DNA of 64,000 bases from Cytophagales bacterium (GTDB taxonomy: Bacteria; Bacteroidota; Bacteroidia; Cytophagales; Flammeovirgaceae): NCBI GenBank assembly GCA_025056215.1, contig JANWWC010000002.1:207922-271921 (forward strand). Reading direction: 5' to 3'. The number at the start of each line of letters is the position of its first letter. Within the stretch, counting starts at the first letter, position 1. The notes below the pieces were generated by a model. The model made no database searches. It was not told where the DNA came from and saw nothing but the letters and a program-made list of their open reading frames with translations. The position numbers and the translations under genes were made by a program. Below, one piece after another: positions 1-64,000 of the stretch.

Positions 1-308
1 AACCCGCTCACGCTGAACGTCGTGCTGTCGCCCAAACACACCGTGTCCGCTGAAATGCTGCTCAACACCGCCGTGTCTTTCACCATAACCCCTACGCTAC
101 CCAAACTGCTCGTACAACCGTTCAACAACCCAGCAACACTGTACACATGGCTGCCTCCACTCGTATACTTGAACCTGTAAGTGCTGCTCAACGGTACACC
201 GTTCACCATCAAACTAGCACCAGACGTCAACCCGCTCACGCTGAACGTCGTGCTGTCGCCCAAACACACCGTGTCCGCTGAAATGCTGCTCAACACCGCC
301 GTGTCTTT
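1..308 (-). repeat. GC-rich 228-bp (76-aa) in-frame tandem repeat, edge of an array
   Basis: Bases 1-80 and 229-308 are identical, giving a period of 228 bp, exactly 76 codons. The encoded unit starts SSISADTVCLGDSTT and has two cysteines about 50 residues apart, as in an Ig/PKD-like fold. Hand count gives about 56% G+C for 1-300 against about 40% for the next lines of the same gene. The array continues outside the window, so copy number is unknown. Confidence 0.85.
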
Positions 309-3300
309 AATAACTCCTAAATAATGCGCTGTATCCACGCAACCATTTGAATCTACACCGCGAAGAACTATCGTATAATTCCCTGATGAAGTGTATTTAT
401 GCTCAATAGAGTTACTACTGTAATCATATGTTCCATTGTTATCAATATCCCATTGATAAGTAGCTGCTCCTGACCCACTCATCTTAATAGTATCACCTAA
501 ACAAAGCGTATCGTTTGAAATAAATGAAGCACTTACCACTGGAGGAGTAAACTTATGTATTTTGAAAGTATCAGTAGACGTTTTCCCTAAAACAGAAGTA
601 ACTGTTACTACGTAAGCAGTATCTCCTAACGATGTTAATACAAGTGTATTTGTATCAGAACTTGAACTAAACCCAGAGGGTAACGAACTCCATACATAAG
701 ACGCTACTTGTACATTTGTAACAACTGCTTTAAATCCTACAGTATCTCCAAGACAACCATTCACGGAATCACCATTTATCAGTGACTTATTAGAAATAAA
801 TGAAATTTGTGGCTTCGGGCCTTGTATCTCAAACGTATCAGAAAAAACAGATGTGTTTCCCACGCTATCCTGCAGCGCCGTAAAGTTCACATATCCGCTC
901 GAAAGCAAGTTAGAATACTGACCAGGCGATAAGGTGTCTTTCCAAATACCACTGACTACATTAGAATATCCAATAAATTGCCTACCTTGCTTCGACATAT
1001 CCGCATACAACTGAACTCTCGAACCCGTTGCTGTTCCAGAAACAATAGTATCACTTCCCACTACACTAACAGAAGTAATCACTGGTTTCGTAACATTATG
1101 GTTTCCTCCTGACGCAATGTGAATACCTTCTGATGTATTACTATAAATACTGTTGGCTTGCATGATTATTCCACCACTCGCAGAAGAAATTGAGATACCT
1201 CTCGTGAACCCTACAATCGTATTATTTCCAATAGTATCTTGAGAATTTGAATTCGAACCTAATACTTGAATACCATTGCCACTATTTCCTGAAACAATAT
1301 TTCCATTCGCATCTAAGCCAATCGTATTAAAATTAATCAGATTATTTCCACTATTTTCTACATTTAGCAGTATTGCTCTCTGACCTGAAAAACTACCGTT
1401 TACTAAATTGTTTTGAACTATATTTCCACTTCTTTCTATAAAAATGCTTGCGTCGTAATTGCGAACACTCGCTAAGCCAGATGAATCAAACCCAATGTAA
1501 TTGCCATTAATATAAGCTCCTGTTTTAGTATATATGCCATACTCATTGATTGTATCCCCATTGCCAGAAATGATGTTTCTCCTAGAAATACTGCCATCTC
1601 CAATCAAAATAGTAGAAGCTGTATCGTTATAAATACCATGCAAAAAGTTTTTCACTACTGTACTACCATCAGCACCTACTCCTATAAAGTTATTAAACAC
1701 CTTAGTAAGCAATCCTTGATTGTAGATTCCGACATTTGCACCGCCTACGATGTTTCTTCCTCCTACTCCAGTTTCTAATCCTATCTGATTACCCGTAGAA
1801 GTAGATGAGATCAGTATCGAGTGATTTCCACCTCCTCCAGAAATGAGAGAAACTCCATTAGGTTGAACTCCTATATAATTACCGTACACTAAATTAGAAT
1901 CTCCGTTCAGAATATGAATATTTCGATTCGCAGCTCCCAAAATATTTCTACCTGAAATCAGCCCATTCCCAACATAATTATGAGAACTATTTTTTATCAA
2001 AACGCCATCATTAGTCCCAATAGATACAGTACCATTCGAATTCACTCCTATGTAATTTCCTATGATGAGATTGTTAGTAGAGGAATCTATGAAAATAGCG
2101 TTTACTCCCACAATAATGTTTCTGTAGAGTGTATCATTTCCTCCAATTACATTCGCATGAGCAGATCTAATATAAATCCCTTTATTAGTAGGCGTACTCG
2201 ACGTACCACTTAAGTTTGTTCCTACATACGACGAAATGATTTTATTAGAGTCGCCGTCTATTACAATAGCTCCATCCCCATTAAACCCTGCTATGTTCAA
2301 CCCTCTAAGAGAAGTATGTTTGGCATTTATCACAATACCGCTAATACTTGCTCCATTGCCAAAAATCCGAATATTAGGTTTTCCATCGCTGTTCAAATCA
2401 CCATTGATAAAGGTCGAATCATCGTTGATGTAGATAGAGGATGTAAGAACGATTGTACTATCGTTCAGAGAAGAAGAAAAATAAATTGAATCTTTTCCTA
2501 CATAGAAATTCGCTGAATCCACTGCCCACCGCAACGAACCAAAACCGCTATTCAACTTCTCAGTAACTACATGATAATCGTAGCGCGTACCTCTTACAAG
2601 AACACTCTTAAGGGTGTCGGACAATGGATTTGTGTCATTGCTATAAATGTAAAGCGAATCAATCACTTCGAAGTTAATGGAATCAGCAATCGCCTTTACA
2701 ACTACCCAAATAGAATCTCCCGCATTCAAAGTAATAGGACCCGTAGGAGATATAATCCCGAAATAAATGCTATCTTTTAATTGTAAGGTAGCGTTTAAGG
2801 ATGCACCTGAAAGATTTTTCACATAGAAGGAATCCATCTTTACAGTCCCTATTTTAGAGGTATCTAAATCAAGCGTAGTGGCAGATACGAATATCTCGGG
2901 ATTTGAAGAGGATAACACTAATCCAATAGAATCCGAAAACTCTGAAGTGTTGTTCGCACTATCATATAATGCCGTTACTTTAATTGCACTCGAAGGACTA
3001 AATGCACTGAACGCAAATGGCGGTATTTTGAAAGAAATTGCAGATTCGCCACTATTCAAAGTATCATATCCTAAGAAAATACGTCCCTGATTATTAGCAG
3101 AATCCACATAAATTTGAACGTATCTTGTATTCGAGGCAGAGGTAACAGTTCCATGTAAAACACTATCTACTCCAATCGAACTTAAAATCGGTCTACTTAT
3201 GGACCAGTTTGCATTACCTGTGAGCTTAATAGCATCAACGTCATTCTTAAAAATGGAATTTTCTCGAATCCTGATATTTCTCACAGCATAAGTAGAACCA

Positions 3301-6300
3301 TTGAGCCATACGCCAGTATCGTTATAAGCAATCACATTTTGATAAATCCGGTGGTTTTCTGCAAAACTCGAATTTCCATCGATCCTAATACCTACTCCAT
3401 TGCCTCGATCTAGTGTGCCAGTAGTATCCGTTCCAATTTTATTAGCTATAATATTGATGAGGCTTGCATTTGTAAGACTGCTGGTAAGCCAAATACCTGT
3501 TTTGCTGTGCCCTGAAACCACATTGTAAGCGATTGTATCTGAACCAGAATACAAATTAGCGTTCACTAATATTCCATGCTGATTATTAGGTACAAGTTGG
3601 TTATTTTTTCCTAAACCGATTACATTTCCTACTACCTTGATGGAATTAGACGTATTGAAAGTAAATGCTATTCCTGCTATTCCATTGCCACTTATATAGT
3701 TCTGATTTCCGGCAGTAGTATCACCTATCTTTACATTTGATACTGAAAGACCTATTTCAATTCCATATTGACCGTTTGCAATCGCAGAGGAGCCACTTTG
3801 ATTTAATCCGACAAGATTTTTATAGATCCAGCCATTTGTTACATATTCTATAAAAATACCCTTGGCTGTGTTCCCAGAAATAATATTATTGCGTATTACA
3901 AGAGTATCTAACGAGGAAGTAGGAGTTATGCTAATTCCTGTAGAATTTGGTATCGCGCTTGTTCCATTTTTGTTTACCCCTATTTTGTTATTTTCAATTG
4001 TATAACTCTTGTTGTTAGAACCCTCTACTTGGATGCCATTGCCGCCAGATATTCCAGAAATAACATTGTTTTTGATTACTACATTACTTGAAGCGGAGAC
4101 ACGCACCCCTTCACTTCCTCCTCTTGCAACCGTGCCTGCGGTATCTGTACCAATGAAGTTGTTATCTACATACAGTCCCTTTACTTTATCAGCATAAATA
4201 TTACTTTGATTGTTTCCAGCAATAAAGTTCCTTCCTTGAAGAGTGCCATTGCCAATGTAAGTATTGTAAACAGAATCACTGCCATTCATCGCAATGGAAA
4301 TGCCAATATCGTTTGCAATCGATAAAGATGTATTGCCTGTATCCATTCCAATGATGTTACCTATGATTAAGTTATTATCGCCTCCTACTATTTCAATTCC
4401 TTTGCTTCCCGTAGCTAAATTGTTACCGGAAATTACGTTATTCCGAATCTGGTTTCGATTAGAAAGAATTCTAATTCCTCCTCCATTAGGCTGAGAAGTA
4501 GTTCCGTTTTGAGTACCAATCCAACACCGCGCTACCGTATTGGAATCCCCGCTTAACAAAATAGCAAATTGTGAAATTGAGTTATTATACTTAATAAGTT
4601 TTAACCCTATAATACTATTATGTTTTCCGCTGATCCGGAAACCGGCTGTATCTGCTCCCACGTTATCGCCCGACACTATAATATCAGGAACACTATCTGT
4701 ATCAATCAACCCATAAATAACTGTACTATCGTTATTCAAAACTGGCAAGGCATAATTAAGAGAAATCTCATTTCCAAGAAGAGATGCATCAAATCTTATG
4801 GTGTCTTTTCCAGGTTTTAGATTAGCGTAATTCATTGCATAGCGCAAAGAACCCACTACATTCGCATCAGTTATGGTAGTGACAAGAAGCGGATCCACTA
4901 CGCTTTTAGCCACACTTAAAGAGGAAGAACGATTGAAAGAAGGAGCTGTAGCAATGGCAGTAATAGAATCCCCTATATTAAAAGTACCGTTATATTCCCA
5001 ATCACCAAAAGAATTTGCTACTGTTCTGCCTACATAAATTTTTCCTTGTACTCCCGAGCAAGCATCGGCCGTATCGCGATATATATCAACCGTATCGGAT
5101 GGATTAGTATTACCTGCTACTTTTGTCGGAATTGCTAACGTGATAGTAGGAGCAACCTTGTTTCCATTAGCTCCTCCTGCTAAAGTAATAGGAGCAGCAT
5201 TACAAAACATGGAGTTACCTACAATCTTAATACTGTCATTGCTAGAATTTATATATATTCCTCCCCAATTGTTATAAGCAATCACATTACCAAAACCAGG
5301 AAGTGTATCTCCAATGATAGAACGAGAACCTCCATCATAGCTAAACTCGATTCCATAGCTCGCATTAGGTAAAGGAGTAATTCCGTTTGCTCCTATTCCA
5401 ATATAGTTGCCATAAATGTAAGTACTATCAGCACCTAAATCGAGAGTAATAGCAGACTGAGTAGCGCCTCCAATTACATTCCTGCCATGAGCAGTGCCAT
5501 TACCAATGAGCGTATTTTTCAATCCAGAAATATTGATTCCTCGACTTATTGAATTGCTTTTGTAAGCATTTCCTGTACTATCTGTACCAATATAGTTTCC
5601 TAAAATTTGATTATGAACTCCGTATATCCATGATTCAATACAGGCCGAGGACGGAGAACAAGCTCCGAAAACATTTCTACCCAAAAAAGTTCCATTTCCT
5701 ACTTTGTTATAAGAACCATTCAGTACAATTGCTCCTACCGTTGTTGAATAACGATTATTTCGCAATGTATCATTTTGAACATTCAAACCAATAAAGTTGC
5801 CTAAGATAGAAGCGCTATCTACTTCTACAAAAATAGCAGAGCGTCCATTTCCTGCTATGATATTTCTGCCCTCATAAGTACCATCTCCAACCTTAATATG
5901 TTTGTTATTAGCGCCTGATAAATAAATACCATGACCAAAATTGGGAAAAGCTGAAACTCCCGCGCTATCAGTTCCAATATAGTTACCCGTAATGGTATGG
6001 TATCCATCTCCACCTACTATCTCTATGCCGTAGTGAGAAGATGTATAACCATTTCCTGAAATCACGTTTCGGCTCGCAAAAGTAGTACCTCCGATTTGTA
6101 CAAATTTTGCGTTTGAAACCAATATACCTGTTTTGAGATTCGGAATAGTATCGTTGTGAGCTCCTATCCCTATAAAGTTACCTAATACTTGATTGCTATC
6201 AGCTTGAATGTAAATTCCTTCTTGAGTATTACCAGAAATGATATTTCGATGTGAAAAAGAAGTTCCACCTATCACATTGTGTTTGGATTGTAAGATAATC

Positions 6301-9300
6301 CCATAATTTCCGTTAGGTCTTTTTTGAGTACCAGTACTATCTGTACCGATATAGTTGCCTGCGATTTGATTTCCTCCCAAGCTATTATCGTATATCCCGG
6401 CGTGGTTAGTCCCATTTCCAGAAATGACGTTGCGATTTATTTTCTGACCTTTTGCATTAAAAGTTATGTAAATTCCATATTCTGCATTTGTAATGGTATC
6501 GTTGTTTTTCGATAATCCTATAAAATTCCCTTCTACAATGTTACTATCAGAGGCGATGTAAATTCCGGAAAGGTTGCCAGAAATGATGTTTCTATCATTT
6601 ACGGTTCCACCAATGTAATTTTTATGAGCAGGAAACATAATATGAATTCCTTCTCCTGAATTTCGACGGCCAAGAGTTCCTGTCGAATCTGTTCCTATTA
6701 AATTTCTTTTTATGACATTATTGCCAGGACCATTTGGTATATGAATTCCTGTCACATTTCCTGAAATTACATTTCCTAAGATTTGATGATAACCCGAATT
6801 AAGAACCGAAATGCCTCGTAGGTTATTCATGATTGTATCATTATCGATTCCTAATCCAATAAAATTATTATGAACAGTGTTGCTATCCGCATTGTCAAGT
6901 TGAATTCCGTGAAGATTATTTCCTGCTATGTAGTTTCTTCCTGCAAATGTTCCATTTCCAATAGTATTATGCTTTGCTGTATTTCTTATCAGAATACCTA
7001 TATTAGCATTTGCAAAGCGGTTGCGCGCAGTAGAATCAGTACCGATGCGATTTCCAATAATTAGCCCATTATCTGCACTATCAACAACAATTCCATTATA
7101 ATTCCCACTAATAATGTTTCGTTCGATAACAAAATTATCGTAATTATCACCGCTGATGTTGATAGCCTGACCTGATGAAACATTGCTAAAATTGCGAAAC
7201 TCTAATCCTTTGATATGAACATGAGGCGCTTGAACGTTTAGACCTGTAGATACTGATGTATTTCCAACTAATCGAACTCGAACAGAATCATTAGAGTTGG
7301 GCTGCGTAAACCCATCTATCATAAGCGTATCCGTAATATTAGGGAGTAGAGTAGATAAATTGATGATCCACGGTCCAATTCCACCAGAAATATTAAACTT
7401 AATTGTGTCTTTGGAAGGATTCAAATTAGCGTAGGTGATAGCATTTCGCAGAGAACCCATCCCTGCATTATTCGTATTGGTTACGAGGAGTGGGTCATGA
7501 ACAGGATAAATAGCACTAAATGGAGAAGAGAATCCTGCGCTATCTGCAATAACTACAATAGAATCGCCCACCGTAAAAGATCCTGAAAACGACCATGTAC
7601 CTCCCGAAGCAGCAGTGGCACCTAAAAACACTCTACCTTGAGGAATTGCTCCGCAGCCACTGTGTTTGTATATATATATAGAATCTCCTGATGAAGATGT
7701 ACCCATGATTGAGGTAGGGGTAGCCCAATGAATAACAGGTGTAGTTTTATTATTATTTCCGTTATCAGTCAGTTCCACCCCATAAGAAACATTACAATAT
7801 ATTTGATTTCTTTTAATAGCGTTAGCATCGGCTAAAGCCCCTCTAATACGTATGGCCCCCCCTCCATTTTGGGAAATGATGTTTTCAGTAGCTGAAAAAG
7901 TTCCTCCTATTACATTTCCATTAGCACTTCCTAATATTCCTTCTATTTCTATTCCCCTTTGGTTATTCTGTTCGATATTATTTCCTACGATAGAATTAAA
8001 CGATGATTGATGAATATAAATGCCGTGATTGCCTGCTGAAACGATTTTATTATAGAAGATTTTAGTATATGAAGTATTATAAAGATATATATTATCTTCT
8101 AAATTAGGAAGAGAGGATGTTCCCGCTGCATTAAGCCCTATGTAATTATCTTGAATAACGCAACTATCACTACCGTGCATTAAAATTCCTCTTCCTTTGT
8201 TTCCTGAGATAACATTTCGGTAAATTGATGATGCACCTCCAACCTGCACTCTGTTAGCATTTATCGCATAAATTCCACTATTGGAGTAAGCTAACTCTAC
8301 TCCTGACGTGCCTGAAATATTTGTACCTATGTAATTTCCAAAAATTCTAGTTGTATCAGAATCACCTATATAAATATTGGAAAAATCATTACCTGAAATA
8401 TAGTTTCTTTCTGAAGGAGATGTTCCTCCGATTAAGATGTTATCTGCATGATTTTGCAAACAAATTCCATACATATTTCCAACATCATTAGATGAAGTAT
8501 CAATTCCGATTTTATTGCCCTGGATGATTCCATTATCAGCACTATCTACGAATATACCAGCAACTTTATTCTCAGTAATAATGTTGTTTATAATCTTGAA
8601 GTTGGAGGCACTGTTTTTAATATAAATTCCTGATGCTTGATTAGTAGTAAATTTCTTGATTTCAAAGCCTCGTACTTCCACTTGAGGAGCTTGAATAATG
8701 AGACCATGAGTACTAGCTATGGTAGTATAAAAACCAGATAGAATGACCCTATTTCCATCAGACCAGCCAGGCTGAGTAGTAGCATCAAGTAATAAAGTAT
8801 CTGTAATTGCTGGTAGTGGTCCATCATTTCCATTGTTATCAATATAAATATTCCATGGAGAACTACCTGCTATATTAAAATGGATTGTATCTCTTCCACT
8901 ATAACCATTTGCCCAACTGATAAATTTCCTCAAAGAGCCTGGAGGAGAAATGCTTGGAACAAGCAAAAAATCCTGCGTATTTGTTACAACAGTACGGTGT
9001 CCTGTGTACTCGTATGCACCAATATCAGCAGTGGTGGCGCCCCCTACACGGATTTGACCGCGCGCATCATGAACTACAGAACTATCGTAAAAAGCAGCAT
9101 CAATAGCGAAACTCCATGGTTTCAAAGGAATAGTAGGAACTAACCCGCCGTGATATCCCAAAGAATCTAGTCCTGGGTCGAGAACTGATGTGTACCTAAA
9201 TGCGCCAGGATTGGGATAATTGTAACCTGTATCTCCATAGATATCGCCTGCGGTGTTTGAATAAAACGCAGACCCATTGCCAATCAAATTATAACCGTTA

Positions 9301-12300
9301 GAAACCAAATTTCCTCCCTCATCATATATGTCTCCACCTATGTTTGATGCAATAATATTCGATCTAATATCGGCTATGGCTGATGAATGAAGATAGAATC
9401 CTCCTCCATTTCCTGCCTGATTCTGATAAATTGTGTTATGCACTAATGCCCCATTGGTAGCATTTGAAATATAAATAGCTCCTCCTTGCCGCACACCAGT
9501 TCCTGTAATTTTATTTTTGTAGAAAGTACAATTGGATAAACTTACACTCCCTGATGATGAGGGGTGAAAAGAAATAGCTCCGCCTCTACAAGTGGCTGAA
9601 TTACAATTAATTTCATTATTATAAAAAGTAGAAGCGTATATCCTTAAAGAGCCACCTGCAGACAAATAAGAAATGGCTCCACCTGATGTGTTTGAGGAAG
9701 CTGATACGACGTTTCCCTCAAAATAACAGTATTGTATAAATAGATGCCCACTACTGCAATAAATAGCTCCTCCTCCGTTTGAACTGGAAGTATTTCCATT
9801 TTTTAAAGTAAGCCCTGCCAGTACATTTGTATCTGATGCTGCTGTATTAATATTAAAAATGCGTCCATTATTATTAGTAGTGATTGTGAGGTTATGAGCT
9901 CCTAATCCGAGAATCACTAGTTTTTTATCCCAAAGAATTTCACCTCCTGCACTCAAGTTAATCGTTTGACCGATAAGAGTGCTATCGAAACGAATTGTAT
10001 CGCCTGCCACAGCATCTTGTATAATTTTTCTCAACGAGCCCGGACCACTATTGTTGGTATTTGTAACTGTGAGAACAGCTCCTAACAGATTTATCCCGTT
10101 AAGAGAACCTAACGTAAAAGGAGAAAAAGAGGAGACAAGATTAGAGGTGACCTTCCCACTTCCGATTGAAAATTGTCCTTGATCTACCCAGGTAGAACCG
10201 TTCCAGCGAGCTACTCTGAGATCGTTGCTCGAGCTATCAGTAATACCTGCTGCTACAGCGTCCTTCCAATGCAAAGAAACGCGCGCCGATCCACTTCCTG
10301 CTATACGGTCGAGAACCCAGTATTCTACGCGACTAACGCGCATTAATCCCGTTCTATCAGCAACATTCGTATAACGTTGATCTTCATAAGATGCTCTAAA
10401 AGTTGAGCTAGCTGAAATATTAGAAATTTCAAGAGGTTTCCACTTTCCATTTTTACCTATTGGAAATACAAAGTCGGCTGTTCCTACTTTTGCCATAGGT
10501 CCTTCTACATAAGCAGTAGATGTACCATGATTAGAAGTAGCAGAGGCTCCCAATGTGAGCAAATTAGAAAGAGTAGTAATGAGCTTTGCGTTTTCACTGA
10601 TAGTAAAAGAGTTGTTTACTGTAAGCGGGCTTACTAAAGTTTTATTTCCACTTCCGCGAATTGCTAAGTGGCTACAGGAACCTGCAGATACGCCTACTTG
10701 CTGATCGCCTGCGCGGTTATAGATTAAGCTATCACCAGAACTCAACACTGCAGGAACATTGCCTGCAGTAACGCCAGAAATAATTAATCTATCGTTAGTA
10801 GCGGAAGAAAAATCGATTGAACCTGTAGTAGTTAAAACGCTATCAGTAATAGTAAGTATTTTTGGATTAGTAGAACCTGCTGAAAGAGCACCACTCGAAG
10901 AAATACTGATTTTTGTAACTGTAGCACTCACGTTTGAGACTCCTAATGAAAAAGTAATATTGTTTCCTATGGTAAGTGTGCCTGCTACGCCTAAGCTCGT
11001 TCCTATCAGAGTGCGTGTTGAAGGAGATGCTGTTCCATTAAAGGAAAGATTCCGATAGTTCGGACTTGCAAACACATCCATAGAATTACCTCCATTATAA
11101 ATGACAGTACTCGGATTACCATCTGTAAGAAGAGTACCCAGCGAATTAGTAGGGCTGCGAAGCTCTAAAGTATGAGCAGCATTTCGCATATCGATAGTAG
11201 CGCCTGACGCATTTAAACCTCCTGTAAGAGGATTCGTTCCAATTTGAACAGTGCGTGCGCTTCCCGTTCCAAAGTTCAAGGTTTTTCCAGACGCAATAGT
11301 AACCATTTGATTGCCAAGAATAAGTATTCCTCCCGACCCTGCTAACGTAATGTTTTCATTTATATTTACTCCTCCAGTTCCTCCGTTTAGTTGAATATTC
11401 GAATTCAAGGTAATTGTTTGAGCACTTGTACTAAAAGTTATTGTTCCGTTATTGCCGTGGATAAAAGTCCCGTTATTAGTAATTCCTCCGCGAAAAACAG
11501 TGTTTGTGTTTGATGTCACATGATAAGCTCCTCCCGAGTGAACATTGACCAATCCACCAAAAGTAAGGGTACCGCCTGCCACTCCATCAAATAACACGCC
11601 ATACTGCTGAATGGTAGTAGTACCATCAACAGTAAAATCATAACTTTGAGTATCAAGCGTATCAGGTCCTGTACTCAAAGAATATAATTCTAAATTACCT
11701 TTAACTGTAGTGTTTCCTGTAAGTTGCCTTCTTATCCCCAATGAAGAAGGAGAAACAATCTTCAAGTGATAGTAGCTATTAGCTTTTATTTGGGTTTGCG
11801 CTACTTCTCCAGAATAAATCACAACACTTCCTAAAGAGTCTACATTTAATATTCCTGTCGGCATGACAGTATTAGACTTAAACTCTACAGTTGCGTTTTG
11901 TGCATTTGCCCACGTTGAAGTTGCGTTTGCTCCATTAAGTGACTGCACAACAATATTAGTTTCTCTATTATATATTGTTGAGCCTGCTCCAACGATAGTA
12001 CTTCCATTTAGCGAAACTGACGAAAGAGTGTTTTGTATAGTGAAAAAAGAGGACAAAAATTGCACAGTACCGAACGATGTAAAAGAGCCTGTTCCAGAAA
12101 GACCAGCTCCTGTTCCCGTAAAATCGACATTAGCACTATCCGTAAAAGAACCATTTACTATTAAATTACCTCCAAAAATGTATTTAGAAGATGCTACTCC
12201 TCCCAATGACTTACCCGAATTGACTGTTACAGAATTATTAAATTGGACCTGCGTAGTAGCATCTGCCAAACTTAGATTGGTATTCACAGTGACAATTCCT

Positions 12301-15056
12301 CCAAAAGTGAGAGAACCTCTGATTGTACTCGATGTTGTTGCGCCGAATGTAGCAGATGTATTAAGAGTAAACACTCCGTTGTTGATGATATTGTGATTAA
12401 AATTATAATTAGGGCTCGGAATTGATGGATTAAAATTTGCTCCCGCTTGAATAACAACAGGACCATTAAAGGTAATAGTTCCACCCACATTGTCATCATT
12501 ATAATTTACTCCCGTATTCAATATGGTAGAATCGTTAACCGTCAAAGAAGAAGAACTTGTATTAAAAGTAAGGGAACCCGTTGATGTTCTTTCTAAAATT
12601 AGTTTTCCGTTTACAGTAATATCTGCCCAAAGCGATTGAATTATATTATTTACACTTGTATTTCTAATCGTGAGATGATGAAACAACAAGACATTACTGA
12701 TACTTGAACTCGATGTTCTAGAGAGGATAACAGTGTTTCCAGGTTTCGAAAAATCTTTCGTAAATGAACCTGAGACAAAAACGTCTGAAATTACCGTCCC
12801 TGTAGATTCATTTACAAAGGTTCCTGAGTCACCCTGAATAAGATAAACAGAAATAGTTGCAAAATTTCTAACGGTATTTCCGAAAGTAGATAAATTGATA
12901 ATTCCATTAGGCAAAAAATTAAAACTACCTGAGCCAGTAATTGAACATGTAGTTCCTCCATAAAATATAATATTAGCCATGCTGACGCCTGATGTAATTG
13001 TTCCATTATTATTGATACCTCCCTTTATATAAAATCTGTCGCTTACAGTAATATTTAATGTACCTCCACTTTCTATTATCAAAGAATCAACAAAAACAGA
13101 ATCGCTCGCTCCCCCAAAAATCATAGTAGCTCCATTCCCAATCGTAGTAATTCCTGCTACTACCACTGAGTCCTTCCCTGCCTGACTCCAATTCACATCT
13201 CCAGTGCCATATTTCCTTAGAGTAAAATTCCCATTAACAACAATAGGACCATTTGCTTCTGGTAAACCAGGTTGAGCAATAGAAGTTCCATAGTTAAAAA
13301 TGCTAAGGTGGTGATAAGTTCCAGGAAATACATTGTAAGAACCTGATGCTGCGTATACGACAGTATTTCCGGAGGCACTGGCTGTGAAGCGGTTAGTTGG
13401 ATTACCATTCAACATAATCTCTGATGTCCCTCTATATTCCAAATAAGCGTTAGTACCATTCACAAACCTACCTGTCGTTCCTCCGTGTCCTTGTAAAGAA
13501 TTCATCACGCGCACAATTCCATTATTGGTGACTGTAAAAGTAGTAGGAGATGATGCATTTCCGATTTGCAAAGCTGTAAACACAGCGGTATCTGAACCAG
13601 AAATTGTGCGGTCAGTAGAAGAAGTCATCACAGTTGTTCCTGCATTTATCTTGCCGTTGCAAGTAATATTACCTGTAATCAAAAAGTTACCATAAGTAGA
13701 TACAGCAGTAGAAATTAAAGAACCTCCTCCGTTTATAGTAACCAAATTTAGACTCGTAACACCAAGATTGGAAGGGTCTACAAACCGACCATTAGCATTA
13801 ACAGTTAAGTTGATATTGTTAGTTACCGATGACATATCGAAAGAGCTCGTCGAAAATGTTCCCGTATCTACCTCAAAAGCTAGTCCCCCGTTAGGATTAA
13901 AATTACCTCCTAATTGCACTGTGTCGTTGGTAGTAGCTTTGTCGATAGAAAGTGTAATATTCGTCGATGTAGTTGTAAAAGTATTGTCTAGTCCTGTAAT
14001 AGTGGCATTTCCAGAACCTTTAAAACTAATGTAAACGGTAGGATTCGCATGTTTAGTAAGTGTACTTCCCGCAGACTTAGTGAAATTACCTCGCACCCAA
14101 AACTGTAAATTCGATAATGTTGATGTAGAACTTGAAAAAGATACACCTCCTGATGTCATGCTCTGATTGTAATTCCGATTGATAACCAAATATTTAGTTA
14201 CTGCTTGATCCGTTAAATTGAGCGTTTGTCCATTAGTCGACTGGATGACGAAGTCATTGTTAATAGTAGTATATTCATTAGGTGTTGCTGATGATAAAAG
14301 CGTAACAGCAGCAGTCTGCCCTGTGCAGTTCCATATAACGTTAGCATAACTTTGACCACCGAAATTCGTAGGAGCGGCATTGGTAACCCCTTGTATAATG
14401 AGTTGTGCGCCTGGAGCAGTTGTCGTCCAGCTAATATTTTGAGGAATAGAAGTACCACCTGCGTTATGATTATGGCGAACGATACCATTTGCTCCGATGA
14501 CCATTTTCCCATCAGTAGAGTTGGCGATAAGTCCGACGCCTGTAGTACCTGCACGCAATTCTACCTCTCCTTGAACCACATAAGAATTAGAAGCACTGCT
14601 ATTGTTTAATGTCATATTATAAGTACTATTGCCTTGCAAAATCAGTTTTTGTCCTGCAGGGATTCCTGTAACAGTAGCTGTTGGATTCATATTTATAACA
14701 GTATTTGCAGTAGCACTTGCAGTAAATGTAACTGTATTAGCACCAGAAAAATTTTGAATAATGATGTGAATAACAGATATTGTGCCGCTAGGCATCGTAA
14801 CCGATATACTTCCTGTTTGCGCTCCTCCTGCAGAGCTAATATCGGCTCCATCAAAATAAACAGTATCAGAAGCACCAGGAACGGATGCGCCTCCTGCTCC
14901 TCCTAAGGTAGTGCTCCAACTCGATGTATTACTCCAAGGTGCTGAAGTGCCTCCTACCCAATACCGAACTCCAGAGTAGCTATATGTACAAAAAAACAAA
15001 ATAGCAATTAAAGGCTTTGTAAGAACACTAATTTTCATTGTAAAAGCATTTCTCAT
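1..15056 (-). CDS. Giant secreted beta-helix/repeat exoprotein (N-terminal part; runs off left edge)
   Basis: The reading frame is open from an ATG at 15056 (alternative ATG 15038) to the left edge, at least 5,018 codons with no stop. The N-terminus is a signal peptide (MKISVLTKPLIAILFF then a small-residue cleavage region). Next come a 'YWVGG...W...VYFDG' module and a long stretch of short beta-strand repeats rich in Thr, Ser, Gly and Asn (to about nt 10600). A 'FPIGKNG...EYW...FTLGS' module follows (about 10490-10090). Five 'GSLR' modules (near nt 10040, 8940, 7450, 4850 and 2540) each open a parallel beta-helix region with recurring 'GNYIGTDSTGT' and 'NIISGN' turns. PKD/Ig-like domains follow from about nt 1100. 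It is probably a cell-surface adhesin or matrix protein exported by T9SS, but the C-terminus is not visible. The 76-residue repeats at the edge are unusually GC-rich. Function beyond surface or secreted location is inference. Confidence 0.9.
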   Translation of the reverse strand, partial: MRNAFTMKISVLTKPLIAILFFCTYSYSGVRYWVGGTSAPWSNTSSWSTTLGGAGGASVPGASDTVYFDGADISSAGGAQTGSISVTMPSGTISVIHIIIQNFSGANTVTFTASATANTVINMNPTATVTGIPAGQKLILQGNSTYNMTLNNSSASNSYVVQGEVELRAGTTGVGLIANSTDGKMVIGANGIVRHNHNAGGTSIPQNISWTTTAPGAQLIIQGVTNAAPTNFGGQSYANVIWNCTGQTAAVTLLSSATPNEYTTINNDFVIQSTNGQTLNLTDQAVTKYLVINRNYNQSMTSGGVSFSSSTSTLSNLQFWVRGNFTKSAGSTLTKHANPTVYISFKGSGNATITGLDNTFTTTSTNITLSIDKATTNDTVQLGGNFNPNGGLAFEVDTGTFSTSSFDMSSVTNNINLTVNANGRFVDPSNLGVTSLNLVTINGGGSLISTAVSTYGNFLITGNITCNGKINAGTTVMTSSTDRTISGSDTAVFTALQIGNASSPTTFTVTNNGIVRVMNSLQGHGGTTGRFVNGTNAYLEYRGTSEIMLNGNPTNRFTASASGNTVVYAASGSYNVFPGTYHHLSIFNYGTSIAQPGLPEANGPIVVNGNFTLRKYGTGDVNWSQAGKDSVVVAGITTIGNGATMIFGGASDSVFVDSLIIESGGTLNITVSDRFYIKGGINNNGTITSGVSMANIIFYGGTTCSITGSGSFNFLPNGIINLSTFGNTVRNFATISVYLIQGDSGTFVNESTGTVISDVFVSGSFTKDFSKPGNTVILSRTSSSSISNVLLFHHLTIRNTSVNNIIQSLWADITVNGKLILERTSTGSLTFNTSSSSLTVNDSTILNTGVNYNDDNVGGTITFNGPVVIQAGANFNPSIPSPNYNFNHNIINNGVFTLNTSATFGATTSSTIRGSLTFGGIVTVNTNLSLADATTQVQFNNSVTVNSGKSLGGVASSKYIFGGNLIVNGSFTDSANVDFTGTGAGLSGTGSFTSFGTVQFLSSFFTIQNTLSSVSLNGSTIVGAGSTIYNRETNIVVQSLNGANATSTWANAQNATVEFKSNTVMPTGILNVDSLGSVVIYSGEVAQTQIKANSYYHLKIVSPSSLGIRRQLTGNTTVKGNLELYSLSTGPDTLDTQSYDFTVDGTTTIQQYGVLFDGVAGGTLTFGGLVNVHSGGAYHVTSNTNTVFRGGITNNGTFIHGNNGTITFSTSAQTITLNSNIQLNGGTGGVNINENITLAGSGGILILGNQMVTIASGKTLNFGTGSARTVQIGTNPLTGGLNASGATIDMRNAAHTLELRSPTNSLGTLLTDGNPSTVIYNGGNSMDVFASPNYRNLSFNGTASPSTRTLIGTSLGVAGTLTIGNNITFSLGVSNVSATVTKISISSSGALSAGSTNPKILTITDSVLTTTGSIDFSSATNDRLIISGVTAGNVPAVLSSGDSLIYNRAGDQQVGVSAGSCSHLAIRGSGNKTLVSPLTVNNSFTISENAKLITTLSNLLTLGASATSNHGTSTAYVEGPMAKVGTADFVFPIGKNGKWKPLEISNISASSTFRASYEDQRYTNVADRTGLMRVSRVEYWVLDRIAGSGSARVSLHWKDAVAAGITDSSSNDLRVARWNGSTWVDQGQFSIGSGKVTSNLVSSFSPFTLGSLNGINLLGAVLTVTNTNNSGPGSLRKIIQDAVAGDTIRFDSTLIGQTINLSAGGEILWDKKLVILGLGAHNLTITTNNNGRIFNINTAASDTNVLAGLTLKNGNTSSSNGGGAIYCSSGHLFIQYCYFEGNVVSASSNTSGGAISYLSAGGSLRIYASTFYNNEINCNSATCRGGAISFHPSSSGSVSLSNCTFYKNKITGTGVRQGGAIYISNATNGALVHNTIYQNQAGNGGGFYLHSSAIADIRSNIIASNIGGDIYDEGGNLVSNGYNLIGNGSAFYSNTAGDIYGDTGYNYPNPGAFRYTSVLDPGLDSLGYHGGLVPTIPLKPWSFAIDAAFYDSSVVHDARGQIRVGGATTADIGAYEYTGHRTVVTNTQDFLLVPSISPPGSLRKFISWANGYSGRDTIHFNIAGSSPWNIYIDNNGNDGPLPAITDTLLLDATTQPGWSDGNRVILSGFYTTIASTHGLIIQAPQVEVRGFEIKKFTTNQASGIYIKNSASNFKIINNIITENKVAGIFVDSADNGIIQGNKIGIDTSSNDVGNMYGICLQNHADNILIGGTSPSERNYISGNDFSNIYIGDSDTTRIFGNYIGTNISGTSGVELAYSNSGIYAINANRVQVGGASSIYRNVISGNKGRGILMHGSDSCVIQDNYIGLNAAGTSSLPNLEDNIYLYNTSYTKIFYNKIVSAGNHGIYIHQSSFNSIVGNNIEQNNQRGIEIEGILGSANGNVIGGTFSATENIISQNGGGAIRIRGALADANAIKRNQIYCNVSYGVELTDNGNNNKTTPVIHWATPTSIMGTSSSGDSIYIYKHSGCGAIPQGRVFLGATAASGGTWSFSGSFTVGDSIVVIADSAGFSSPFSAIYPVHDPLLVTNTNNAGMGSLRNAITYANLNPSKDTIKFNISGGIGPWIINLSTLLPNITDTLMIDGFTQPNSNDSVRVRLVGNTSVSTGLNVQAPHVHIKGLEFRNFSNVSSGQAINISGDNYDNFVIERNIISGNYNGIVVDSADNGLIIGNRIGTDSTARNRFANANIGILIRNTAKHNTIGNGTFAGRNYIAGNNLHGIQLDNADSNTVHNNFIGLGIDNDTIMNNLRGISVLNSGYHQILGNVISGNVTGIHIPNGPGNNVIKRNLIGTDSTGTLGRRNSGEGIHIMFPAHKNYIGGTVNDRNIISGNLSGIYIASDSNIVEGNFIGLSKNNDTITNAEYGIYITFNAKGQKINRNVISGNGTNHAGIYDNSLGGNQIAGNYIGTDSTGTQKRPNGNYGIILQSKHNVIGGTSFSHRNIISGNTQEGIYIQADSNQVLGNFIGIGAHNDTIPNLKTGILVSNAKFVQIGGTTFASRNVISGNGYTSSHYGIEIVGGDGYHTITGNYIGTDSAGVSAFPNFGHGIYLSGANNKHIKVGDGTYEGRNIIAGNGRSAIFVEVDSASILGNFIGLNVQNDTLRNNRYSTTVGAIVLNGSYNKVGNGTFLGRNVFGACSPSSACIESWIYGVHNQILGNYIGTDSTGNAYKSNSISRGINISGLKNTLIGNGTAHGRNVIGGATQSAITLDLGADSTYIYGNYIGIGANGITPLPNASYGIEFSYDGGSRSIIGDTLPGFGNVIAYNNWGGIYINSSNDSIKIVGNSMFCNAAPITLAGGANGNKVAPTITLAIPTKVAGNTNPSDTVDIYRDTADACSGVQGKIYVGRTVANSFGDWEYNGTFNIGDSITAIATAPSFNRSSSLSVAKSVVDPLLVTTITDANVVGSLRYAMNYANLKPGKDTIRFDASLLGNEISLNYALPVLNNDSTVIYGLIDTDSVPDIIVSGDNVGADTAGFRISGKHNSIIGLKLIKYNNSISQFAILLSGDSNTVARCWIGTQNGTTSQPNGGGIRILSNRNQIRNNVISGNNLATGSKGIEIVGGDNNLIIGNIIGMDTGNTSLSIANDIGISIAMNGSDSVYNTYIGNGTLQGRNFIAGNNQSNIYADKVKGLYVDNNFIGTDTAGTVARGGSEGVRVSASSNVVIKNNVISGISGGNGIQVEGSNNKSYTIENNKIGVNKNGTSAIPNSTGISITPTSSLDTLVIRNNIISGNTAKGIFIEYVTNGWIYKNLVGLNQSGSSAIANGQYGIEIGLSVSNVKIGDTTAGNQNYISGNGIAGIAFTFNTSNSIKVVGNVIGLGKNNQLVPNNQHGILVNANLYSGSDTIAYNVVSGHSKTGIWLTSSLTNASLINIIANKIGTDTTGTLDRGNGVGIRIDGNSSFAENHRIYQNVIAYNDTGVWLNGSTYAVRNIRIRENSIFKNDVDAIKLTGNANWSISRPILSSIGVDSVLHGTVTSASNTRYVQIYVDSANNQGRIFLGYDTLNSGESAISFKIPPFAFSAFSPSSAIKVTALYDSANNTSEFSDSIGLVLSSSNPEIFVSATTLDLDTSKIGTVKMDSFYVKNLSGASLNATLQLKDSIYFGIISPTGPITLNAGDSIWVVVKAIADSINFEVIDSLYIYSNDTNPLSDTLKSVLVRGTRYDYHVVTEKLNSGFGSLRWAVDSANFYVGKDSIYFSSSLNDSTIVLTSSIYINDDSTFINGDLNSDGKPNIRIFGNGASISGIVINAKHTSLRGLNIAGFNGDGAIVIDGDSNKIISSYVGTNLSGTSSTPTNKGIYIRSAHANVIGGNDTLYRNIIVGVNAIFIDSSTNNLIIGNYIGVNSNGTVSIGTNDGVLIKNSSHNYVGNGLISGRNILGAANRNIHILNGDSNLVYGNYIGVQPNGVSLISGGGGNHSILISSTSTGNQIGLETGVGGRNIVGGANVGIYNQGLLTKVFNNFIGVGADGSTVVKNFLHGIYNDTASTILIGDGSISRRNIISGNGDTINEYGIYTKTGAYINGNYIGFDSSGLASVRNYDASIFIERSGNIVQNNLVNGSFSGQRAILLNVENSGNNLINFNTIGLDANGNIVSGNSGNGIQVLGSNSNSQDTIGNNTIVGFTRGISISSASGGIIMQANSIYSNTSEGIHIASGGNHNVTKPVITSVSVVGSDTIVSGTATGSRVQLYADMSKQGRQFIGYSNVVSGIWKDTLSPGQYSNLLSSGYVNFTALQDSVGNTSVFSDTFEIQGPKPQISFISNKSLINGDSVNGCLGDTVGFKAVVTNVQVASYVWSSLPSGFSSSSDTNTLVLTSLGDTAYVVTVTSVLGKTSTDTFKIHKFTPPVVSASFISNDTLCLGDTIKMSGSGAATYQWDIDNNGTYDYSSNSIEHKYTSSGNYTIVLRGVDSNGCVDTAHYLGVIKDTAVLSSISADTVCLGDSTTFSVSGLTSGASLMVNGVPLSSTYRFKYTSGGSHVYSVAGLLNGCTSSLGSVGVMVKDTAVLSSISADTVCLGDSTTFSVSG
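1100..10090 (-). other. Five GSLR + right-handed parallel beta-helix modules within the giant exoprotein
   Basis: Translated on the minus strand, a motif of the form 'VTNTNNSGPGSLRKII..DTIRFD' occurs near nt 10040, and variants recur near 8940, 7450, 4850 and 2540. Each is followed by a block of short turns such as 'GNYIGTDSTGT', 'NVISGN' and 'IGGT', the usual signature of right-handed parallel beta-helix (NosD/pectate-lyase-like) domains. The first block ends near nt 9140-9010 in 'FAIDAA...DARGQIR...DIGAYEY', which resembles the choice-of-anchor tail of the CSLREA class. Boundaries are approximate. Confidence 0.8.
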
Positions 15057-15155
15057 ATCTTTCTTACAAATTAAGCTAAAAACCGAATCAAGAAAAAATT
15101 TTTAGAGGAGCCACGATGTTCCATTCCAAAAATCGGACACACTTTAAGACTTATG

Positions 15156-15186
15156 CAAATATAAAAAACAAATTTGTTCAAACAAA
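15156..15186 (-). promoter_or_regulatory. Bacteroidota-type promoter for the giant exoprotein
   Basis: On the minus strand a -7 box TATATTTG (15163-15156) exactly matches TAnnTTTG, and TTTG (15186-15183) lies 19 bases upstream as a -33 element. This predicts a leader of roughly 90 nt before the ATG at 15056. The rest of 15057-15344 is very AT-rich with long A and T tracts and no ORF. Confidence 0.6.
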
Positions 15187-15344
15187 AAAAGTACAAAAAA
15201 AATATTTTTTTTCAGTAAAAAAGGTAATTTTTTATTAAAAAAATACAATTTAGTTTTTTTTTCTTTCTTAAAGCTAAATATCTTCTTTAAAAGATAGCAA
15301 AAACCCAAAATTACTTTCTAACTTGCTAACGTTTTTTGCAAAGT

Positions 15345-16106
15345 ATGATAGAGATAAAGCATTTGAATAAATCTTTTGCTGATCGCCAAGTGCTATTTGA
15401 TATCAATGCTACTTTTCATCGTGGAATTGTAAACATGATTATTGGCGCAAGCGGCACAGGGAAAAGCGTACTCCTAAAATGTATTGTTGGAATAGAAGAA
15501 CCTAACTCTGGGCAAGTGCTATTTGACGGGCGCAGTTTCTATCATACCTCACGCGATGAACAAAGAGAAATTCGTCGTGAAATTGGCATGCTGTTTCAAG
15601 GAGGCGCACTGTTTGATTCTAAGAACGTAATTGAAAACGTTCGCTTTCCGCTAGATATCCTTATGCCACAAATGCCCATGTCCGAAAAGTTAGACCGCGT
15701 TCATTTCTGTTTGAAGAGAGTAGGTTTAGAAAATGCAGGAAAAAAACGTCCTTCCGAGTTATCTGGGGGTATGAAAAAACGCGTAGGCATTGCTCGCGCC
15801 ATCGTGATGCAAACTAATCGATATCTGTTTTGCGACGAGCCTAATTCCGGACTCGATCCTCAAACTTCGATTGTGATTGATAATCTAATCGACGAGATCA
15901 CTAAAGAATATAACTTAACTACTGTGGTTGTTTCGCACGACATGAACTCGATGATGGAAATCGGAGACCATATCATTTTTATTCATCAAGGGCGAATTGT
16001 ATGGGAGGGAAGCAACGAAAATATTGTAGAAACAGCCTCTGCTGAGCTTGAACAGTTCATCTTTTCTAATAAACTCATGAGAAAGTTTCGTGACAAAATT
16101 TATTAA
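15345..16106 (+). CDS. mlaF: ABC transporter ATP-binding protein, MlaF-like
   Basis: A 253-residue ABC ATPase of the MCE/Mla phospholipid-transport class. It has Walker A GASGTGKS (residues 34-41), a Q-loop 'LFQGGALFDS', the signature LSGGMKKRVGIARA, Walker B 'YLFCDEPNSGLD' and the H-loop 'VVSHD'. The 'GGALFDS' after the Q-loop and 'SGGMKKRV' are typical of MlaF. The ATG at 15345 is preferred over an in-frame TTG nine bases upstream because it gives the usual MIEI start. It would power a permease such as the MlaE-like protein at 39854-40600, together with a periplasmic MCE protein not found here. It is the first gene of a plus-strand run and divergent from the giant exoprotein. Confidence 0.85.
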   Translation: MIEIKHLNKSFADRQVLFDINATFHRGIVNMIIGASGTGKSVLLKCIVGIEEPNSGQVLFDGRSFYHTSRDEQREIRREIGMLFQGGALFDSKNVIENVRFPLDILMPQMPMSEKLDRVHFCLKRVGLENAGKKRPSELSGGMKKRVGIARAIVMQTNRYLFCDEPNSGLDPQTSIVIDNLIDEITKEYNLTTVVVSHDMNSMMEIGDHIIFIHQGRIVWEGSNENIVETASAELEQFIFSNKLMRKFRDKIY

Positions 16107-16160
16107 AAAATGATTTTTGGTTCATAAAATTGGATTTAGTTATACCAACACTTGAAATAC

Positions 16161-18353
16161 ATGTCCGAGATACGCAAAATACAAGTTACTACGGGTGTTC
16201 ATTGGATAGAAATCCCAGAGGCGAATATCAGAATGTTATGTGGCTGCCCGGCAGATACCGTCAAGCACCTTCGCAAAAAAGGATTGATTACTACAATAGA
16301 AAAAAATGGTGTTCGCTTTGAAACAGGTCCTAATGTCATTCTACTTTCTGATGTGCTGATTCAAAACGGACATTTTTCAAATGTTACGGAATTTCCTGTT
16401 CTCCAAATGATGTACTTACAAGGAATGCTCATTCCTCATCACCCTAATAACGACGGAACGAAACCTTTACTTATCGGAACAGAAGAACAAGTGCGGTCAC
16501 AAATCAATTATATTTTTCGGGGAAACTACGGTTTGATTTCTAAAGAAGAACTTTTAGAAGCAGGCATCAGCGAACCGCAAGCAGAAGAAATGATGCAAAT
16601 CAAGCTAAAGTTCGCTTTCGGAAATATTGTAAATCCTGAGAATTTGATTGAAACGCGCATTTTGCGAAATGAAACCACTCCAATCAGAAACGGAGTGACC
16701 ATCAAAAGAATCAAAAGGAATATTTTTTTGATTGAATATCAAAATCGTTCAGTAGAAGTCGATTTAAATTTGAGCCCTGAAGAAAAATACGAACCTCCTT
16801 ATCTTCTCGACCATCATTTTATCAAAAGAGAGTACTTTGCTGTAATTCATTCGGGTGAAGGCGATGGGTGGGATGTTCATCGCCCTTGTATGGCGAGCAT
16901 TCTAATGTATCAAGGGAAGATATATCTTATCGATGCGGGCCCTAATATCATGGCAACACTAAATTATTTGGGGATTAGCGTCAACGAAATCGAAGGAATT
17001 TTTCAAACTCATGTTCACGACGACCATTTTGCTGGCTTAGCAACTTTGGTGCGCTCTGATAGACGTTTAAAATTATTTTCAAGCAAAATGGTTATCCATA
17101 GCGTAGCTAAAAAACTATGCGCTTTGATGTCTATTCGGGAGGAGATATTCCCCAAATTATTTGATTTACAAGAGCTTACATTAGGAGAATGGACCAACAT
17201 CGAAGGGCTTTATGTTTTACCTGCTTACTCTCCTCACCCTGTCGATACAAATGTTTTCTTTTTCCGCGTAAGTTGGCAAGGAGGCTACAAAACATATGCT
17301 CATTTAGCAGACACATCTTCTTTTGCAGCATGTGAACGCATCTTGCGTCAGCATGAAAATGATATAGGTATGTCTGTTCGCACATACGAAGAGACGCGCA
17401 AAACCTATCTCACTCCTGTCAATCTTAAAAAAATCGATATCGGAGGAGGGCTCATTCATGGTGTAGCAGAAGACTATCGAGAAGACACATCTGAAAAAAT
17501 TGTCTTAGCTCATATCAGCCGACCTTTAACTTTGGCAGAGAGAGAGATTGGTTCTACGGCTACTTTCGGCATGACAGATGTGCTGATTCCTTCTCAGCGG
17601 GATTATCTGATTGAATTTGCCTGGAGACACCTTCGCTTTTATTTTCCAACAGTCCCCGATTATGAAATTAATTTTTTGCTCAACCACCCTATTGTTAACT
17701 TCAATTCGGGATCTATTTTACTCAAAAAAGGAATTTTAAACGAATACGTTTATTTATTGCTCACGGGTTCGGTAGAATCAGCAGATGCTAAAGTTGGCAA
17801 ACCTAGTGTATTTTCTGCTGGCTCTCTGGTAGGATTTTACGCCGATTTTTTAAAAACTACTTCTCAAGCTACTTATTGGGCTTCTAGCAATATTTATGCT
17901 CTTCAGATTCCAATCTGCGATTATCAATCATTCGTAGAGCGAAACCACTTGTATTCCGAACTCAAACGCTTGGAAGACAATTTACTATTTTTGAGTGAAA
18001 CCTGGATTTTTGGAAAAGTCGTTTCCTTTCCGATTCTTTCTAAGGTAGCTTTAGAATCTCAAACTATTCTGGTGGAACAAACTACAGTCTATCAACAACA
18101 TCAAATTGAAGACTTGTTTCTTATCAAACAAGGCGAAGCCCTTCTTCAAGTAGGAGATTTTTATGAAGAAAAACTATTGCCTACTGATTTTTTTTGTACC
18201 GAATCTATTATGCCTAAAACGCACACAAATTACAAAGTTACGTTATATGAAGGTGTAGAACTTTTCCAAGTTCCCATTCATTTGATAACAGAAATTCCAA
18301 TTGTATATTGGAAAGCTTTGGAAATTCATAACAAACGTGTGAATAGTTTGTAA
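16161..18353 (+). CDS. MBL-fold protein with two C-terminal cNMP-binding-like domains
   Basis: A 730-residue multidomain protein. Residues 8-165 form a conserved N-terminal region ('GVHWIEIP', 'FETGPNVILLSD', 'RGNYGLIS'). Residues 225-455 are a metallo-beta-lactamase fold with THVHDDH (283-289) and further candidate metal ligands H359, D384 and H451. Residues about 505-590 and 625-710 each look like a cyclic-nucleotide-binding beta-roll. In both rolls the arginine expected in the phosphate-binding cassette seems absent ('TSQATYWA', 'THTNYKVT'), so binding of cAMP or cGMP is doubtful. The ATG at 16161 replaces an in-frame TTG at 16152. It lies 54 nt after mlaF. It could be a sensor-hydrolase; substrate unknown. 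An adenylate cyclase is encoded at 30525-32021. Confidence 0.75.
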   Translation: MSEIRKIQVTTGVHWIEIPEANIRMLCGCPADTVKHLRKKGLITTIEKNGVRFETGPNVILLSDVLIQNGHFSNVTEFPVLQMMYLQGMLIPHHPNNDGTKPLLIGTEEQVRSQINYIFRGNYGLISKEELLEAGISEPQAEEMMQIKLKFAFGNIVNPENLIETRILRNETTPIRNGVTIKRIKRNIFLIEYQNRSVEVDLNLSPEEKYEPPYLLDHHFIKREYFAVIHSGEGDGWDVHRPCMASILMYQGKIYLIDAGPNIMATLNYLGISVNEIEGIFQTHVHDDHFAGLATLVRSDRRLKLFSSKMVIHSVAKKLCALMSIREEIFPKLFDLQELTLGEWTNIEGLYVLPAYSPHPVDTNVFFFRVSWQGGYKTYAHLADTSSFAACERILRQHENDIGMSVRTYEETRKTYLTPVNLKKIDIGGGLIHGVAEDYREDTSEKIVLAHISRPLTLAEREIGSTATFGMTDVLIPSQRDYLIEFAWRHLRFYFPTVPDYEINFLLNHPIVNFNSGSILLKKGILNEYVYLLLTGSVESADAKVGKPSVFSAGSLVGFYADFLKTTSQATYWASSNIYALQIPICDYQSFVERNHLYSELKRLEDNLLFLSETWIFGKVVSFPILSKVALESQTILVEQTTVYQQHQIEDLFLIKQGEALLQVGDFYEEKLLPTDFFCTESIMPKTHTNYKVTLYEGVELFQVPIHLITEIPIVYWKALEIHNKRVNSL

Positions 18354-18399
18354 TCAACTGCAGAATTTCGGAATATTGTACCAAACCAGAAATCATTTT

Positions 18400-19425
18400 A
18401 TGTTACCAGAAATTGAAAATGTAAAAGCTGAAATAATTAATTACACAATTTCAAACAAAAAAGAACTGGAGGAATTTCGAATTAAATATATTGGTCAGAA
18501 AGGTCTTATCAAAGAGTTGTTCGGCCTTATGAAAACAGTAGCGCCTCAACAACGCAAAGAACTAGGGCTCCAGTTGAATGCACTCAAAGAAATGGCAGAA
18601 GCCAAATTTAAGGAATACCAAGAAAGATTTGAAAACCAAACAAATGAACCTATTCTTCCTCCTTATGACCTCACATTGCCCGTTATTCCTGATAGTTTAG
18701 GAGGCTTGCATCCAATCAGTATCACGCTTAATCGCATCATTCGTATTTTTCGAAATATTGGCTTCGATATTTCAGAGGGTCCCGAAATAGAGGACGATTG
18801 GCACAATTTTACCGCTCTCAATTTTCCGCACAATCACCCTGCCCGCGAAATGCAAGATACCTTTTTTATTGAAAAAAATCCTGATATTTTGTTAAGAACT
18901 CACACATCCTCTGTGCAAGTGCGCGTTTTAGAATCCAAACATCCTCCTATTCGAACGCTTTCTCCTGGAAGAGTTTATCGCAACGAAGCAATTTCAGCAC
19001 GTGCTCACTGTATTTTTCACCAAATAGAAGGCTTATTTGTCGATAAGAATGTAAGTTTCGCCGATTTGAAACAGACGCTGCTTTACTTTGCGCAAGAACT
19101 CTTCGGAAAGCACGTAAAAATTCGCATGCGCCCTTCTTTTTTCCCGTTCACCGAACCAAGCGCTGAAGTAGATGTTTTCTTAGGAACAGAAACCGAAGCT
19201 GACCGTAAACTTACCAAAGGAACGGGCTGGCTCGAAATTGGAGGTTGTGGCATGGTAGACCCCTACGTTTTTAAAGCTTGCGGAATAGATGCCGAAACTT
19301 ATACAGGCTTCGCTTTTGGCATGGGAATTGAACGCATTGCAATGATTCTTTACCAAATCAAAGATTTGCGCTTGTTTACTGAAAATGACATTCGATTTTT
19401 AAAGCAATTTATTCGCATCTCTTAA
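18400..19425 (+). CDS. pheS: Phenylalanine--tRNA ligase alpha subunit
   Basis: Charges tRNA-Phe as the alpha part of the alpha2-beta2 enzyme. The 341 residues match the usual length. An N-terminal coiled-coil arm (about 1-90) is followed by the class II catalytic core with motif 2 'GRVYRNEAISARAHCIFHQIEG' (cited here in two pieces: GRVYRNEA and HCIFHQIEG) and motif 3 'FGMGIERIAMI'. The ATG at 18400 gives the standard start MLPEIENVK; an upstream in-frame TTG at 18376 is less likely. It lies 46 nt after the MBL gene and 2 nt before the SGNH gene. pheT is not in the window. Confidence 0.95.
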   Translation: MLPEIENVKAEIINYTISNKKELEEFRIKYIGQKGLIKELFGLMKTVAPQQRKELGLQLNALKEMAEAKFKEYQERFENQTNEPILPPYDLTLPVIPDSLGGLHPISITLNRIIRIFRNIGFDISEGPEIEDDWHNFTALNFPHNHPAREMQDTFFIEKNPDILLRTHTSSVQVRVLESKHPPIRTLSPGRVYRNEAISARAHCIFHQIEGLFVDKNVSFADLKQTLLYFAQELFGKHVKIRMRPSFFPFTEPSAEVDVFLGTETEADRKLTKGTGWLEIGGCGMVDPYVFKACGIDAETYTGFAFGMGIERIAMILYQIKDLRLFTENDIRFLKQFIRIS

Positions 19426-19427
19426 AT

Positions 19428-20897
19428 ATGGTAACTCATGCCCGAATTCTTTTCTTATTCATTTATATAGGAGGACTAATTGCTTTATTAATGTGGATGT
19501 CTCCTACCAAAATTCAGATGTTAGGATATGAACTCCGGATGTTTCATTTAAAAGATTTATCCTCTTACGTAACAACTAACCAAAAAGCTCTTGAAATATT
19601 ATCCACAAAAATGGAAGCACTCAACGACCTCAATTCTCTTTCTGAAAAACAAGACTTCTCAGATGTACAAGCTGATACTAGTAGTTATCAAAACAAAATC
19701 GAATATCCAGAAAATGCTGAAGACGCTCTTGACGGATTTTTTGAAGCTCTTTATACACTCAAAGAAAGAAAATATCTTATTCGCATACTTCATTACGGAG
19801 ATTCGCAACTCGAAGGAGATCGCATTACAGAACATCTCCGCGCCCAACTTCAAAACCGCTTTGGTGGTTGTGGTGTAGGCTGGATTCCAATAGTAGAACT
19901 CGATAATATCCGAAGCACTCTTTGGCAAAAGGCAAGTTCTCAATGGAAAAAATACGCTGTTTATTCTGATTCTCGGAAAACGGCGCCTCACAGAAGTTAT
20001 GGCTTATTAGGAAGCTATTTTACATTTACTGAAAAAAGCGATTCTGATTTTTCCGTTGCTAATCTTAAAATTGCACCAACTAAAAACTCTTACAAACAGG
20101 CCTCTCAAGTCCAAACAATCAAATGCCATTACTCTACTCATGAAACGGATTCTCTGCGCTTAATTTTAAAATGGAACGATTCCCTCCTGACTGATGAATA
20201 CTTACCTCCGAACACGGAATACGGCGTATATTCTCTTGAAATTTCCAACCAAGAGCCTTTTGAAAACATCTTTATAGAATTTCAAGGAAAAGGAAGCCCC
20301 GAAATTTTTGGAGTTAGCTTAGATTGCAAAGAAGGAATTGCTATCGATAACATAGCTATGCGAGGAAGTTCTGGAACGGATTTTATCCATATTTCACAAA
20401 CTTTACTGAGTAAAATGCTACTTCAAAACAATGTAAAACTTATTATTTGGCAATTTGGAATCAATGTAGTTCCTTACCTTACTAAAGATTTTGATTACTA
20501 CGAAAAAAGTATTTCTGCACAACTCAAGCATATCAAAAATGCTGACCCTAATATTTCTATTTTAGTAGTGGGAGTTTCAGACATGGCAAAAAAAGAAAAC
20601 GGCGAAATAATATCCTACCCCAATCTTACAGCTGTGCGCGATGCACAAAAACGCGCCGCTTTTGCTAACAAATGTGCTTTTTGGGATTTGTATGAAGCCA
20701 TGGGAGGACGCAACTCTATTATTCAGTGGGCAAAACACAAGCCCGCCTATGCTAACCGTGACTTTGCACATTTTACCCGCGAAGGTGCACGCTTTACAGG
20801 AGAATTACTTTACAAAGAGCTCATGAAAGAATATGGAAAATTCCTAAAAAAAAGGAGAATTGAGCTTCATAGCAAAGCACATAGCAATCGTTTGTGA
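19428..20897 (+). CDS. Membrane-anchored SGNH/GDSL-family hydrolase
   Basis: A 489-residue protein with one N-terminal membrane segment (about residues 6-24), so probably anchored in the inner membrane and facing the periplasm. The SGNH elements are visible: block I 'HYGDSQLEG' with Ser126, block II/III 'RGSSGTDF' and 'WQFGINVV', and a C-terminal 'DFAHFT' holding the Asp-x-x-His catalytic pair. Relatives include O-acetylesterases acting on cell-wall or exported polysaccharides; the substrate cannot be told. The start is 2 nt after pheS. Confidence 0.8.
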   Translation: MVTHARILFLFIYIGGLIALLMWMSPTKIQMLGYELRMFHLKDLSSYVTTNQKALEILSTKMEALNDLNSLSEKQDFSDVQADTSSYQNKIEYPENAEDALDGFFEALYTLKERKYLIRILHYGDSQLEGDRITEHLRAQLQNRFGGCGVGWIPIVELDNIRSTLWQKASSQWKKYAVYSDSRKTAPHRSYGLLGSYFTFTEKSDSDFSVANLKIAPTKNSYKQASQVQTIKCHYSTHETDSLRLILKWNDSLLTDEYLPPNTEYGVYSLEISNQEPFENIFIEFQGKGSPEIFGVSLDCKEGIAIDNIAMRGSSGTDFIHISQTLLSKMLLQNNVKLIIWQFGINVVPYLTKDFDYYEKSISAQLKHIKNADPNISILVVGVSDMAKKENGEIISYPNLTAVRDAQKRAAFANKCAFWDLYEAMGGRNSIIQWAKHKPAYANRDFAHFTREGARFTGELLYKELMKEYGKFLKKRRIELHSKAHSNRL

Positions 20898-21030
20898 CGT
20901 TAAAGAGACCCATTTCTCGTTTTTTTAGCAAGAAAACACAAGAAAGCCTGCAAAAATATTTTTTATTTTCGACTTTTTTTTGAATAATTTGCAAACCGCA
21001 ACGTTAGCTATTTACCCAAAGCAATCAGTT

Positions 21031-22158
21031 ATGATGTTAAAACGTCAACACTTCGTATTTTCAGCACTTACTTTTTGTACTTTGTTGGTAAAAAGTAATT
21101 GCTTATTAGCACAAGAATACATTCTAGCAAGAAATTCAGGTATTTCTCCTATCTTAAAGAAAAAGAAAGAAAAACAACAAAGCAAAAACGTTGAAAACAC
21201 CGCACTCATCAAACAAGTTTATACAGAAATACCTGAAAATGACTCTTTTTTAGAAACCTCATCTTCTTACGTAGTAGAAAATTATTCTTGGCAAAAAGAA
21301 GGAAAATGCGAGATGTATGAAAATTATTTTGGTTGGAAAGACGATTGTGAAACTGTTCCTTCTGCTAAAATTTACAAACAAGTTGATGAGACATGTTCAG
21401 AAAAAGTGTGGCTTTCAGATACGTTAGCTGTTTCGCCTAAATATTTGTTTAAATTTCCATACTACAATATCTGGGATACCAAAACAGTTGATCCTTATGA
21501 CTTTGATATAAGAAAAATTACAGAATACGATTCTATTACTCTTCAGCTTTACAACATAGAAGAAGGGAAAAGTTGGTCTCCTCCACTTTACAAAACAACT
21601 AAAAATTCAGATTTTGGCTTCCGCCGATATCGATGGCACCACGGAATAGATTTAGATTTGAACATCGGAGATTCTATCTTTGCGGTGTTTGATGGCATAG
21701 TAAGAATTGCTAAATACAACAGAGGAGGATACGGCTGGTACGTGCTTATTCGTCATGAAAACGGATTAGAAACTCTCTACGGTCATTTGAGCAAATACTT
21801 TGTAAAGCCAGGACAAGAAATTAAAGCAGGACAACTCATCGGGCTCGGTGGCAACACAGGAAGGAGTACAGGTCCCCACCTTCATTTCGAAGTAAGATAC
21901 TTTGGACGAGCATTTAACCCCGAAGCTATTTTCGATTTCGATAACGATACTCTCAAATACCAATATTTTACTCTTACTCAAAAGCACTATCAAGAGCAAC
22001 TAAACCGCTCCAAAGCACAATTTCATCGCGTTCGTACGGGCGATACCATCGGAAAGCTCGCTTCCATGTATGGAACATCTGTAGCTACTATTTGCCGTTT
22101 GAATGGTATTAGCAAAAAAACCATTTTACGTCCTGGCAGAAGTATTCGCATACGCTGA
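21031..22158 (+). CDS. M23-family metallopeptidase with C-terminal LysM
   Basis: A 375-residue secreted protein with a signal peptide ending near 'NCLLAQ' (ATG 21031 chosen over a TTG at 20980). The M23 endopeptidase (LytM/lysostaphin-type) domain shows the zinc ligands in 'HHGIDLD' and 'GPHLHFEV' and the 'YGHLSKY' motif. A LysM domain ('RVRTGDTIGKLASMYG ... LRPGRSIRIR') ends the protein. It probably cleaves or remodels peptidoglycan cross-links in the periplasm. Its stop overlaps the start of the next ABC ATPase (ATGA), suggesting coupled translation. All main zinc residues are present, so it is likely active rather than an EnvC-type activator. Confidence 0.88.
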   Translation: MMLKRQHFVFSALTFCTLLVKSNCLLAQEYILARNSGISPILKKKKEKQQSKNVENTALIKQVYTEIPENDSFLETSSSYVVENYSWQKEGKCEMYENYFGWKDDCETVPSAKIYKQVDETCSEKVWLSDTLAVSPKYLFKFPYYNIWDTKTVDPYDFDIRKITEYDSITLQLYNIEEGKSWSPPLYKTTKNSDFGFRRYRWHHGIDLDLNIGDSIFAVFDGIVRIAKYNRGGYGWYVLIRHENGLETLYGHLSKYFVKPGQEIKAGQLIGLGGNTGRSTGPHLHFEVRYFGRAFNPEAIFDFDNDTLKYQYFTLTQKHYQEQLNRSKAQFHRVRTGDTIGKLASMYGTSVATICRLNGISKKTILRPGRSIRIR

Positions 22159-22790
22159 TGCTCATTGTAAAAAATTTAAAAGTACAGGTATCCCAATTTA
22201 AAGAAATAAGCTATCCCTCTTTTTCTCTTGCAGAAAGTGAAAAATTATTAATCAGCGGAAACTCTGGTAGCGGAAAGACCACTCTACTTTATACAATCGC
22301 AGGACTTTTAAAACCTTCTCAGGGAGAAATTATTTGGAAAAATACTACCATCTCTCAACTTTCTAAAAAACAAGCAGACGCTTTTCGAGCTCGATACATA
22401 GGCTTCGCTACTCAAAAACCTTTCTTCATTGATAGCCTTAATGTGTTGCAAAACTTAGTACTAGCTCAAAAAATTGCTCAACAAACCGTTCATATGCCGA
22501 GTATTCAACAAACAGTAGCCGCACTCGGAATCGAACACATCCTTCACCAGCGCATCCAGTCTTTAAGTGCAGGAGAACTACAGCGCCTATCATTAGCGCG
22601 CTCACTGCTCAACCGTCCTGCTTTGTTATTAGCCGACGAGCCTACAGCCAACTTAGATGACCACAATTGTCAAGCAATTTTACAACTTTTGTTAGATGTA
22701 GCTCAACATCAAAACCTTACTATTCTTGTCGCATCGCACGATAAAAGACTTTTCGAACTATTCAAAAATCGCCTTACATTATCTAACTGA
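22158..22790 (+). CDS. ABC transporter ATP-binding protein, LolD-like
   Basis: A compact 210-residue ABC ATPase with Walker A GNSGSGKT (34-41), signature 'LSAGELQRLSLARSL', Walker B 'LLLADEPTANLD' and an H-loop 'VASHDKRLF'. The size and 'DEPTANLD' place it in the LolD/MacB/FtsE group that works with FtsX/LolE-type permeases. No such permease is encoded next to it. The 4-nt overlap with the M23 peptidase gene hints at a shared envelope role, as with FtsE and LytM-type factors, but this is inference. Confidence 0.8.
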   Translation: MLIVKNLKVQVSQFKEISYPSFSLAESEKLLISGNSGSGKTTLLYTIAGLLKPSQGEIIWKNTTISQLSKKQADAFRARYIGFATQKPFFIDSLNVLQNLVLAQKIAQQTVHMPSIQQTVAALGIEHILHQRIQSLSAGELQRLSLARSLLNRPALLLADEPTANLDDHNCQAILQLLLDVAQHQNLTILVASHDKRLFELFKNRLTLSN

Positions 22791-22820
22791 TTACTAAACT
22801 GTGTTTTTAGCGAATATTTA

Positions 22821-23981
22821 TCACTTGCGAAAGTATGTTTTTGATGCATACCAAGTTCTTGTAATATTAGCAACCGTATAAGAAATCCATTGAGGAGCTC
22901 GGGTAATAGCATTTTCCAAAGAAGAAGGTTCAGAAAGAATAGAGTAAATTCCGCAAAAAAATTCGTAGAGCTCAGAAATATCTGCTGCATAGCTACCACA
23001 AATTCCTACAACTGGAATTTGATATAATTTTGCAAAGCGTGCTACTGTAACAGGCACTTTTCCATAAAGAGTTTGCTTATCGATTCGCCCTTCTCCTGTA
23101 ATGACTAAGTCCGTAGAAGAATTAAGCTGTTCAAGAAATTGATTTCCTTGGATAATATCCCAAATGGTTTCAGCGCCTTTTTTCATGTGGGCACTACAGT
23201 AAGCCATAAGCGCAAAACCTAAACCGCCTGCAGCACCACTTCCAGGCTTAGATGCGTCATCTTTTTCTAAAACGAGTCCTGTGAGTTGAGCAAAGTGCAT
23301 CAAGTTTTTCTCCAAAATTTCTACCATCGCTGCATCTGCTCCTTTTTGAGGAGCAAATACACGGGAGGCACCATATTTTCCTAATAGAGGATTGGTTACG
23401 TCGCAAGCTACTGTAATAGAAACCTGATTTGAATTGTAACACATCTCACTTGTATCGATGAATGCAATTTGGGAAAGATTGCCACCTGTAAGACGTGGAA
23501 TAGGCTGTCGTTCATTATCAAGAAACCTTACACCCAGAGCTTGCAACATTCCTGCACCAGCGTCGTTAGTAGCGCTTCCCCCTATAAATACAACCACATG
23601 CTTAGCTCCTTTTTGGATAGCTTCTTTAATCAGTTGTCCTGTCCCGAATGTGTTAGTATAAAGAGGATTGCGCTCTCTTTCTTCAAGAAGCATCAACCCT
23701 GATGCTTTTGCCATTTCAATAATAGCTGTTTGAGTCTGAGAGAACCAACCCCAATAAGTTTGTACTGGTTTTCCTAAAGGGTTTTGAACTGTTGTCCAGA
23801 TTTTTTCTCCGCGTTGGCTAGCAAGTACGACATCAAGAGAACCTTCCCCTCCATCAGCCATAGGAAGTAAAACAGTATGAATGGGCAACCCTGTTTGATG
23901 GATTCCTGCCTGAGCATATTGACAAACTTCAAACGCTGTGGCACAGCTTTTAAAGCTATCAGGGGCTAATAAGATTCTCAT
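22821..23981 (-). CDS. glxK: Glycerate 2-kinase
   Basis: A 386-residue kinase of the GlxK/GarK family that phosphorylates D-glycerate, normally to 2-phosphoglycerate. Family motifs are clear: 'MRILLAPDSFKSCATA' at the start, 'MADGGEGSLDV', 'FIGGSATNDAGAGMLQALG' and 'DLVITGEGRIDKQTLYGK'. The length is typical. It lies 3 nt downstream of the GH3-family gene, so both are probably on one transcript. It ends 30 nt from the convergent LolD-like gene. Confidence 0.92.
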   Translation of the reverse strand: MRILLAPDSFKSCATAFEVCQYAQAGIHQTGLPIHTVLLPMADGGEGSLDVVLASQRGEKIWTTVQNPLGKPVQTYWGWFSQTQTAIIEMAKASGLMLLEERERNPLYTNTFGTGQLIKEAIQKGAKHVVVFIGGSATNDAGAGMLQALGVRFLDNERQPIPRLTGGNLSQIAFIDTSEMCYNSNQVSITVACDVTNPLLGKYGASRVFAPQKGADAAMVEILEKNLMHFAQLTGLVLEKDDASKPGSGAAGGLGFALMAYCSAHMKKGAETIWDIIQGNQFLEQLNSSTDLVITGEGRIDKQTLYGKVPVTVARFAKLYQIPVVGICGSYAADISELYEFFCGIYSILSEPSSLENAITRAPQWISYTVANITRTWYASKTYFRK

Positions 23982-23984
23982 GAA

Positions 23985-25505
23985 CTAAGAAAGTGCTTTC
24001 TGCATCATGCTGAGAAGTTCTTCTACAAATTGCCTGTCATTGGCAAGTCTCGGTACTTTATTTTGTCCGCCGAGTTTTCCGCGTTTTTTAAGCCATTCAT
24101 AGAATGTTCCTTTAGGAGCAACATGCACCACAGGCATTCCTAAAGCTATATCGCCACTTCTTTTTGCATCATAATCAGCATTAATTTGGCGCAAATAGTA
24201 ATCTAAAAGAATAGTAAACTGTTCAATGTTTTGAGGTTCTTTCTCAAACTCAATAATCCATTCGTGCCCTCCTTTTTGATGAGTGGTTAGATAAATAGGA
24301 GCCGCTGTAAAATTTGAGATGCGAGCACCTAGTTCGCGGCAAGTAAAAGTAAGCGCTTGTTCGGCGTTTTCTACCATAAGCTCTTCTCCGAAAGCATTAA
24401 TATAATGCTTAGTTCGCCCTGTCACTTTAATGCGATAAGGACTTGTAGAGGTAAACTTAACCAAGTCTCCGATAAGGTAACGCCACAGACCTCCATTTGT
24501 AGAAATCACAAGTGCATAGTTTTTACCGGTTTCTACCTCCTGAAGCGTTAAAACTTTAGGATTTTCATTATGAAGTTCTTCAAAAGGAATGAATTCGTAG
24601 TAAATACCATAATCGAGCATGAGAAGCATATCATCTCTATCGAGTTGGTCTTGTACTCCAAAAAAACCTTCTGATGCATTATAAGTTTCCATAAAGCGGA
24701 CCTCTTCTCCCATAATTTGCTTAAAAGAGTCGTAATAAGGTGCAAAAGAGACTCCTCCGTGTACGTATAGCTCAAAGTTTTTCCAAACCTCTTTTATATG
24801 CTTCTTTCTCGTTACTTCCAATACTTTTTTTAAAATCATAAGGCTCCACGTAGGCACGCCTTGCATAGAAGTTACATTCAAATTTTTAGTTTCTTCGGCC
24901 ATGCGCGTGATTTTATCTTCCCATTTTTCCATAAGTGCAGTTTCTATGCTTGGCGTACGCATAAATTCTGCCCACAGCGGAAGATTTTTCATTAAAAGAG
25001 CTGAAACATCTCCGTAGTGTGTTCTGGGATTGAGATGATTACGCTGCAAGCTGCCTCCTACTCCCATATTTTTTCCCGTAAAAATTTTCGTGTGAGGATT
25101 ATTGCGCACGTACATCGCAATCAAATCCTTTCCCGCTTTATAGTGGCAACCTTGAAAAGATTCATTTGAAACAGGAATAAACTTATTGCGCGCGTTAGTC
25201 GTCCCAGATGATTTAGAGAACCACTTAATAGGAGTACTCCACAATACATTTTGTTCTCCTTTTAAACACCGTTCTATGTAAGGGAATAGCGCTTCATAGG
25301 TTGAAACAGGAACTTGTTTTTGAAAGTCTGCAACTGATTTGATGCGAGCGTATCCATACTTTTTCCCCCATTCTGTGTATTGGGCAGATTGAATTAAATG
25401 ATTGAAGACTTTTTGTTGTACTTCATGAGGATGCAATTTGAAATTTTCTATTTGAGCGAGGCGACGCCTCATCAATCCATTGAAAATGTAATTGAGAAAA
25501 TCCAT
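23985..25505 (-). CDS. GH3 (auxin-responsive promoter) family acyl-acid-amido synthetase-like protein
   Basis: A 506-residue member of the GH3 family of the ANL adenylating superfamily. An ATP/AMP-binding motif 'FSKSSGTTNARNKF' lies around residues 96-109, with a second motif 'YNASEGFFG' and a C-terminal hinge 'VTGRTKHYINAFGEEL'. Plant relatives join amino acids to jasmonate or auxin. Bacteroidota homologues are common, and their substrates are mostly undefined. A -7-like box TATTTTTG lies just upstream. It is followed after 3 nt by glycerate kinase. Confidence 0.88.
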   Translation of the reverse strand: MDFLNYIFNGLMRRRLAQIENFKLHPHEVQQKVFNHLIQSAQYTEWGKKYGYARIKSVADFQKQVPVSTYEALFPYIERCLKGEQNVLWSTPIKWFSKSSGTTNARNKFIPVSNESFQGCHYKAGKDLIAMYVRNNPHTKIFTGKNMGVGGSLQRNHLNPRTHYGDVSALLMKNLPLWAEFMRTPSIETALMEKWEDKITRMAEETKNLNVTSMQGVPTWSLMILKKVLEVTRKKHIKEVWKNFELYVHGGVSFAPYYDSFKQIMGEEVRFMETYNASEGFFGVQDQLDRDDMLLMLDYGIYYEFIPFEELHNENPKVLTLQEVETGKNYALVISTNGGLWRYLIGDLVKFTSTSPYRIKVTGRTKHYINAFGEELMVENAEQALTFTCRELGARISNFTAAPIYLTTHQKGGHEWIIEFEKEPQNIEQFTILLDYYLRQINADYDAKRSGDIALGMPVVHVAPKGTFYEWLKKRGKLGGQNKVPRLANDRQFVEELLSMMQKALS

Positions 25506-25530
25506 GCAATAGAAGTTTACAATTTATTTA

Positions 25531-25538
25531 CAAAAATA
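25531..25538 (-). promoter_or_regulatory. Candidate -7 box for the GH3-family gene
   Basis: TATTTTTG on the minus strand matches TAnnTTTG and lies 25 bases upstream of the ATG at 25505. No clear TTTG is seen at the usual -33 spacing, so the call is tentative. Confidence 0.35.
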
Positions 25539-25687
25539 GCGAAAAATGGTTGAATATAAAAATCTGTTTCAGGTAGCTTGCTTATTATTTAAAGTAAACT
25601 TAACGCAGCCTTGCAAAAGAAATGTTCGACAATTCTCTTTCTTTGTGTACAAAAAATTTAGACTACTAAAATAATATAGTTTGGTCG

Positions 25688-28600
25688 ATGAAAAATACTG
25701 TTTATTTTCTTGCGTATTGGGTAGTATTGCCGACATCGCTCTTTGCCCAAATTACTACATCTGCTATTAGTGGAATCGTAAGAGAATTTGCAACCAAAGC
25801 GACTATTCCAGGAGCCAATGTATTAGCTACTCACGTACCAAGCGGAACGCATTACGGCGCCTCTACAGACATCGACGGACGCTATCGCCTTACAGGACTC
25901 AAGCCCGGAGGACCTTACACAGTCCGCGTTTCATTTATAGGGTTCCAAAGCGATTCTGTTACAAACATTTTTTTAGAACTCGGGAACCCTACTACTATAG
26001 ATTTTAAACTGCGCGAAGAAAATTTCCAGTTACAAGAAGTTACTATCGTTTCAGAAAAAGACCCTTTGTTTGATGCGGGACGCATGGGAATGGAAACGAC
26101 AGTAAGTTCACGCGAAATTGCTACTATGCCCACCCTTACGCGCAGTTTATCCGATTTTACTAGGATGACACCTCAAGCTAATCTTACCAACGGCGGTATT
26201 TCATTTGCAGGAATGAATAACCGATTTAATAACATCAGCATTGATGGAGCGGTAAGTAACGACGTTTTTGGGCTCTCACAAGCAGGAACTCCTGGCGGAC
26301 GTCAAGGTGCTAACCTAATTAGCTTAGATGCTGTTCAAGCCCTTCAAATCGTACTCACTCCTTTCGATGTGCGTCAGAGCGGTTTTGTAGGAGGTGGAAT
26401 CAACGCTATTACGCGTTCTGGCTCTAATCAGACAGAGGGCTCTGCTTACTTTTATACGCGAGGCTTTAGCAAAAATAACCCTTTCACTGGTACAAAAATA
26501 CAAGAGAGTACTATAGACAAAACTAGCTTCTATCGATATAACTACGGAGCCCGCATCGGAGGGGCAATTGTGAAAGATAAGTTATTCTACTTTGTGAACT
26601 TTGAAAGAATTGACGAAGGAAGTCCTTACACTACTAGGGTAGAAAATGGACGTATTCTACTCAACAATTCACAAATAGTTCCTGACTATGCAGATGCTTA
26701 TAACCAAATTAAAGCCATCAAAGATTATGTAGATAGCGTTTACGGTTATAATGTCGGTGAAATCGAAGCCAGACCGATCTTCCGACAAGAAAACAACGAA
26801 CTCACTACTCGTATAGATTGGAATATCAGCCAAAAACATAAGTTTACTGTCCGATATACTTATAATCAAGGAAAAACAAACGACCAATTTACAAGTAGTC
26901 GAACCAACTTTATTTTTAACAATGCAGGATTCTACCTCAACTTTACCAAAAACAACATCGTTACAGAACTTCAAAGCCGTTTTTCTAACAAACTAAGCAA
27001 TGAATTTCGCATAGGTTATAACCGCTTACGAGACGATAGCCAACCTATGGCGCGCGATTTTCCTAATACTCGTATTCGCTTAGGACAAGACTTTGCAAAT
27101 GCCTCTGTCTATTTCGGTACCGATCGAGATAGAGGAGCTAATTACATGCATCAAGATTTAATTGAAATTACTGATAACCTCACTTATTTTCATCGAAAAC
27201 ATACTTTTGTAGTCGGAACAAGAAATGAAATTTTTTACTTCGACAATCTCTATATGCGATATGTAACAGGACGCTTCGAATACGGTTCTTTTGATGAGTT
27301 TAAGGCAGCTACTCCATCTTTGTTTGAAAAAACATACGCAAGCGATCCTACTCAGTACAAAGTATCTGCCAAACTGACAGCTGCTCAGTTCGGATTTTAT
27401 GCACAAGATGAAATTCAATGGGAAAAATTGTCGCTTTCTTTAGGAATCCGGGCAGATATACCTGTTTTAGCTGGAAATGTAAATCGCAACGAACGATTTG
27501 AAGTGCAGTTTGGCTATCGAAATAATGTAGTACCTCGTACTCAAGTATTATGGTCGCCGCGTATCGGATTTAATTGGACTCCAGAACCAGAAACCCGCAA
27601 AATCCAAATTCGAGGAGGTATCGGTATTTTTTCAGGACGCTCTCCTTTCGTTTGGATTATGAATCAATTTGCTAATGATGGAATTCGCTACAATCGCGCC
27701 ATTTATACAAGAGCAAACGATATCAATCAATGGGTATTTCCTTCTAATGCTACTCAACAAGAACGTCAGAGAATTATCGGAGATCCTCGATATCGACCTG
27801 CAGGAAGTACCGTCACCGAAATTAACATGACGACCGACCGTTTGCGCTACCCGCAAGTATTGCGCACTATGCTTGCAGTAGATTTTAAACTTCCTTTCAG
27901 CATGAGCGGAAGCGTAGAAGCCATGTATGGAAAAACATTATCTGATATCTATGTAAGAAACATCGGCGTAGCACCCAAAGCGCCCCGCGGAACAGATACA
28001 ATACTCGTTTCTTCTGATGGTCGAATGTTATACGGATATCAGCCTTCTGCTCCTGCTCCTTTTCAGGGTTCAGCCAATTTTTACGATGGAGTCTTCTTTA
28101 ACAACGTATATGTTTTAGAAAATACGAGTTTAGGTCATCAACTTACCTTGACCCACAAATTAGAAAAGAAAGGCAAAAATTATTTAGCAAGTTTGGCTTA
28201 TTCTCAAATCGAGGCCAAGGATGTAGCCAGTTTAGACGCAAGTACTGCCGGTTCCAACTTTGCTAATAGCTTAGTAGCAGGCAACAACTTCAACAATCCT
28301 TCTTTAAGTTATTCTGATTTTGCAATTAAAAATCGTTTAGTTGGAGCATTTAACTACACCTTTAACAAATACAGTAAACGAACCTCTACCAGCATAGGCA
28401 TTTTCTACAACGGACAAAACAACGGACGTGCCTCCTATATTGTTACAGGGGATGCTAATTTTGATGGTGTTAATGGAAATGACTTGATGTATATTCCTAA
28501 AAATGTGAAAGATGAATTTGCTTTCGCAAGCGCAACTTTTGGAGGAGTAAGCTATACACCCGAACAACAAGCAGAGGCTTTCGAAAAATTTATCCAAGAA

Positions 28601-28951
28601 AATCGCTTCATGCGCATTAATAGAGGTAAATACATACCAAGAAATGCTATTATCAATCCTTGGCTTCATCGCTTTGACGTAAAAATCATTCAAAGAATTC
28701 ACTTTAAGAATGAAAACCTTTCTAAACAATCCTTAGAAGTTTCAGCAGATATTTTCCATGTTGCCAACCTTCTCAATCCGAACTGGGGGGTAGCTCGCTT
28801 TTATCAAACAAGTAGTTTGCTCACTTTTCAGCGCGTTCGACCTGATGGAAAACCAGAATACACCTTCAATCCTAACTACCAGCAACAACTCATCTCCCTT
28901 GGAGCAACACAAGTATGGCGCTTGCAATTCGGAATTCGTTATAATTTCTAA
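25688..28951 (+). CDS. TonB-dependent receptor, Oar-like, with carboxypeptidase-regulatory-like N-terminus
   Basis: A 1087-residue outer-membrane protein. A signal peptide ends near 'SLFAQ'. Residues about 25-110 are a carboxypeptidase-regulatory-like beta-sandwich ('GIVREFATKATIPGANVLAT'). Then come a plug domain ('NRFNNISIDGAVSNDVFG', 'GGGINAITRSGSN') and a long beta-barrel ending in a terminal aromatic ('QFGIRYNF'). The layout matches the Oar group of TonB receptors rather than SusC: there is no SusD partner, and the plug lacks the usual SusC signature. The ligand is unknown. It is a single gene, divergent from the GH3 operon and convergent with the cytochrome b5-like gene. Confidence 0.9.
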   Translation: MKNTVYFLAYWVVLPTSLFAQITTSAISGIVREFATKATIPGANVLATHVPSGTHYGASTDIDGRYRLTGLKPGGPYTVRVSFIGFQSDSVTNIFLELGNPTTIDFKLREENFQLQEVTIVSEKDPLFDAGRMGMETTVSSREIATMPTLTRSLSDFTRMTPQANLTNGGISFAGMNNRFNNISIDGAVSNDVFGLSQAGTPGGRQGANLISLDAVQALQIVLTPFDVRQSGFVGGGINAITRSGSNQTEGSAYFYTRGFSKNNPFTGTKIQESTIDKTSFYRYNYGARIGGAIVKDKLFYFVNFERIDEGSPYTTRVENGRILLNNSQIVPDYADAYNQIKAIKDYVDSVYGYNVGEIEARPIFRQENNELTTRIDWNISQKHKFTVRYTYNQGKTNDQFTSSRTNFIFNNAGFYLNFTKNNIVTELQSRFSNKLSNEFRIGYNRLRDDSQPMARDFPNTRIRLGQDFANASVYFGTDRDRGANYMHQDLIEITDNLTYFHRKHTFVVGTRNEIFYFDNLYMRYVTGRFEYGSFDEFKAATPSLFEKTYASDPTQYKVSAKLTAAQFGFYAQDEIQWEKLSLSLGIRADIPVLAGNVNRNERFEVQFGYRNNVVPRTQVLWSPRIGFNWTPEPETRKIQIRGGIGIFSGRSPFVWIMNQFANDGIRYNRAIYTRANDINQWVFPSNATQQERQRIIGDPRYRPAGSTVTEINMTTDRLRYPQVLRTMLAVDFKLPFSMSGSVEAMYGKTLSDIYVRNIGVAPKAPRGTDTILVSSDGRMLYGYQPSAPAPFQGSANFYDGVFFNNVYVLENTSLGHQLTLTHKLEKKGKNYLASLAYSQIEAKDVASLDASTAGSNFANSLVAGNNFNNPSLSYSDFAIKNRLVGAFNYTFNKYSKRTSTSIGIFYNGQNNGRASYIVTGDANFDGVNGNDLMYIPKNVKDEFAFASATFGGVSYTPEQQAEAFEKFIQENRFMRINRGKYIPRNAIINPWLHRFDVKIIQRIHFKNENLSKQSLEVSADIFHVANLLNPNWGVARFYQTSSLLTFQRVRPDGKPEYTFNPNYQQQLISLGATQVWRLQFGIRYNF

Positions 28952-28978
28952 TTTTAAAAACTTAATCAATATTTTGTT

Positions 28979-29227
28979 TTAGTCAGATAACAGTCCAATA
29001 ATTTGAAATTTCTCAAAAACTCTTTCAGTGTGAGGGGCGTGAATTAATTCATTTGTAAGGTCCTGCCCTGCCCAGTGCTCGTAGTGCTTGCCTTCTCTCC
29101 ATAACCGAGAAGAGGTAACATCATAAATTTTTCCTTGAAAAGCTATCCAAATTTCAGGTCGATCCTGTCCATTACGCAAAGCCAGTTGAGAACGCGTATA
29201 TCTGGGAAATTCTTTTATAGGTACCAT
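28979..29227 (-). CDS. Small cytochrome b5-like heme-binding protein
   Basis: An 82-residue stand-alone cytochrome b5-like domain. Visible motifs are 'WIAFQGKIYDVTSS', 'LWREGKHYEHWAGQDLT' and 'ELIHAPH'. H48 or H51 and H66 are plausible heme ligands, though the spacing differs from classical b5, so the family of predicted heme/steroid-binding proteins (COG4892-like) fits better. There is no signal peptide or membrane segment, so it should be cytosolic. It is the last gene of the minus-strand run, 34 nt after galK. Confidence 0.8.
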   Translation of the reverse strand: MVPIKEFPRYTRSQLALRNGQDRPEIWIAFQGKIYDVTSSRLWREGKHYEHWAGQDLTNELIHAPHTERVFEKFQIIGLLSD

Positions 29228-29261
29228 AAAGAGTTATCGATGTCAAAACCATTTTGAAGAG

Positions 29262-30413
29262 CTAAAGCCGCTTAGCACCATCTTGAATTGTAGTAATATA
29301 AGTCTTGAGTGTTTTGCCTAACTCTCTTTGATACATCTGACTCATTGCTTCTACGAACGAGTCAACACTCTCTTTTTTCACTAAGTTGATGGTACAGCCT
29401 CCAAACCCTCCTCCCATCATTCTGGAGCCAATTACTTCAGAGCGCTGTTGTGCTTTTTCTACTAAAAAGTCGAGTTCCTTGCAACTTACTTGATAATCTT
29501 TAGAAAGTCCTTCATGCGAAGCGTACATAAGCTGACCAAAACTCTTTAAGTCTCCCTTCTCAAGAGCTTGGCAAGCTTGTAAAACTCTCATATTTTCTTT
29601 AACAACATACAGACAACGTTTAAAAACGTTAGTAGAAAGTTCTTCTTTGTGCTTTTCGAGAATTTCTATCGACACATCTCGCAATGATTGAATGAAAGGA
29701 TAGTGTTTTTGAAGGAGTAAGACTCCTTGTTCACATTCATAGCGCCGCGTATTGTATTCGGAAGAAGCCAAAGAGTGCTTTACTTGAGTATCGCAAAGCA
29801 CAATTTTATACTCCGACATATCAAAAGGGAAATAAACATATTCTAAAGAACGGCAATCTAAGCGCACTACATACCCTTCTCTCCCGAAAATACTTGCGAA
29901 CTGATCCATAATTCCGCAAAAAACTCCCACAAATTCATGTTCAGCTTTCTGAGCCATTTTTGCAAGAGTCATTTTGTCAATTCCAAAGCTAAATAAATCG
30001 TTTAAAGCAAACGCTAAACCACATTCTACCGCAGCTGAAGAAGACAAGCCTGCTCCTGAAGGAACGTCACCTCCGTAGACACAATCGAATCCACTAAGGG
30101 CATATCCATTTTTTTGAAACTGAGCTATAACTCCTAAGATATAATTAACCCAACTTACACTAGATTTTTTAACTATTTGAAGGCTAAACTCAAAATAATC
30201 ATTAAAATCATACGTAAAAAGGCGTACCCTATCAGAATGATTAGGAGAAATTGCAAACACAATTTCTTTATCGATAGCGGCGGGTAATACAAAGCCTTCG
30301 TTATAATCAGTATGTTCACCGATGAGATTTATTCTGCCAGGAGCCTTATAAAAGCATTGTGGCTTGGAAGAAAAGCGCTCTATAAACTTAGATTCGATTG
30401 TTGTCAAATTCAT
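29262..30413 (-). CDS. galK: Galactokinase
   Basis: A 383-residue GHMP kinase that makes galactose 1-phosphate in the Leloir pathway. The galactokinase signature 'GRINLIGEHTDYNEG' is at residues 26-40, the GHMP ATP-binding motif 'VPSGAGLSSSAAVE' is near residue 117, 'GIMDQFAS' contains the catalytic Asp region, and the C-terminal 'GGGFGGC' motif is present. galT and galE are not nearby. It lies downstream of a GH31 glycosidase and a cyclase on the same strand, which suggests use of sugars released by that enzyme. This is inference. Confidence 0.95.
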   Translation of the reverse strand: MNLTTIESKFIERFSSKPQCFYKAPGRINLIGEHTDYNEGFVLPAAIDKEIVFAISPNHSDRVRLFTYDFNDYFEFSLQIVKKSSVSWVNYILGVIAQFQKNGYALSGFDCVYGGDVPSGAGLSSSAAVECGLAFALNDLFSFGIDKMTLAKMAQKAEHEFVGVFCGIMDQFASIFGREGYVVRLDCRSLEYVYFPFDMSEYKIVLCDTQVKHSLASSEYNTRRYECEQGVLLLQKHYPFIQSLRDVSIEILEKHKEELSTNVFKRCLYVVKENMRVLQACQALEKGDLKSFGQLMYASHEGLSKDYQVSCKELDFLVEKAQQRSEVIGSRMMGGGFGGCTINLVKKESVDSFVEAMSQMYQRELGKTLKTYITTIQDGAKRL

Positions 30414-30524
30414 AAAAAGGCTATTTCAATTTTGTATTAATTGCTAAAGTAAACTGAAATTGATTCAAAAATCGAAAAAACTGTAAATTCAAAAAATTCT
30501 TTTACAAACATTTCTGCAAATTGA

Positions 30525-32021
30525 TTACATTTTCTTTCTTAAAACAAAATACATACTAATGTTTCCTTTATGTTTTACAGGAACCTCTCCTCTGTATTCG
30601 CATTCAAAAGCGTGCTTCACTAACTGATAAGTTTCTTCCGAAATATTGACATATCTCTCTTTGCCTGATTGCTCCATTCTGGCAGCTGTATTAACAGTGT
30701 CTCCCCAAATGTCATAAGCAAATTTTCGAGTTCCTACAATACCAGCAATCACTCTTCCACTATGAATTCCAATCCGCACATCGAAATAGGGAAGTCCTTT
30801 ACTAATTTTTTGAGCGCGGTAAATATCCATGAATTTGAGCATTTCCAAACCCGCGCTTACAGCAGCAACAGCATGATCTTCCATAGGAACAGGAACTCCA
30901 GCAGCACACATATAAGCATCTCCAATTGTTTTAATTTTTTCCAAACGAAATCTTCCAATAATATCGTCAAAAGCTGAAAAGCAAGTATTAAGTTCCTCTA
31001 TGACTTGCTCTGGAGACATAATTTCTGCTAGCTGCGTAAATCCCTTAAAATCTGTAAACAACACACTGCAATTTTCATAAATCTGAGGTTTCACAACCAT
31101 ACTCCCCGACGAAGTGCGAACTCCGTTTCGTTTGAGCTCTGCTACAATATGTTTAGGAAATATGCTTTCCATCAAACGCTCTGTCTCTTCTTTTTCAGCT
31201 ACAAGTTCGCGCTTCTGGTCTTCTATTTGCTTATTTTGAATTTTGATTTGGTCATTTTGTTTTTTAAGTCTTTTAATAGTTTGAAAGTTAAGACCGATTG
31301 CTAAAACGATCAACACAACTCCAAGAATTCCTACTAAAATAATAACTTTGTTAAGAGGATTTTTTTCTCCAATAATTAACCCCGATGATTTGGTAATAAG
31401 ATTTTCCGAAGGAGCATCTAATCTTTGCAATATAGAGGCATAGTAATCAGACTTAGAATGGTAATTTTGCATTTTATAAAGCTCATAAAGCTTTTGAGCG
31501 GAAAGATACTGAAGCTTAGTAAGGCTTTGATTTTCAGAAATCTCAAAGACTCTTTCATAAAAACTAATAGCATTGTTAAAATCTTTACGGGTCTGGTAAA
31601 TTTCTGCTGCTTTGTAAAGTACAGAGGCCAATCGTTTCATATCGTAGAGCTGACCTCCATACAGTTCAGAGGCATTTTTATAATGCGTTAAAGCTGATTC
31701 ATAATTTTTATTTTTTTTGTACAAGTCTCCTAAAGTATCGTAGATGCCTGCCAAAACTTGAGGATTGAGATACGAATTCCCGAGTTCTGAAGCTTTTTGG
31801 TAGTACAAGATAGCTTGCGCAACGTTTTGCTCGCGATAATACAAGCGCGCCAATTCAAGAGAAATTCGAATAGCTTCTGAATCCTGCTTGTTCTGACGCG
31901 CTCTATAAAAACTTTCTACTAACTTAGAGATAGTTTGTTGATGATTCTTTTGAGCAAAAATGTGGAAAATCAAAAATAAATATCCTAAACACAAAAACCA
32001 GAACTGTTTTTGTAATATCAT
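30525..32021 (-). CDS. TPR-containing membrane class III adenylate cyclase
   Basis: A 498-residue protein. An N-terminal signal or anchor (about 5-24) is followed by TPR-like helices (about 30-200), a transmembrane helix (about 224-246), a coiled coil (about 250-285) and a class III cyclase domain (about 315-497). The metal-binding aspartates are D324 ('LFTDFKGF') and D368 ('IKTIGDAY'). K364 and D437 ('YDIWG') occupy the base-selecting positions as in adenylate cyclases; guanylate cyclases have Glu and Cys there. N444 and R448 complete the site. So cAMP is the predicted product. The TPR region should face the periplasm and may sense a ligand. The start codon overlaps the GH31 stop (ATGA). Confidence 0.88.
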   Translation of the reverse strand: MILQKQFWFLCLGYLFLIFHIFAQKNHQQTISKLVESFYRARQNKQDSEAIRISLELARLYYREQNVAQAILYYQKASELGNSYLNPQVLAGIYDTLGDLYKKNKNYESALTHYKNASELYGGQLYDMKRLASVLYKAAEIYQTRKDFNNAISFYERVFEISENQSLTKLQYLSAQKLYELYKMQNYHSKSDYYASILQRLDAPSENLITKSSGLIIGEKNPLNKVIILVGILGVVLIVLAIGLNFQTIKRLKKQNDQIKIQNKQIEDQKRELVAEKEETERLMESIFPKHIVAELKRNGVRTSSGSMVVKPQIYENCSVLFTDFKGFTQLAEIMSPEQVIEELNTCFSAFDDIIGRFRLEKIKTIGDAYMCAAGVPVPMEDHAVAAVSAGLEMLKFMDIYRAQKISKGLPYFDVRIGIHSGRVIAGIVGTRKFAYDIWGDTVNTAARMEQSGKERYVNISEETYQLVKHAFECEYRGEVPVKHKGNISMYFVLRKKM

Positions 32022-34744
32022 TTTTCTGAGATTTCATTTAAGGCTTTTAACCACCGAAGAGCTACTGTAAAACTACGAGGCTCCTCTTGTGCACGCCGTT
32101 CTGCTAAAGGTAGAACTTCTTTATAAATCTCATAAAAACTGCGAATTTCTTCTTGAGCCTTACTTGGATTATACGATATGCGATTACCTGTTTGCATAGC
32201 GTATACAATCCGGTCAGATTCATATTCCCATTCATTCCAAAAATAGTAACGCCGCGCATCATATAAGCGAGCCATGGCTTTTATCTGACGAGCTAATAAA
32301 GGAATATACATAGTATCCACATCAAACTGTATTTGAATAATAACCTTTTGTGTAACGGGAATCTCTTGTGTTGTGATAATATTCATAGTTTCATCCCCGT
32401 TGTATGTCCATGAATATGCTTCTACTTCGGGTCGGTAAGGAATCGTTTGTCCATTTACTGAAACAGATTGTAAAGGCAAGGTGAATGGCAGTCGAATTTG
32501 ATAAGAACGGCGCGAAGGCATATTGCTATAACTCCCAATAATAGGAGCAACTTCTACTGTAAAAGTCTTTCCGTTTCGCTTCCACTCAACATTTGTAAAA
32601 GTAAATTTACCTTCTAAATAGAGCTGATTATTACCTTCGTCTTCGTAGATAGAAGTTTTTCCCTGATTTCCTTGAAAAATAGTCAGAATAAGTGGATTAA
32701 GACTTATTTCATCTACTTTCTTCATTTCTGGTTGCATTGGAATAATGCTTCCTGCTCTAACAAATACAGGAATCTCATCAAGCCCATAGAGGCGTGTAAT
32801 TAATTTTTTACCGACAATTTTTTCTCCTGAGTTCCAATCAATCCATTCACCTTCTGGAAGATAGACAGAATGAGCGATGTGTTCGCGAGGCTGCCAGAAA
32901 GTTCCTACCTTAGGATTAGGATGTACAATAGAATCGCCTCCCATAGGTCGCATAATAGGTGCCACAAGCATATCAGGACCAAAAAGATATTGTTCCTTAT
33001 ACTGATAAGCATTTTCATCTTCCGGAAAATCGTAATACATAGGGTACACAATAGAAACCCCTGTATCATGAGCTCGTCGTGCCGCTGTATAAATGTAAGG
33101 CAGAAGTGCATAGCGGAGCTTAATAGCTTTTTTCATAGCTTTAAAATACGGATAAGGATATGCCCAAATGCGTCTTTCTGTATTCCACGCGTTAGAACAA
33201 TGCGTTCTAAAAATAGGACTAAATGCGCCCCACTGCACCCAACGCGTAAAAAGCTCTGGATTAGTAGGCTGTACATCTATCGGTTCAGGAAGTTGAATAT
33301 GAGCCATATGCCCACCAATATCATGGCTCCAGAATCCGAAACATACATTTGCTGCTGTAGCAGTAAAATAAGGTTGGAACTGTAAAGAACGCCAAGTGAT
33401 GTAAGTATCTCCCGAAAATCCGATTTGATAACGATGATTTCCTAACCCTCCCCATCGATGGAAAATAAGAGGTCTGGCATTCGAGGTTCGCTGCATGTCA
33501 GTATAGTGAACATAATTTAAGTACATAGTCGGATTGACTCCTTTTATATTAGTAGTGTTCCACTGCTGCCAATCGAGCCACCAAAAATCAATTCCTTCAC
33601 GTTCCAAAGGACGGAGCACTATGTTCATGTAATTTTCTGCAAATTTTTTATTCGTAATATCAAACGGGATATGTGAAGTAGTATCAGGATTGAGTCCCAT
33701 TGCTTGTGCCATTGCCACAAACTGGTCTTCATGTGGCAAAATACCAGAGGCAGGATGAAGATTAAGGCAAGTTTTGAGTTGTTTCTCATCAGTCCAACGC
33801 AAAAACTCTTTTGAATTTGGGAAATGATTTCTATTCCAAGAAAATCCTGTCCAACCGCAAGGTTCTCCCGCTGCATCTGTTTTTCTTTTTCCATCTTCAA
33901 ACCATTCTTTCTTGTTTACAGGATGCCAATCCGTATCGATAACAAGCACATCAAGAGGAATTCCGTAGGTCTCAAATTCTTCTACAAGTTCTTTGAATTC
34001 TTTGTCGGTATATGCCCAGAACCTGCTCCACCATACTCCGAAAACATATTTAGGTGGAAGAGCAATTTTTCCGGCTACGAGGGTGTAATCTGCAAGGGCT
34101 TGCTTGTAATTATTCCCATACGCAAAAAAGTAGTAATCTTGTTTGTCCGTTTCAGGGCGTGGCTCCACCCAAGGCCAATCTGAATTATCAAATACAGGAC
34201 GCTCTGAATCATCAATCAATACCCAGCCATCTCTCGAAATAATACCTGGTTCTAATTCCAAAGGTTCTTTACGATGATCCTTTCGCCAGTTGAAAAATGT
34301 GGCACTATCACATCCATCAAGCGTGCGAGCTGTACCTAGCAAATTGCCTTTATTTTTTGTAGCTAAGTTCCACGTAATTATTTCTGGCTTTTTATTCACC
34401 ATTTTCCCTGTTTTAAATGCAATACTGAGATTTTTTTCATTAAACTTGCCTGTGTTTTCATACTTGAGCGTAAGGACATCTGTAATAATAGTGACACTTT
34501 TTTCTTTATTGTAAATTACTTGGAAATTCGGTACTGGCGTATTTCTATTGACAAATGTAAAAGTAGCTCTATCCTCAAACTTCCCATCTTGGCTCCATTC
34601 CATGCGCACAGTACGAGGAGTCAAAATTGTAAACCGAGCATTTCCAAGCCTCACAATAGCCTTCTCATTTGCTTTCGGATTATAATTTTGTGCGAATAGC
34701 CAGTGGCTCAGGCAAACCAAAAGTAAAACCGCCGATTTTTTCAT
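32018..34744 (-). CDS. Secreted glycoside hydrolase family 31
   Basis: A 908-residue enzyme with a signal peptide (MKKSAVLLLVCLSHWLFAQ), so periplasmic or outer-membrane associated. An N-terminal beta-sandwich precedes the GH31 (beta/alpha)8 barrel. 'FWWLDWQQW' carries the likely nucleophile D391, 'GFSGDTYITW' the likely acid/base D446, and 'WSHDIGGHM' a further conserved Asp. Family members act on alpha-glucosides, alpha-xylosides or alpha-galactosides; the 'WWLDWQQ' form does not fix the substrate. About 150 residues after the C-terminal beta domains look helical. ATG 34744 is preferred to a TTG 30 nt upstream. The stop overlaps the cyclase start by 4 nt. Confidence 0.9.
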   Translation of the reverse strand: MKKSAVLLLVCLSHWLFAQNYNPKANEKAIVRLGNARFTILTPRTVRMEWSQDGKFEDRATFTFVNRNTPVPNFQVIYNKEKSVTIITDVLTLKYENTGKFNEKNLSIAFKTGKMVNKKPEIITWNLATKNKGNLLGTARTLDGCDSATFFNWRKDHRKEPLELEPGIISRDGWVLIDDSERPVFDNSDWPWVEPRPETDKQDYYFFAYGNNYKQALADYTLVAGKIALPPKYVFGVWWSRFWAYTDKEFKELVEEFETYGIPLDVLVIDTDWHPVNKKEWFEDGKRKTDAAGEPCGWTGFSWNRNHFPNSKEFLRWTDEKQLKTCLNLHPASGILPHEDQFVAMAQAMGLNPDTTSHIPFDITNKKFAENYMNIVLRPLEREGIDFWWLDWQQWNTTNIKGVNPTMYLNYVHYTDMQRTSNARPLIFHRWGGLGNHRYQIGFSGDTYITWRSLQFQPYFTATAANVCFGFWSHDIGGHMAHIQLPEPIDVQPTNPELFTRWVQWGAFSPIFRTHCSNAWNTERRIWAYPYPYFKAMKKAIKLRYALLPYIYTAARRAHDTGVSIVYPMYYDFPEDENAYQYKEQYLFGPDMLVAPIMRPMGGDSIVHPNPKVGTFWQPREHIAHSVYLPEGEWIDWNSGEKIVGKKLITRLYGLDEIPVFVRAGSIIPMQPEMKKVDEISLNPLILTIFQGNQGKTSIYEDEGNNQLYLEGKFTFTNVEWKRNGKTFTVEVAPIIGSYSNMPSRRSYQIRLPFTLPLQSVSVNGQTIPYRPEVEAYSWTYNGDETMNIITTQEIPVTQKVIIQIQFDVDTMYIPLLARQIKAMARLYDARRYYFWNEWEYESDRIVYAMQTGNRISYNPSKAQEEIRSFYEIYKEVLPLAERRAQEEPRSFTVALRWLKALNEISEK

Positions 34745-34811
34745 TTTCTTTAAAATTTTATTGGTCGGCTGCAATATGATAGGTTTTGGCTAAAAATTCA
34801 ACAAATTTTAA

Positions 34812-36185
34812 CTACATTTCTAAATCTTTTTTGATGCGCATCTCCACAGGATAGTAATTATTGATGCGCTTATCTAGAATTTTTATCCAGCCTAAATTAA
34901 TGTTCTGATGCTTTACTAATACCCAATCTTTAAAAGATGAAAATGATTCACACATAAAATCTTTTCGCTGCAAATACAGAAGCGCTTGACTATGAGAAAG
35001 CTCTATAGAAGGCAAATTAGTCAGAATTTTTTGACTGAGCGCCAAAGCGTGAGAAGGAATTAGTTTCTGATTTTTAAAAGTTCCTACTTCAATGCCTTGA
35101 TGAACAATTTTTAACACTTGATGAAGAACCTTAAAATTATCTTCTTGTGAGAGATGAATTCCAAAAAGTTTATAGTTATGAAGAAAAAACTTCCAGTCTT
35201 GAGAAGAAACCCACTCATCAAGTATAGACAAATGTCGTCGAGAAAGTGGCTCTAATTTGCTCTTTGAAAATCGAACTTTCTTAGAATTATCCTGATATTG
35301 CTTCAAAAAAATAGTGGCGAAAAAGCCTTCTCCTTTTAAAAGATGAGGATAAAACTTATAACCATATCCTACCCTGCCATTGGAAGAAACTTGAACTTCC
35401 AAAATGTTCCAATCCGGCTGAATCGGAACGCGCAAAGGCATAAGAGCCGAAAAAGAAAGCAGTTTCAAAATATTTTGTTCGTCTTCTTCTTCTGAAAAGG
35501 TACAAGTACTAAAAATGAGAATACCATCAGGAGCTAATAAATCTACAGCTTGCTCAATAAGTTGGCGCTGTGTAATGGCACAAGAACGAACCCAATTTTC
35601 TGACCATTGTTGAATTGCTTTAAAATCCTTTCGAAACATTCCTTCGCCCGAACAAGGAGCATCTAAAAGAATAACGTCAAAAAAACCTTTCAAAGGAGCA
35701 AAATCTTTGATGTTGTTATTTGTAACTACTACATTAGTACTTCCCCATCGAACGATATTTTCTAATAAAGAATTCACGCGTTTGCTAACTAACTCATTGG
35801 CTACTAACAAACTATCTTCGCTGATTAAAGAAGAAAGCAAAGTGGTTTTCCCGCCTGGCGCCGCACACATGTCTAACACTTTCAAGGGAGAAGAAGGAGC
35901 AAAAGTCCGAAAAATATGTCCGATAAACATAGAAGAGGCTTCTTGCACGTAGTATGCTCCTGCGAAGAGGAGAGGGTCTGTTACAAATTCTGGTCTTTCA
36001 TTTAAATACCGACCTTCAGGATACCAAGGAACAGAGGGTTCTTTCAAAAAACGATTGCTCGGCTTAGCAGGATTAAGCCTTACAGAAGTCGGAGGCTTTT
36101 CAGAAAGCGCTCGTAAAAAAGCATTTGTTTGTTCACCTAATTGGCGAAACATCCTTTTTTGAAAATCTTCTGGAAACTTCTGCAT
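34812..36185 (-). CDS. RsmF-like rRNA (cytosine-C5)-methyltransferase
   Basis: A 457-residue NOL1/NOP2/Sun-family S-adenosylmethionine enzyme that methylates cytosine C5 in rRNA. The SAM-binding motif 'DMCAAPGGKT' is at residues 105-114. The two characteristic cysteines are C178 in 'DAPCSGEGMF' and C228 in 'STCTFSEEED'. The second is the expected nucleophile. A C-terminal region of about 150 residues resembles the RNA-binding tail of RsmF/YebU. The gene starts 15 nt after the BatA-like gene ends. Confidence 0.9.
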   Translation of the reverse strand: MQKFPEDFQKRMFRQLGEQTNAFLRALSEKPPTSVRLNPAKPSNRFLKEPSVPWYPEGRYLNERPEFVTDPLLFAGAYYVQEASSMFIGHIFRTFAPSSPLKVLDMCAAPGGKTTLLSSLISEDSLLVANELVSKRVNSLLENIVRWGSTNVVVTNNNIKDFAPLKGFFDVILLDAPCSGEGMFRKDFKAIQQWSENWVRSCAITQRQLIEQAVDLLAPDGILIFSTCTFSEEEDEQNILKLLSFSALMPLRVPIQPDWNILEVQVSSNGRVGYGYKFYPHLLKGEGFFATIFLKQYQDNSKKVRFSKSKLEPLSRRHLSILDEWVSSQDWKFFLHNYKLFGIHLSQEDNFKVLHQVLKIVHQGIEVGTFKNQKLIPSHALALSQKILTNLPSIELSHSQALLYLQRKDFMCESFSSFKDWVLVKHQNINLGWIKILDKRINNYYPVEMRIKKDLEM

Positions 36186-36200
36186 TTTTTTATCGAATGC

Positions 36201-37244
36201 TCAATCTTCTAAAATGTTACTCATAAACGTACTTTTAAGAAAAAGCCATATCAACCAACATACGCATGCCCACATGAGATAAATAAAATAATAATCTTTA
36301 GTATCCTTGAATCTTGTTTCCTTGATTTCTGATTTTTCAAATTTATCGATAGTAGCAAAAATTTCCTGAAGAGCAGAATTATTCGTGGCTCTGTAAAACA
36401 ATCCTCCTGTCATTTCAGCAATGGCCCTAAGAGTAGTTTCATCAAGGCTATTTTCCACGTAACGAGGTCTTCCAAACATGTCAGTACCAAACGGAACTCT
36501 TCCTTCTTTTCCTACCCCAATGGTGTAGACCTTGATATTTTCGGCGTAAGCAATTTTAGCAGCTGTTTGAGGGTCTACACTCCCGGCGTTATTTTCTCCA
36601 TCCGAAAGTAAGATCATCACCTTCGATTTACTCTTTGATTCCAACATACGAGCAATTCCTACTGCTAAAGCGCTCCCGATAGCTGTTCCGCTCTTTTGGA
36701 CCATATTAAAATTAATCTCATCGATAAGAGCGTATAGCAAATCGTAGTCAGTAGTGAGAGGAGCGTATGAAATAGCTTCTCCCGAAAAGATAACAATTCC
36801 AATGCGGTCCTGAAATCGCCCCTTAATAAAATTGCGCGCTACGCGCTTCGCTGCCTCCAAGCGATTAGGAGAAAAATCTTCAATTTGCATTGATTCTGAA
36901 ATATCTAAAATTAACATAATATCAATTCCTTCTGTCCATCGCTCTACATGTTCATCGGTGATTTGTGGACGCGCCAATGCTACTAATATAAAAGCAAGAG
37001 CTAAACTCATAAAAATTGGAGGAACAAAGCGCAATATCGCCTCAGGACTCGACTTTACTTGATTGGGCAACAAAGCTATATCCAACTTTTGCAGCGTTTT
37101 GTAATGAAACAACCAACGAAGCAAATAAACCAGTGGAATTGCAGCTAATCCATACAACCACAAAGGATATTGCCATTCAAACCGCTCTAACGTTTCCCAA
37201 CGAAACCACTTTATATCGAGCCATTCTGTATTGAGTAGTTCCAT
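36201..37244 (-). CDS. BatA-like VWA-domain membrane protein
   Basis: A 347-residue inner-membrane protein with two N-terminal membrane segments (about 28-46 and 74-91), a von Willebrand A domain (about 105-300) and a C-terminal membrane helix (about 322-341). The metal-ion-dependent adhesion site is complete at the first motif, 'DISES' (114-118), with 'GTAIGSA' and 'LLSDGENN' following. This is the BatA/aerotolerance layout. Such genes normally sit in a MoxR-DUF58-BatA-BatB-BatC-D-E cluster; here there are no Bat partners nearby. The neighbours are a LysM-like gene and an rRNA methyltransferase. Confidence 0.85.
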   Translation of the reverse strand: MELLNTEWLDIKWFRWETLERFEWQYPLWLYGLAAIPLVYLLRWLFHYKTLQKLDIALLPNQVKSSPEAILRFVPPIFMSLALAFILVALARPQITDEHVERWTEGIDIMLILDISESMQIEDFSPNRLEAAKRVARNFIKGRFQDRIGIVIFSGEAISYAPLTTDYDLLYALIDEINFNMVQKSGTAIGSALAVGIARMLESKSKSKVMILLSDGENNAGSVDPQTAAKIAYAENIKVYTIGVGKEGRVPFGTDMFGRPRYVENSLDETTLRAIAEMTGGLFYRATNNSALQEIFATIDKFEKSEIKETRFKDTKDYYFIYLMWACVCWLIWLFLKSTFMSNILED

Positions 37245-37263
37245 AATACGCTCATCAATTTGC

Positions 37264-37788
37264 CTATTCGAAAGGAATAAAAATATATTTACCTGGAGTT
37301 ATTGTTTTGTTAAATGATTTAATTAAAACAGAATCAGCGAGTTTTCTATAATAAAGTCGAGCAATGGTGGTGGCGGTCTCCCCTGAATCTACAAAATGAA
37401 CTCCTTTGACAGGTACAATAAACCACCTTTCTTTAGGAAAATCTGAGTATTTTATTTCACTAATGTTGTTGATGCGAAATTGATAAGCAATCTGAGAAAT
37501 TGTATATTGTTTGTTTGCATCAAAAAACAATCCGTATACACGAAAAAGCGGATTGCCTAATGCATTCAATTTGTTTTCGCGAATTTGCTTTATTCGAGCA
37601 CTATCTTTTTGTCTTTCTTTCAGATAGAGACGTTCCTGCTTTGCAAAAGCTTCCGAAAGGCTGTCTTGAGATCGCTGGCAATTCAAGTAGAGCTTATCTT
37701 TTTCTTCTATCTGCTGCTGATGCGCTAACCCTATCAGAATCATAATAGTAACTACTAATATAAAAGTAAAAAAATGTGTAGACGTCAT
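37264..37788 (-). CDS. Membrane-anchored protein with LysM-like C-terminus
   Basis: A 174-residue protein with one N-terminal membrane helix (about 5-22), a charged helical stretch (about 25-75) and a C-terminal segment 'HFVDSGETATTIARLYY ... TPGKYIFIPF' that resembles a LysM fold. It probably sits in the inner membrane with the LysM-like part in the periplasm, perhaps touching peptidoglycan. I do not recognise a named family. The start overlaps the end of the TRAP-type gene by 4 nt and its end lies 19 nt before BatA, so all three are probably co-transcribed. Confidence 0.65.
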   Translation of the reverse strand: MTSTHFFTFILVVTIMILIGLAHQQQIEEKDKLYLNCQRSQDSLSEAFAKQERLYLKERQKDSARIKQIRENKLNALGNPLFRVYGLFFDANKQYTISQIAYQFRINNISEIKYSDFPKERWFIVPVKGVHFVDSGETATTIARLYYRKLADSVLIKSFNKTITPGKYIFIPFE

Positions 37789-38915
37789 AACGAACGAATA
37801 ATTTTGAAATACGCTTCATCAGAATAGGAAGCCCACGTGTTCACAGTTTGTTGGTACTTTAAAAAAGAATTGTAGATTTCCTTACTTAAAGCATCTTTTT
37901 GAATTTGTTCATCAATTACTTCTTGCATATATTTTTTAAAAGCACGTATCACTTCATCAGGGAACTGCTTGATTTGTAAGTTTTTTACTTGCTGAATTTT
38001 AGGAAGATACATAGCATTTCTCGCTTCAGATTCTGTAAAGATATACGTATGAGTTTGCATCATACAGCCTTCTAGAATTGCCTGAAGATCGGAAGGAAGT
38101 TCATTCCACTTGTTGCGATTAACTACAAACTCCAAACAAGAGCCTGGCTCGTGCCAGCCTGGATAATAATAATATTTAGCAATTTCATGAAAACCCATCA
38201 TATAATCGTGATAAGGTCCAATCCATTCGAGAGCATCAATCACGCCGCGCTCTAAGTTCGTATAAAGCTCACCACCTGCTACAGAAATAGCCGTTCCTCC
38301 CGCTTTTACGAGTACTTTTCCACCCATAAACGGAATACGCATTTTGAGTCCTTTCAAATCTTCAAGAGTATTGATTTCTTTATTGAACCAACCTCCCATT
38401 TGAGTTCCCATGTTTCCACCTAGAAATGGAATCACATTAAAGGGCTCGTACATTTTTCTCCACAAAGCGAGTCCTCCTCCCGCTAAAATCCAGCTATGCA
38501 TCTGTTGGGCATTCATTCCGAAAGGAATAGAAGTAAAAAAAGTAGAAGCTTGCGCCTTTCCCGCCCAATAATAAGAGGCGCCATGCCCCATTTCTACTGC
38601 TCCCTGGCTTACCGCATCAAAACCTTCCATTGCAGGTGCGAGTTCACCACCTCCGTACACCGAAATCTTCATTCTGCCTCCTGAGGCTTTTTCCACCCAT
38701 TTTGCAAACAAATCCACTCCTTCTCCAAGAATGGGGAAATGAGGAGGCCACGCTGTCACTATCTTCCAATGAAATTTTTTATTGAAATTGATATAAAAAT
38801 CTTTTGATACCTTTTTTTCTTTGGTGTGGCAACCTACTATAAAACTACTTAAACTAAACCCTGACAAAGTAGAAAGTGCTTTTTCTAAAAATTTCCGACG
38901 AGATTTTAGTTTCAT
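37785..38915 (-). CDS. TRAP-transporter-type substrate-binding protein (DctP family), Tat lipoprotein
   Basis: A 376-residue extracytoplasmic binding protein. The N-terminus has a twin-arginine motif 'KSRRKFLEKA' and a lipobox-like 'FIVGC', so it is probably exported folded and lipidated. The DctP fold is indicated by 'KISVYGGGELAP', 'GLKMRIPF', 'GGELYTNLERGVIDALEWIGP' and 'YYYPGWHEPGS'. The last resembles alpha-keto-acid TRAP binding proteins. No DctQ or DctM membrane subunits are adjacent. ATG 38915 (or 38924) is chosen because the longer GTG start at 38993 would lie beyond a terminator hairpin. Confidence 0.85.
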   Translation of the reverse strand: MKLKSRRKFLEKALSTLSGFSLSSFIVGCHTKEKKVSKDFYINFNKKFHWKIVTAWPPHFPILGEGVDLFAKWVEKASGGRMKISVYGGGELAPAMEGFDAVSQGAVEMGHGASYYWAGKAQASTFFTSIPFGMNAQQMHSWILAGGGLALWRKMYEPFNVIPFLGGNMGTQMGGWFNKEINTLEDLKGLKMRIPFMGGKVLVKAGGTAISVAGGELYTNLERGVIDALEWIGPYHDYMMGFHEIAKYYYYPGWHEPGSCLEFVVNRNKWNELPSDLQAILEGCMMQTHTYIFTESEARNAMYLPKIQQVKNLQIKQFPDEVIRAFKKYMQEVIDEQIQKDALSKEIYNSFLKYQQTVNTWASYSDEAYFKIIRSL

Positions 38916-38956
38916 ACGAAGCATTTTTGAAGCAAAGCTAAGTTTTTTAAGATGCC

Positions 38957-38989
38957 AAAAAAACAAAAGCTGGCGTTTTATACGCCAGC
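38957..38989 (-). terminator. Rho-independent terminator after the secreted protein gene at 39016-39681
   Basis: An 8-bp perfect stem (GCTGGCGT, 38969-38976, with ACGCCAGC, 38982-38989) and 5-nt loop. On the minus strand it is followed by a T-rich run (complement of AAAAAAACAAAA at 38957-38968). It separates the DUF349-MlaE-secreted protein unit from the TRAP-LysM-BatA unit. Confidence 0.85.
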
Positions 38990-39015
38990 CCACTTTGCAG
39001 AGAGAATTTTAAGGT

Positions 39016-39681
39016 CTATAAACCAATAAGTTGATCAATTTCCTCTTGCAACATGCTCGTTTTCTGTTTGAGTTCTTTGCGAAGATCATTTTTAATTTGT
39101 CTTTCAGCTGCTTCCATGTCGTAGCACATCATCGCTTTGAAATAAGTCAGCCCTGTTTTTTTATCCACTTTTTGGAGTTGAACGATAGGCTCGACACGTG
39201 CTAACTTGGCAGCAATTGTGTTCTGATAAGCACCAATTACCTCTGTGACGGAGGTAGCATCTTTAACTACTTCACTGTTTGCCACGTCTGATTTGATACG
39301 TCCTACGATGTTACTTCCCATGAAAGCAGCAATATCGTTCAAGCAAAGCTGAATGGCTTGTTGCTTAGCAGCAGCAAAAGTTTCTGCTTTCGCCTCTTGT
39401 GAAGCAGTGTAGTATTTTGCGTTACCTCGCTCGTCTTTCATATAAGCGCGAACGGCAGCTTCTTCTAGCTGTTTTTCCATAGGAGGAGTTCCAATAACAG
39501 GCTGATAACCTTCTTTAGCAAGCGCTTTTGCTTGTTTGCGATAGTCTCTATCTACGCGTTTATCCAAATCTTTAAGAGCCGCTTTGCGCGCAGCAGCGTA
39601 AGTATCTTCTTTTTGCGCATAAGCAATACCCAGTAAAATCGAGAAAATAACCGTGAAAACACTAATTGAATACTTTTTCAT
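39016..39681 (-). CDS. Secreted protein of unknown function
   Basis: A 221-residue protein with a clear signal peptide ending near 'GIAYAQ' (ATG 39681 chosen; the longer TTG-started frame to 39777 would bury it). The mature part is rich in Ala, Lys, Glu and Gln, with predicted long helices ('AARKAALKDLDKRVD', 'AKAETFAAAKQQAIQL') and a middle region resembling LPP20-type lipoproteins, though no lipobox cysteine is present. It ends in a terminator. The role is unknown; it is probably periplasmic. Confidence 0.75.
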   Translation of the reverse strand: MKKYSISVFTVIFSILLGIAYAQKEDTYAAARKAALKDLDKRVDRDYRKQAKALAKEGYQPVIGTPPMEKQLEEAAVRAYMKDERGNAKYYTASQEAKAETFAAAKQQAIQLCLNDIAAFMGSNIVGRIKSDVANSEVVKDATSVTEVIGAYQNTIAAKLARVEPIVQLQKVDKKTGLTYFKAMMCYDMEAAERQIKNDLRKELKQKTSMLQEEIDQLIGL

Positions 39682-39853
39682 AATTGTAGGATTTAAGTTT
39701 TTAAAATTTTCAATTATAAGATGCAAGCGACCCCTAATTTCCACAACTAACAACGAACTTTTTTGATTAACAAGCATAAGTTTTTATATTTTTAACACTT
39801 TTTAAGAAAAACATCTCAAAAACTTCTTGTAATGTAAAACAGCTACAAAAAAG

Positions 39854-40600
39854 TTAGAGATACACTGAAAACAACTGTGCTAATCCAAAGTCAGCAAGGA
39901 GAATTGCAATACAGCTATTAGTGACAGCTGTTGTGCTAGCTTGCCCGACTTCTAAGGCGCCTCCACGCGTATAATATCCCTGAAAAGCAGAGATAGAAGT
40001 AATTAAAAAGCCGTATACATAAGACTTTATCATCATAAAAGTAATTTTAAAATCATTGTAATCATAACGCAAACCGATAATGTAGTCGTCTTTTGTAAAT
40101 AAATCAGCTAAAATTCCTGCTAAATACCCACCGTAAATACACAAAAAAGCGGAGAGAATGACCAACAGCGGATACATAAAAAGTCCTGCCAAAATTTTAG
40201 GGAGCACTAAATAAGAAGCAGAATTGATTCCCATCACTTCCAGAGCATCAATTTGCTCAGTAATTCGCATCGTGCCTAATTGGCCAGCAATATGGGAACC
40301 AATTTTCCCAGCAAATACCACACCCGTAAACGTAGGAGCTAACTCTAGCAAAGTCATATCTCTCGTAATGGTGCCTACGACATACAAAGGAATAAACGGA
40401 CTTAACAAATTATAAGTAGTTTGTACTGAAGTAACAGCACCGATAAACAAAGAGATAAACGAAACAATAAACAATGAATTGATGCCTATTTCTACAGATT
40501 CATCAAAAAACAACTTCACATAAACCCGAAATGGCTCGCGATTGGTAACGAGCCTTTTCAGAAAAATAACATAAGCTCCGATAGCACGAATAACAAACAT
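39854..40600 (-). CDS. mlaE: ABC transporter permease, MlaE-like
   Basis: A 248-residue MlaE/YrbE-family inner-membrane permease of MCE lipid-transport systems, with an N-terminal amphipathic helix and about five membrane helices. Family motifs are 'GAVTSVQTTYNL', 'LELAPTFTGVVFAGKIGSHIAGQLGTM' (cited in pieces: ELAPTFTGVVFAGK and IAGQLGTM), 'EQIDALEVMGI' and 'QGYYTRGGALEVG'. Its start lies 43 nt inside the end of the DUF349 gene, so translation is probably coupled. The likely ATPase partner, MlaF-like, is at 15345-16106, and the MCE component is not in the window. Confidence 0.9.
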   Translation of the reverse strand: MFVIRAIGAYVIFLKRLVTNREPFRVYVKLFFDESVEIGINSLFIVSFISLFIGAVTSVQTTYNLLSPFIPLYVVGTITRDMTLLELAPTFTGVVFAGKIGSHIAGQLGTMRITEQIDALEVMGINSASYLVLPKILAGLFMYPLLVILSAFLCIYGGYLAGILADLFTKDDYIIGLRYDYNDFKITFMMIKSYVYGFLITSISAFQGYYTRGGALEVGQASTTAVTNSCIAILLADFGLAQLFSVYL

Positions 40601-41865
40601 AAGTGTAACAAAGAATCTTTTAGTTTCTTAAGAATGCGTTGCTTAGTTTTTAGTTTATTGATATAATTATTGCGTTCTTGAATTAGTTGCCGGTTAGCGG
40701 GATTCGTAGGATCAGCATCGATTTGAGCACCATATTTTGCATTAAATTCACTGAGCTCTTGGGAATCTTGTTTTAAAGATTTTTCTAAAAGTTCTACTTT
40801 AATAGCAGTCTGCTCTTTAAGAGGTTTTTTGTAGAACTGGTCGAATAAGTTGTAGGCAGTTCTATCCAAAAAATGGCTTTCAAAAATTTCGTTGCAAGCA
40901 ATTCGAAACTTTAAATTGAGTTCTTTGTCTTCAGGGTGCGGAAGTTGCCCGAGTTGTTTCCATTTCTCTTGCATTTGTTTTACTTTACCTATATTGTATG
41001 GAGAGCCCAAATTCAAAATGTTATCTGTCATTTCTAACATTTCGCGCTTAAGTTGAATAGGAGATTTTTTAGCGTTAGAGGACTTTAAATTCTTAAAATA
41101 TTGATCAATTTCCTTTTTGAACATCGAAGGAAGTTTTCCAAGACGCTTTTTAGGAACAGACCCGACTTCTTTCCATTGTGCTTGTAATTGCTTTACTTGT
41201 TGCAAAAACGACACACCTCCTCCTTGCTTGTTAATTTTACGTATTTCATTGAGCAGTTTATTGTATTTTTCTACTTTTTCTTTTATTTGAACTGCTTGCG
41301 CATGAATGAATTGCTTTCTTCTTTCATAAAACACGTTAAGCGCTTCATGAAAAGCTGTCGAAAGTTGCTCTTCTACTTCCTTAGGAGCGCTTCCCGTCTT
41401 TATCCATTTCATTTTAAGTTCTTTAAGCTTAGAAGCAGTTTCTTTCCAGTCCATAGAAGATTTAAGTGCTTCTGCTTCTGCTACTAATGCCCTTTTAATA
41501 GCTTCATTTTTCAATCGATTAGCAGAAATATACGCATTAATTTTGGCTTCTAATTCCTGAATGCGCTCATAAAGCTCTGGGAAATTTCCCAGTCCGTTGT
41601 AAGTAGCCAGCTGCTCTCGCATATGAATAAGCTTCATTAGATAAGAGCCCTTATTTTCTGCTGTTTCTACTGCTTTAGCCACATCTTCGATTTTTTGGCG
41701 CATCATTGAAAAGCGGTCTACAAAATATTGTAAGCTCTTTTCATCAGACTCGCGAACCACTCCTATTTCGCGGTCGGGATACTCTCCATATCCTTTTAAA
41801 TAAACCTTACCGTCTGCAACGTAGCCGTAAGGAGTAATGTGAGGATATTCTTTTACGGTTGCCAT
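40558..41865 (-). CDS. DUF349-domain protein
   Basis: A 435-residue, highly charged, mostly helical protein with several DUF349 repeats recognisable by 'WKEVGSVPKK' and 'WKQLGQLP' type motifs at roughly 75-residue spacing (about residues 140-165, 225-245, 300-320). There is no signal peptide or membrane segment, so it should be cytosolic. Function of the family is not established. The C-terminus ('LLHLCLLFVLSELMLFF') is oddly hydrophobic, and its coding sequence overlaps the first 43 nt of the MlaE gene. The last dozen residues may be shaped by that overlap. Confidence 0.85.
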   Translation of the reverse strand: MATVKEYPHITPYGYVADGKVYLKGYGEYPDREIGVVRESDEKSLQYFVDRFSMMRQKIEDVAKAVETAENKGSYLMKLIHMREQLATYNGLGNFPELYERIQELEAKINAYISANRLKNEAIKRALVAEAEALKSSMDWKETASKLKELKMKWIKTGSAPKEVEEQLSTAFHEALNVFYERRKQFIHAQAVQIKEKVEKYNKLLNEIRKINKQGGGVSFLQQVKQLQAQWKEVGSVPKKRLGKLPSMFKKEIDQYFKNLKSSNAKKSPIQLKREMLEMTDNILNLGSPYNIGKVKQMQEKWKQLGQLPHPEDKELNLKFRIACNEIFESHFLDRTAYNLFDQFYKKPLKEQTAIKVELLEKSLKQDSQELSEFNAKYGAQIDADPTNPANRQLIQERNNYINKLKTKQRILKKLKDSLLHLCLLFVLSELMLFF

Positions 41866-41905
41866 TGTTTTTTGTTTGTTTGGTTAAAAGTTATCGTATT
41901 TATTT

Positions 41906-41938
41906 GAAATTTAGATCCAGATAAAGAATCTGTCCAAA
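41906..41938 (-). promoter_or_regulatory. Candidate promoter for the DUF349-MlaE unit
   Basis: On the minus strand TTTG (41938-41935) is followed after 21 bases by TAAATTTC (41913-41906), seven of eight matches to TAnnTTTG with spacing near the usual 19-21. It lies about 40 bases before the ATG at 41865. Confidence 0.4.
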
Positions 41939-42005
41939 CATCTCTTATAATATAACAAAAATTTTGATTTTTTTCCAAAACAACATAAAAAATATTTTTC
42001 GGCAA

Positions 42006-44138
42006 ATGTTTAGATTGTTTTTTCTTTTAGCGTTCTTTACAATACAAAATTGGTTGCAAGCCCAGTACTATAAAAGAATTATTCCTGCTAATCCTATAAA
42101 AGACATCATATTAAAAATAGATACGCTTGCATTTTCTTATCAAGAAGATACTATACATTATTTAGGAAGTTCACATCTCCCTTTGCGGTATGAAAAAGAT
42201 GACGAAATATGCGAACTTAATATCTTTTTGCAACCTTCTATTAACTTAGATAAGCTCGAACTCCTCCCTTCAGTAGACTTTGAAATGATAGATTCCCTTA
42301 TACAATTTAATTACGACTTCTATCGAACACGTCTTAAATTTCATCAGCTTACCAATTCAAAATTTATTTCCTTAATATTCAGGCACAAAAAAGACGCTTC
42401 TTCTTATGAGCATCTTACCGAAATAAAACTTTTACCTTATCAACAAACTATTGCATCTATTTATCCTAAAGACAAAGAACTTTATATAGGAGAAGAAAAA
42501 ATATTCGAAATAGCTACCAATCACCCTCAAAACATTTTCGTAGATAACCTTTGGAAATCTACTGAAAAATTCGATTATCGCATTACTCGCTCTGGCTCAA
42601 AAATCAGACTGCATATTGTTGCCAAAGAATTAGGTTTGCACAAGTTCGTAGGGTATATTCCACTTGCCAAACCAGTAATACAAAAAGATAAACAGGTCTC
42701 CAACTTTTTGACAATAGAAGAACAATTCGACGTGCGCTCGAGCAGACTAGCTTTTTTAGAGATAGAACCCAAAGATATTACGCTTGACGAATCTCTCCGA
42801 AAAACAGGAATCGAAGTACAAATTAGCAACCACCGACAACTCAAAATGCAACGAACTTACCGTTTGGAGGCTAAAGAAGAACCTGGAGGTGCTCTCATCG
42901 CAGAGCTTTTTACAAAAGCTCCACTTTCGAACGACCAAGTCCTTTGTATTTTGCGCCCTTATGAGCATCATAAAAGTACAGAAGGATACTTATATATTAA
43001 AGATAGAGATGAAGCCAAGTTTTTAACTAATTTTTCTATTTCTCCTAAAACACAAATTAACCAGATTAGCATTTTACGAGAAGGCCGAGAATGGACTAAC
43101 TCTCTTGTTGTAAACCCAGGCGAGATTATTTATGTAAAACTAGAAGGAGTAGCGCTTCACAAAGGACAATTCAAGTTTTTAGGTGCTACTCAACTAAAAA
43201 CTGACTCATCCGTTTCTGAAAATATGATGATGATCAAACTGAAGATACCCCTTAGCATTGCCAATAACAAAATAGAAGTTCTTGACCATGACCAGCCTAC
43301 TGGATTTTTTTTGATTGTAAAAGAATACCAGCGCCCTCATGCGTTCGACTTTATTACCATAGACTATGGAAATAATCCTAAGTATTTGCACAAAATTGTC
43401 GGTCCGATTCTTTACAACAAACCTATTCGAGATATCGTTATTGATTTCGACAGAGATAGCATCGACAGCCGAGAACAATTATACGGTAAACAAATTTTTT
43501 CGATAGACATTAAAATAACAAATGTTCGTGGACAATTAGTAGATTTGAAAAGAATTGACCGCGTTACAGTTTGTCCCGAAAATTGTGTAAGAGAAGCATT
43601 CTATCGCGGAAAAGATTGCCAGACAGAACCTATACGGCTTAATAATATTGTTTCAACAAAAACTTTCGATTTAGAAGATTGGTCTAAAATTGAACTCTTT
43701 TTTCAGCATCTTAACGAAAAGTACGAGTCTGATGGATATCGGCAAAAAACTGAAATTTATCTACAAAGACTCTCTAATTTCGATATAGATGTCTCATTTC
43801 CTGCTGGATTGATTATCAAAAAGTTCAAAGAAAACAGATATGGAACTCTGGGAGGGGTGAGCTTAGCAGTAATTGCACAATTTAAATTTTATCGACCTGA
43901 AAAAATTGCACAGTTGCGACCCTATCGCATCGGTATCGGAACAATTGCACTTGATGCATTCAATTTTTCAAGTAACAACACCACCACGCGAGATTTAGGT
44001 ATTGTAGTATTGGGTTCTATTTTTCCGCAAAAAAGAGATACCAAGCTTAGTTTTCCACTATATGGAGGATTCGGTTATCTGATGCAAGCCGATGATTTCT
44101 TTTTCTTATTAGGTCCTGGTATAAGAATTAGTTTATAA
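42006..44138 (+). CDS. Large secreted protein of unknown function
   Basis: A 710-residue protein with a signal peptide (MFRLFFLLAFFTIQNWLQAQ; ATG 42006 chosen over a TTG at 41964). The body looks beta-rich with repeated Ig-like strands ('DITLDESLRKTGIEVQI', 'GEIIYVKLEGVALHKG'). The last 100 residues alternate hydrophobic and polar residues and end 'LLGPGIRISL', like the final strands of an outer-membrane beta-barrel. I do not recognise a family. It stands alone, divergent from DUF349 and convergent with the gene at 44180. Confidence 0.75.
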   Translation: MFRLFFLLAFFTIQNWLQAQYYKRIIPANPIKDIILKIDTLAFSYQEDTIHYLGSSHLPLRYEKDDEICELNIFLQPSINLDKLELLPSVDFEMIDSLIQFNYDFYRTRLKFHQLTNSKFISLIFRHKKDASSYEHLTEIKLLPYQQTIASIYPKDKELYIGEEKIFEIATNHPQNIFVDNLWKSTEKFDYRITRSGSKIRLHIVAKELGLHKFVGYIPLAKPVIQKDKQVSNFLTIEEQFDVRSSRLAFLEIEPKDITLDESLRKTGIEVQISNHRQLKMQRTYRLEAKEEPGGALIAELFTKAPLSNDQVLCILRPYEHHKSTEGYLYIKDRDEAKFLTNFSISPKTQINQISILREGREWTNSLVVNPGEIIYVKLEGVALHKGQFKFLGATQLKTDSSVSENMMMIKLKIPLSIANNKIEVLDHDQPTGFFLIVKEYQRPHAFDFITIDYGNNPKYLHKIVGPILYNKPIRDIVIDFDRDSIDSREQLYGKQIFSIDIKITNVRGQLVDLKRIDRVTVCPENCVREAFYRGKDCQTEPIRLNNIVSTKTFDLEDWSKIELFFQHLNEKYESDGYRQKTEIYLQRLSNFDIDVSFPAGLIIKKFKENRYGTLGGVSLAVIAQFKFYRPEKIAQLRPYRIGIGTIALDAFNFSSNNTTTRDLGIVVLGSIFPQKRDTKLSFPLYGGFGYLMQADDFFFLLGPGIRISL

Positions 44139-44179
44139 TTGGCAGCAAAATAATCAAAGACGTAAGCCAATCAAATAAA

Positions 44180-46534
44180 TCACTTTCCAAACACCTTTTC
44201 AACAGAACTTCGGGCAGGAATCTTGACAATCTCGTAAGTCTTTGATGGATTAATCGATAATGGCTTAGAAGAGTTTTTATCTACCAACACCTTTACCTTA
44301 GCTTCGAATTCTGTAGGATTGTTGAAAAGTACACTAAGCTTTTTAGGTTCGTTTTTCTTTATCATAGCTTCAATATGGTCAAGACTTACTAATATCGACT
44401 TTTCTGGGTTTAAATAAACGCCAGGTAATTCACTATAGGCGAGCATCAAAGTAGTTTCTGCCCATGTAGTATGGCGAACTATTTCTCCAATTCCTTCAAG
44501 CCAATCAGTGGTACTAACGCGCTCCGACATCCAACCAAAAGGCAAATCAGCAATAGGACGTTTAGGATGACACAAAAACTGCGGAATAGCATGCGTAATT
44601 TCTTGTAAAAGCTTTATATACTGCATTTTATTTGTGTAACGATACAATCGAAGTAGCGCAATTCCCGAAAAGGTACATACTCCTGGAGCGCCGTGCTTGT
44701 TTTGTGTATTAGCAAAAACAGCTCCTAATGAACTCATACCAAGCTTCCCAAATGTGCTCTCAGGAGGAAATCGGTAATCGTACGCCATCACCCAAGTGGT
44801 GAATTGTTCTGCTAACTCATCCGCATATTGCAACCATTTTTTTTCTCCTGTAAAATCGTAAAGGATTGTAAAAGATTCTAACAAAGCATAACAAGATTCT
44901 GAGTCGGGGTTTTGCATCGCATCACCTGGGCCTCCGTTCGTGTAACCTTTCTTCACAAATTGATGATAAAAATACTCAGCAGATTCTTGTGCTACTTTGG
45001 CATACTCAGGATTCTGAAAAAAGGCAGAAGCCAACATCAATGCCGCAGGCAAAATCGCGCCGCTCGTAGAACCTCCTACAGCAATCTTTCCAGTTTGTGT
45101 ATCGATAAAATTGCCAAACTGACCGTTTTCTTTCCAAACTTTTACAAAAGCATCAGCTACAGTTTTGACGCCATTTTTCCACGTTTCTTGAATAGGAATT
45201 TGATTTTCTTGCATATAGAAAAAATGCTTCAAAACATAATACAATCCATCACCTCCTTTTCTTACCAAATGCCAATTCTGAGAAGTAGGCTTACGAATGT
45301 CTCCTCCGTACCAAATATTACCTTTTTCTCCTGAATCCCAGAAAAATCCACTCGGAGCAATGCCATTCGGAAAAAGCCAATTAAATACGCGCAATACGCG
45401 ATCTTGCGAAAGTTTTGTGCCATCAATGAGCAGGGGAAGAGTAGAAATCATGCCTCCTGTCCAACCAATTTGCCAATCTTGCAAGAAATTTTCCCGATTT
45501 CCAACTGTATAGTATCCAAATGACTCGTCCCAATTTCCATTTTCTTCTACAGAGCGATTGAATTTGTCATGCACAGTTTGATACGCTTCCGAAAGAGGCA
45601 TCACATGCTTGAACGGAGTCTCTCCTACAATATCTTTCCTAATGACTTGAAAGCGCGAAAACAAAGATTGAAGTTGAGTAGCTTCAAACAAATAGATTCT
45701 AAATCTTAGTTTAATTTCATCACCTTGTTTCCAGTCAGGAGCTCTATCATCTGAAGGAAACTGCATGTCAGCAATTCTGTATTTATAGCGCTCTCTCACG
45801 CAAACGGGCGTAATCTTGATAAACGCTTGTGAACGATTCGCACTATCTTTTGCAACGGTTTTGAGCCGAGTTTCCTCTATACTTATTCCGATATCGCCGT
45901 ATTTTGTAGATACATCGGTAAGAATCCAACATGCGTATTGAAAAGCGGGCGCATAAAAACCAATAGAAGGCACGCTCATACTTCCGCTTCTTTCTTCGAT
46001 GCGCGAGAATCCATCTCCGATAGCCAACCGCGGAACATCAGAAATGTAAGTAGGCTTATCAGGACCTATATCTTTAGGATCGAGCAATTTGGGAGAATAC
46101 TGAATTCGTCTGGATGCAAAGCGATTTCCTTTATAAACGGCAGCAGGAAGCAATACATAATTTGCAGTATCCCATTTTGAAAAATGCAACTCTACAGCAG
46201 GTAAAATTTGGGTATCTTTCCCATCTGTCACTCTATAAGTAACTTCGATTTCTACTGCGTCCTGGCGGTCTCGAACAAGCTTTGCTGTGTAACTAACTTC
46301 CCAAGCAGTCATTTCAAAATATTGCCTTACAGGCTGACCACTGGGACTTAACTCAAAAACTTGTTGATGTATCAATGAGTTATAGCGCTCGTAGTCATAT
46401 TTATTGAGTGAACCCTTAAGTTGGCAATTATATCTTTTAAGCCATGCAAAAAGATTGCTGCGCATATCTTGAGCAGCAACTCTGTACTGAAAGAAGATAA
46501 CTATTGCAAAACAAAAAATATTCAATTCCTTCAT
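44180..46534 (-). CDS. Large secreted protein, probable alpha-toroid (six-hairpin-like) enzyme
   Basis: A 784-residue protein with a signal peptide (MKELNIFCFAIVIFFQYRVAAQ; ATG 46534). The first 300 residues look like a beta-sandwich. Residues about 330-700 contain repeated helical pairs with aromatic and glycine-rich turns ('DWQIGWTGGMISTLPLL', 'GGPGDAMQNPDSESCYALLE', 'GAPGVCTFSGIALLRLYRY'), like the (alpha/alpha)6 toroids of glycoside hydrolases and polysaccharide lyases. A C-terminal beta domain follows. I cannot assign a CAZy family or substrate. Candidate acidic catalytic residues lie in 'PDSESC' and 'STTDWLEG'. Confidence 0.7.
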   Translation of the reverse strand: MKELNIFCFAIVIFFQYRVAAQDMRSNLFAWLKRYNCQLKGSLNKYDYERYNSLIHQQVFELSPSGQPVRQYFEMTAWEVSYTAKLVRDRQDAVEIEVTYRVTDGKDTQILPAVELHFSKWDTANYVLLPAAVYKGNRFASRRIQYSPKLLDPKDIGPDKPTYISDVPRLAIGDGFSRIEERSGSMSVPSIGFYAPAFQYACWILTDVSTKYGDIGISIEETRLKTVAKDSANRSQAFIKITPVCVRERYKYRIADMQFPSDDRAPDWKQGDEIKLRFRIYLFEATQLQSLFSRFQVIRKDIVGETPFKHVMPLSEAYQTVHDKFNRSVEENGNWDESFGYYTVGNRENFLQDWQIGWTGGMISTLPLLIDGTKLSQDRVLRVFNWLFPNGIAPSGFFWDSGEKGNIWYGGDIRKPTSQNWHLVRKGGDGLYYVLKHFFYMQENQIPIQETWKNGVKTVADAFVKVWKENGQFGNFIDTQTGKIAVGGSTSGAILPAALMLASAFFQNPEYAKVAQESAEYFYHQFVKKGYTNGGPGDAMQNPDSESCYALLESFTILYDFTGEKKWLQYADELAEQFTTWVMAYDYRFPPESTFGKLGMSSLGAVFANTQNKHGAPGVCTFSGIALLRLYRYTNKMQYIKLLQEITHAIPQFLCHPKRPIADLPFGWMSERVSTTDWLEGIGEIVRHTTWAETTLMLAYSELPGVYLNPEKSILVSLDHIEAMIKKNEPKKLSVLFNNPTEFEAKVKVLVDKNSSKPLSINPSKTYEIVKIPARSSVEKVFGK

Positions 46535-46680
46535 TTTAAGAACTTTAAATTTTGTGGGTGTCTGCAATTTTTAGCAATAATAAAAAAACTACTACTCAAA
46601 TCAAGGCTGAGATAGTCAAGAAATCAGAAATCTTTTTTTAAAAAAAGAAAACGAACTCTCTTCAATATGAGTAAGTTGTC

Positions 46681-46688
46681 TATATTTG
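46681..46688 (+). promoter_or_regulatory. -7 promoter box for ilvC
   Basis: TATATTTG is an exact TAnnTTTG match 37 bases before the ilvC ATG. A -33 TTTG is not obvious, but the upstream DNA is A/T-tract rich. Confidence 0.5.
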
Positions 46689-46725
46689 CAGGATTTTAAA
46701 AAAATAAATTTTAAACGTTTATAAA

Positions 46726-47778
46726 ATGGCAAAGATCGATTTTGGAGGTGTTATCGAAGAAGTAACTACGCGAGAAGAATTCCCACTCTCGAAAGCAAAA
46801 GAAGTTTTGAAAGATGAAACAATTGCCGTCATCGGATATGGCGTACAAGGTCCTGGGCAAGCGCTTAATCTTCGCGACCAAGGTTTTCGCGTCATCGTAG
46901 GGCAACGCAAAAACTCTAAAACGTGGGACAAGGCAGTAGCAGACGGCTGGAAACCAGGAGAAACGCTTTTTGAAATAGAAGAAGCTCTTCAACGCGGTAC
47001 TGTCATTCTCTACCTCCTTTCAGACGCAGGCCAAATGCAAATGTGGCCTACTGTAAAAAAATATCTTACTGCTGGTAAAACATTATACTTTTCTCATGGT
47101 TTTGGAGTAACTTTTAAAGAACAAACAGGTATTGTTCCGCCTCCCGATATAGATGTTGTATTGGTAGCTCCCAAAGGTTCAGGAACTTCGTTGCGCCGTT
47201 TGTTTTTAGAAGGAAAAGGACTTAACTCGAGTTATGCCGTCTTTCAAGATGCTTCTGGGAAAGCAGAAGACAAAGCAAAGGCTATCGGAATTGGCATAGG
47301 CTCAGGCTATTTATTTCCTACCACTTTCCAAAAAGAAGTATATTCCGACCTGACTGGAGAACGAGGAATCCTTATGGGAGCACTAGCGGGTGTTATGGAA
47401 GCACAATACAATATTTTACGCGAAAAAGGACATTCTCCTTCGGAGGCTTTTAACGAAACAGTAGAAGAACTTACAGAGTCTCTCATCAAATTAGTAGGTG
47501 AAAACGGTATGGATTGGATGTATGCAAACTGCTCCACCACTGCCCAACGCGGCGCTTTGGATTGGAGACCGCGATTCCGAGAGGCTGTAGCACCAGTGTT
47601 TCGCCAATTGTACGAAAGTGTTGCATCAGGAAACGAGGCGCGCATCACTATCGAAGCTAACAGCAGACCTGATTACAGAGAGCGCTTAGAAGAAGAACTC
47701 AAAGCTCTGCGCGAAAGTGAAATGTGGCGCGCTGGACAACAAGTGCGTGCTTTGCGCCCCGATCGCCAGAAAAAATAA
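46726..47778 (+). CDS. ilvC: Ketol-acid reductoisomerase
   Basis: A 350-residue class I (short) KARI that converts acetolactate or acetohydroxybutyrate to dihydroxy acids in valine, leucine and isoleucine synthesis, using NAD(P)H and Mg2+. The nucleotide-binding motif 'GYGVQGPGQALNLRDQG' is at about residues 38-54. The catalytic metal-binding region 'DLTGERGILMGALAG' and 'EAFNETVEELTESL' are present. ilvB, ilvN, ilvD and leu genes are absent here, so this is a detached ilvC with its own promoter box and a strong terminator. Confidence 0.95.
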   Translation: MAKIDFGGVIEEVTTREEFPLSKAKEVLKDETIAVIGYGVQGPGQALNLRDQGFRVIVGQRKNSKTWDKAVADGWKPGETLFEIEEALQRGTVILYLLSDAGQMQMWPTVKKYLTAGKTLYFSHGFGVTFKEQTGIVPPPDIDVVLVAPKGSGTSLRRLFLEGKGLNSSYAVFQDASGKAEDKAKAIGIGIGSGYLFPTTFQKEVYSDLTGERGILMGALAGVMEAQYNILREKGHSPSEAFNETVEELTESLIKLVGENGMDWMYANCSTTAQRGALDWRPRFREAVAPVFRQLYESVASGNEARITIEANSRPDYRERLEEELKALRESEMWRAGQQVRALRPDRQKK

Positions 47779-47781
47779 TAC

Positions 47782-47809
47782 AAAAACCCTGAACATCAGG
47801 GTTTTTTTG
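47782..47809 (+). terminator. Rho-independent terminator of ilvC
   Basis: An 11-bp perfect stem AAAAACCCTGA / TCAGGGTTTTT with loop ACA, followed by further T residues, starting 4 bases after the ilvC stop. Confidence 0.9.
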
Positions 47810-47843
47810 TAGAAACAATAATAACTTCTTTAAAACAAATTTT

Positions 47844-47851
47844 TATCTTTG
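47844..47851 (+). promoter_or_regulatory. -7 promoter box for htrA
   Basis: TATCTTTG matches TAnnTTTG exactly, 48 bases before the ATG at 47900 and 34 bases after the ilvC terminator. The -33 element is not clear. Confidence 0.45.
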
Positions 47852-47899
47852 GAGAGGCGATGCTTAACATGCTGTTTTGTTTCTTTAAATATTTTACTT

Positions 47900-49342
47900 A
47901 TGAATTTCAAACAAATTTTTCTTACAAGTCTCATTGGTTTCATAAGTGGCTTGATAGGAAGTTGGGTTTATGATCGCTCGAAGAATTCTCAGCCAACTAT
48001 ACCTTCTCCACAAGCTACCTCTTACACTACAAATTTTACAGAACCCAAACACGAAAACCGTCATGCCACTAACCGAGTTGAAATTGACTTCATAGAAGCC
48101 TCTAAATCTTCTTCAAGTTGTGTAGTGTATGTTCGTACGATATCGGAGCGAGAAATCCCGCGCTTTAGTTGGTTTGATATGTTTTTTGGTGGGCGAATGA
48201 ATGAAACAGTCATCGGCTCGGGCTCAGGTGTAATTCTTACTTCTGACGGATATATTGTTACAAATCATCATGTAATTTCTGGAGCAGAACGCATTGAAAT
48301 TATTCATCAAAAAAGAACCTACGAAGCCAAAGTGGTAGGCACAGACCCTTCTACCGACTTAGCTTTATTAAAAATAGAGGCTCAGAATCTTCCTTCTATC
48401 CGAGTAGGCAGTTCACGCGATGTACAAATTGGAGAATGGGTATTAGCAGTAGGCAATCCATTCAATTTGGCTACTACTGTTACAGCAGGAATTGTAAGTG
48501 CTAAAGGACGCAATATCAACATTTTAAAAGATGTGTTCCCTATCGAATCATTTATTCAGACAGATGCTGCTATCAATCCTGGAAACTCTGGAGGCGCTTT
48601 AGTCAATCAAAAAGGAGAACTTATTGGTATTAACACAGCTATTTTATCTAAAACAGGCTCTTATGCAGGTTATGGATTTGCTGTGCCCGTAGATATTGTC
48701 ATGAAAGTAGTAAATGACATTAAAAAATATGGTGAAGTACAAAAAGCATTTTTTGGAGCAGAAGTCACAGAAATGGATGAAAACTTATCCAAAAAATTAA
48801 ATACGGACGACCTTAATGGAGTAGCTATCCTTCAAATAGCACCTGACGGCGCCGCCGACAAAGCAAAACTTGAAGAAGGCGATATTATCTTGCAAATCGA
48901 CGATGTCAAAATCGATACTAAAACTACTTTTGACGAGCAAATTGCTTATCACTCGCCAGGTGATAAAATCAAGATTACCTATCGCAGAAACGGAAATATC
49001 AAAACTACTGAGTTAGTGCTTACTAACATAGAAGGAACTACAGGAACGCTCAAAAGAGAAATCTATATTGCTAAGCAACTCGGAAACGCTCATCTAGAAA
49101 TTGTTCCTAAGATTGAACGCTCGCGTTATAATATCACTTCAGGCATTCGCATACGAAAAGTAGGCAACGGACTCTTAGCGCAACTCGGATTACAAGAAGG
49201 CACTATCATCGCAAAAGTGAATAATTATGCTGTCGAAAAACCAGAAGAGCTTGAAAGTATCTTAGCTAGACTGCGAGGAAGAATCATTCTTGAAATCATT
49301 CATAAAGACGGAAACCGCCAGTTTCTTACTTACCTCTTTTAA
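47900..49342 (+). CDS. HtrA/DegP-family periplasmic serine protease
   Basis: A 480-residue trypsin-like protease with two PDZ domains. An N-terminal hydrophobic segment (about 6-24) acts as signal or anchor. The catalytic triad is H124 ('TNHHVISG'), D153 ('STDLALLK') and S230 ('NPGNSGGALV'). PDZ1 spans about 265-365 ('FGAEVTEMDE', 'GAADKAKLEEGDIILQIDD') and PDZ2 about 390-480. It degrades or refolds misfolded envelope proteins. ATG 47900 is preferred to TTG 47849 because it gives a clean membrane segment. The next gene starts 1 nt after the stop, so the pair is almost certainly co-transcribed. Confidence 0.92.
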   Translation: MNFKQIFLTSLIGFISGLIGSWVYDRSKNSQPTIPSPQATSYTTNFTEPKHENRHATNRVEIDFIEASKSSSSCVVYVRTISEREIPRFSWFDMFFGGRMNETVIGSGSGVILTSDGYIVTNHHVISGAERIEIIHQKRTYEAKVVGTDPSTDLALLKIEAQNLPSIRVGSSRDVQIGEWVLAVGNPFNLATTVTAGIVSAKGRNINILKDVFPIESFIQTDAAINPGNSGGALVNQKGELIGINTAILSKTGSYAGYGFAVPVDIVMKVVNDIKKYGEVQKAFFGAEVTEMDENLSKKLNTDDLNGVAILQIAPDGAADKAKLEEGDIILQIDDVKIDTKTTFDEQIAYHSPGDKIKITYRRNGNIKTTELVLTNIEGTTGTLKREIYIAKQLGNAHLEIVPKIERSRYNITSGIRIRKVGNGLLAQLGLQEGTIIAKVNNYAVEKPEELESILARLRGRIILEIIHKDGNRQFLTYLF

Positions 49343-49343
49343 G

Positions 49344-50708
49344 ATGTATGACATTAGCCTTAACTATGCTCCACAAGACAATCTCGCACAAAACTCTTCA
49401 AAAGGATGGATAAATTTTTTTGTCGATTTTTTAAAAATGGCTCTCTACGAAATGTCGGGAAGAGAGTTTTCTATTTTTTTTGATGAAAAAACATCATTCC
49501 TTCCTTCTTCTACTATCCTTATTAATGTGTTGAGCCCGCATTTTGTAGCTGAAAAGGAATGCATAGAACGCTTAAAAAAATTTTTACAAGAAACTCCAAG
49601 CAAACTCTATATTTTCAAAGTACTCAAAGAGCCTTTAAGCAAAAAAGACTATCATCCGCTTTTAGCAGAATTAGAAAACTTACCTAATTATCCTTTTTAT
49701 TGGGAAAACGAAAAAGGACAAATTGAGCATTTCGCCCCTTTCTTCAAGTTTCAAGGAGATGACTTGTTTAGCCTGCAATTACTCGATATTTGTTATGATA
49801 TTCTACAAATAATTGAAAAAAAAGAAGTACCCCAAAAAGCAGTTTATCTTGCTGAATGTGGAAAAGACCTCTTTAAAGAAAAAGCGCTTATAAGACGAGA
49901 ACTCAAACAAAATGGATTTCGCGTACTGCCAGAAAAACCCTATCCAATAGACTATGGAGACGCAGCACAATTTGTTGAGCAAGAAATGCAAAAAGTTCAT
50001 GTTTCTATTCATCTAATAGGAAACGACTATGGAACTATTTTAAGAGGAGATAGAATCTCTATTCCAGAGTTAGAAATCCAACTTTCTGAAAAATTTCTTC
50101 AACAAAAAGATTTTTATCGATTTGTTTGGATTTCGCTTTATGCTAATCCAACTAATCAATATCAACAAAACTTATTGGAAAAAGTAAAAACCTTTGTTCT
50201 ACCTGATTATCGCTCAGAAGTATATCAAACTAAAATTCAATACTTTAAAAATACTCTTATAGAGCTTTTACAAAAGAATGAAAATCCTATAAAGCTCACT
50301 TCAAAGCAATATCAAAAAGCGATCTATTTGCAATTTGATAGAAAAGACATCAAATGGGCAACTACCGTTGAACAATTATTAGAACTCTTAAATTTCAAAG
50401 TACTTCAGTTACCTTATAACATAGATGTAATGCAAGCCAGGAATTTGCATCGAAAATACTTGAATATGTGTACACTTACTTTGATTTTATTCGATAGCAC
50501 TTCTGAAAAGTGGCTTACTGCTACACTTCAAGATGCCTTCAAAGCTCCTGGATTCAGAAAAGATTTTGAACTTTTGCCCATTGGCGTGGTAGTCCGCAAT
50601 GCGACGCAAAAAAGAATAGCTGAAAAAATTATCCATTCTTTCAAAAATACTTATCAGTGCCTTTTGCTGTCATCCGAAGAATTAGAAAGTTTTGTAAAGC
50701 AGTTCTAA
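49344..50708 (+). CDS. Protein with three TIR-like domains
   Basis: A 454-residue cytosolic-looking protein (no signal or membrane segment). Domain 1 (about 1-115) has a TIR-type first strand 'YDISLNYAPQDN', 'REFSIFFDEKT' and 'ILINVLSPHF'. Compared with bacterial TIR domains, about 20 residues around the BB loop are missing, and the usual 'WCxxE' is replaced by 'ECIER', so the catalytic Glu seems lost. Domain 2 (about 165-290) has 'KAVYLAECGKDL', 'IHLIGNDYG' and 'ISIPELEIQ', resembling TIR-like domains of STAND-type conflict proteins. Domain 3 (about 322-435) has 'AIYLQFDRKDI', 'LTLILFDSTSEKWLTATL' and 'DAFKAPGF', another TIR-like variant. The start is 1 nt after htrA. Domain assignment is by motif recognition only; role unknown. 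Confidence 0.7.
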   Translation: MYDISLNYAPQDNLAQNSSKGWINFFVDFLKMALYEMSGREFSIFFDEKTSFLPSSTILINVLSPHFVAEKECIERLKKFLQETPSKLYIFKVLKEPLSKKDYHPLLAELENLPNYPFYWENEKGQIEHFAPFFKFQGDDLFSLQLLDICYDILQIIEKKEVPQKAVYLAECGKDLFKEKALIRRELKQNGFRVLPEKPYPIDYGDAAQFVEQEMQKVHVSIHLIGNDYGTILRGDRISIPELEIQLSEKFLQQKDFYRFVWISLYANPTNQYQQNLLEKVKTFVLPDYRSEVYQTKIQYFKNTLIELLQKNENPIKLTSKQYQKAIYLQFDRKDIKWATTVEQLLELLNFKVLQLPYNIDVMQARNLHRKYLNMCTLTLILFDSTSEKWLTATLQDAFKAPGFRKDFELLPIGVVVRNATQKRIAEKIIHSFKNTYQCLLLSSEELESFVKQF

Positions 50709-50803
50709 AAATTATTATCCAAAAAAATCTTAAAAAAAGCTAAAAAATATTTGTCAAGCTACTCCCTTGAGTTGTCTTTCTAAAAAACTAAATGAGGATC
50801 GCT

Positions 50804-50992
50804 ATGATTTCTATTTTTAACATGCACCATAAACCAACTGAACCGGTTACTTCTTTACCTTTGCAAGTATGTCAATCCTACATTAACCGATTTGAGCATG
50901 CAGTTCGAAATCTTGAAATGATTACGGAAGAGGAGCGCCGCGAACGAAACAAAGAGATTCATCGCCGCTTTTCTAATCTGCTGTTTATATAA
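50804..50992 (+). CDS. Small protein, unknown
   Basis: A 62-codon ORF starting at ATG 50804 behind a GAGG-like stretch (an in-frame ATG at 50792 is also possible). The product is basic and partly helical ('FEHAVRNLEMITEEERRERN'). It lies 95 nt after the triple-TIR gene and just before a hairpin terminator, so it may be the last gene of that transcript. There is no recognisable family. Confidence 0.45.
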   Translation: MISIFNMHHKPTEPVTSLPLQVCQSYINRFEHAVRNLEMITEEERRERNKEIHRRFSNLLFI

Positions 50993-50999
50993 ACTTAGG

Positions 51000-51019
51000 G
51001 AAAATTTCGATTTTCTTTT
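51000..51019 (+). terminator. Likely terminator with TTCG tetraloop
   Basis: A 6-bp stem GAAAAT / ATTTTC closed by a TTCG loop and followed by TTTT, lying between the small ORF and the convergent dtd gene. The stem is AT-rich, so strength is uncertain. Confidence 0.45.
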
Positions 51020-51470
51020 ACAATTTGTATTTGGTATCTATCCAAATCGTTACAGGTCCGTCATTAGTAAGAGTCACTTTCATATCCGCTCCAAAAATTC
51101 CTGTAGCGATGGGTTTTTTAAGTTTCTCTGTAAACAAGCGAATAACGTATTCATAAAGCGGAATAGCTTTTTCTGGTCGAGCAGCCCCTGCAAAAGAGGG
51201 GCGGTTTCCTTTTTTAGTAGAAGCCAAAAGGGTAAACTGACTTATTAACAAAATATCTCCTTTTACATCTATCACAGAAAGATTCATTTTACCTTCTTGA
51301 TCGCTAAAAATTCGCATCTGTACAATTTTAGAAACTATCCATTGAGCATCTTCTTCTGTATCTTCATAATGAATTCCTAACAAAACTACTAGCCCTTTTT
51401 GGATAGAAGCCACTTGTTGATTTTCTACGACTACATTAGCTGCGCTTACTCTTTGCAGAATTGCTACCAT
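51018..51470 (-). CDS. dtd: D-aminoacyl-tRNA deacylase
   Basis: A 150-residue DTD-fold enzyme that removes D-amino acids (and glycine) mischarged on tRNA. Both family signatures are present: 'SQFTL' at residues 77-81 and 'NDGPVT' at 136-141, the cross-subunit Gly-cisPro motif. The length is standard. It is a single gene, convergent with the htrA unit. Confidence 0.95.
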   Translation of the reverse strand: MVAILQRVSAANVVVENQQVASIQKGLVVLLGIHYEDTEEDAQWIVSKIVQMRIFSDQEGKMNLSVIDVKGDILLISQFTLLASTKKGNRPSFAGAARPEKAIPLYEYVIRLFTEKLKKPIATGIFGADMKVTLTNDGPVTIWIDTKYKL

Positions 51471-52295
51471 ACTTCAAAAATTATATCGCAATGTTATTTT
51501 TTTGAGAGATATTTGCTTTTGTATTTTCTGCTCGCAAGATATGTTCTGCTGCGTAATGCAACATCAGTTTTTAAGAAAGAATTTGAAAATTGAAAATTTA
51601 TAATTTCTAGTCATCAATTAAGAAAATTCACATTTGCACAAGATTTTGATAGTTTATAGCAAAAGAAGCTTCTGTACTCTAATTTCGAAACAGAACAATA
51701 AATACTACAGTCGGAAAGAGTCTCCACAAGGAGGCTACTGGAAGCCTGTTCTTGCAAAAGAGCCACACTTATATTTCCAATAAATTCCAACACTCACTTC
51801 AGCACGTGTTTCAGATACACCAACAAACAAATTGGCTACCTATCACTATGAAATTCTATTTTATTATAAATAGAAGTGAGTTTGTTAATCTCATCTAAGC
51901 TTAGCCCGGTGTTTAACCGCCAATTTTTTAGAAATCCTAACAACATAAGCATATATATTTCGCTGTGCAATAATATTTTCTCCTGTAGTATCGTAAGCTT
52001 AGTCCGAAAGGGTGATTATTTTTTTAGAACGTTTGTAATGCAAGACAAGAAGATTACTCCCAAAGCACCTCTCTCCTCCCTGAAGCTACTTATGTAATTT
52101 ACCCATTGATTCCGATGAGCTACGTAAACATAATTCACGAAAAGAAAACTCTATTCAAAAAAGGCATAAGAGACAATTTCAAACAGAAAGTTCTTATGCA
52201 GACAATTTCCCATAAATATTTTCAGAAGCAGAAAACTTTTAATTACTCTATACTTACAATCAACAACAATTCTGCTATTCATCGTTTTACGAAAC
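51471..52295 (+). other. Gene-poor stretch, about 0.8 kb
   Basis: No convincing gene was found. Short ORFs on both strands have no coding character, and two of them merely overlap the end of the GDPD-like gene. On the minus strand around 51640-51900, readable peptide pieces occur in different frames separated by stops, which could be a decayed gene or chance. A pair of tetraloop hairpins lies at 51719-51763 (listed separately). Confidence 0.5.
51719..51763 (+). ncRNA. Possible structured RNA element (two tetraloop hairpins)
   Basis: AGTCTCC-ACAA-GGAGGCT (51719-51736) forms a 7-bp stem, and GTTCTT-GCAA-AAGAGC (51748-51763) forms a 6-bp stem capped by a GNRA-type GCAA loop. Each stem holds one G-T pair that would be a mismatch on the other strand, so the plus strand is favoured. 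No known RNA family is recognised; it could be chance. Confidence 0.25.
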
Positions 52296-52868
52296 TCACC
52301 ATAATTCTGGCTTTTTTGTGCAAACGGCATCAATTTCCCAAGAACCAATTCTTTGCTTAAACTCAGAAATTTTCTCTAAAGGATGACCTTGAAGTTCAGG
52401 AGAAACCAAACATATTTTAAAGTGTTTTTTTAGAACAGGGTAATTTTCAGAATTCAAAGGCAAATCACTAAAGCAATCGACCCACACCCAATCTACTTTG
52501 CCAGCAAAATTCATGACAAATTCTAGTGGCTCAAATTCTGAAAATCGAACTGCTATTTTTCTAACCCCTTTTCGCACATATTTAACCAAAAAAGGCAAAG
52601 AAAGATCGAGAAAAAAATAATCTTTCACTTTATACTGTTGCATCAAGCCCAAAAGTGCCTCTTCAAGTCCTTCACATTTGGTGTTTAAAATAATAAGCTC
52701 ATGGCGAAATACTTTTAGCAAATCTTCGAAACGCTCGCCACTCTGAAAAGCATCGTGATGCATAATAAGTTCCTTCCCATCCGCGCGAAGATCTAACTCA
52801 ATTCCATAATGAGTAGGGACTTGAGCCAACTGCGCAACAGTATTGATACGATGCACGATTTTAAGCAT
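52296..52868 (-). CDS. Glycerophosphodiester phosphodiesterase-like protein
   Basis: A 190-residue PLC-like TIM-barrel phosphodiesterase relative. The GDPD hallmark residues are visible: H6-R7 ('IVHRIN'), E24 and D26 ('GIELDLR'), and H38-D39 ('MHHDAF'). It is shorter than typical GDPDs (about 240 or more residues), so it belongs to a reduced subgroup. There is no signal peptide, so it is cytosolic. A heptose-phosphate kinase gene lies divergently about 190 nt away, so a role near cell-surface glycan metabolism is possible but unproven. Confidence 0.7.
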   Translation of the reverse strand: MLKIVHRINTVAQLAQVPTHYGIELDLRADGKELIMHHDAFQSGERFEDLLKVFRHELIILNTKCEGLEEALLGLMQQYKVKDYFFLDLSLPFLVKYVRKGVRKIAVRFSEFEPLEFVMNFAGKVDWVWVDCFSDLPLNSENYPVLKKHFKICLVSPELQGHPLEKISEFKQRIGSWEIDAVCTKKPELW

Positions 52869-53055
52869 TGGAGTTTATATTTAGATGTTCTCAAAAAATT
52901 CGGTTCTATTAATCTGGACTGAAAGCTTTAAATTAATTAACAGTTTCATCGAAATTTGTAGAAAAAAGCTAACTCTTACAAGAATTAGAAAAACAAAGTT
53001 GCGAATTTGGCGGATAAGCAATAACTCGCAAAAAATTAAATAAACTATCATTGGT

Positions 53056-54069
53056 GTGAAAAAAAGAAGCTTTGAGTCTGTTTTTCAATCGTTCGAACGC
53101 CTTAGAGTGTTAGTGATTGGCGATGTAATGGTAGACGCTTACGTTTGGGGAAATGTTACAAGAATTTCTCCAGAAGCTCCCGTACCTGTTGTAAATGTAA
53201 AAAAACGAGAAAAACGCTTAGGAGGTGCTTCGAATGTAGCTTTAAATGTAAAGGCACTTGGCGCACAAGTAACTATTTGTTCAGTAATAGGAGAAGATGC
53301 TTACGATGTAGGTTTAATAGAGCTTTTAAAAAATCATTGCATCTCAGACAAAGGAATTTTAATAAGCAAAGAAAGAGTAACTACCATTAAAGAAAGAATT
53401 ATTGCAGGCTCTCAGCATGTTGTGCGCGTAGATTCTGAGATAGATACCCCTATTTCTGAAAAAGAGACTTTTCAACTTTTAGAAAAAATTCAAAAGCTTA
53501 TTTCTGATACTGATGTAATCATTTTTGAAGATTATGACAAAGGAGTAATCACACCTTCTCTTATTAAAGAAGTGGTAAAAGAAGCAAATCTGAAAAATGT
53601 TCCTACCGCTGTAGATCCCAAGAAAAGAAATTTTTGGGCTTATCACGGCGTAACTCTTTTCAAACCTAACCTCAAAGAACTTCGGGAAGGTATTAAAACC
53701 GAAATTTCTGCCGAAAATATTGATGAAATTAAAAGGGCCGTTCATGTTTTAAAAGAAAATATGAACGTTCAAATTGCTCTTGTGACCCTCTCGGAACAGG
53801 GTGTTTTCATTAGCAATTCGAAAGAGGAACACTATATTCCGGCTCATCTTCGCCAAATTGCAGACGTATCGGGCGCTGGTGATACAGTAATAAGCATTGC
53901 AGCATTATGTCTAGCTGAGAAACTACCTTTAAAATACATTGCAGGAATTGCAAACTTAGGCGGAGGGCTTGTGTGTGAAAAACCAGGTGTTGTTCCTGTA
54001 GATAAACGTCAATTGCTTTCCGAAACAATCCGTGTCTATGGAAAAGAAATTGCTTCAGAGGTTCTCTGA
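53056..54069 (+). CDS. D-glycero-beta-D-manno-heptose-7-phosphate kinase (HldA-type, kinase only)
   Basis: A 337-residue PfkB/ribokinase-fold enzyme. 'VIGDVMVDAYVWGNVTRISP' and 'EAPVPVV' are typical of RfaE/HldE domain I, 'LGGASNVALNVKALGA' is the PfkB signature, and 'DVSGAGDTVIS' carries the catalytic Asp. It phosphorylates heptose 7-phosphate at C1 for LPS-core ADP-heptose. The nucleotidyltransferase domain found in HldE is absent, so a separate HldC is expected elsewhere. The start is GTG 53056: an in-frame stop lies 15 nt upstream, and no ATG fits. Confidence 0.88.
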   Translation: MKKRSFESVFQSFERLRVLVIGDVMVDAYVWGNVTRISPEAPVPVVNVKKREKRLGGASNVALNVKALGAQVTICSVIGEDAYDVGLIELLKNHCISDKGILISKERVTTIKERIIAGSQHVVRVDSEIDTPISEKETFQLLEKIQKLISDTDVIIFEDYDKGVITPSLIKEVVKEANLKNVPTAVDPKKRNFWAYHGVTLFKPNLKELREGIKTEISAENIDEIKRAVHVLKENMNVQIALVTLSEQGVFISNSKEEHYIPAHLRQIADVSGAGDTVISIAALCLAEKLPLKYIAGIANLGGGLVCEKPGVVPVDKRQLLSETIRVYGKEIASEVL

Positions 54070-54074
54070 AGCAA
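54050..54074 (-). terminator. Hairpin terminator spanning the hldA-type stop codon
   Basis: An 11-bp perfect stem TTGCTTCAGAG / CTCTGAAGCAA with a 3-nt loop. On the minus strand it is followed by TTTCTTTTCC, so it fits as the terminator of the TonB receptor-lipoprotein transcript. On the plus strand it overlaps the kinase stop codon and lacks a clean T run. Confidence 0.6.
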
Positions 54075-54091
54075 CTCATTAATAAATTATT

Positions 54092-54670
54092 TTATCGAAT
54101 TAAAACAGGAAACACTCCTGAAAAATCTGAGGAACCTGCATTTGGGTTATCTTGCTTAGCAGTTCCAGAAAAATGACGTAAATCTACTTTCAAAGTACCA
54201 GAAGTGACAGAAGAAGCATTTACTCGTAACCGAAAAGTAGTTCCTAACGGCTTGCCATCAGGATCTGTGTTTCGTCCTTCTACAACTACATCAGAAGCAT
54301 TTCCTCCAGAGACTGGCGTATAAGTATAATATAAAAGATGCTCCTTGCTTTCTCTTTCAATTTCAGAAGTGATTTCTTTTGAGTTTACATCATCAAAAAA
54401 ACGAATTCTTCCATTGTACAATTTTGATGCGCCCAAACTCAATGTGTCTGTTTTATCAGGAACTACTACATTTCCCATCATTTTTCCTTTCCAGGCTACT
54501 AGGATTGTATCATTTGCATTTGATACATTTTGCAAACGAATTGTAACACGAGTAATTAGTTCATTATCGTGCTTATGGGAATGATCGTGGTCATGTTCAT
54601 CTTTTTTACAAGATGAAAACCATAACAACCCTCCTATTAAACAAACGGAAAACTTTCTAAAATTTTTCAT
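54092..54670 (-). CDS. His-rich lipoprotein, probable metal-binding partner of the TonB receptor
   Basis: A 192-residue protein with a lipoprotein signal peptide and lipobox 'LWFSSC'. Directly after the cysteine comes a charged His/Asp stretch 'KKDEHDHDHSHKHD', a typical divalent-metal-binding tail, followed by a beta-rich domain of unknown family. It probably sits on the outer membrane and binds zinc or a similar ion. The start ATG 54670 is preferred to ATG 54700, which overlaps the receptor gene. It is the second gene after the TonB receptor and ends before a hairpin terminator. Confidence 0.75.
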   Translation of the reverse strand: MKNFRKFSVCLIGGLLWFSSCKKDEHDHDHSHKHDNELITRVTIRLQNVSNANDTILVAWKGKMMGNVVVPDKTDTLSLGASKLYNGRIRFFDDVNSKEITSEIERESKEHLLYYTYTPVSGGNASDVVVEGRNTDPDGKPLGTTFRLRVNASSVTSGTLKVDLRHFSGTAKQDNPNAGSSDFSGVFPVLIR

Positions 54671-54692
54671 AGCATTAAAAAATTTAAGTAAT

Positions 54693-57023
54693 TTATGCAT
54701 TAGGTGAAAGAAGATTCAAAGGAACGTGCAATCGAAAAATGAAATTTCTACCAACTTCATCGGCATAATAACGAAGGCGGTCTAAATAATCTCTATATGA
54801 AGTATTGAATACATTTCTTATTTCTAATGATGCCCTAATTTGCTTAAAATAAAACGTAAATTCTACATTCAATAGCTGGTACGCTGGTGGAGGAGGAGCA
54901 AAATCGATATACCAGCGATTTTGTTTGGCTACATGTAAAAGTTCTACTCCTGCTATCAAGCGATAATTTTTTGTCTCAAAAAAACGATAGTTGGATTTTA
55001 AAGAAACACGCCAAGAAGGCACAAGCGGAAGTGGTTTTCTCAAAAAAAGGTTTTCCGCTCTCACGTACATAAACTTGCATATATTGGTAAGGGCCTTATG
55101 GCTATGAGAGACAGAAACATCAGTGCCTGACCAAAAAGCATTCACCTGCTGATATTCAAACAGAGGGAAACCCCCTCTTACTGTTTGAACAAATCTTCCT
55201 GTGGGATTCAAAAAAATAAAGTTATGAATCCATTGAATATATGGAGAAAGTTCAAATTGCAAATTCTTTTCGGTGAATTGCAACATAGAAATGTATTTAA
55301 AACCTCGTTCAGCCTTTAAATTACGGTTCCCTACTTCAAAAGAAGCCGCTCCGTGATGAATACCATTGCTGAACAACTCATTTGCCTGAGGTGCACGCCA
55401 AGCAGAACCTAAATGATGTTTCCACGTAGCTTTATTGCCTATAAAAAATTGAATTCCCGAAGTAAAAGATAAATTTCGAAAAGAGTAATAAAGCGGAGCC
55501 TCTGACTCAGTACGCGGAAGTATTACATCTAAGTAACGCACATCATACCTCAATCCCATTTCTGCTTCCCAGTGCTGGCAACGTTTGTACTTTTCATGAA
55601 CAAAAAAACCCAGGTTTTGTAACGTATAAAAAGGAATAAAATAACGCGTTCCATCCCACGTATTTTTTTGAGTTAAATAATTTAGCCCAATTGCTCCCGA
55701 GAAGTGATATAAGAAAGGTTTATGTTCAAAAACAAAATCTGTGCTGTGAGTAGTTAGCTTAAAATGCAAATCAGGATATAAAATTGAATTCTGTTCTGCA
55801 GTACGACGCACATCTAGCTCAGCTCTATCGTTGAACTGCCTTCCTACAAGAAGTTCAAGCCTTCCTAAAGAAGTTTTCCACCAAGACTTAATTCTAAAAA
55901 GCTCATGCTCTACGCGCTGCATAGGTCTTCGAATGCGATAATCAAACACATCAAATGTTTGAGGTCTTTGCAAAGAAATTGCATATTTCAGATCCTCGAT
56001 ATTTCCGATATGCGCGCCAGAAAAAATACCTAACGTAGTATTAAATTGACTATAAAACACTTCAACTCCTAAATTTTTAGGAAAATACCCTACGTGATAA
56101 GAAAAATTTTTCTCTTCAAACCCAGTATTGTACAAGTAATAGTTAGGTGTATGAAAATTTCCTGCTTTCGACATCGTTCCTTGAAGACGCCACTGAAGAG
56201 AAGGAAACCTGTATACGAAACCTTCTAATAGCATGGAAGAAGTTCCTTGCTGTCCATTGGTCATTCCTACCAGATGTATTTCTGAACGAATGAGTTGTTC
56301 TTTTTGAAGGCGACGCGGTTCTACAAGAATGACCCCCGCAAGCGCATCAGGTCCATATCGCACCGAAGATGCACCTTTTATAACCGCAATGCTATCTGCT
56401 ACAAAAGGATCTATTTCTGGAGCGTGATCATTTCCCCATTGCTGACCTTCTTGACGCAAACCTCCATTTATTATCAAAATTCTGTTTCCAGATAATCCAT
56501 GAATCATAGGTTTGCTAATAGCACTCCCTAAATTGATAGTAGTAATTCCAGGAAGGTTTTTAAGAGTTTCTCCCAAACCAAAACCTCTTTTTTGTGTCAA
56601 CTCATCTCGCCCGAGCGAAGTAGTAACTTGCGTAAGCTCACCCGCATACCTTTCTTCTTTGATTTCTATTTCATGAAGTTGGCAAGCAACTTGATGCAAA
56701 ATAATCTTTTTATAAACAGATTCATGATGTAAATGAAAAATTTGCTCATACGGCTCATATCCAACATGAGTAACTACTAATTTGTAGTCCCCTTGTGGAA
56801 TTTTATGAATTGAAAAACTTCCTAAACTGTCAGAGATGGCGTAAAAAGAATTTTCTTTTCCTAGGAGTATAATGGTCGCTCCCCAAAGCTCTTTAGCGCT
56901 ATCTCCATCGAATACATGTCCTGAAAATGAGTACTCTTTTCCTATGAGCGCTGTAGATTTTGATTGAGCGCTTAAACTTTGGATGCCGAAAAATAGCGAT
57001 ATAAGAATAATAACTTGCAACAT
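54693..57023 (-). CDS. TonB-dependent receptor, probable metal (zinc-like) uptake
   Basis: A 776-residue outer-membrane receptor with a signal peptide (MLQVIILISLFFGIQSLSAQ; ATG 57023, not the TTG at 57059). Residues about 30-115 are a carboxypeptidase-regulatory-like domain. The plug follows, with 'MIHGLSGNRILIINGG', 'GNDHAPEIDPF' and 'VIKGASSVRYGPDALAG'. The 22-strand barrel ends 'NFIFRLHVPLNLLSPNA'. The 'DHAPEIDP' plug type and the neighbouring His-rich lipoprotein resemble ZnuD-like zinc receptors of Gram-negative bacteria, so metal uptake is inferred. A palindromic operator overlaps the start codon. Confidence 0.85.
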   Translation of the reverse strand: MLQVIILISLFFGIQSLSAQSKSTALIGKEYSFSGHVFDGDSAKELWGATIILLGKENSFYAISDSLGSFSIHKIPQGDYKLVVTHVGYEPYEQIFHLHHESVYKKIILHQVACQLHEIEIKEERYAGELTQVTTSLGRDELTQKRGFGLGETLKNLPGITTINLGSAISKPMIHGLSGNRILIINGGLRQEGQQWGNDHAPEIDPFVADSIAVIKGASSVRYGPDALAGVILVEPRRLQKEQLIRSEIHLVGMTNGQQGTSSMLLEGFVYRFPSLQWRLQGTMSKAGNFHTPNYYLYNTGFEEKNFSYHVGYFPKNLGVEVFYSQFNTTLGIFSGAHIGNIEDLKYAISLQRPQTFDVFDYRIRRPMQRVEHELFRIKSWWKTSLGRLELLVGRQFNDRAELDVRRTAEQNSILYPDLHFKLTTHSTDFVFEHKPFLYHFSGAIGLNYLTQKNTWDGTRYFIPFYTLQNLGFFVHEKYKRCQHWEAEMGLRYDVRYLDVILPRTESEAPLYYSFRNLSFTSGIQFFIGNKATWKHHLGSAWRAPQANELFSNGIHHGAASFEVGNRNLKAERGFKYISMLQFTEKNLQFELSPYIQWIHNFIFLNPTGRFVQTVRGGFPLFEYQQVNAFWSGTDVSVSHSHKALTNICKFMYVRAENLFLRKPLPLVPSWRVSLKSNYRFFETKNYRLIAGVELLHVAKQNRWYIDFAPPPPAYQLLNVEFTFYFKQIRASLEIRNVFNTSYRDYLDRLRYYADEVGRNFIFRLHVPLNLLSPNA

Positions 57024-57031
57024 GGTTGCAA
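57015..57031. promoter_or_regulatory. Palindromic operator over the TonB receptor start codon
   Basis: TTGCAAC-ATG-GTTGCAA is a perfect 7-bp inverted repeat with a 3-base spacer. The receptor ATG (57023-57021) falls inside it. A Fur-family repressor such as Zur is a reasonable guess from the gene content, but the motif is not assigned. Confidence 0.65.
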
Positions 57032-57053
57032 TGCTAATCAAAAAATCGCATAA

Positions 57054-57070
57054 ACGCAACTATGTTGCAA
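57054..57070. promoter_or_regulatory. Second, weaker copy of the operator
   Basis: GCAAC-TAT-GTTGC is a 5-bp inverted repeat whose right arm extends to GTTGCAA, like the first site. Its centre lies 39 bases upstream of the first, in the region where the promoter -33 element should be. Confidence 0.55.
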
Positions 57071-57085
57071 TTTTTTATGCTATTA

Positions 57086-57120
57086 AATTAAAAAACGCCT
57101 TACGTTTTATAAGGCGTTTT
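57086..57120 (-). terminator. Terminator of the second giant exoprotein gene
   Basis: An 11-bp stem AAAACGCCTTA (57092-57102) / TAAGGCGTTTT (57110-57120) with a 7-base loop, starting 8 bases past the stop of the giant gene and followed on the minus strand by TTTAAT. Confidence 0.85.
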
Positions 57121-57128
57121 AAAGTATC

Positions 57129-60100
57129 TTATTCAACAGACATCTTTTTAACAAAACGAACCCCGTTCACTTCAAGAACAATCATGTACACTCCTGTTTG
57201 CAGATGCTCGGTAGCATAACTGATTTCATGAAATCCTGAAGATAATTCTCCATCCTTTAGAACATCAACTGTTCTTCCGAGCATATCGACGATCTTCAAA
57301 CTTACATAAGCATCATTGGCAAGTGTAAAACTAATTAGGGTACTATGATGAGTTACAGGGTTTGGAATATTTTGGTAGAGTTGTGTAACGGAGCTATTTG
57401 CTACCGTAACTACTTTTATCTGAGATAATCTTTGTTCCCCGTTTGTACTCACTTCTATCAACTGATAGTAATATGTTCCGCTACTTACTGTGTTATCAAT
57501 GTAAGAATAAACATTCATATTCTCTCCCTTAGCGCGCAACTTCGAATCTAACAAGTAAGAGGCAATCTCATTCCATTGCAGCATATCAGTAGAGCGCCTG
57601 ATAATATAACCAGCTGAATTAGCTCCACTTGCGGTTTTCCAACGCACTACTACCTGCGCTTCTGGTGCGACATATTCAACATTATACTCTAAAATTGTAA
57701 CGGGAAGTGGATTATTGAATACTGTAGAGCCCAGAGTAAAGAAGCTGAAGCTGTTGATATGATTAGAAGAAACCAAGTAGCCCGCTGAAGGTGTACCCGT
57801 ATAGTATTCGTTTCCTTCTGACCACCAAGTATTGTAAGCGGGACCGCGACGGTGAGCAATGCGCAATTGACTATGGTAAACTGGATTAGAAGCGACGTCG
57901 CTAGCAGAATTCCAAGAAAGAATCACCTTCGGTTCCGTACTTGTGGCGTTCCTTGTTAAATCCCAGTACTCAAGGGCGCTTACGTGCGTCATATCGCCTG
58001 GTACAATAGCACCAAAACTCGGTGGAGTTCCTACAAAATACTCAGCAGTAAATGAAGCACCCGCGCTGAAGTTGTTGAAATCAGCAATTCCAATCTCTCT
58101 CAACACTCCATTTTTTCCTACAGGGAAACGGAAAGACTGATTAGTGCCTGTCAGATTTTCCCCTGCTCCAAATACCTTTGTTACGGGTCCACTAATGTAA
58201 GAAGCATCGCTACCTCCAGAAGAACCTGCATAATTTGCACCTGTGGTAACGGCACCTGCCACACTTGCACCTGCTTCCAACGTTAAGGAATTAGTTGCAC
58301 TCGTACCTAACCTACCAGCAATAAGGGTGAGTGTAGCATTCGTACCTTGAATAATTAGCGGAGAACCTAACGTTACTGCATTTCCACTTACACCTGTTCG
58401 GTTAAGTGTCAGGGTTCGTAGTGTTCTATCGGAAGTAGTGGCAGTAGAAAACTTGAGCGTTCCTGCAAGTGGCGAAGAAGAACCTCCAATAATCAAATGC
58501 GAAGTGTTTGAGCCCTTCAAAACCCCAGGAGTATTAGCTAACTGTCCATTGATTGTGAGAGTATCACCATTAATATTCAATACAGCGCCGCTTCCTAAAG
58601 TAAGCGTATCAGAGTTAGTAACACCTACAGTCAGACGATTAGCCATTGCTATTTCATGAGAACTTCTGGTGATAGTCAAAGATTGAAGAGTTCGTGTAGT
58701 AGGAGAAGTTTGCATCATTCGCAAAGGATCGAATTGTCCCGTTCCTCCAATTACCATACGAGACGTATTACTACCTACAAAAGCTCCTGTAGTTGCAGTG
58801 TGTACACCATTGATAGTAAGACGATTACCATTTATGTTGAGCGTAGCACTGCCATGCGCCAAAGTGTCAGCAATTATTAAGTTACTTCCTAGCACATAAT
58901 CAGGAGTACTCCGATTCATATAGAAGGCTTTCAAGGTATGATTAGAAGTTGTAGAGTTATCGAATACAAAGTTTCCGAGTGTACCACTACCTCCTACTAC
59001 TAAACGAGATGCAGCGCTTCCGACAAACCTTCCGCCAGTATTAGAGTAATTACCATTCAGGAATAATGTATTCCCATTGAGATTCAATCCTCCCGAAGCA
59101 AGCGTAAGCAAACCTCCAGAAACTAAATTCAAATTTGTTCCAAGAGTTACGACATCTCCTCCTGCGCTCGTACGATTGATAGTTAAGTTTTGCAAAGTAT
59201 CAGCTCCTGCAGCGAAATTCAAATTACTTCCTAAATTACCAGTTCCATTGAATACAAGAGAAGAAGTAGAAGAACCTCTAAAACCACCTGTTGTAGCAAC
59301 ATAGTTGCCTGCTGTAGAATTCAATGTAAGAGTATGACCATTTAAGTAGACAAAACTACCTCCTAAGCTTATTTGCCCATTATTAGAGGTCGTTCCTACA
59401 ATTAAATTAGAACCTAAAAGGATAGAGTCGGAAGCAGTTCTGTTGACTGTAAACTCTCGAAGTTGTGTTGTAGTCGGATTAGTAAACGCAATAGCATTTT
59501 TTGCAAGAGAGCTATCGGCAAACACTCCATTACCTAAAATGCTTATTCGAGAATTATCGGAGCCAGTAAAAGTAGCATTCGAAAGCGTTCCTTGACGACT
59601 CAACGTTCCAGCCATCGTTAAGCGGAAATTATTCAAATCTAAACGACTATTATCTAGTGTTAGACGCCCGCGCACGTACATGTTATTTGCATCTGCATCG
59701 AGCACTGCAGGTACGACTGTTCCCGAAACAGTATCTAGAATTTTTACTGAGTTATTGCGCAAAATCAAATTAGCATAATCCCTTTCAGGATTAAGTGTAT
59801 GATTAAAGGCGGCTAAACGTCTAACGCGCTGATTGATTCCTGACTGATATACTACTGTTGAATTCGCATGTAAATTGATATTTGCACTTGCTGTATTCAA
59901 TGGGAAACGAGTAGCAACAGTGGGGCTTCCTAGTGTTAAAAATGCAGCTGAGTCTACTGTTAAAATTCCAGTTGTAGAGTGGAAAATTTGAGTTGTACTA
60001 TCTTGTAAATCGTTAAAGCGCTCAATCGTTAAATTACCGCGCACGCGCAAGCTATCAAAGACAGCAGGGCCTTTATAGGTAGAATCGTTGCTAATACGTT

Positions 60101-63100
60101 TGATAGCTATCGCAGAAGGATTCGGATTGCTATTTCTAATAATCAAATTACCGTAATTTCTATTTTGGAGTGCCATACTACCTCCTGGCATATTTAAACG
60201 CGCAATATATTGAACACCTCCTGTTTTGTTAGTACCACCGTTATAAATTACCGTAGAAGTTGCATTTAAACTTAAATCGTTCACATAGTCATACCCAAGT
60301 GGAAATCTTGTGTTTCCTGTTCTGGAGTCGGTAGAATCTGCACCGAGAGTTAAGAAAGCTCCTGCTGCTAAAGTGAGTGTTCTTCCTGCCTGTCCGGTGA
60401 TTTGATAACCATTGTCACACAAATTAGTATTCGTGTTTACGGTCAAATCTCTCGTCACGACTAATTCTCCATTAGCTATTTTATTAACAACCCCTGCAAC
60501 AAAACCTGGCTGTGAAATATCTTTGCTCAATACTAAATTACGATATGCACGGGGAGCAACACGTCCCAATGCTTGCACGGTCTGGTTGAGTTGCCCTGAA
60601 ATATAGCGAACAGTTGTATTAGAATTAGCACTTCCCAAAGAAACTAACGAAGAGTCTGTTACAGGGAAGGTCGTAGAGTTCCAAGCAGAACCCAAATTTA
60701 TAATTCTGTTCACTACATCACCCGTTCCCATAGAAAATGTCGCGCCAGCAGAGGCCACAATCTGATAGCCTGAATCCAAAACTTCTGTACCGTCACTTAC
60801 GATCTCCATAGCTGTACGATACATCAAGCGATTTTGACCATCTGCAGTAGGTGCCCCTATGCGCGGACAAAGGATTTTGACTGCTAATCCAGAACCTCCT
60901 CCATGAGCAAATTGAATTCTTCCGTAAGTTTGGGCAGGATTGGTAGAAGAAAACAAACGGACATTTTGCGTAGTGCTTCCATTTCCACTGTATCTTATTG
61001 TAGAAGTAGCACTTAAATTGATATTATTATTCTGGATATTTAATGGGAATTCAGTAGGATTTACTCCTCCTATGAAGAGCTCTGAACTTCCTGCCATAAT
61101 GAACTGACTTGTATCAGTACCCACGATTTGGTTTCCGTTATCCGTTAATCTTCCTACACTAATTTCCAGATTCCTGTTAAACCGAAGCGTATCTAATAAA
61201 ATAACGGCACCAGAAGTTTTGTTAATTCTAATATTAAAAAATCTATTTTGTGTATGAGTGCTGTGCGAGCGGAGATTTACGTTGTCTCCCCCCTGAAAAG
61301 TAACGGTAGTATTCTGGGCTTTAAAACGAGCCGAAGTAGATGGATTATTTACTAAAAAGCCACCACCACAATACACGTTCTTACTATTAAAGTCAACTTC
61401 ACCTAACTCAATAGTTAAGTTAGGAACTAGCCTTCCTACACCTCCTAAACGATTCAATACTAAGCTATCTTCTAAAATCCATTTTCCTCCGGCTGCATCA
61501 AATTTAATGGGTGTTACGAATGGTTCTCCGTTACTTCTAATTACATGAGTTAGAGAAGTATCTACTACTCTAAAGGTCCAAGAGCCATTCAAGTCGTTTG
61601 TCCAGCGCGTAGGATTTGCATAAGAAACAAAACTACCAGAAATTTCTATTTCAGATGAAGTAACGCCTGGCGCAGCAATTCTTGGCACTGGACCTGCTCC
61701 TGAAAGATAAACAGCCGGCGATAAATAGAAATAACGACACGTAGCAGGTGAAACATCGATGATCATAGCTTGATTAGGACCATCAAAAGAACCTGCTGTG
61801 ATAAACACAGAGTCCAAAGAGGTAGGTGTACATGTATTTCCATTATAAACTAATGAGTCTTGCGACCAATTTCCAGGATTGCTCCAAAGATTCGATACTG
61901 TATTATCAAGCGGATTTAATTGTCCACCTTTGCCAATCCAATAGAAACGTTGCCCTACAGTATTTGCAGGAAAATAAATTTCTCCATTATTATTGGCTAC
62001 GTCTGTTCCTGCAGTATCGTAAACAGGGAAATAAGGAGAACCATATACATAAATATCTTGAACAGTAACGTTTCTCCACTTCTGAGTGTCAAGAGAAAAC
62101 ATCAACCCTGCCGTGATATTAGCTTTTGAAGAGCGTACATAAATCCAACCATTGCAACCTACTTTTGCATAGATTCTACCTGTAATGAGTGTTTTAGCAG
62201 TGTCTGCTCCCGTAGTATCAGCTGCAAAAGATATAATATTAAAATCGTTAGATTGGATAGAGCGAATAGTGTCGTTTCCTTCAAGCGAGGTAAACAACAA
62301 ACGCGCTTCACTATGAAGATAAATGCTATCCAATTTATTGCGTTGGTTCATATACTCAAGCACAGTTCCATTTCCAGCTTTTATCAAACTAGTAGAAACA
62401 GTACGCTGAGCAAATTGCTGTTTGTTGTTAACGTTAGTGTGTGCTCCGTATACGAGAGAGTCTTCAAAAATTGTATAATTGCCATTATCAAATCTAGTAT
62501 AAGCTTGATCGCCAAAAATCACTTGTTTTTTGAATCTCCATGTACCTCTGAATATAAAAGGACGTTGCTGAGCAGCAAAAGAGCCGATGTTATTACCTGT
62601 TATCACACTTCCATACACAATATTTTCGACAGATGTACTTCCCCTAATTATATTAGTGGAGTCTCCATTAGTCATATTACTTGAAAAGTAGATATTTCCT
62701 AAAAACCGCTTAGGAGATGTTCCTGAAATAAATAACTGATAAGCACTGGTATTGGGCGCCAAACGCGAAAAGTGATTAATAGTAAGAAGATTGGTTGTAC
62801 CATCTTCTGAAAAAATATCATTATCAATTCCATAGGTTGTAATACTCGGATAAGTTTTAGATGAATGATTTCCAAAAAATACTCTTACCAACCCTCTTGC
62901 TGGAGAAGGAGTATTAGGGTTATAACCAGAGGTAAAAATAATTTCAGCACTTGTGTCAGCCTCTAGTACAGGTTCGTTTACAACTCCACCATTATTTCTA
63001 AAATCCCATGCCGCATAAAAATCGCTTTGAGGGAAAGGTGGATGCAAACCAAAACCAGTAGCGCGGTATCCGTTCAAATATACTTTTGTATTCGGACGAA

Positions 63101-64000
63101 TGGTTAATTTTCTCGGATTGTTAAAAAACAACCCATTAGTATCCCTATAAGCATTAAAGAAACCTGCATGTATATTATAACCGTTGTTATCAAAATGTCC
63201 TGCTTGCAAGAAAATACAGCCGTAAGCGTTTCCATTTGTAGAATCTCTATCCACCACCAAACTATCGAGTAATGTCCACTTACCCCCTACTCCTCTAAAG
63301 TGCAAATGTGGAATTCTTACGCCTGTTGTACGAATTGTTCGGAGAGTATCAGAGGAAGATAAAATAATAGCGTGCTGGTTAGGAGAATTAATCTGCCAAG
63401 GATCTGTAGCTTGAAAATTGATATTTCCGGAAACTCGCAACGGAACATCAAGGCGAAGGATAGGGTTAGAACCTCCGTCTAACGATGATGCTGCATTCAT
63501 CGACCAATTCAAATTAGCACACGTAGAATTTCCTGAAGTAGTTACGATTTGAGAAGGCGATGTAAAGGATGCAGCATCAAAATAAACATTCGTAGTAGAA
63601 TCAGGCACGCAACCGGAGGGAGCTCCTCCTGAGAAGAAAGACCATCTCGTTCCATCGTTCCAGTCACCCGCATTAGAAACCCAATACAATTCTCGATTAG
63701 AGCCAGTGAAAACGATACCCGTATTATTTCCTAAATTATAACTCAACATAGGATAACCAAAAGCAGTTAAATTAGCACTTGCTAAATTCACATCGCGGAA
63801 ACGAACAGAATAAACAGAATCTGCCGTTCCTAAATGCATAGTAAATTGAGTACCTGTAACATCAGAGGCAACTAATGGTCGATTCGCTGGAGTCGGATAG
63901 GAAGTTGAACAGCCATAGTTGGTTGTAACAATACTATCCACATATAGCGTAGCAGAGGGATTTACTAATATTTGAGCATTGGCTATCGCACTCCTTAAGC
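57129..64000 (-). CDS. Second giant exoprotein with T9SS type A sorting domain (C-terminal part; runs off right edge)
   Basis: The frame is open to the right edge, giving at least 2,289 residues; the internal ATG at 63941 is not the true start. Several 'YWVSNAGDW..' / 'FYWIGKGGQL' modules with 'NVYFDAASF'-type motifs come first. Many beta-strand repeats follow, clearest at nt 59500-58300, where units of roughly 75 residues carry 'LNLNGNTL' and 'SNTSRMVIGGTG'. A 'FPVGKNG...EYWDLTR...FTLGS' module lies at about 58135-57720, then a fibronectin-III-like segment and a C-terminal T9SS type A domain ('LYQNIPNPV', 'VYMIVLEVNGVRFVKKM'). It should be exported by type IX secretion and attached to or released from the cell surface. 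It shares modules with the giant gene at 1-15056. Adhesin or matrix role is inference. Confidence 0.92.
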   Translation of the reverse strand, partial: LRSAIANAQILVNPSATLYVDSIVTTNYGCSTSYPTPANRPLVASDVTGTQFTMHLGTADSVYSVRFRDVNLASANLTAFGYPMLSYNLGNNTGIVFTGSNRELYWVSNAGDWNDGTRWSFFSGGAPSGCVPDSTTNVYFDAASFTSPSQIVTTSGNSTCANLNWSMNAASSLDGGSNPILRLDVPLRVSGNINFQATDPWQINSPNQHAIILSSSDTLRTIRTTGVRIPHLHFRGVGGKWTLLDSLVVDRDSTNGNAYGCIFLQAGHFDNNGYNIHAGFFNAYRDTNGLFFNNPRKLTIRPNTKVYLNGYRATGFGLHPPFPQSDFYAAWDFRNNGGVVNEPVLEADTSAEIIFTSGYNPNTPSPARGLVRVFFGNHSSKTYPSITTYGIDNDIFSEDGTTNLLTINHFSRLAPNTSAYQLFISGTSPKRFLGNIYFSSNMTNGDSTNIIRGSTSVENIVYGSVITGNNIGSFAAQQRPFIFRGTWRFKKQVIFGDQAYTRFDNGNYTIFEDSLVYGAHTNVNNKQQFAQRTVSTSLIKAGNGTVLEYMNQRNKLDSIYLHSEARLLFTSLEGNDTIRSIQSNDFNIISFAADTTGADTAKTLITGRIYAKVGCNGWIYVRSSKANITAGLMFSLDTQKWRNVTVQDIYVYGSPYFPVYDTAGTDVANNNGEIYFPANTVGQRFYWIGKGGQLNPLDNTVSNLWSNPGNWSQDSLVYNGNTCTPTSLDSVFITAGSFDGPNQAMIIDVSPATCRYFYLSPAVYLSGAGPVPRIAAPGVTSSEIEISGSFVSYANPTRWTNDLNGSWTFRVVDTSLTHVIRSNGEPFVTPIKFDAAGGKWILEDSLVLNRLGGVGRLVPNLTIELGEVDFNSKNVYCGGGFLVNNPSTSARFKAQNTTVTFQGGDNVNLRSHSTHTQNRFFNIRINKTSGAVILLDTLRFNRNLEISVGRLTDNGNQIVGTDTSQFIMAGSSELFIGGVNPTEFPLNIQNNNINLSATSTIRYSGNGSTTQNVRLFSSTNPAQTYGRIQFAHGGGSGLAVKILCPRIGAPTADGQNRLMYRTAMEIVSDGTEVLDSGYQIVASAGATFSMGTGDVVNRIINLGSAWNSTTFPVTDSSLVSLGSANSNTTVRYISGQLNQTVQALGRVAPRAYRNLVLSKDISQPGFVAGVVNKIANGELVVTRDLTVNTNTNLCDNGYQITGQAGRTLTLAAGAFLTLGADSTDSRTGNTRFPLGYDYVNDLSLNATSTVIYNGGTNKTGGVQYIARLNMPGGSMALQNRNYGNLIIRNSNPNPSAIAIKRISNDSTYKGPAVFDSLRVRGNLTIERFNDLQDSTTQIFHSTTGILTVDSAAFLTLGSPTVATRFPLNTASANINLHANSTVVYQSGINQRVRRLAAFNHTLNPERDYANLILRNNSVKILDTVSGTVVPAVLDADANNMYVRGRLTLDNSRLDLNNFRLTMAGTLSRQGTLSNATFTGSDNSRISILGNGVFADSSLAKNAIAFTNPTTTQLREFTVNRTASDSILLGSNLIVGTTSNNGQISLGGSFVYLNGHTLTLNSTAGNYVATTGGFRGSSTSSLVFNGTGNLGSNLNFAAGADTLQNLTINRTSAGGDVVTLGTNLNLVSGGLLTLASGGLNLNGNTLFLNGNYSNTGGRFVGSAASRLVVGGSGTLGNFVFDNSTTSNHTLKAFYMNRSTPDYVLGSNLIIADTLAHGSATLNINGNRLTINGVHTATTGAFVGSNTSRMVIGGTGQFDPLRMMQTSPTTRTLQSLTITRSSHEIAMANRLTVGVTNSDTLTLGSGAVLNINGDTLTINGQLANTPGVLKGSNTSHLIIGGSSSPLAGTLKFSTATTSDRTLRTLTLNRTGVSGNAVTLGSPLIIQGTNATLTLIAGRLGTSATNSLTLEAGASVAGAVTTGANYAGSSGGSDASYISGPVTKVFGAGENLTGTNQSFRFPVGKNGVLREIGIADFNNFSAGASFTAEYFVGTPPSFGAIVPGDMTHVSALEYWDLTRNATSTEPKVILSWNSASDVASNPVYHSQLRIAHRRGPAYNTWWSEGNEYYTGTPSAGYLVSSNHINSFSFFTLGSTVFNNPLPVTILEYNVEYVAPEAQVVVRWKTASGANSAGYIIRRSTDMLQWNEIASYLLDSKLRAKGENMNVYSYIDNTVSSGTYYYQLIEVSTNGEQRLSQIKVVTVANSSVTQLYQNIPNPVTHHSTLISFTLANDAYVSLKIVDMLGRTVDVLKDGELSSGFHEISYATEHLQTGVYMIVLEVNGVRFVKKMSVE

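Follow-up and report, generated by a model that had tools for sequence, protein, structure and literature searches.

Upstream of a TonB-dependent receptor gene in a Cytophagales genome lie two copies of one palindrome, the nearer of which covers the receptor's start codon. The question raised by this arrangement is whether the pair serves as operators and, if so, for which regulator and in response to which metal. In the window (the whole 64,000-nucleotide stretch of DNA that we analysed), the downstream candidate operator, TTGCAACATGGTTGCAA at 57015-57031, is a perfect TTGCAAC-N3-GTTGCAA with 0 mismatches (TTGCAACCATGTTGCAA on the minus strand), and the receptor ATG (57023-57021, minus strand) occupies its positions 9-11 when read on that strand. 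The upstream candidate operator, ACGCAACTATGTTGCAA at 57054-57070 (TTGCAACATAGTTGCGT on the minus strand), carries 2 mismatches in 14 positions and starts 39 bp away. Both the perfect palindrome containing the ATG and its partial copy had been pointed out in a sequence-only reading of this DNA, and both are borne out here. With up to 3 mismatches allowed, the 64-kb window holds 10 matches to the palindrome vs 4.28 expected, a number that none of 100 shuffles gave. A terminator-like hairpin (57092-57120, minus strand) lies between the upstream gene and the receptor promoter; since this hairpin ends the upstream gene, the twin palindromes fill the receptor's own short promoter region. The upstream gene itself (57129-63941, minus strand), a 2270-aa open frame, encodes a long, repetitive protein of secreted type, carries a terminator-like hairpin of its own and is outside this finding.

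The receptor (54693-57023, minus strand) has CarboxypepD_reg, Plug and beta-barrel regions and is 776 aa long from the ATG. In NCBIfam it scores highest against haem/haemoglobin receptor families (119 and 115 bits) and third against ZnuD (NF038289), with 109 of the 950 bits set as its cut-off, and all three scores are far under the cut-offs. The earlier description of the receptor as ZnuD-like therefore stands insofar as the ZnuD model is resembled over long stretches, but the haem/haemoglobin families score higher and we treat the protein as like ZnuD rather than as a member of that family.

Bacteroidota promoters use a -33 TTG, and a candidate for it is found at 57057-57059 (minus strand), at positions 12-14 of the upstream operator and 20 bases before a candidate -7 box. 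This box, TAGCATTG at 57029-57036 (minus strand), has one mismatch to TAnnTTTG, and its last TTG forms positions 1-3 of the downstream operator. The open frame has a formal alternative start, TTG 57059, within the upstream copy, but we favour the ATG because the -7-like box falls downstream of that TTG. In Flavobacterium psychrophilum, the -7 box TAnnTTTG spans -12 to -5 and leaderless mRNAs make up 5.5%, according to PMC9723704. By this geometry, the window's box at 57036-57029 puts the predicted transcription start (+1) at 57024 (minus strand), one base before the ATG, which predicts a leaderless receptor mRNA whose start lies inside the operator. The last bases of the -7 box, the predicted +1 and the ATG would thus all lie within the downstream operator. 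That the two copies bracket the promoter, as had been proposed, agrees with the promoter predicted here, in which the upstream copy holds a TTG at -33 distance and the downstream copy the -7 box and predicted start. An inverted repeat overlapping the promoter of a target gene is what is expected of a Zur operator, and that is what we find, the promoter being predicted.

The same geometry bears on an alternative to the DNA operator, namely that the palindrome folds in the mRNA into a hairpin over the start codon and works by attenuation or translational control. A terminator scan of the region gave 3 hairpins vs 0.2 expected, and apart from the one at 57092-57120 these are the two palindromes themselves, picked up as weak hairpins. 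However, a -7 box at -5 puts the first half of the palindrome before the predicted start, and hence in untranscribed DNA, and upstream copies precede the -7 box. Given this -7 box geometry we do not favour an RNA hairpin and consider it extremely unlikely.

We then scanned the organism's own genome (G000; 2.83 Mb in 17 contigs), using as control the reversed palindrome, which has the same composition. Perfect sites number 2 (control 0), and places with up to 2 mismatches number 21 (control 8). The sole other perfect site, C10:281796, falls in the first codons of a gene for a ZigA-like COG0523 GTPase, the larger piece of which matches ZigA (NF038288) at 357 bits, under the cut-off of 600. The intact homologue at locus L039 reaches 553.7 of 600 bits and resembles the model over long stretches, so that we call these proteins ZigA-like and not members. 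The own gene, which lies outside the window, is frameshifted in this assembly (L018, C10:274000-290000, near C10:280643-281800), whereas relatives have intact homologues. The two operons account for 3 of the 21 places; a simple greedy ORF pick puts the other 18 inside open frames, with C15:59109 among them a few codons from the first possible start of its frame. A core search allowing one mismatch returned 13 places (control 3); of the 5 new to it, 4 are in frames and 1 (L261) lies between convergent gene ends. At C13:77405, a match with 2 mismatches 1.5 kb from the second Fur-family gene was considered as autoregulation and rejected, as it is inside the frame of another gene. Two operons are detected in this genome at these thresholds, which leaves room for weaker real sites. 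A random scatter of the motif, which the earlier reading had set against its own proposal, is not what the scan gave, as perfect sites are confined to the starts of the receptor and the ZigA-like GTPase genes.

Across the order, 95 of 390 genomes carry at least one perfect site and 295 carry none; the sites add up to 144, compared with 7 for the reversed palindrome. We examined 75 distinct sites among the 144, assigning classes by clustering and sequence inspection, and 45 of them border genes for TonB receptors, MerC, ZigA-like GTPases, ZIP, the lipoprotein family of the window or Fur-family proteins (TonB receptors at 21 sites, MerC at 10, the lipoprotein family at 7, ZigA-like at 5, Fur-family at 4 and ZIP at 1). 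Of the rest, 18 adjoin families that recur or are suggestive, and 12 adjoin no fitting gene. A Pfam tally of 93 neighbours, taken from both flanks with in-frame cases left out, agrees with these classes (Plug 20, MerC 9, Pyr_redox_2 7, cobW 4, FUR 4). Outside the order, the site occurs in 17 of 284 genomes (control 0), and 13 of these 17 loci fit the same gene kinds when judged by eye without family search; at 3 loci a single site separates a MerC-like gene from a Zur-type gene that diverges from it, and 4 loci fit nothing, 3 of those being inside coding frames. Most of the sites examined in relatives therefore adjoin metal-uptake or Fur-family genes, as had been anticipated, and zinc-uptake or zinc-sparing targets recur across genomes as they would in a Zur regulon. 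The anticipated neighbours included a zinc transporter, found in the ZIP gene, and Fur-family genes, which are also present, but paralogous ribosomal proteins were not recognised at any of the 92 sites inspected (75 in the order, 17 outside).

Several other families recur beside the sites. An FAD/NAD oxidoreductase related to thioredoxin reductase adjoins 7 sites (L026, L040, L043, L056, L063, L086, L092), one of which is also a Fur site, and is found at L054 as well. Small membrane proteins with the motif LHVGCC are encoded beside 6 sites (L082, L083, L085, L087, L091, L093), in most cases by genes that run away from a small lipoprotein-like gene across the intervening site, and have no convincing family match. 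Small HQHH proteins occur at 3 sites, with L032 and L034 also among the 18 suggestive cases.

Two tests went from gene to site, beginning with proteins found beside sites and then scoring their homologues. A ZigA-like gene is present in 52 of 148 genomes, and among 28 usable loci of 30, a site with at most 2 mismatches stands upstream in 12, vs 1 in 560 shuffles and none in 28 coding stretches. Three genomes with ZigA-like genes (G024, G057 and, judged by its absence among the homologue matches, G109) have no Zur homologue, and their ZigA-like genes have no site (5-6 mismatches). For the receptor, we took the best 80 of 552 homologues from named genomes (Pontibacter, Larkinella, Dyadobacter, Runella, Algoriphagus, Cytophaga aurantiaca, Sphingobacterium and others; 33-42% identity), of which 79 were usable. 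A site lies upstream of 41 of these 79 (8 perfect, 21 with one mismatch, 12 with two) vs 1 of 79 in the coding control, and 38 lack a site at this threshold. The relaxed operator consensus is WTGCAACNNNGTTGCAW with AT-rich, symmetric flanks; one of the two tallies behind it counts sites between divergent genes twice. A chance palindrome could draw on the weak matches elsewhere, such as the in-frame 18 of 21 places in the own genome, but shuffle, reversed-palindrome and coding-stretch controls are all low; on these controls we reject chance, whose probability we regard as next to negligible.

Twin copies recur as well. Scoring a second copy at up to 3 mismatches, we found one at 21 of 76 regulon-type sites vs about 2.5% of 1520 random positions (and at 3 of 16 other sites), and at 18 of 41 named receptor promoters vs 1.2% of 410 random positions. 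Twin spacings recur at about 28, 39 and 50 bp, with offsets in the named promoters of 23 (2 cases), 27-28 (9), 39 (1) and 50-51 (6), and peaks in the 76-site set at 28-29 and 36-40 beside single values of 23, 46, 53, 61 and 90. In most cases the TTTG of the -7 box comes from the downstream copy: in 24 of the 41 named receptor promoters, TAnnTTTG is placed exactly at -5 of the copy lying furthest downstream, and in others it is at +23/24 (9), +46 (3), +33/34 (3) or -45 (1). Fifteen twin promoters spaced by 28-29 or 37-40 bp have a TTG within the upstream copy that precedes the box position by 18-21 bases, in a -7/-33 tally in which the L056 row is misplaced. Because spacing and operator letters dictate this placement of the TTG, it is the clustered spacing that is the real observation. 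Exceptions are L077, whose second copy lacks a -7 box, L028, L034 and L070, without such a TTG, and L040, with a spacing of 53 bp. In 8 of the 41 named promoters (L201, L202, L210, L213, L220, L226, L231, L240) the downstream copy has, as in the window, an ATG or GTG at its position 9, although L213, L220 and L231 have an additional in-frame start further upstream; the same is seen in L027, L035, L046, L047 and L049.

The genome has two Fur-family genes, a Zur-like one at C9:75194-75613 and a second at C13:78923-79282. The C9 protein has a FUR domain above cut-off, and on this and on the ligand-type residues given below we count it as a Zur-type Fur-family protein. Its best NCBIfam match is Zur PRK11639 at 32.1 bits vs a cut-off of 167, so that it falls short of the Zur equivalog NF008646 (cut-off 167 bits), and E. 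coli Zur is its sole solved relative at E <=0.01. Residues of the same type as the zinc ligands of E. coli Zur align with them (H67, C81, H88/H90, C99, C102, C135 and C138). The site-linked homologue L094 is matched slightly better by Fur and PerR models than by Zur, and a profile of the family does about equally well against structures of Fur, PerR and Zur; given this ambiguity, sequence alone does not settle the metal. Site-bearing genomes encode a Zur homologue in 45 of 46 cases, and genomes lacking a perfect site in 98 of 148 (Fisher p 1.9e-6, kinship ignored), and with small genomes removed by hand in 45 of 46 vs 97 of 117 (p 0.006, kinship ignored). A site with at most 1 mismatch lies upstream of 6 of 30 Zur homologues and is missing from the other 24, and none was found upstream of the own Zur gene (best 5 mismatches).

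These data also bear on who binds the site and which metal is sensed. The second Fur-family gene, or some unrelated regulator of metal-uptake genes, would offer an alternative binder, but the presence of a Zur-type homologue in nearly all site-bearing genomes and the three loci outside the order with one site between MerC-like and Zur-type genes make this very unlikely. A Fur-family repressor sensing another metal, for example nickel or cobalt, is also unlikely, if less so. COG0523 and MerC families are not known to be zinc-specific, which counts for another metal; against it, the neighbours include a ZIP zinc transporter and ZigA-like GTPases (553.7 bits for the intact L039). Nickel-uptake or Ni/Fe-SOD targets were absent from the 25 Pfam families listed of 65, with no nickel permease or Ni-SOD among them, and none were recognised at the 75 sites. 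Chain 3eyy, which we take to be Nur, ranks at 36 bits under Zur, PerR and Fur chains (50-54 bits). The operator letters and spacing are nevertheless identical to those of the Streptomyces Nur box tTGCaa-N5-ttGCAA as given in PMC3919588, so that the palindrome would pass for a Nur operator. Unlike Nur, however, the system here belongs to a different phylum, its neighbours point to zinc and 3eyy is not among the structures closest to the family profile.

From the computed sites, their recurrence and neighbours, the spacing ladder, the -7 box coincidence and the co-occurrence with Zur homologues, we infer that the paired palindromes are very probably operators of the genome's Zur-like Fur-family repressor, controlling the receptor operon and the ZigA-like GTPase. 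The sequence-only reading had named this a candidate Zur-type regulon site for the lineage, and recurrence, neighbour genes and co-occurrence lend it support. Binding, zinc, repression and the leaderless start would come together as follows. The metal-loaded repressor would place one dimer on each palindrome copy, the upstream dimer covering the -33 element and the downstream dimer the -7 box, transcription start and start codon, and RNA polymerase would be shut out, as the conserved TTG words of the promoter would themselves be operator bases. When zinc drops, the repressor would leave, a leaderless receptor and lipoprotein mRNA would be made and zinc would be carried across the outer membrane, with the ZigA-like GTPase gene derepressed together with the receptor operon. 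We lean slightly towards a broader reading for Bacteroidota, in which Zur operator and promoter would be one object, with TTG words doubling as -33 and -7 and the downstream copy holding the leaderless start codon so that one dimer sits over -7 box, start site and first codon, joined to a new outer-membrane zinc module of the receptor and a beta-sandwich lipoprotein in which two His and one Asp are invariant. If the TTG words of a Nur-box-like palindrome double in this way, twin operators would be expected to cluster near 28, 39 and 50 bp.

Zur regulons of Proteobacteria, Firmicutes, Actinobacteria and Cyanobacteria, as far as covered in the available text of PMC6103462, share with this one a Fur-family repressor homologue, a palindromic promoter operator, and TonB receptors, COG0523 GTPases and ZIP transporters as targets. 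Unlike them, the system described here has its own operator letters, a 7-3-7 layout, -33/-7 words within operators, in a subset a start codon inside the operator, lipoprotein and MerC-type partners, and no ribosomal paralogues recognised beside the sites examined. The available parts of two Zur reviews (PMC6103462, PMC8000910) do not mention Bacteroidetes or give a zinc regulon or operator for the phylum, nor do those of a COG0523/Zur survey (PMC2770081) give one, and the literature listings showed none either; no Bacteroidetes Zur operator is described in the accessible text of PMC9976891, PMC12574912 and PMC11960050, and that of PMC10957091 had no term match. Four features appear to be new, in a search that left RegPrecise and most subscription literature outside: the lineage, the letters of the operator (which the Nur box shares), the operator-promoter fusion and the operon partner. 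For a phylum whose members are prominent in gut, soil and water, this provides a specific candidate zinc regulon and operator that can be put to the test. The leaderless promoter geometry offers an explanation for an operator over a start codon, and the motif can be used to search for zinc genes in unannotated genomes.

Finally, the operon partner is a His-rich lipoprotein (54092-54670, minus strand), whose start we set at Met 11 of the listed ORF because this is the nearly invariant Met. The His-rich character noted earlier is evident in CKKDEHDHDHSHKH near the N-terminus. The protein had no match in Pfam or NCBIfam, and its homologue L188 none in Pfam. Nonetheless, a member is encoded in 67 of the 80 named receptor loci (the best 80 of 552), mostly directly after the receptor, which indicates this unnamed family as the receptor's likely partner. 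Across an alignment of 60 members, C31, Y95, H121, G153, H176 and D192 are invariant, and we infer a metal site. The predicted model (mean pLDDT 87.1; 146 of 202 residues >=90) is a strand-rich beta-sandwich that had no Foldseek match at E <=0.001; VIA-align gave a best Z of 9.2 (rmsd 2.8, 105 aligned), then 7.8 and lower, all to common beta-sandwiches from which we read no function. Lipoproteins also adjoin the operator at L034 (1551-2468), L100, L106 and L108, of which that at L034 matches DUF4625 and the rest are alike by eye only.
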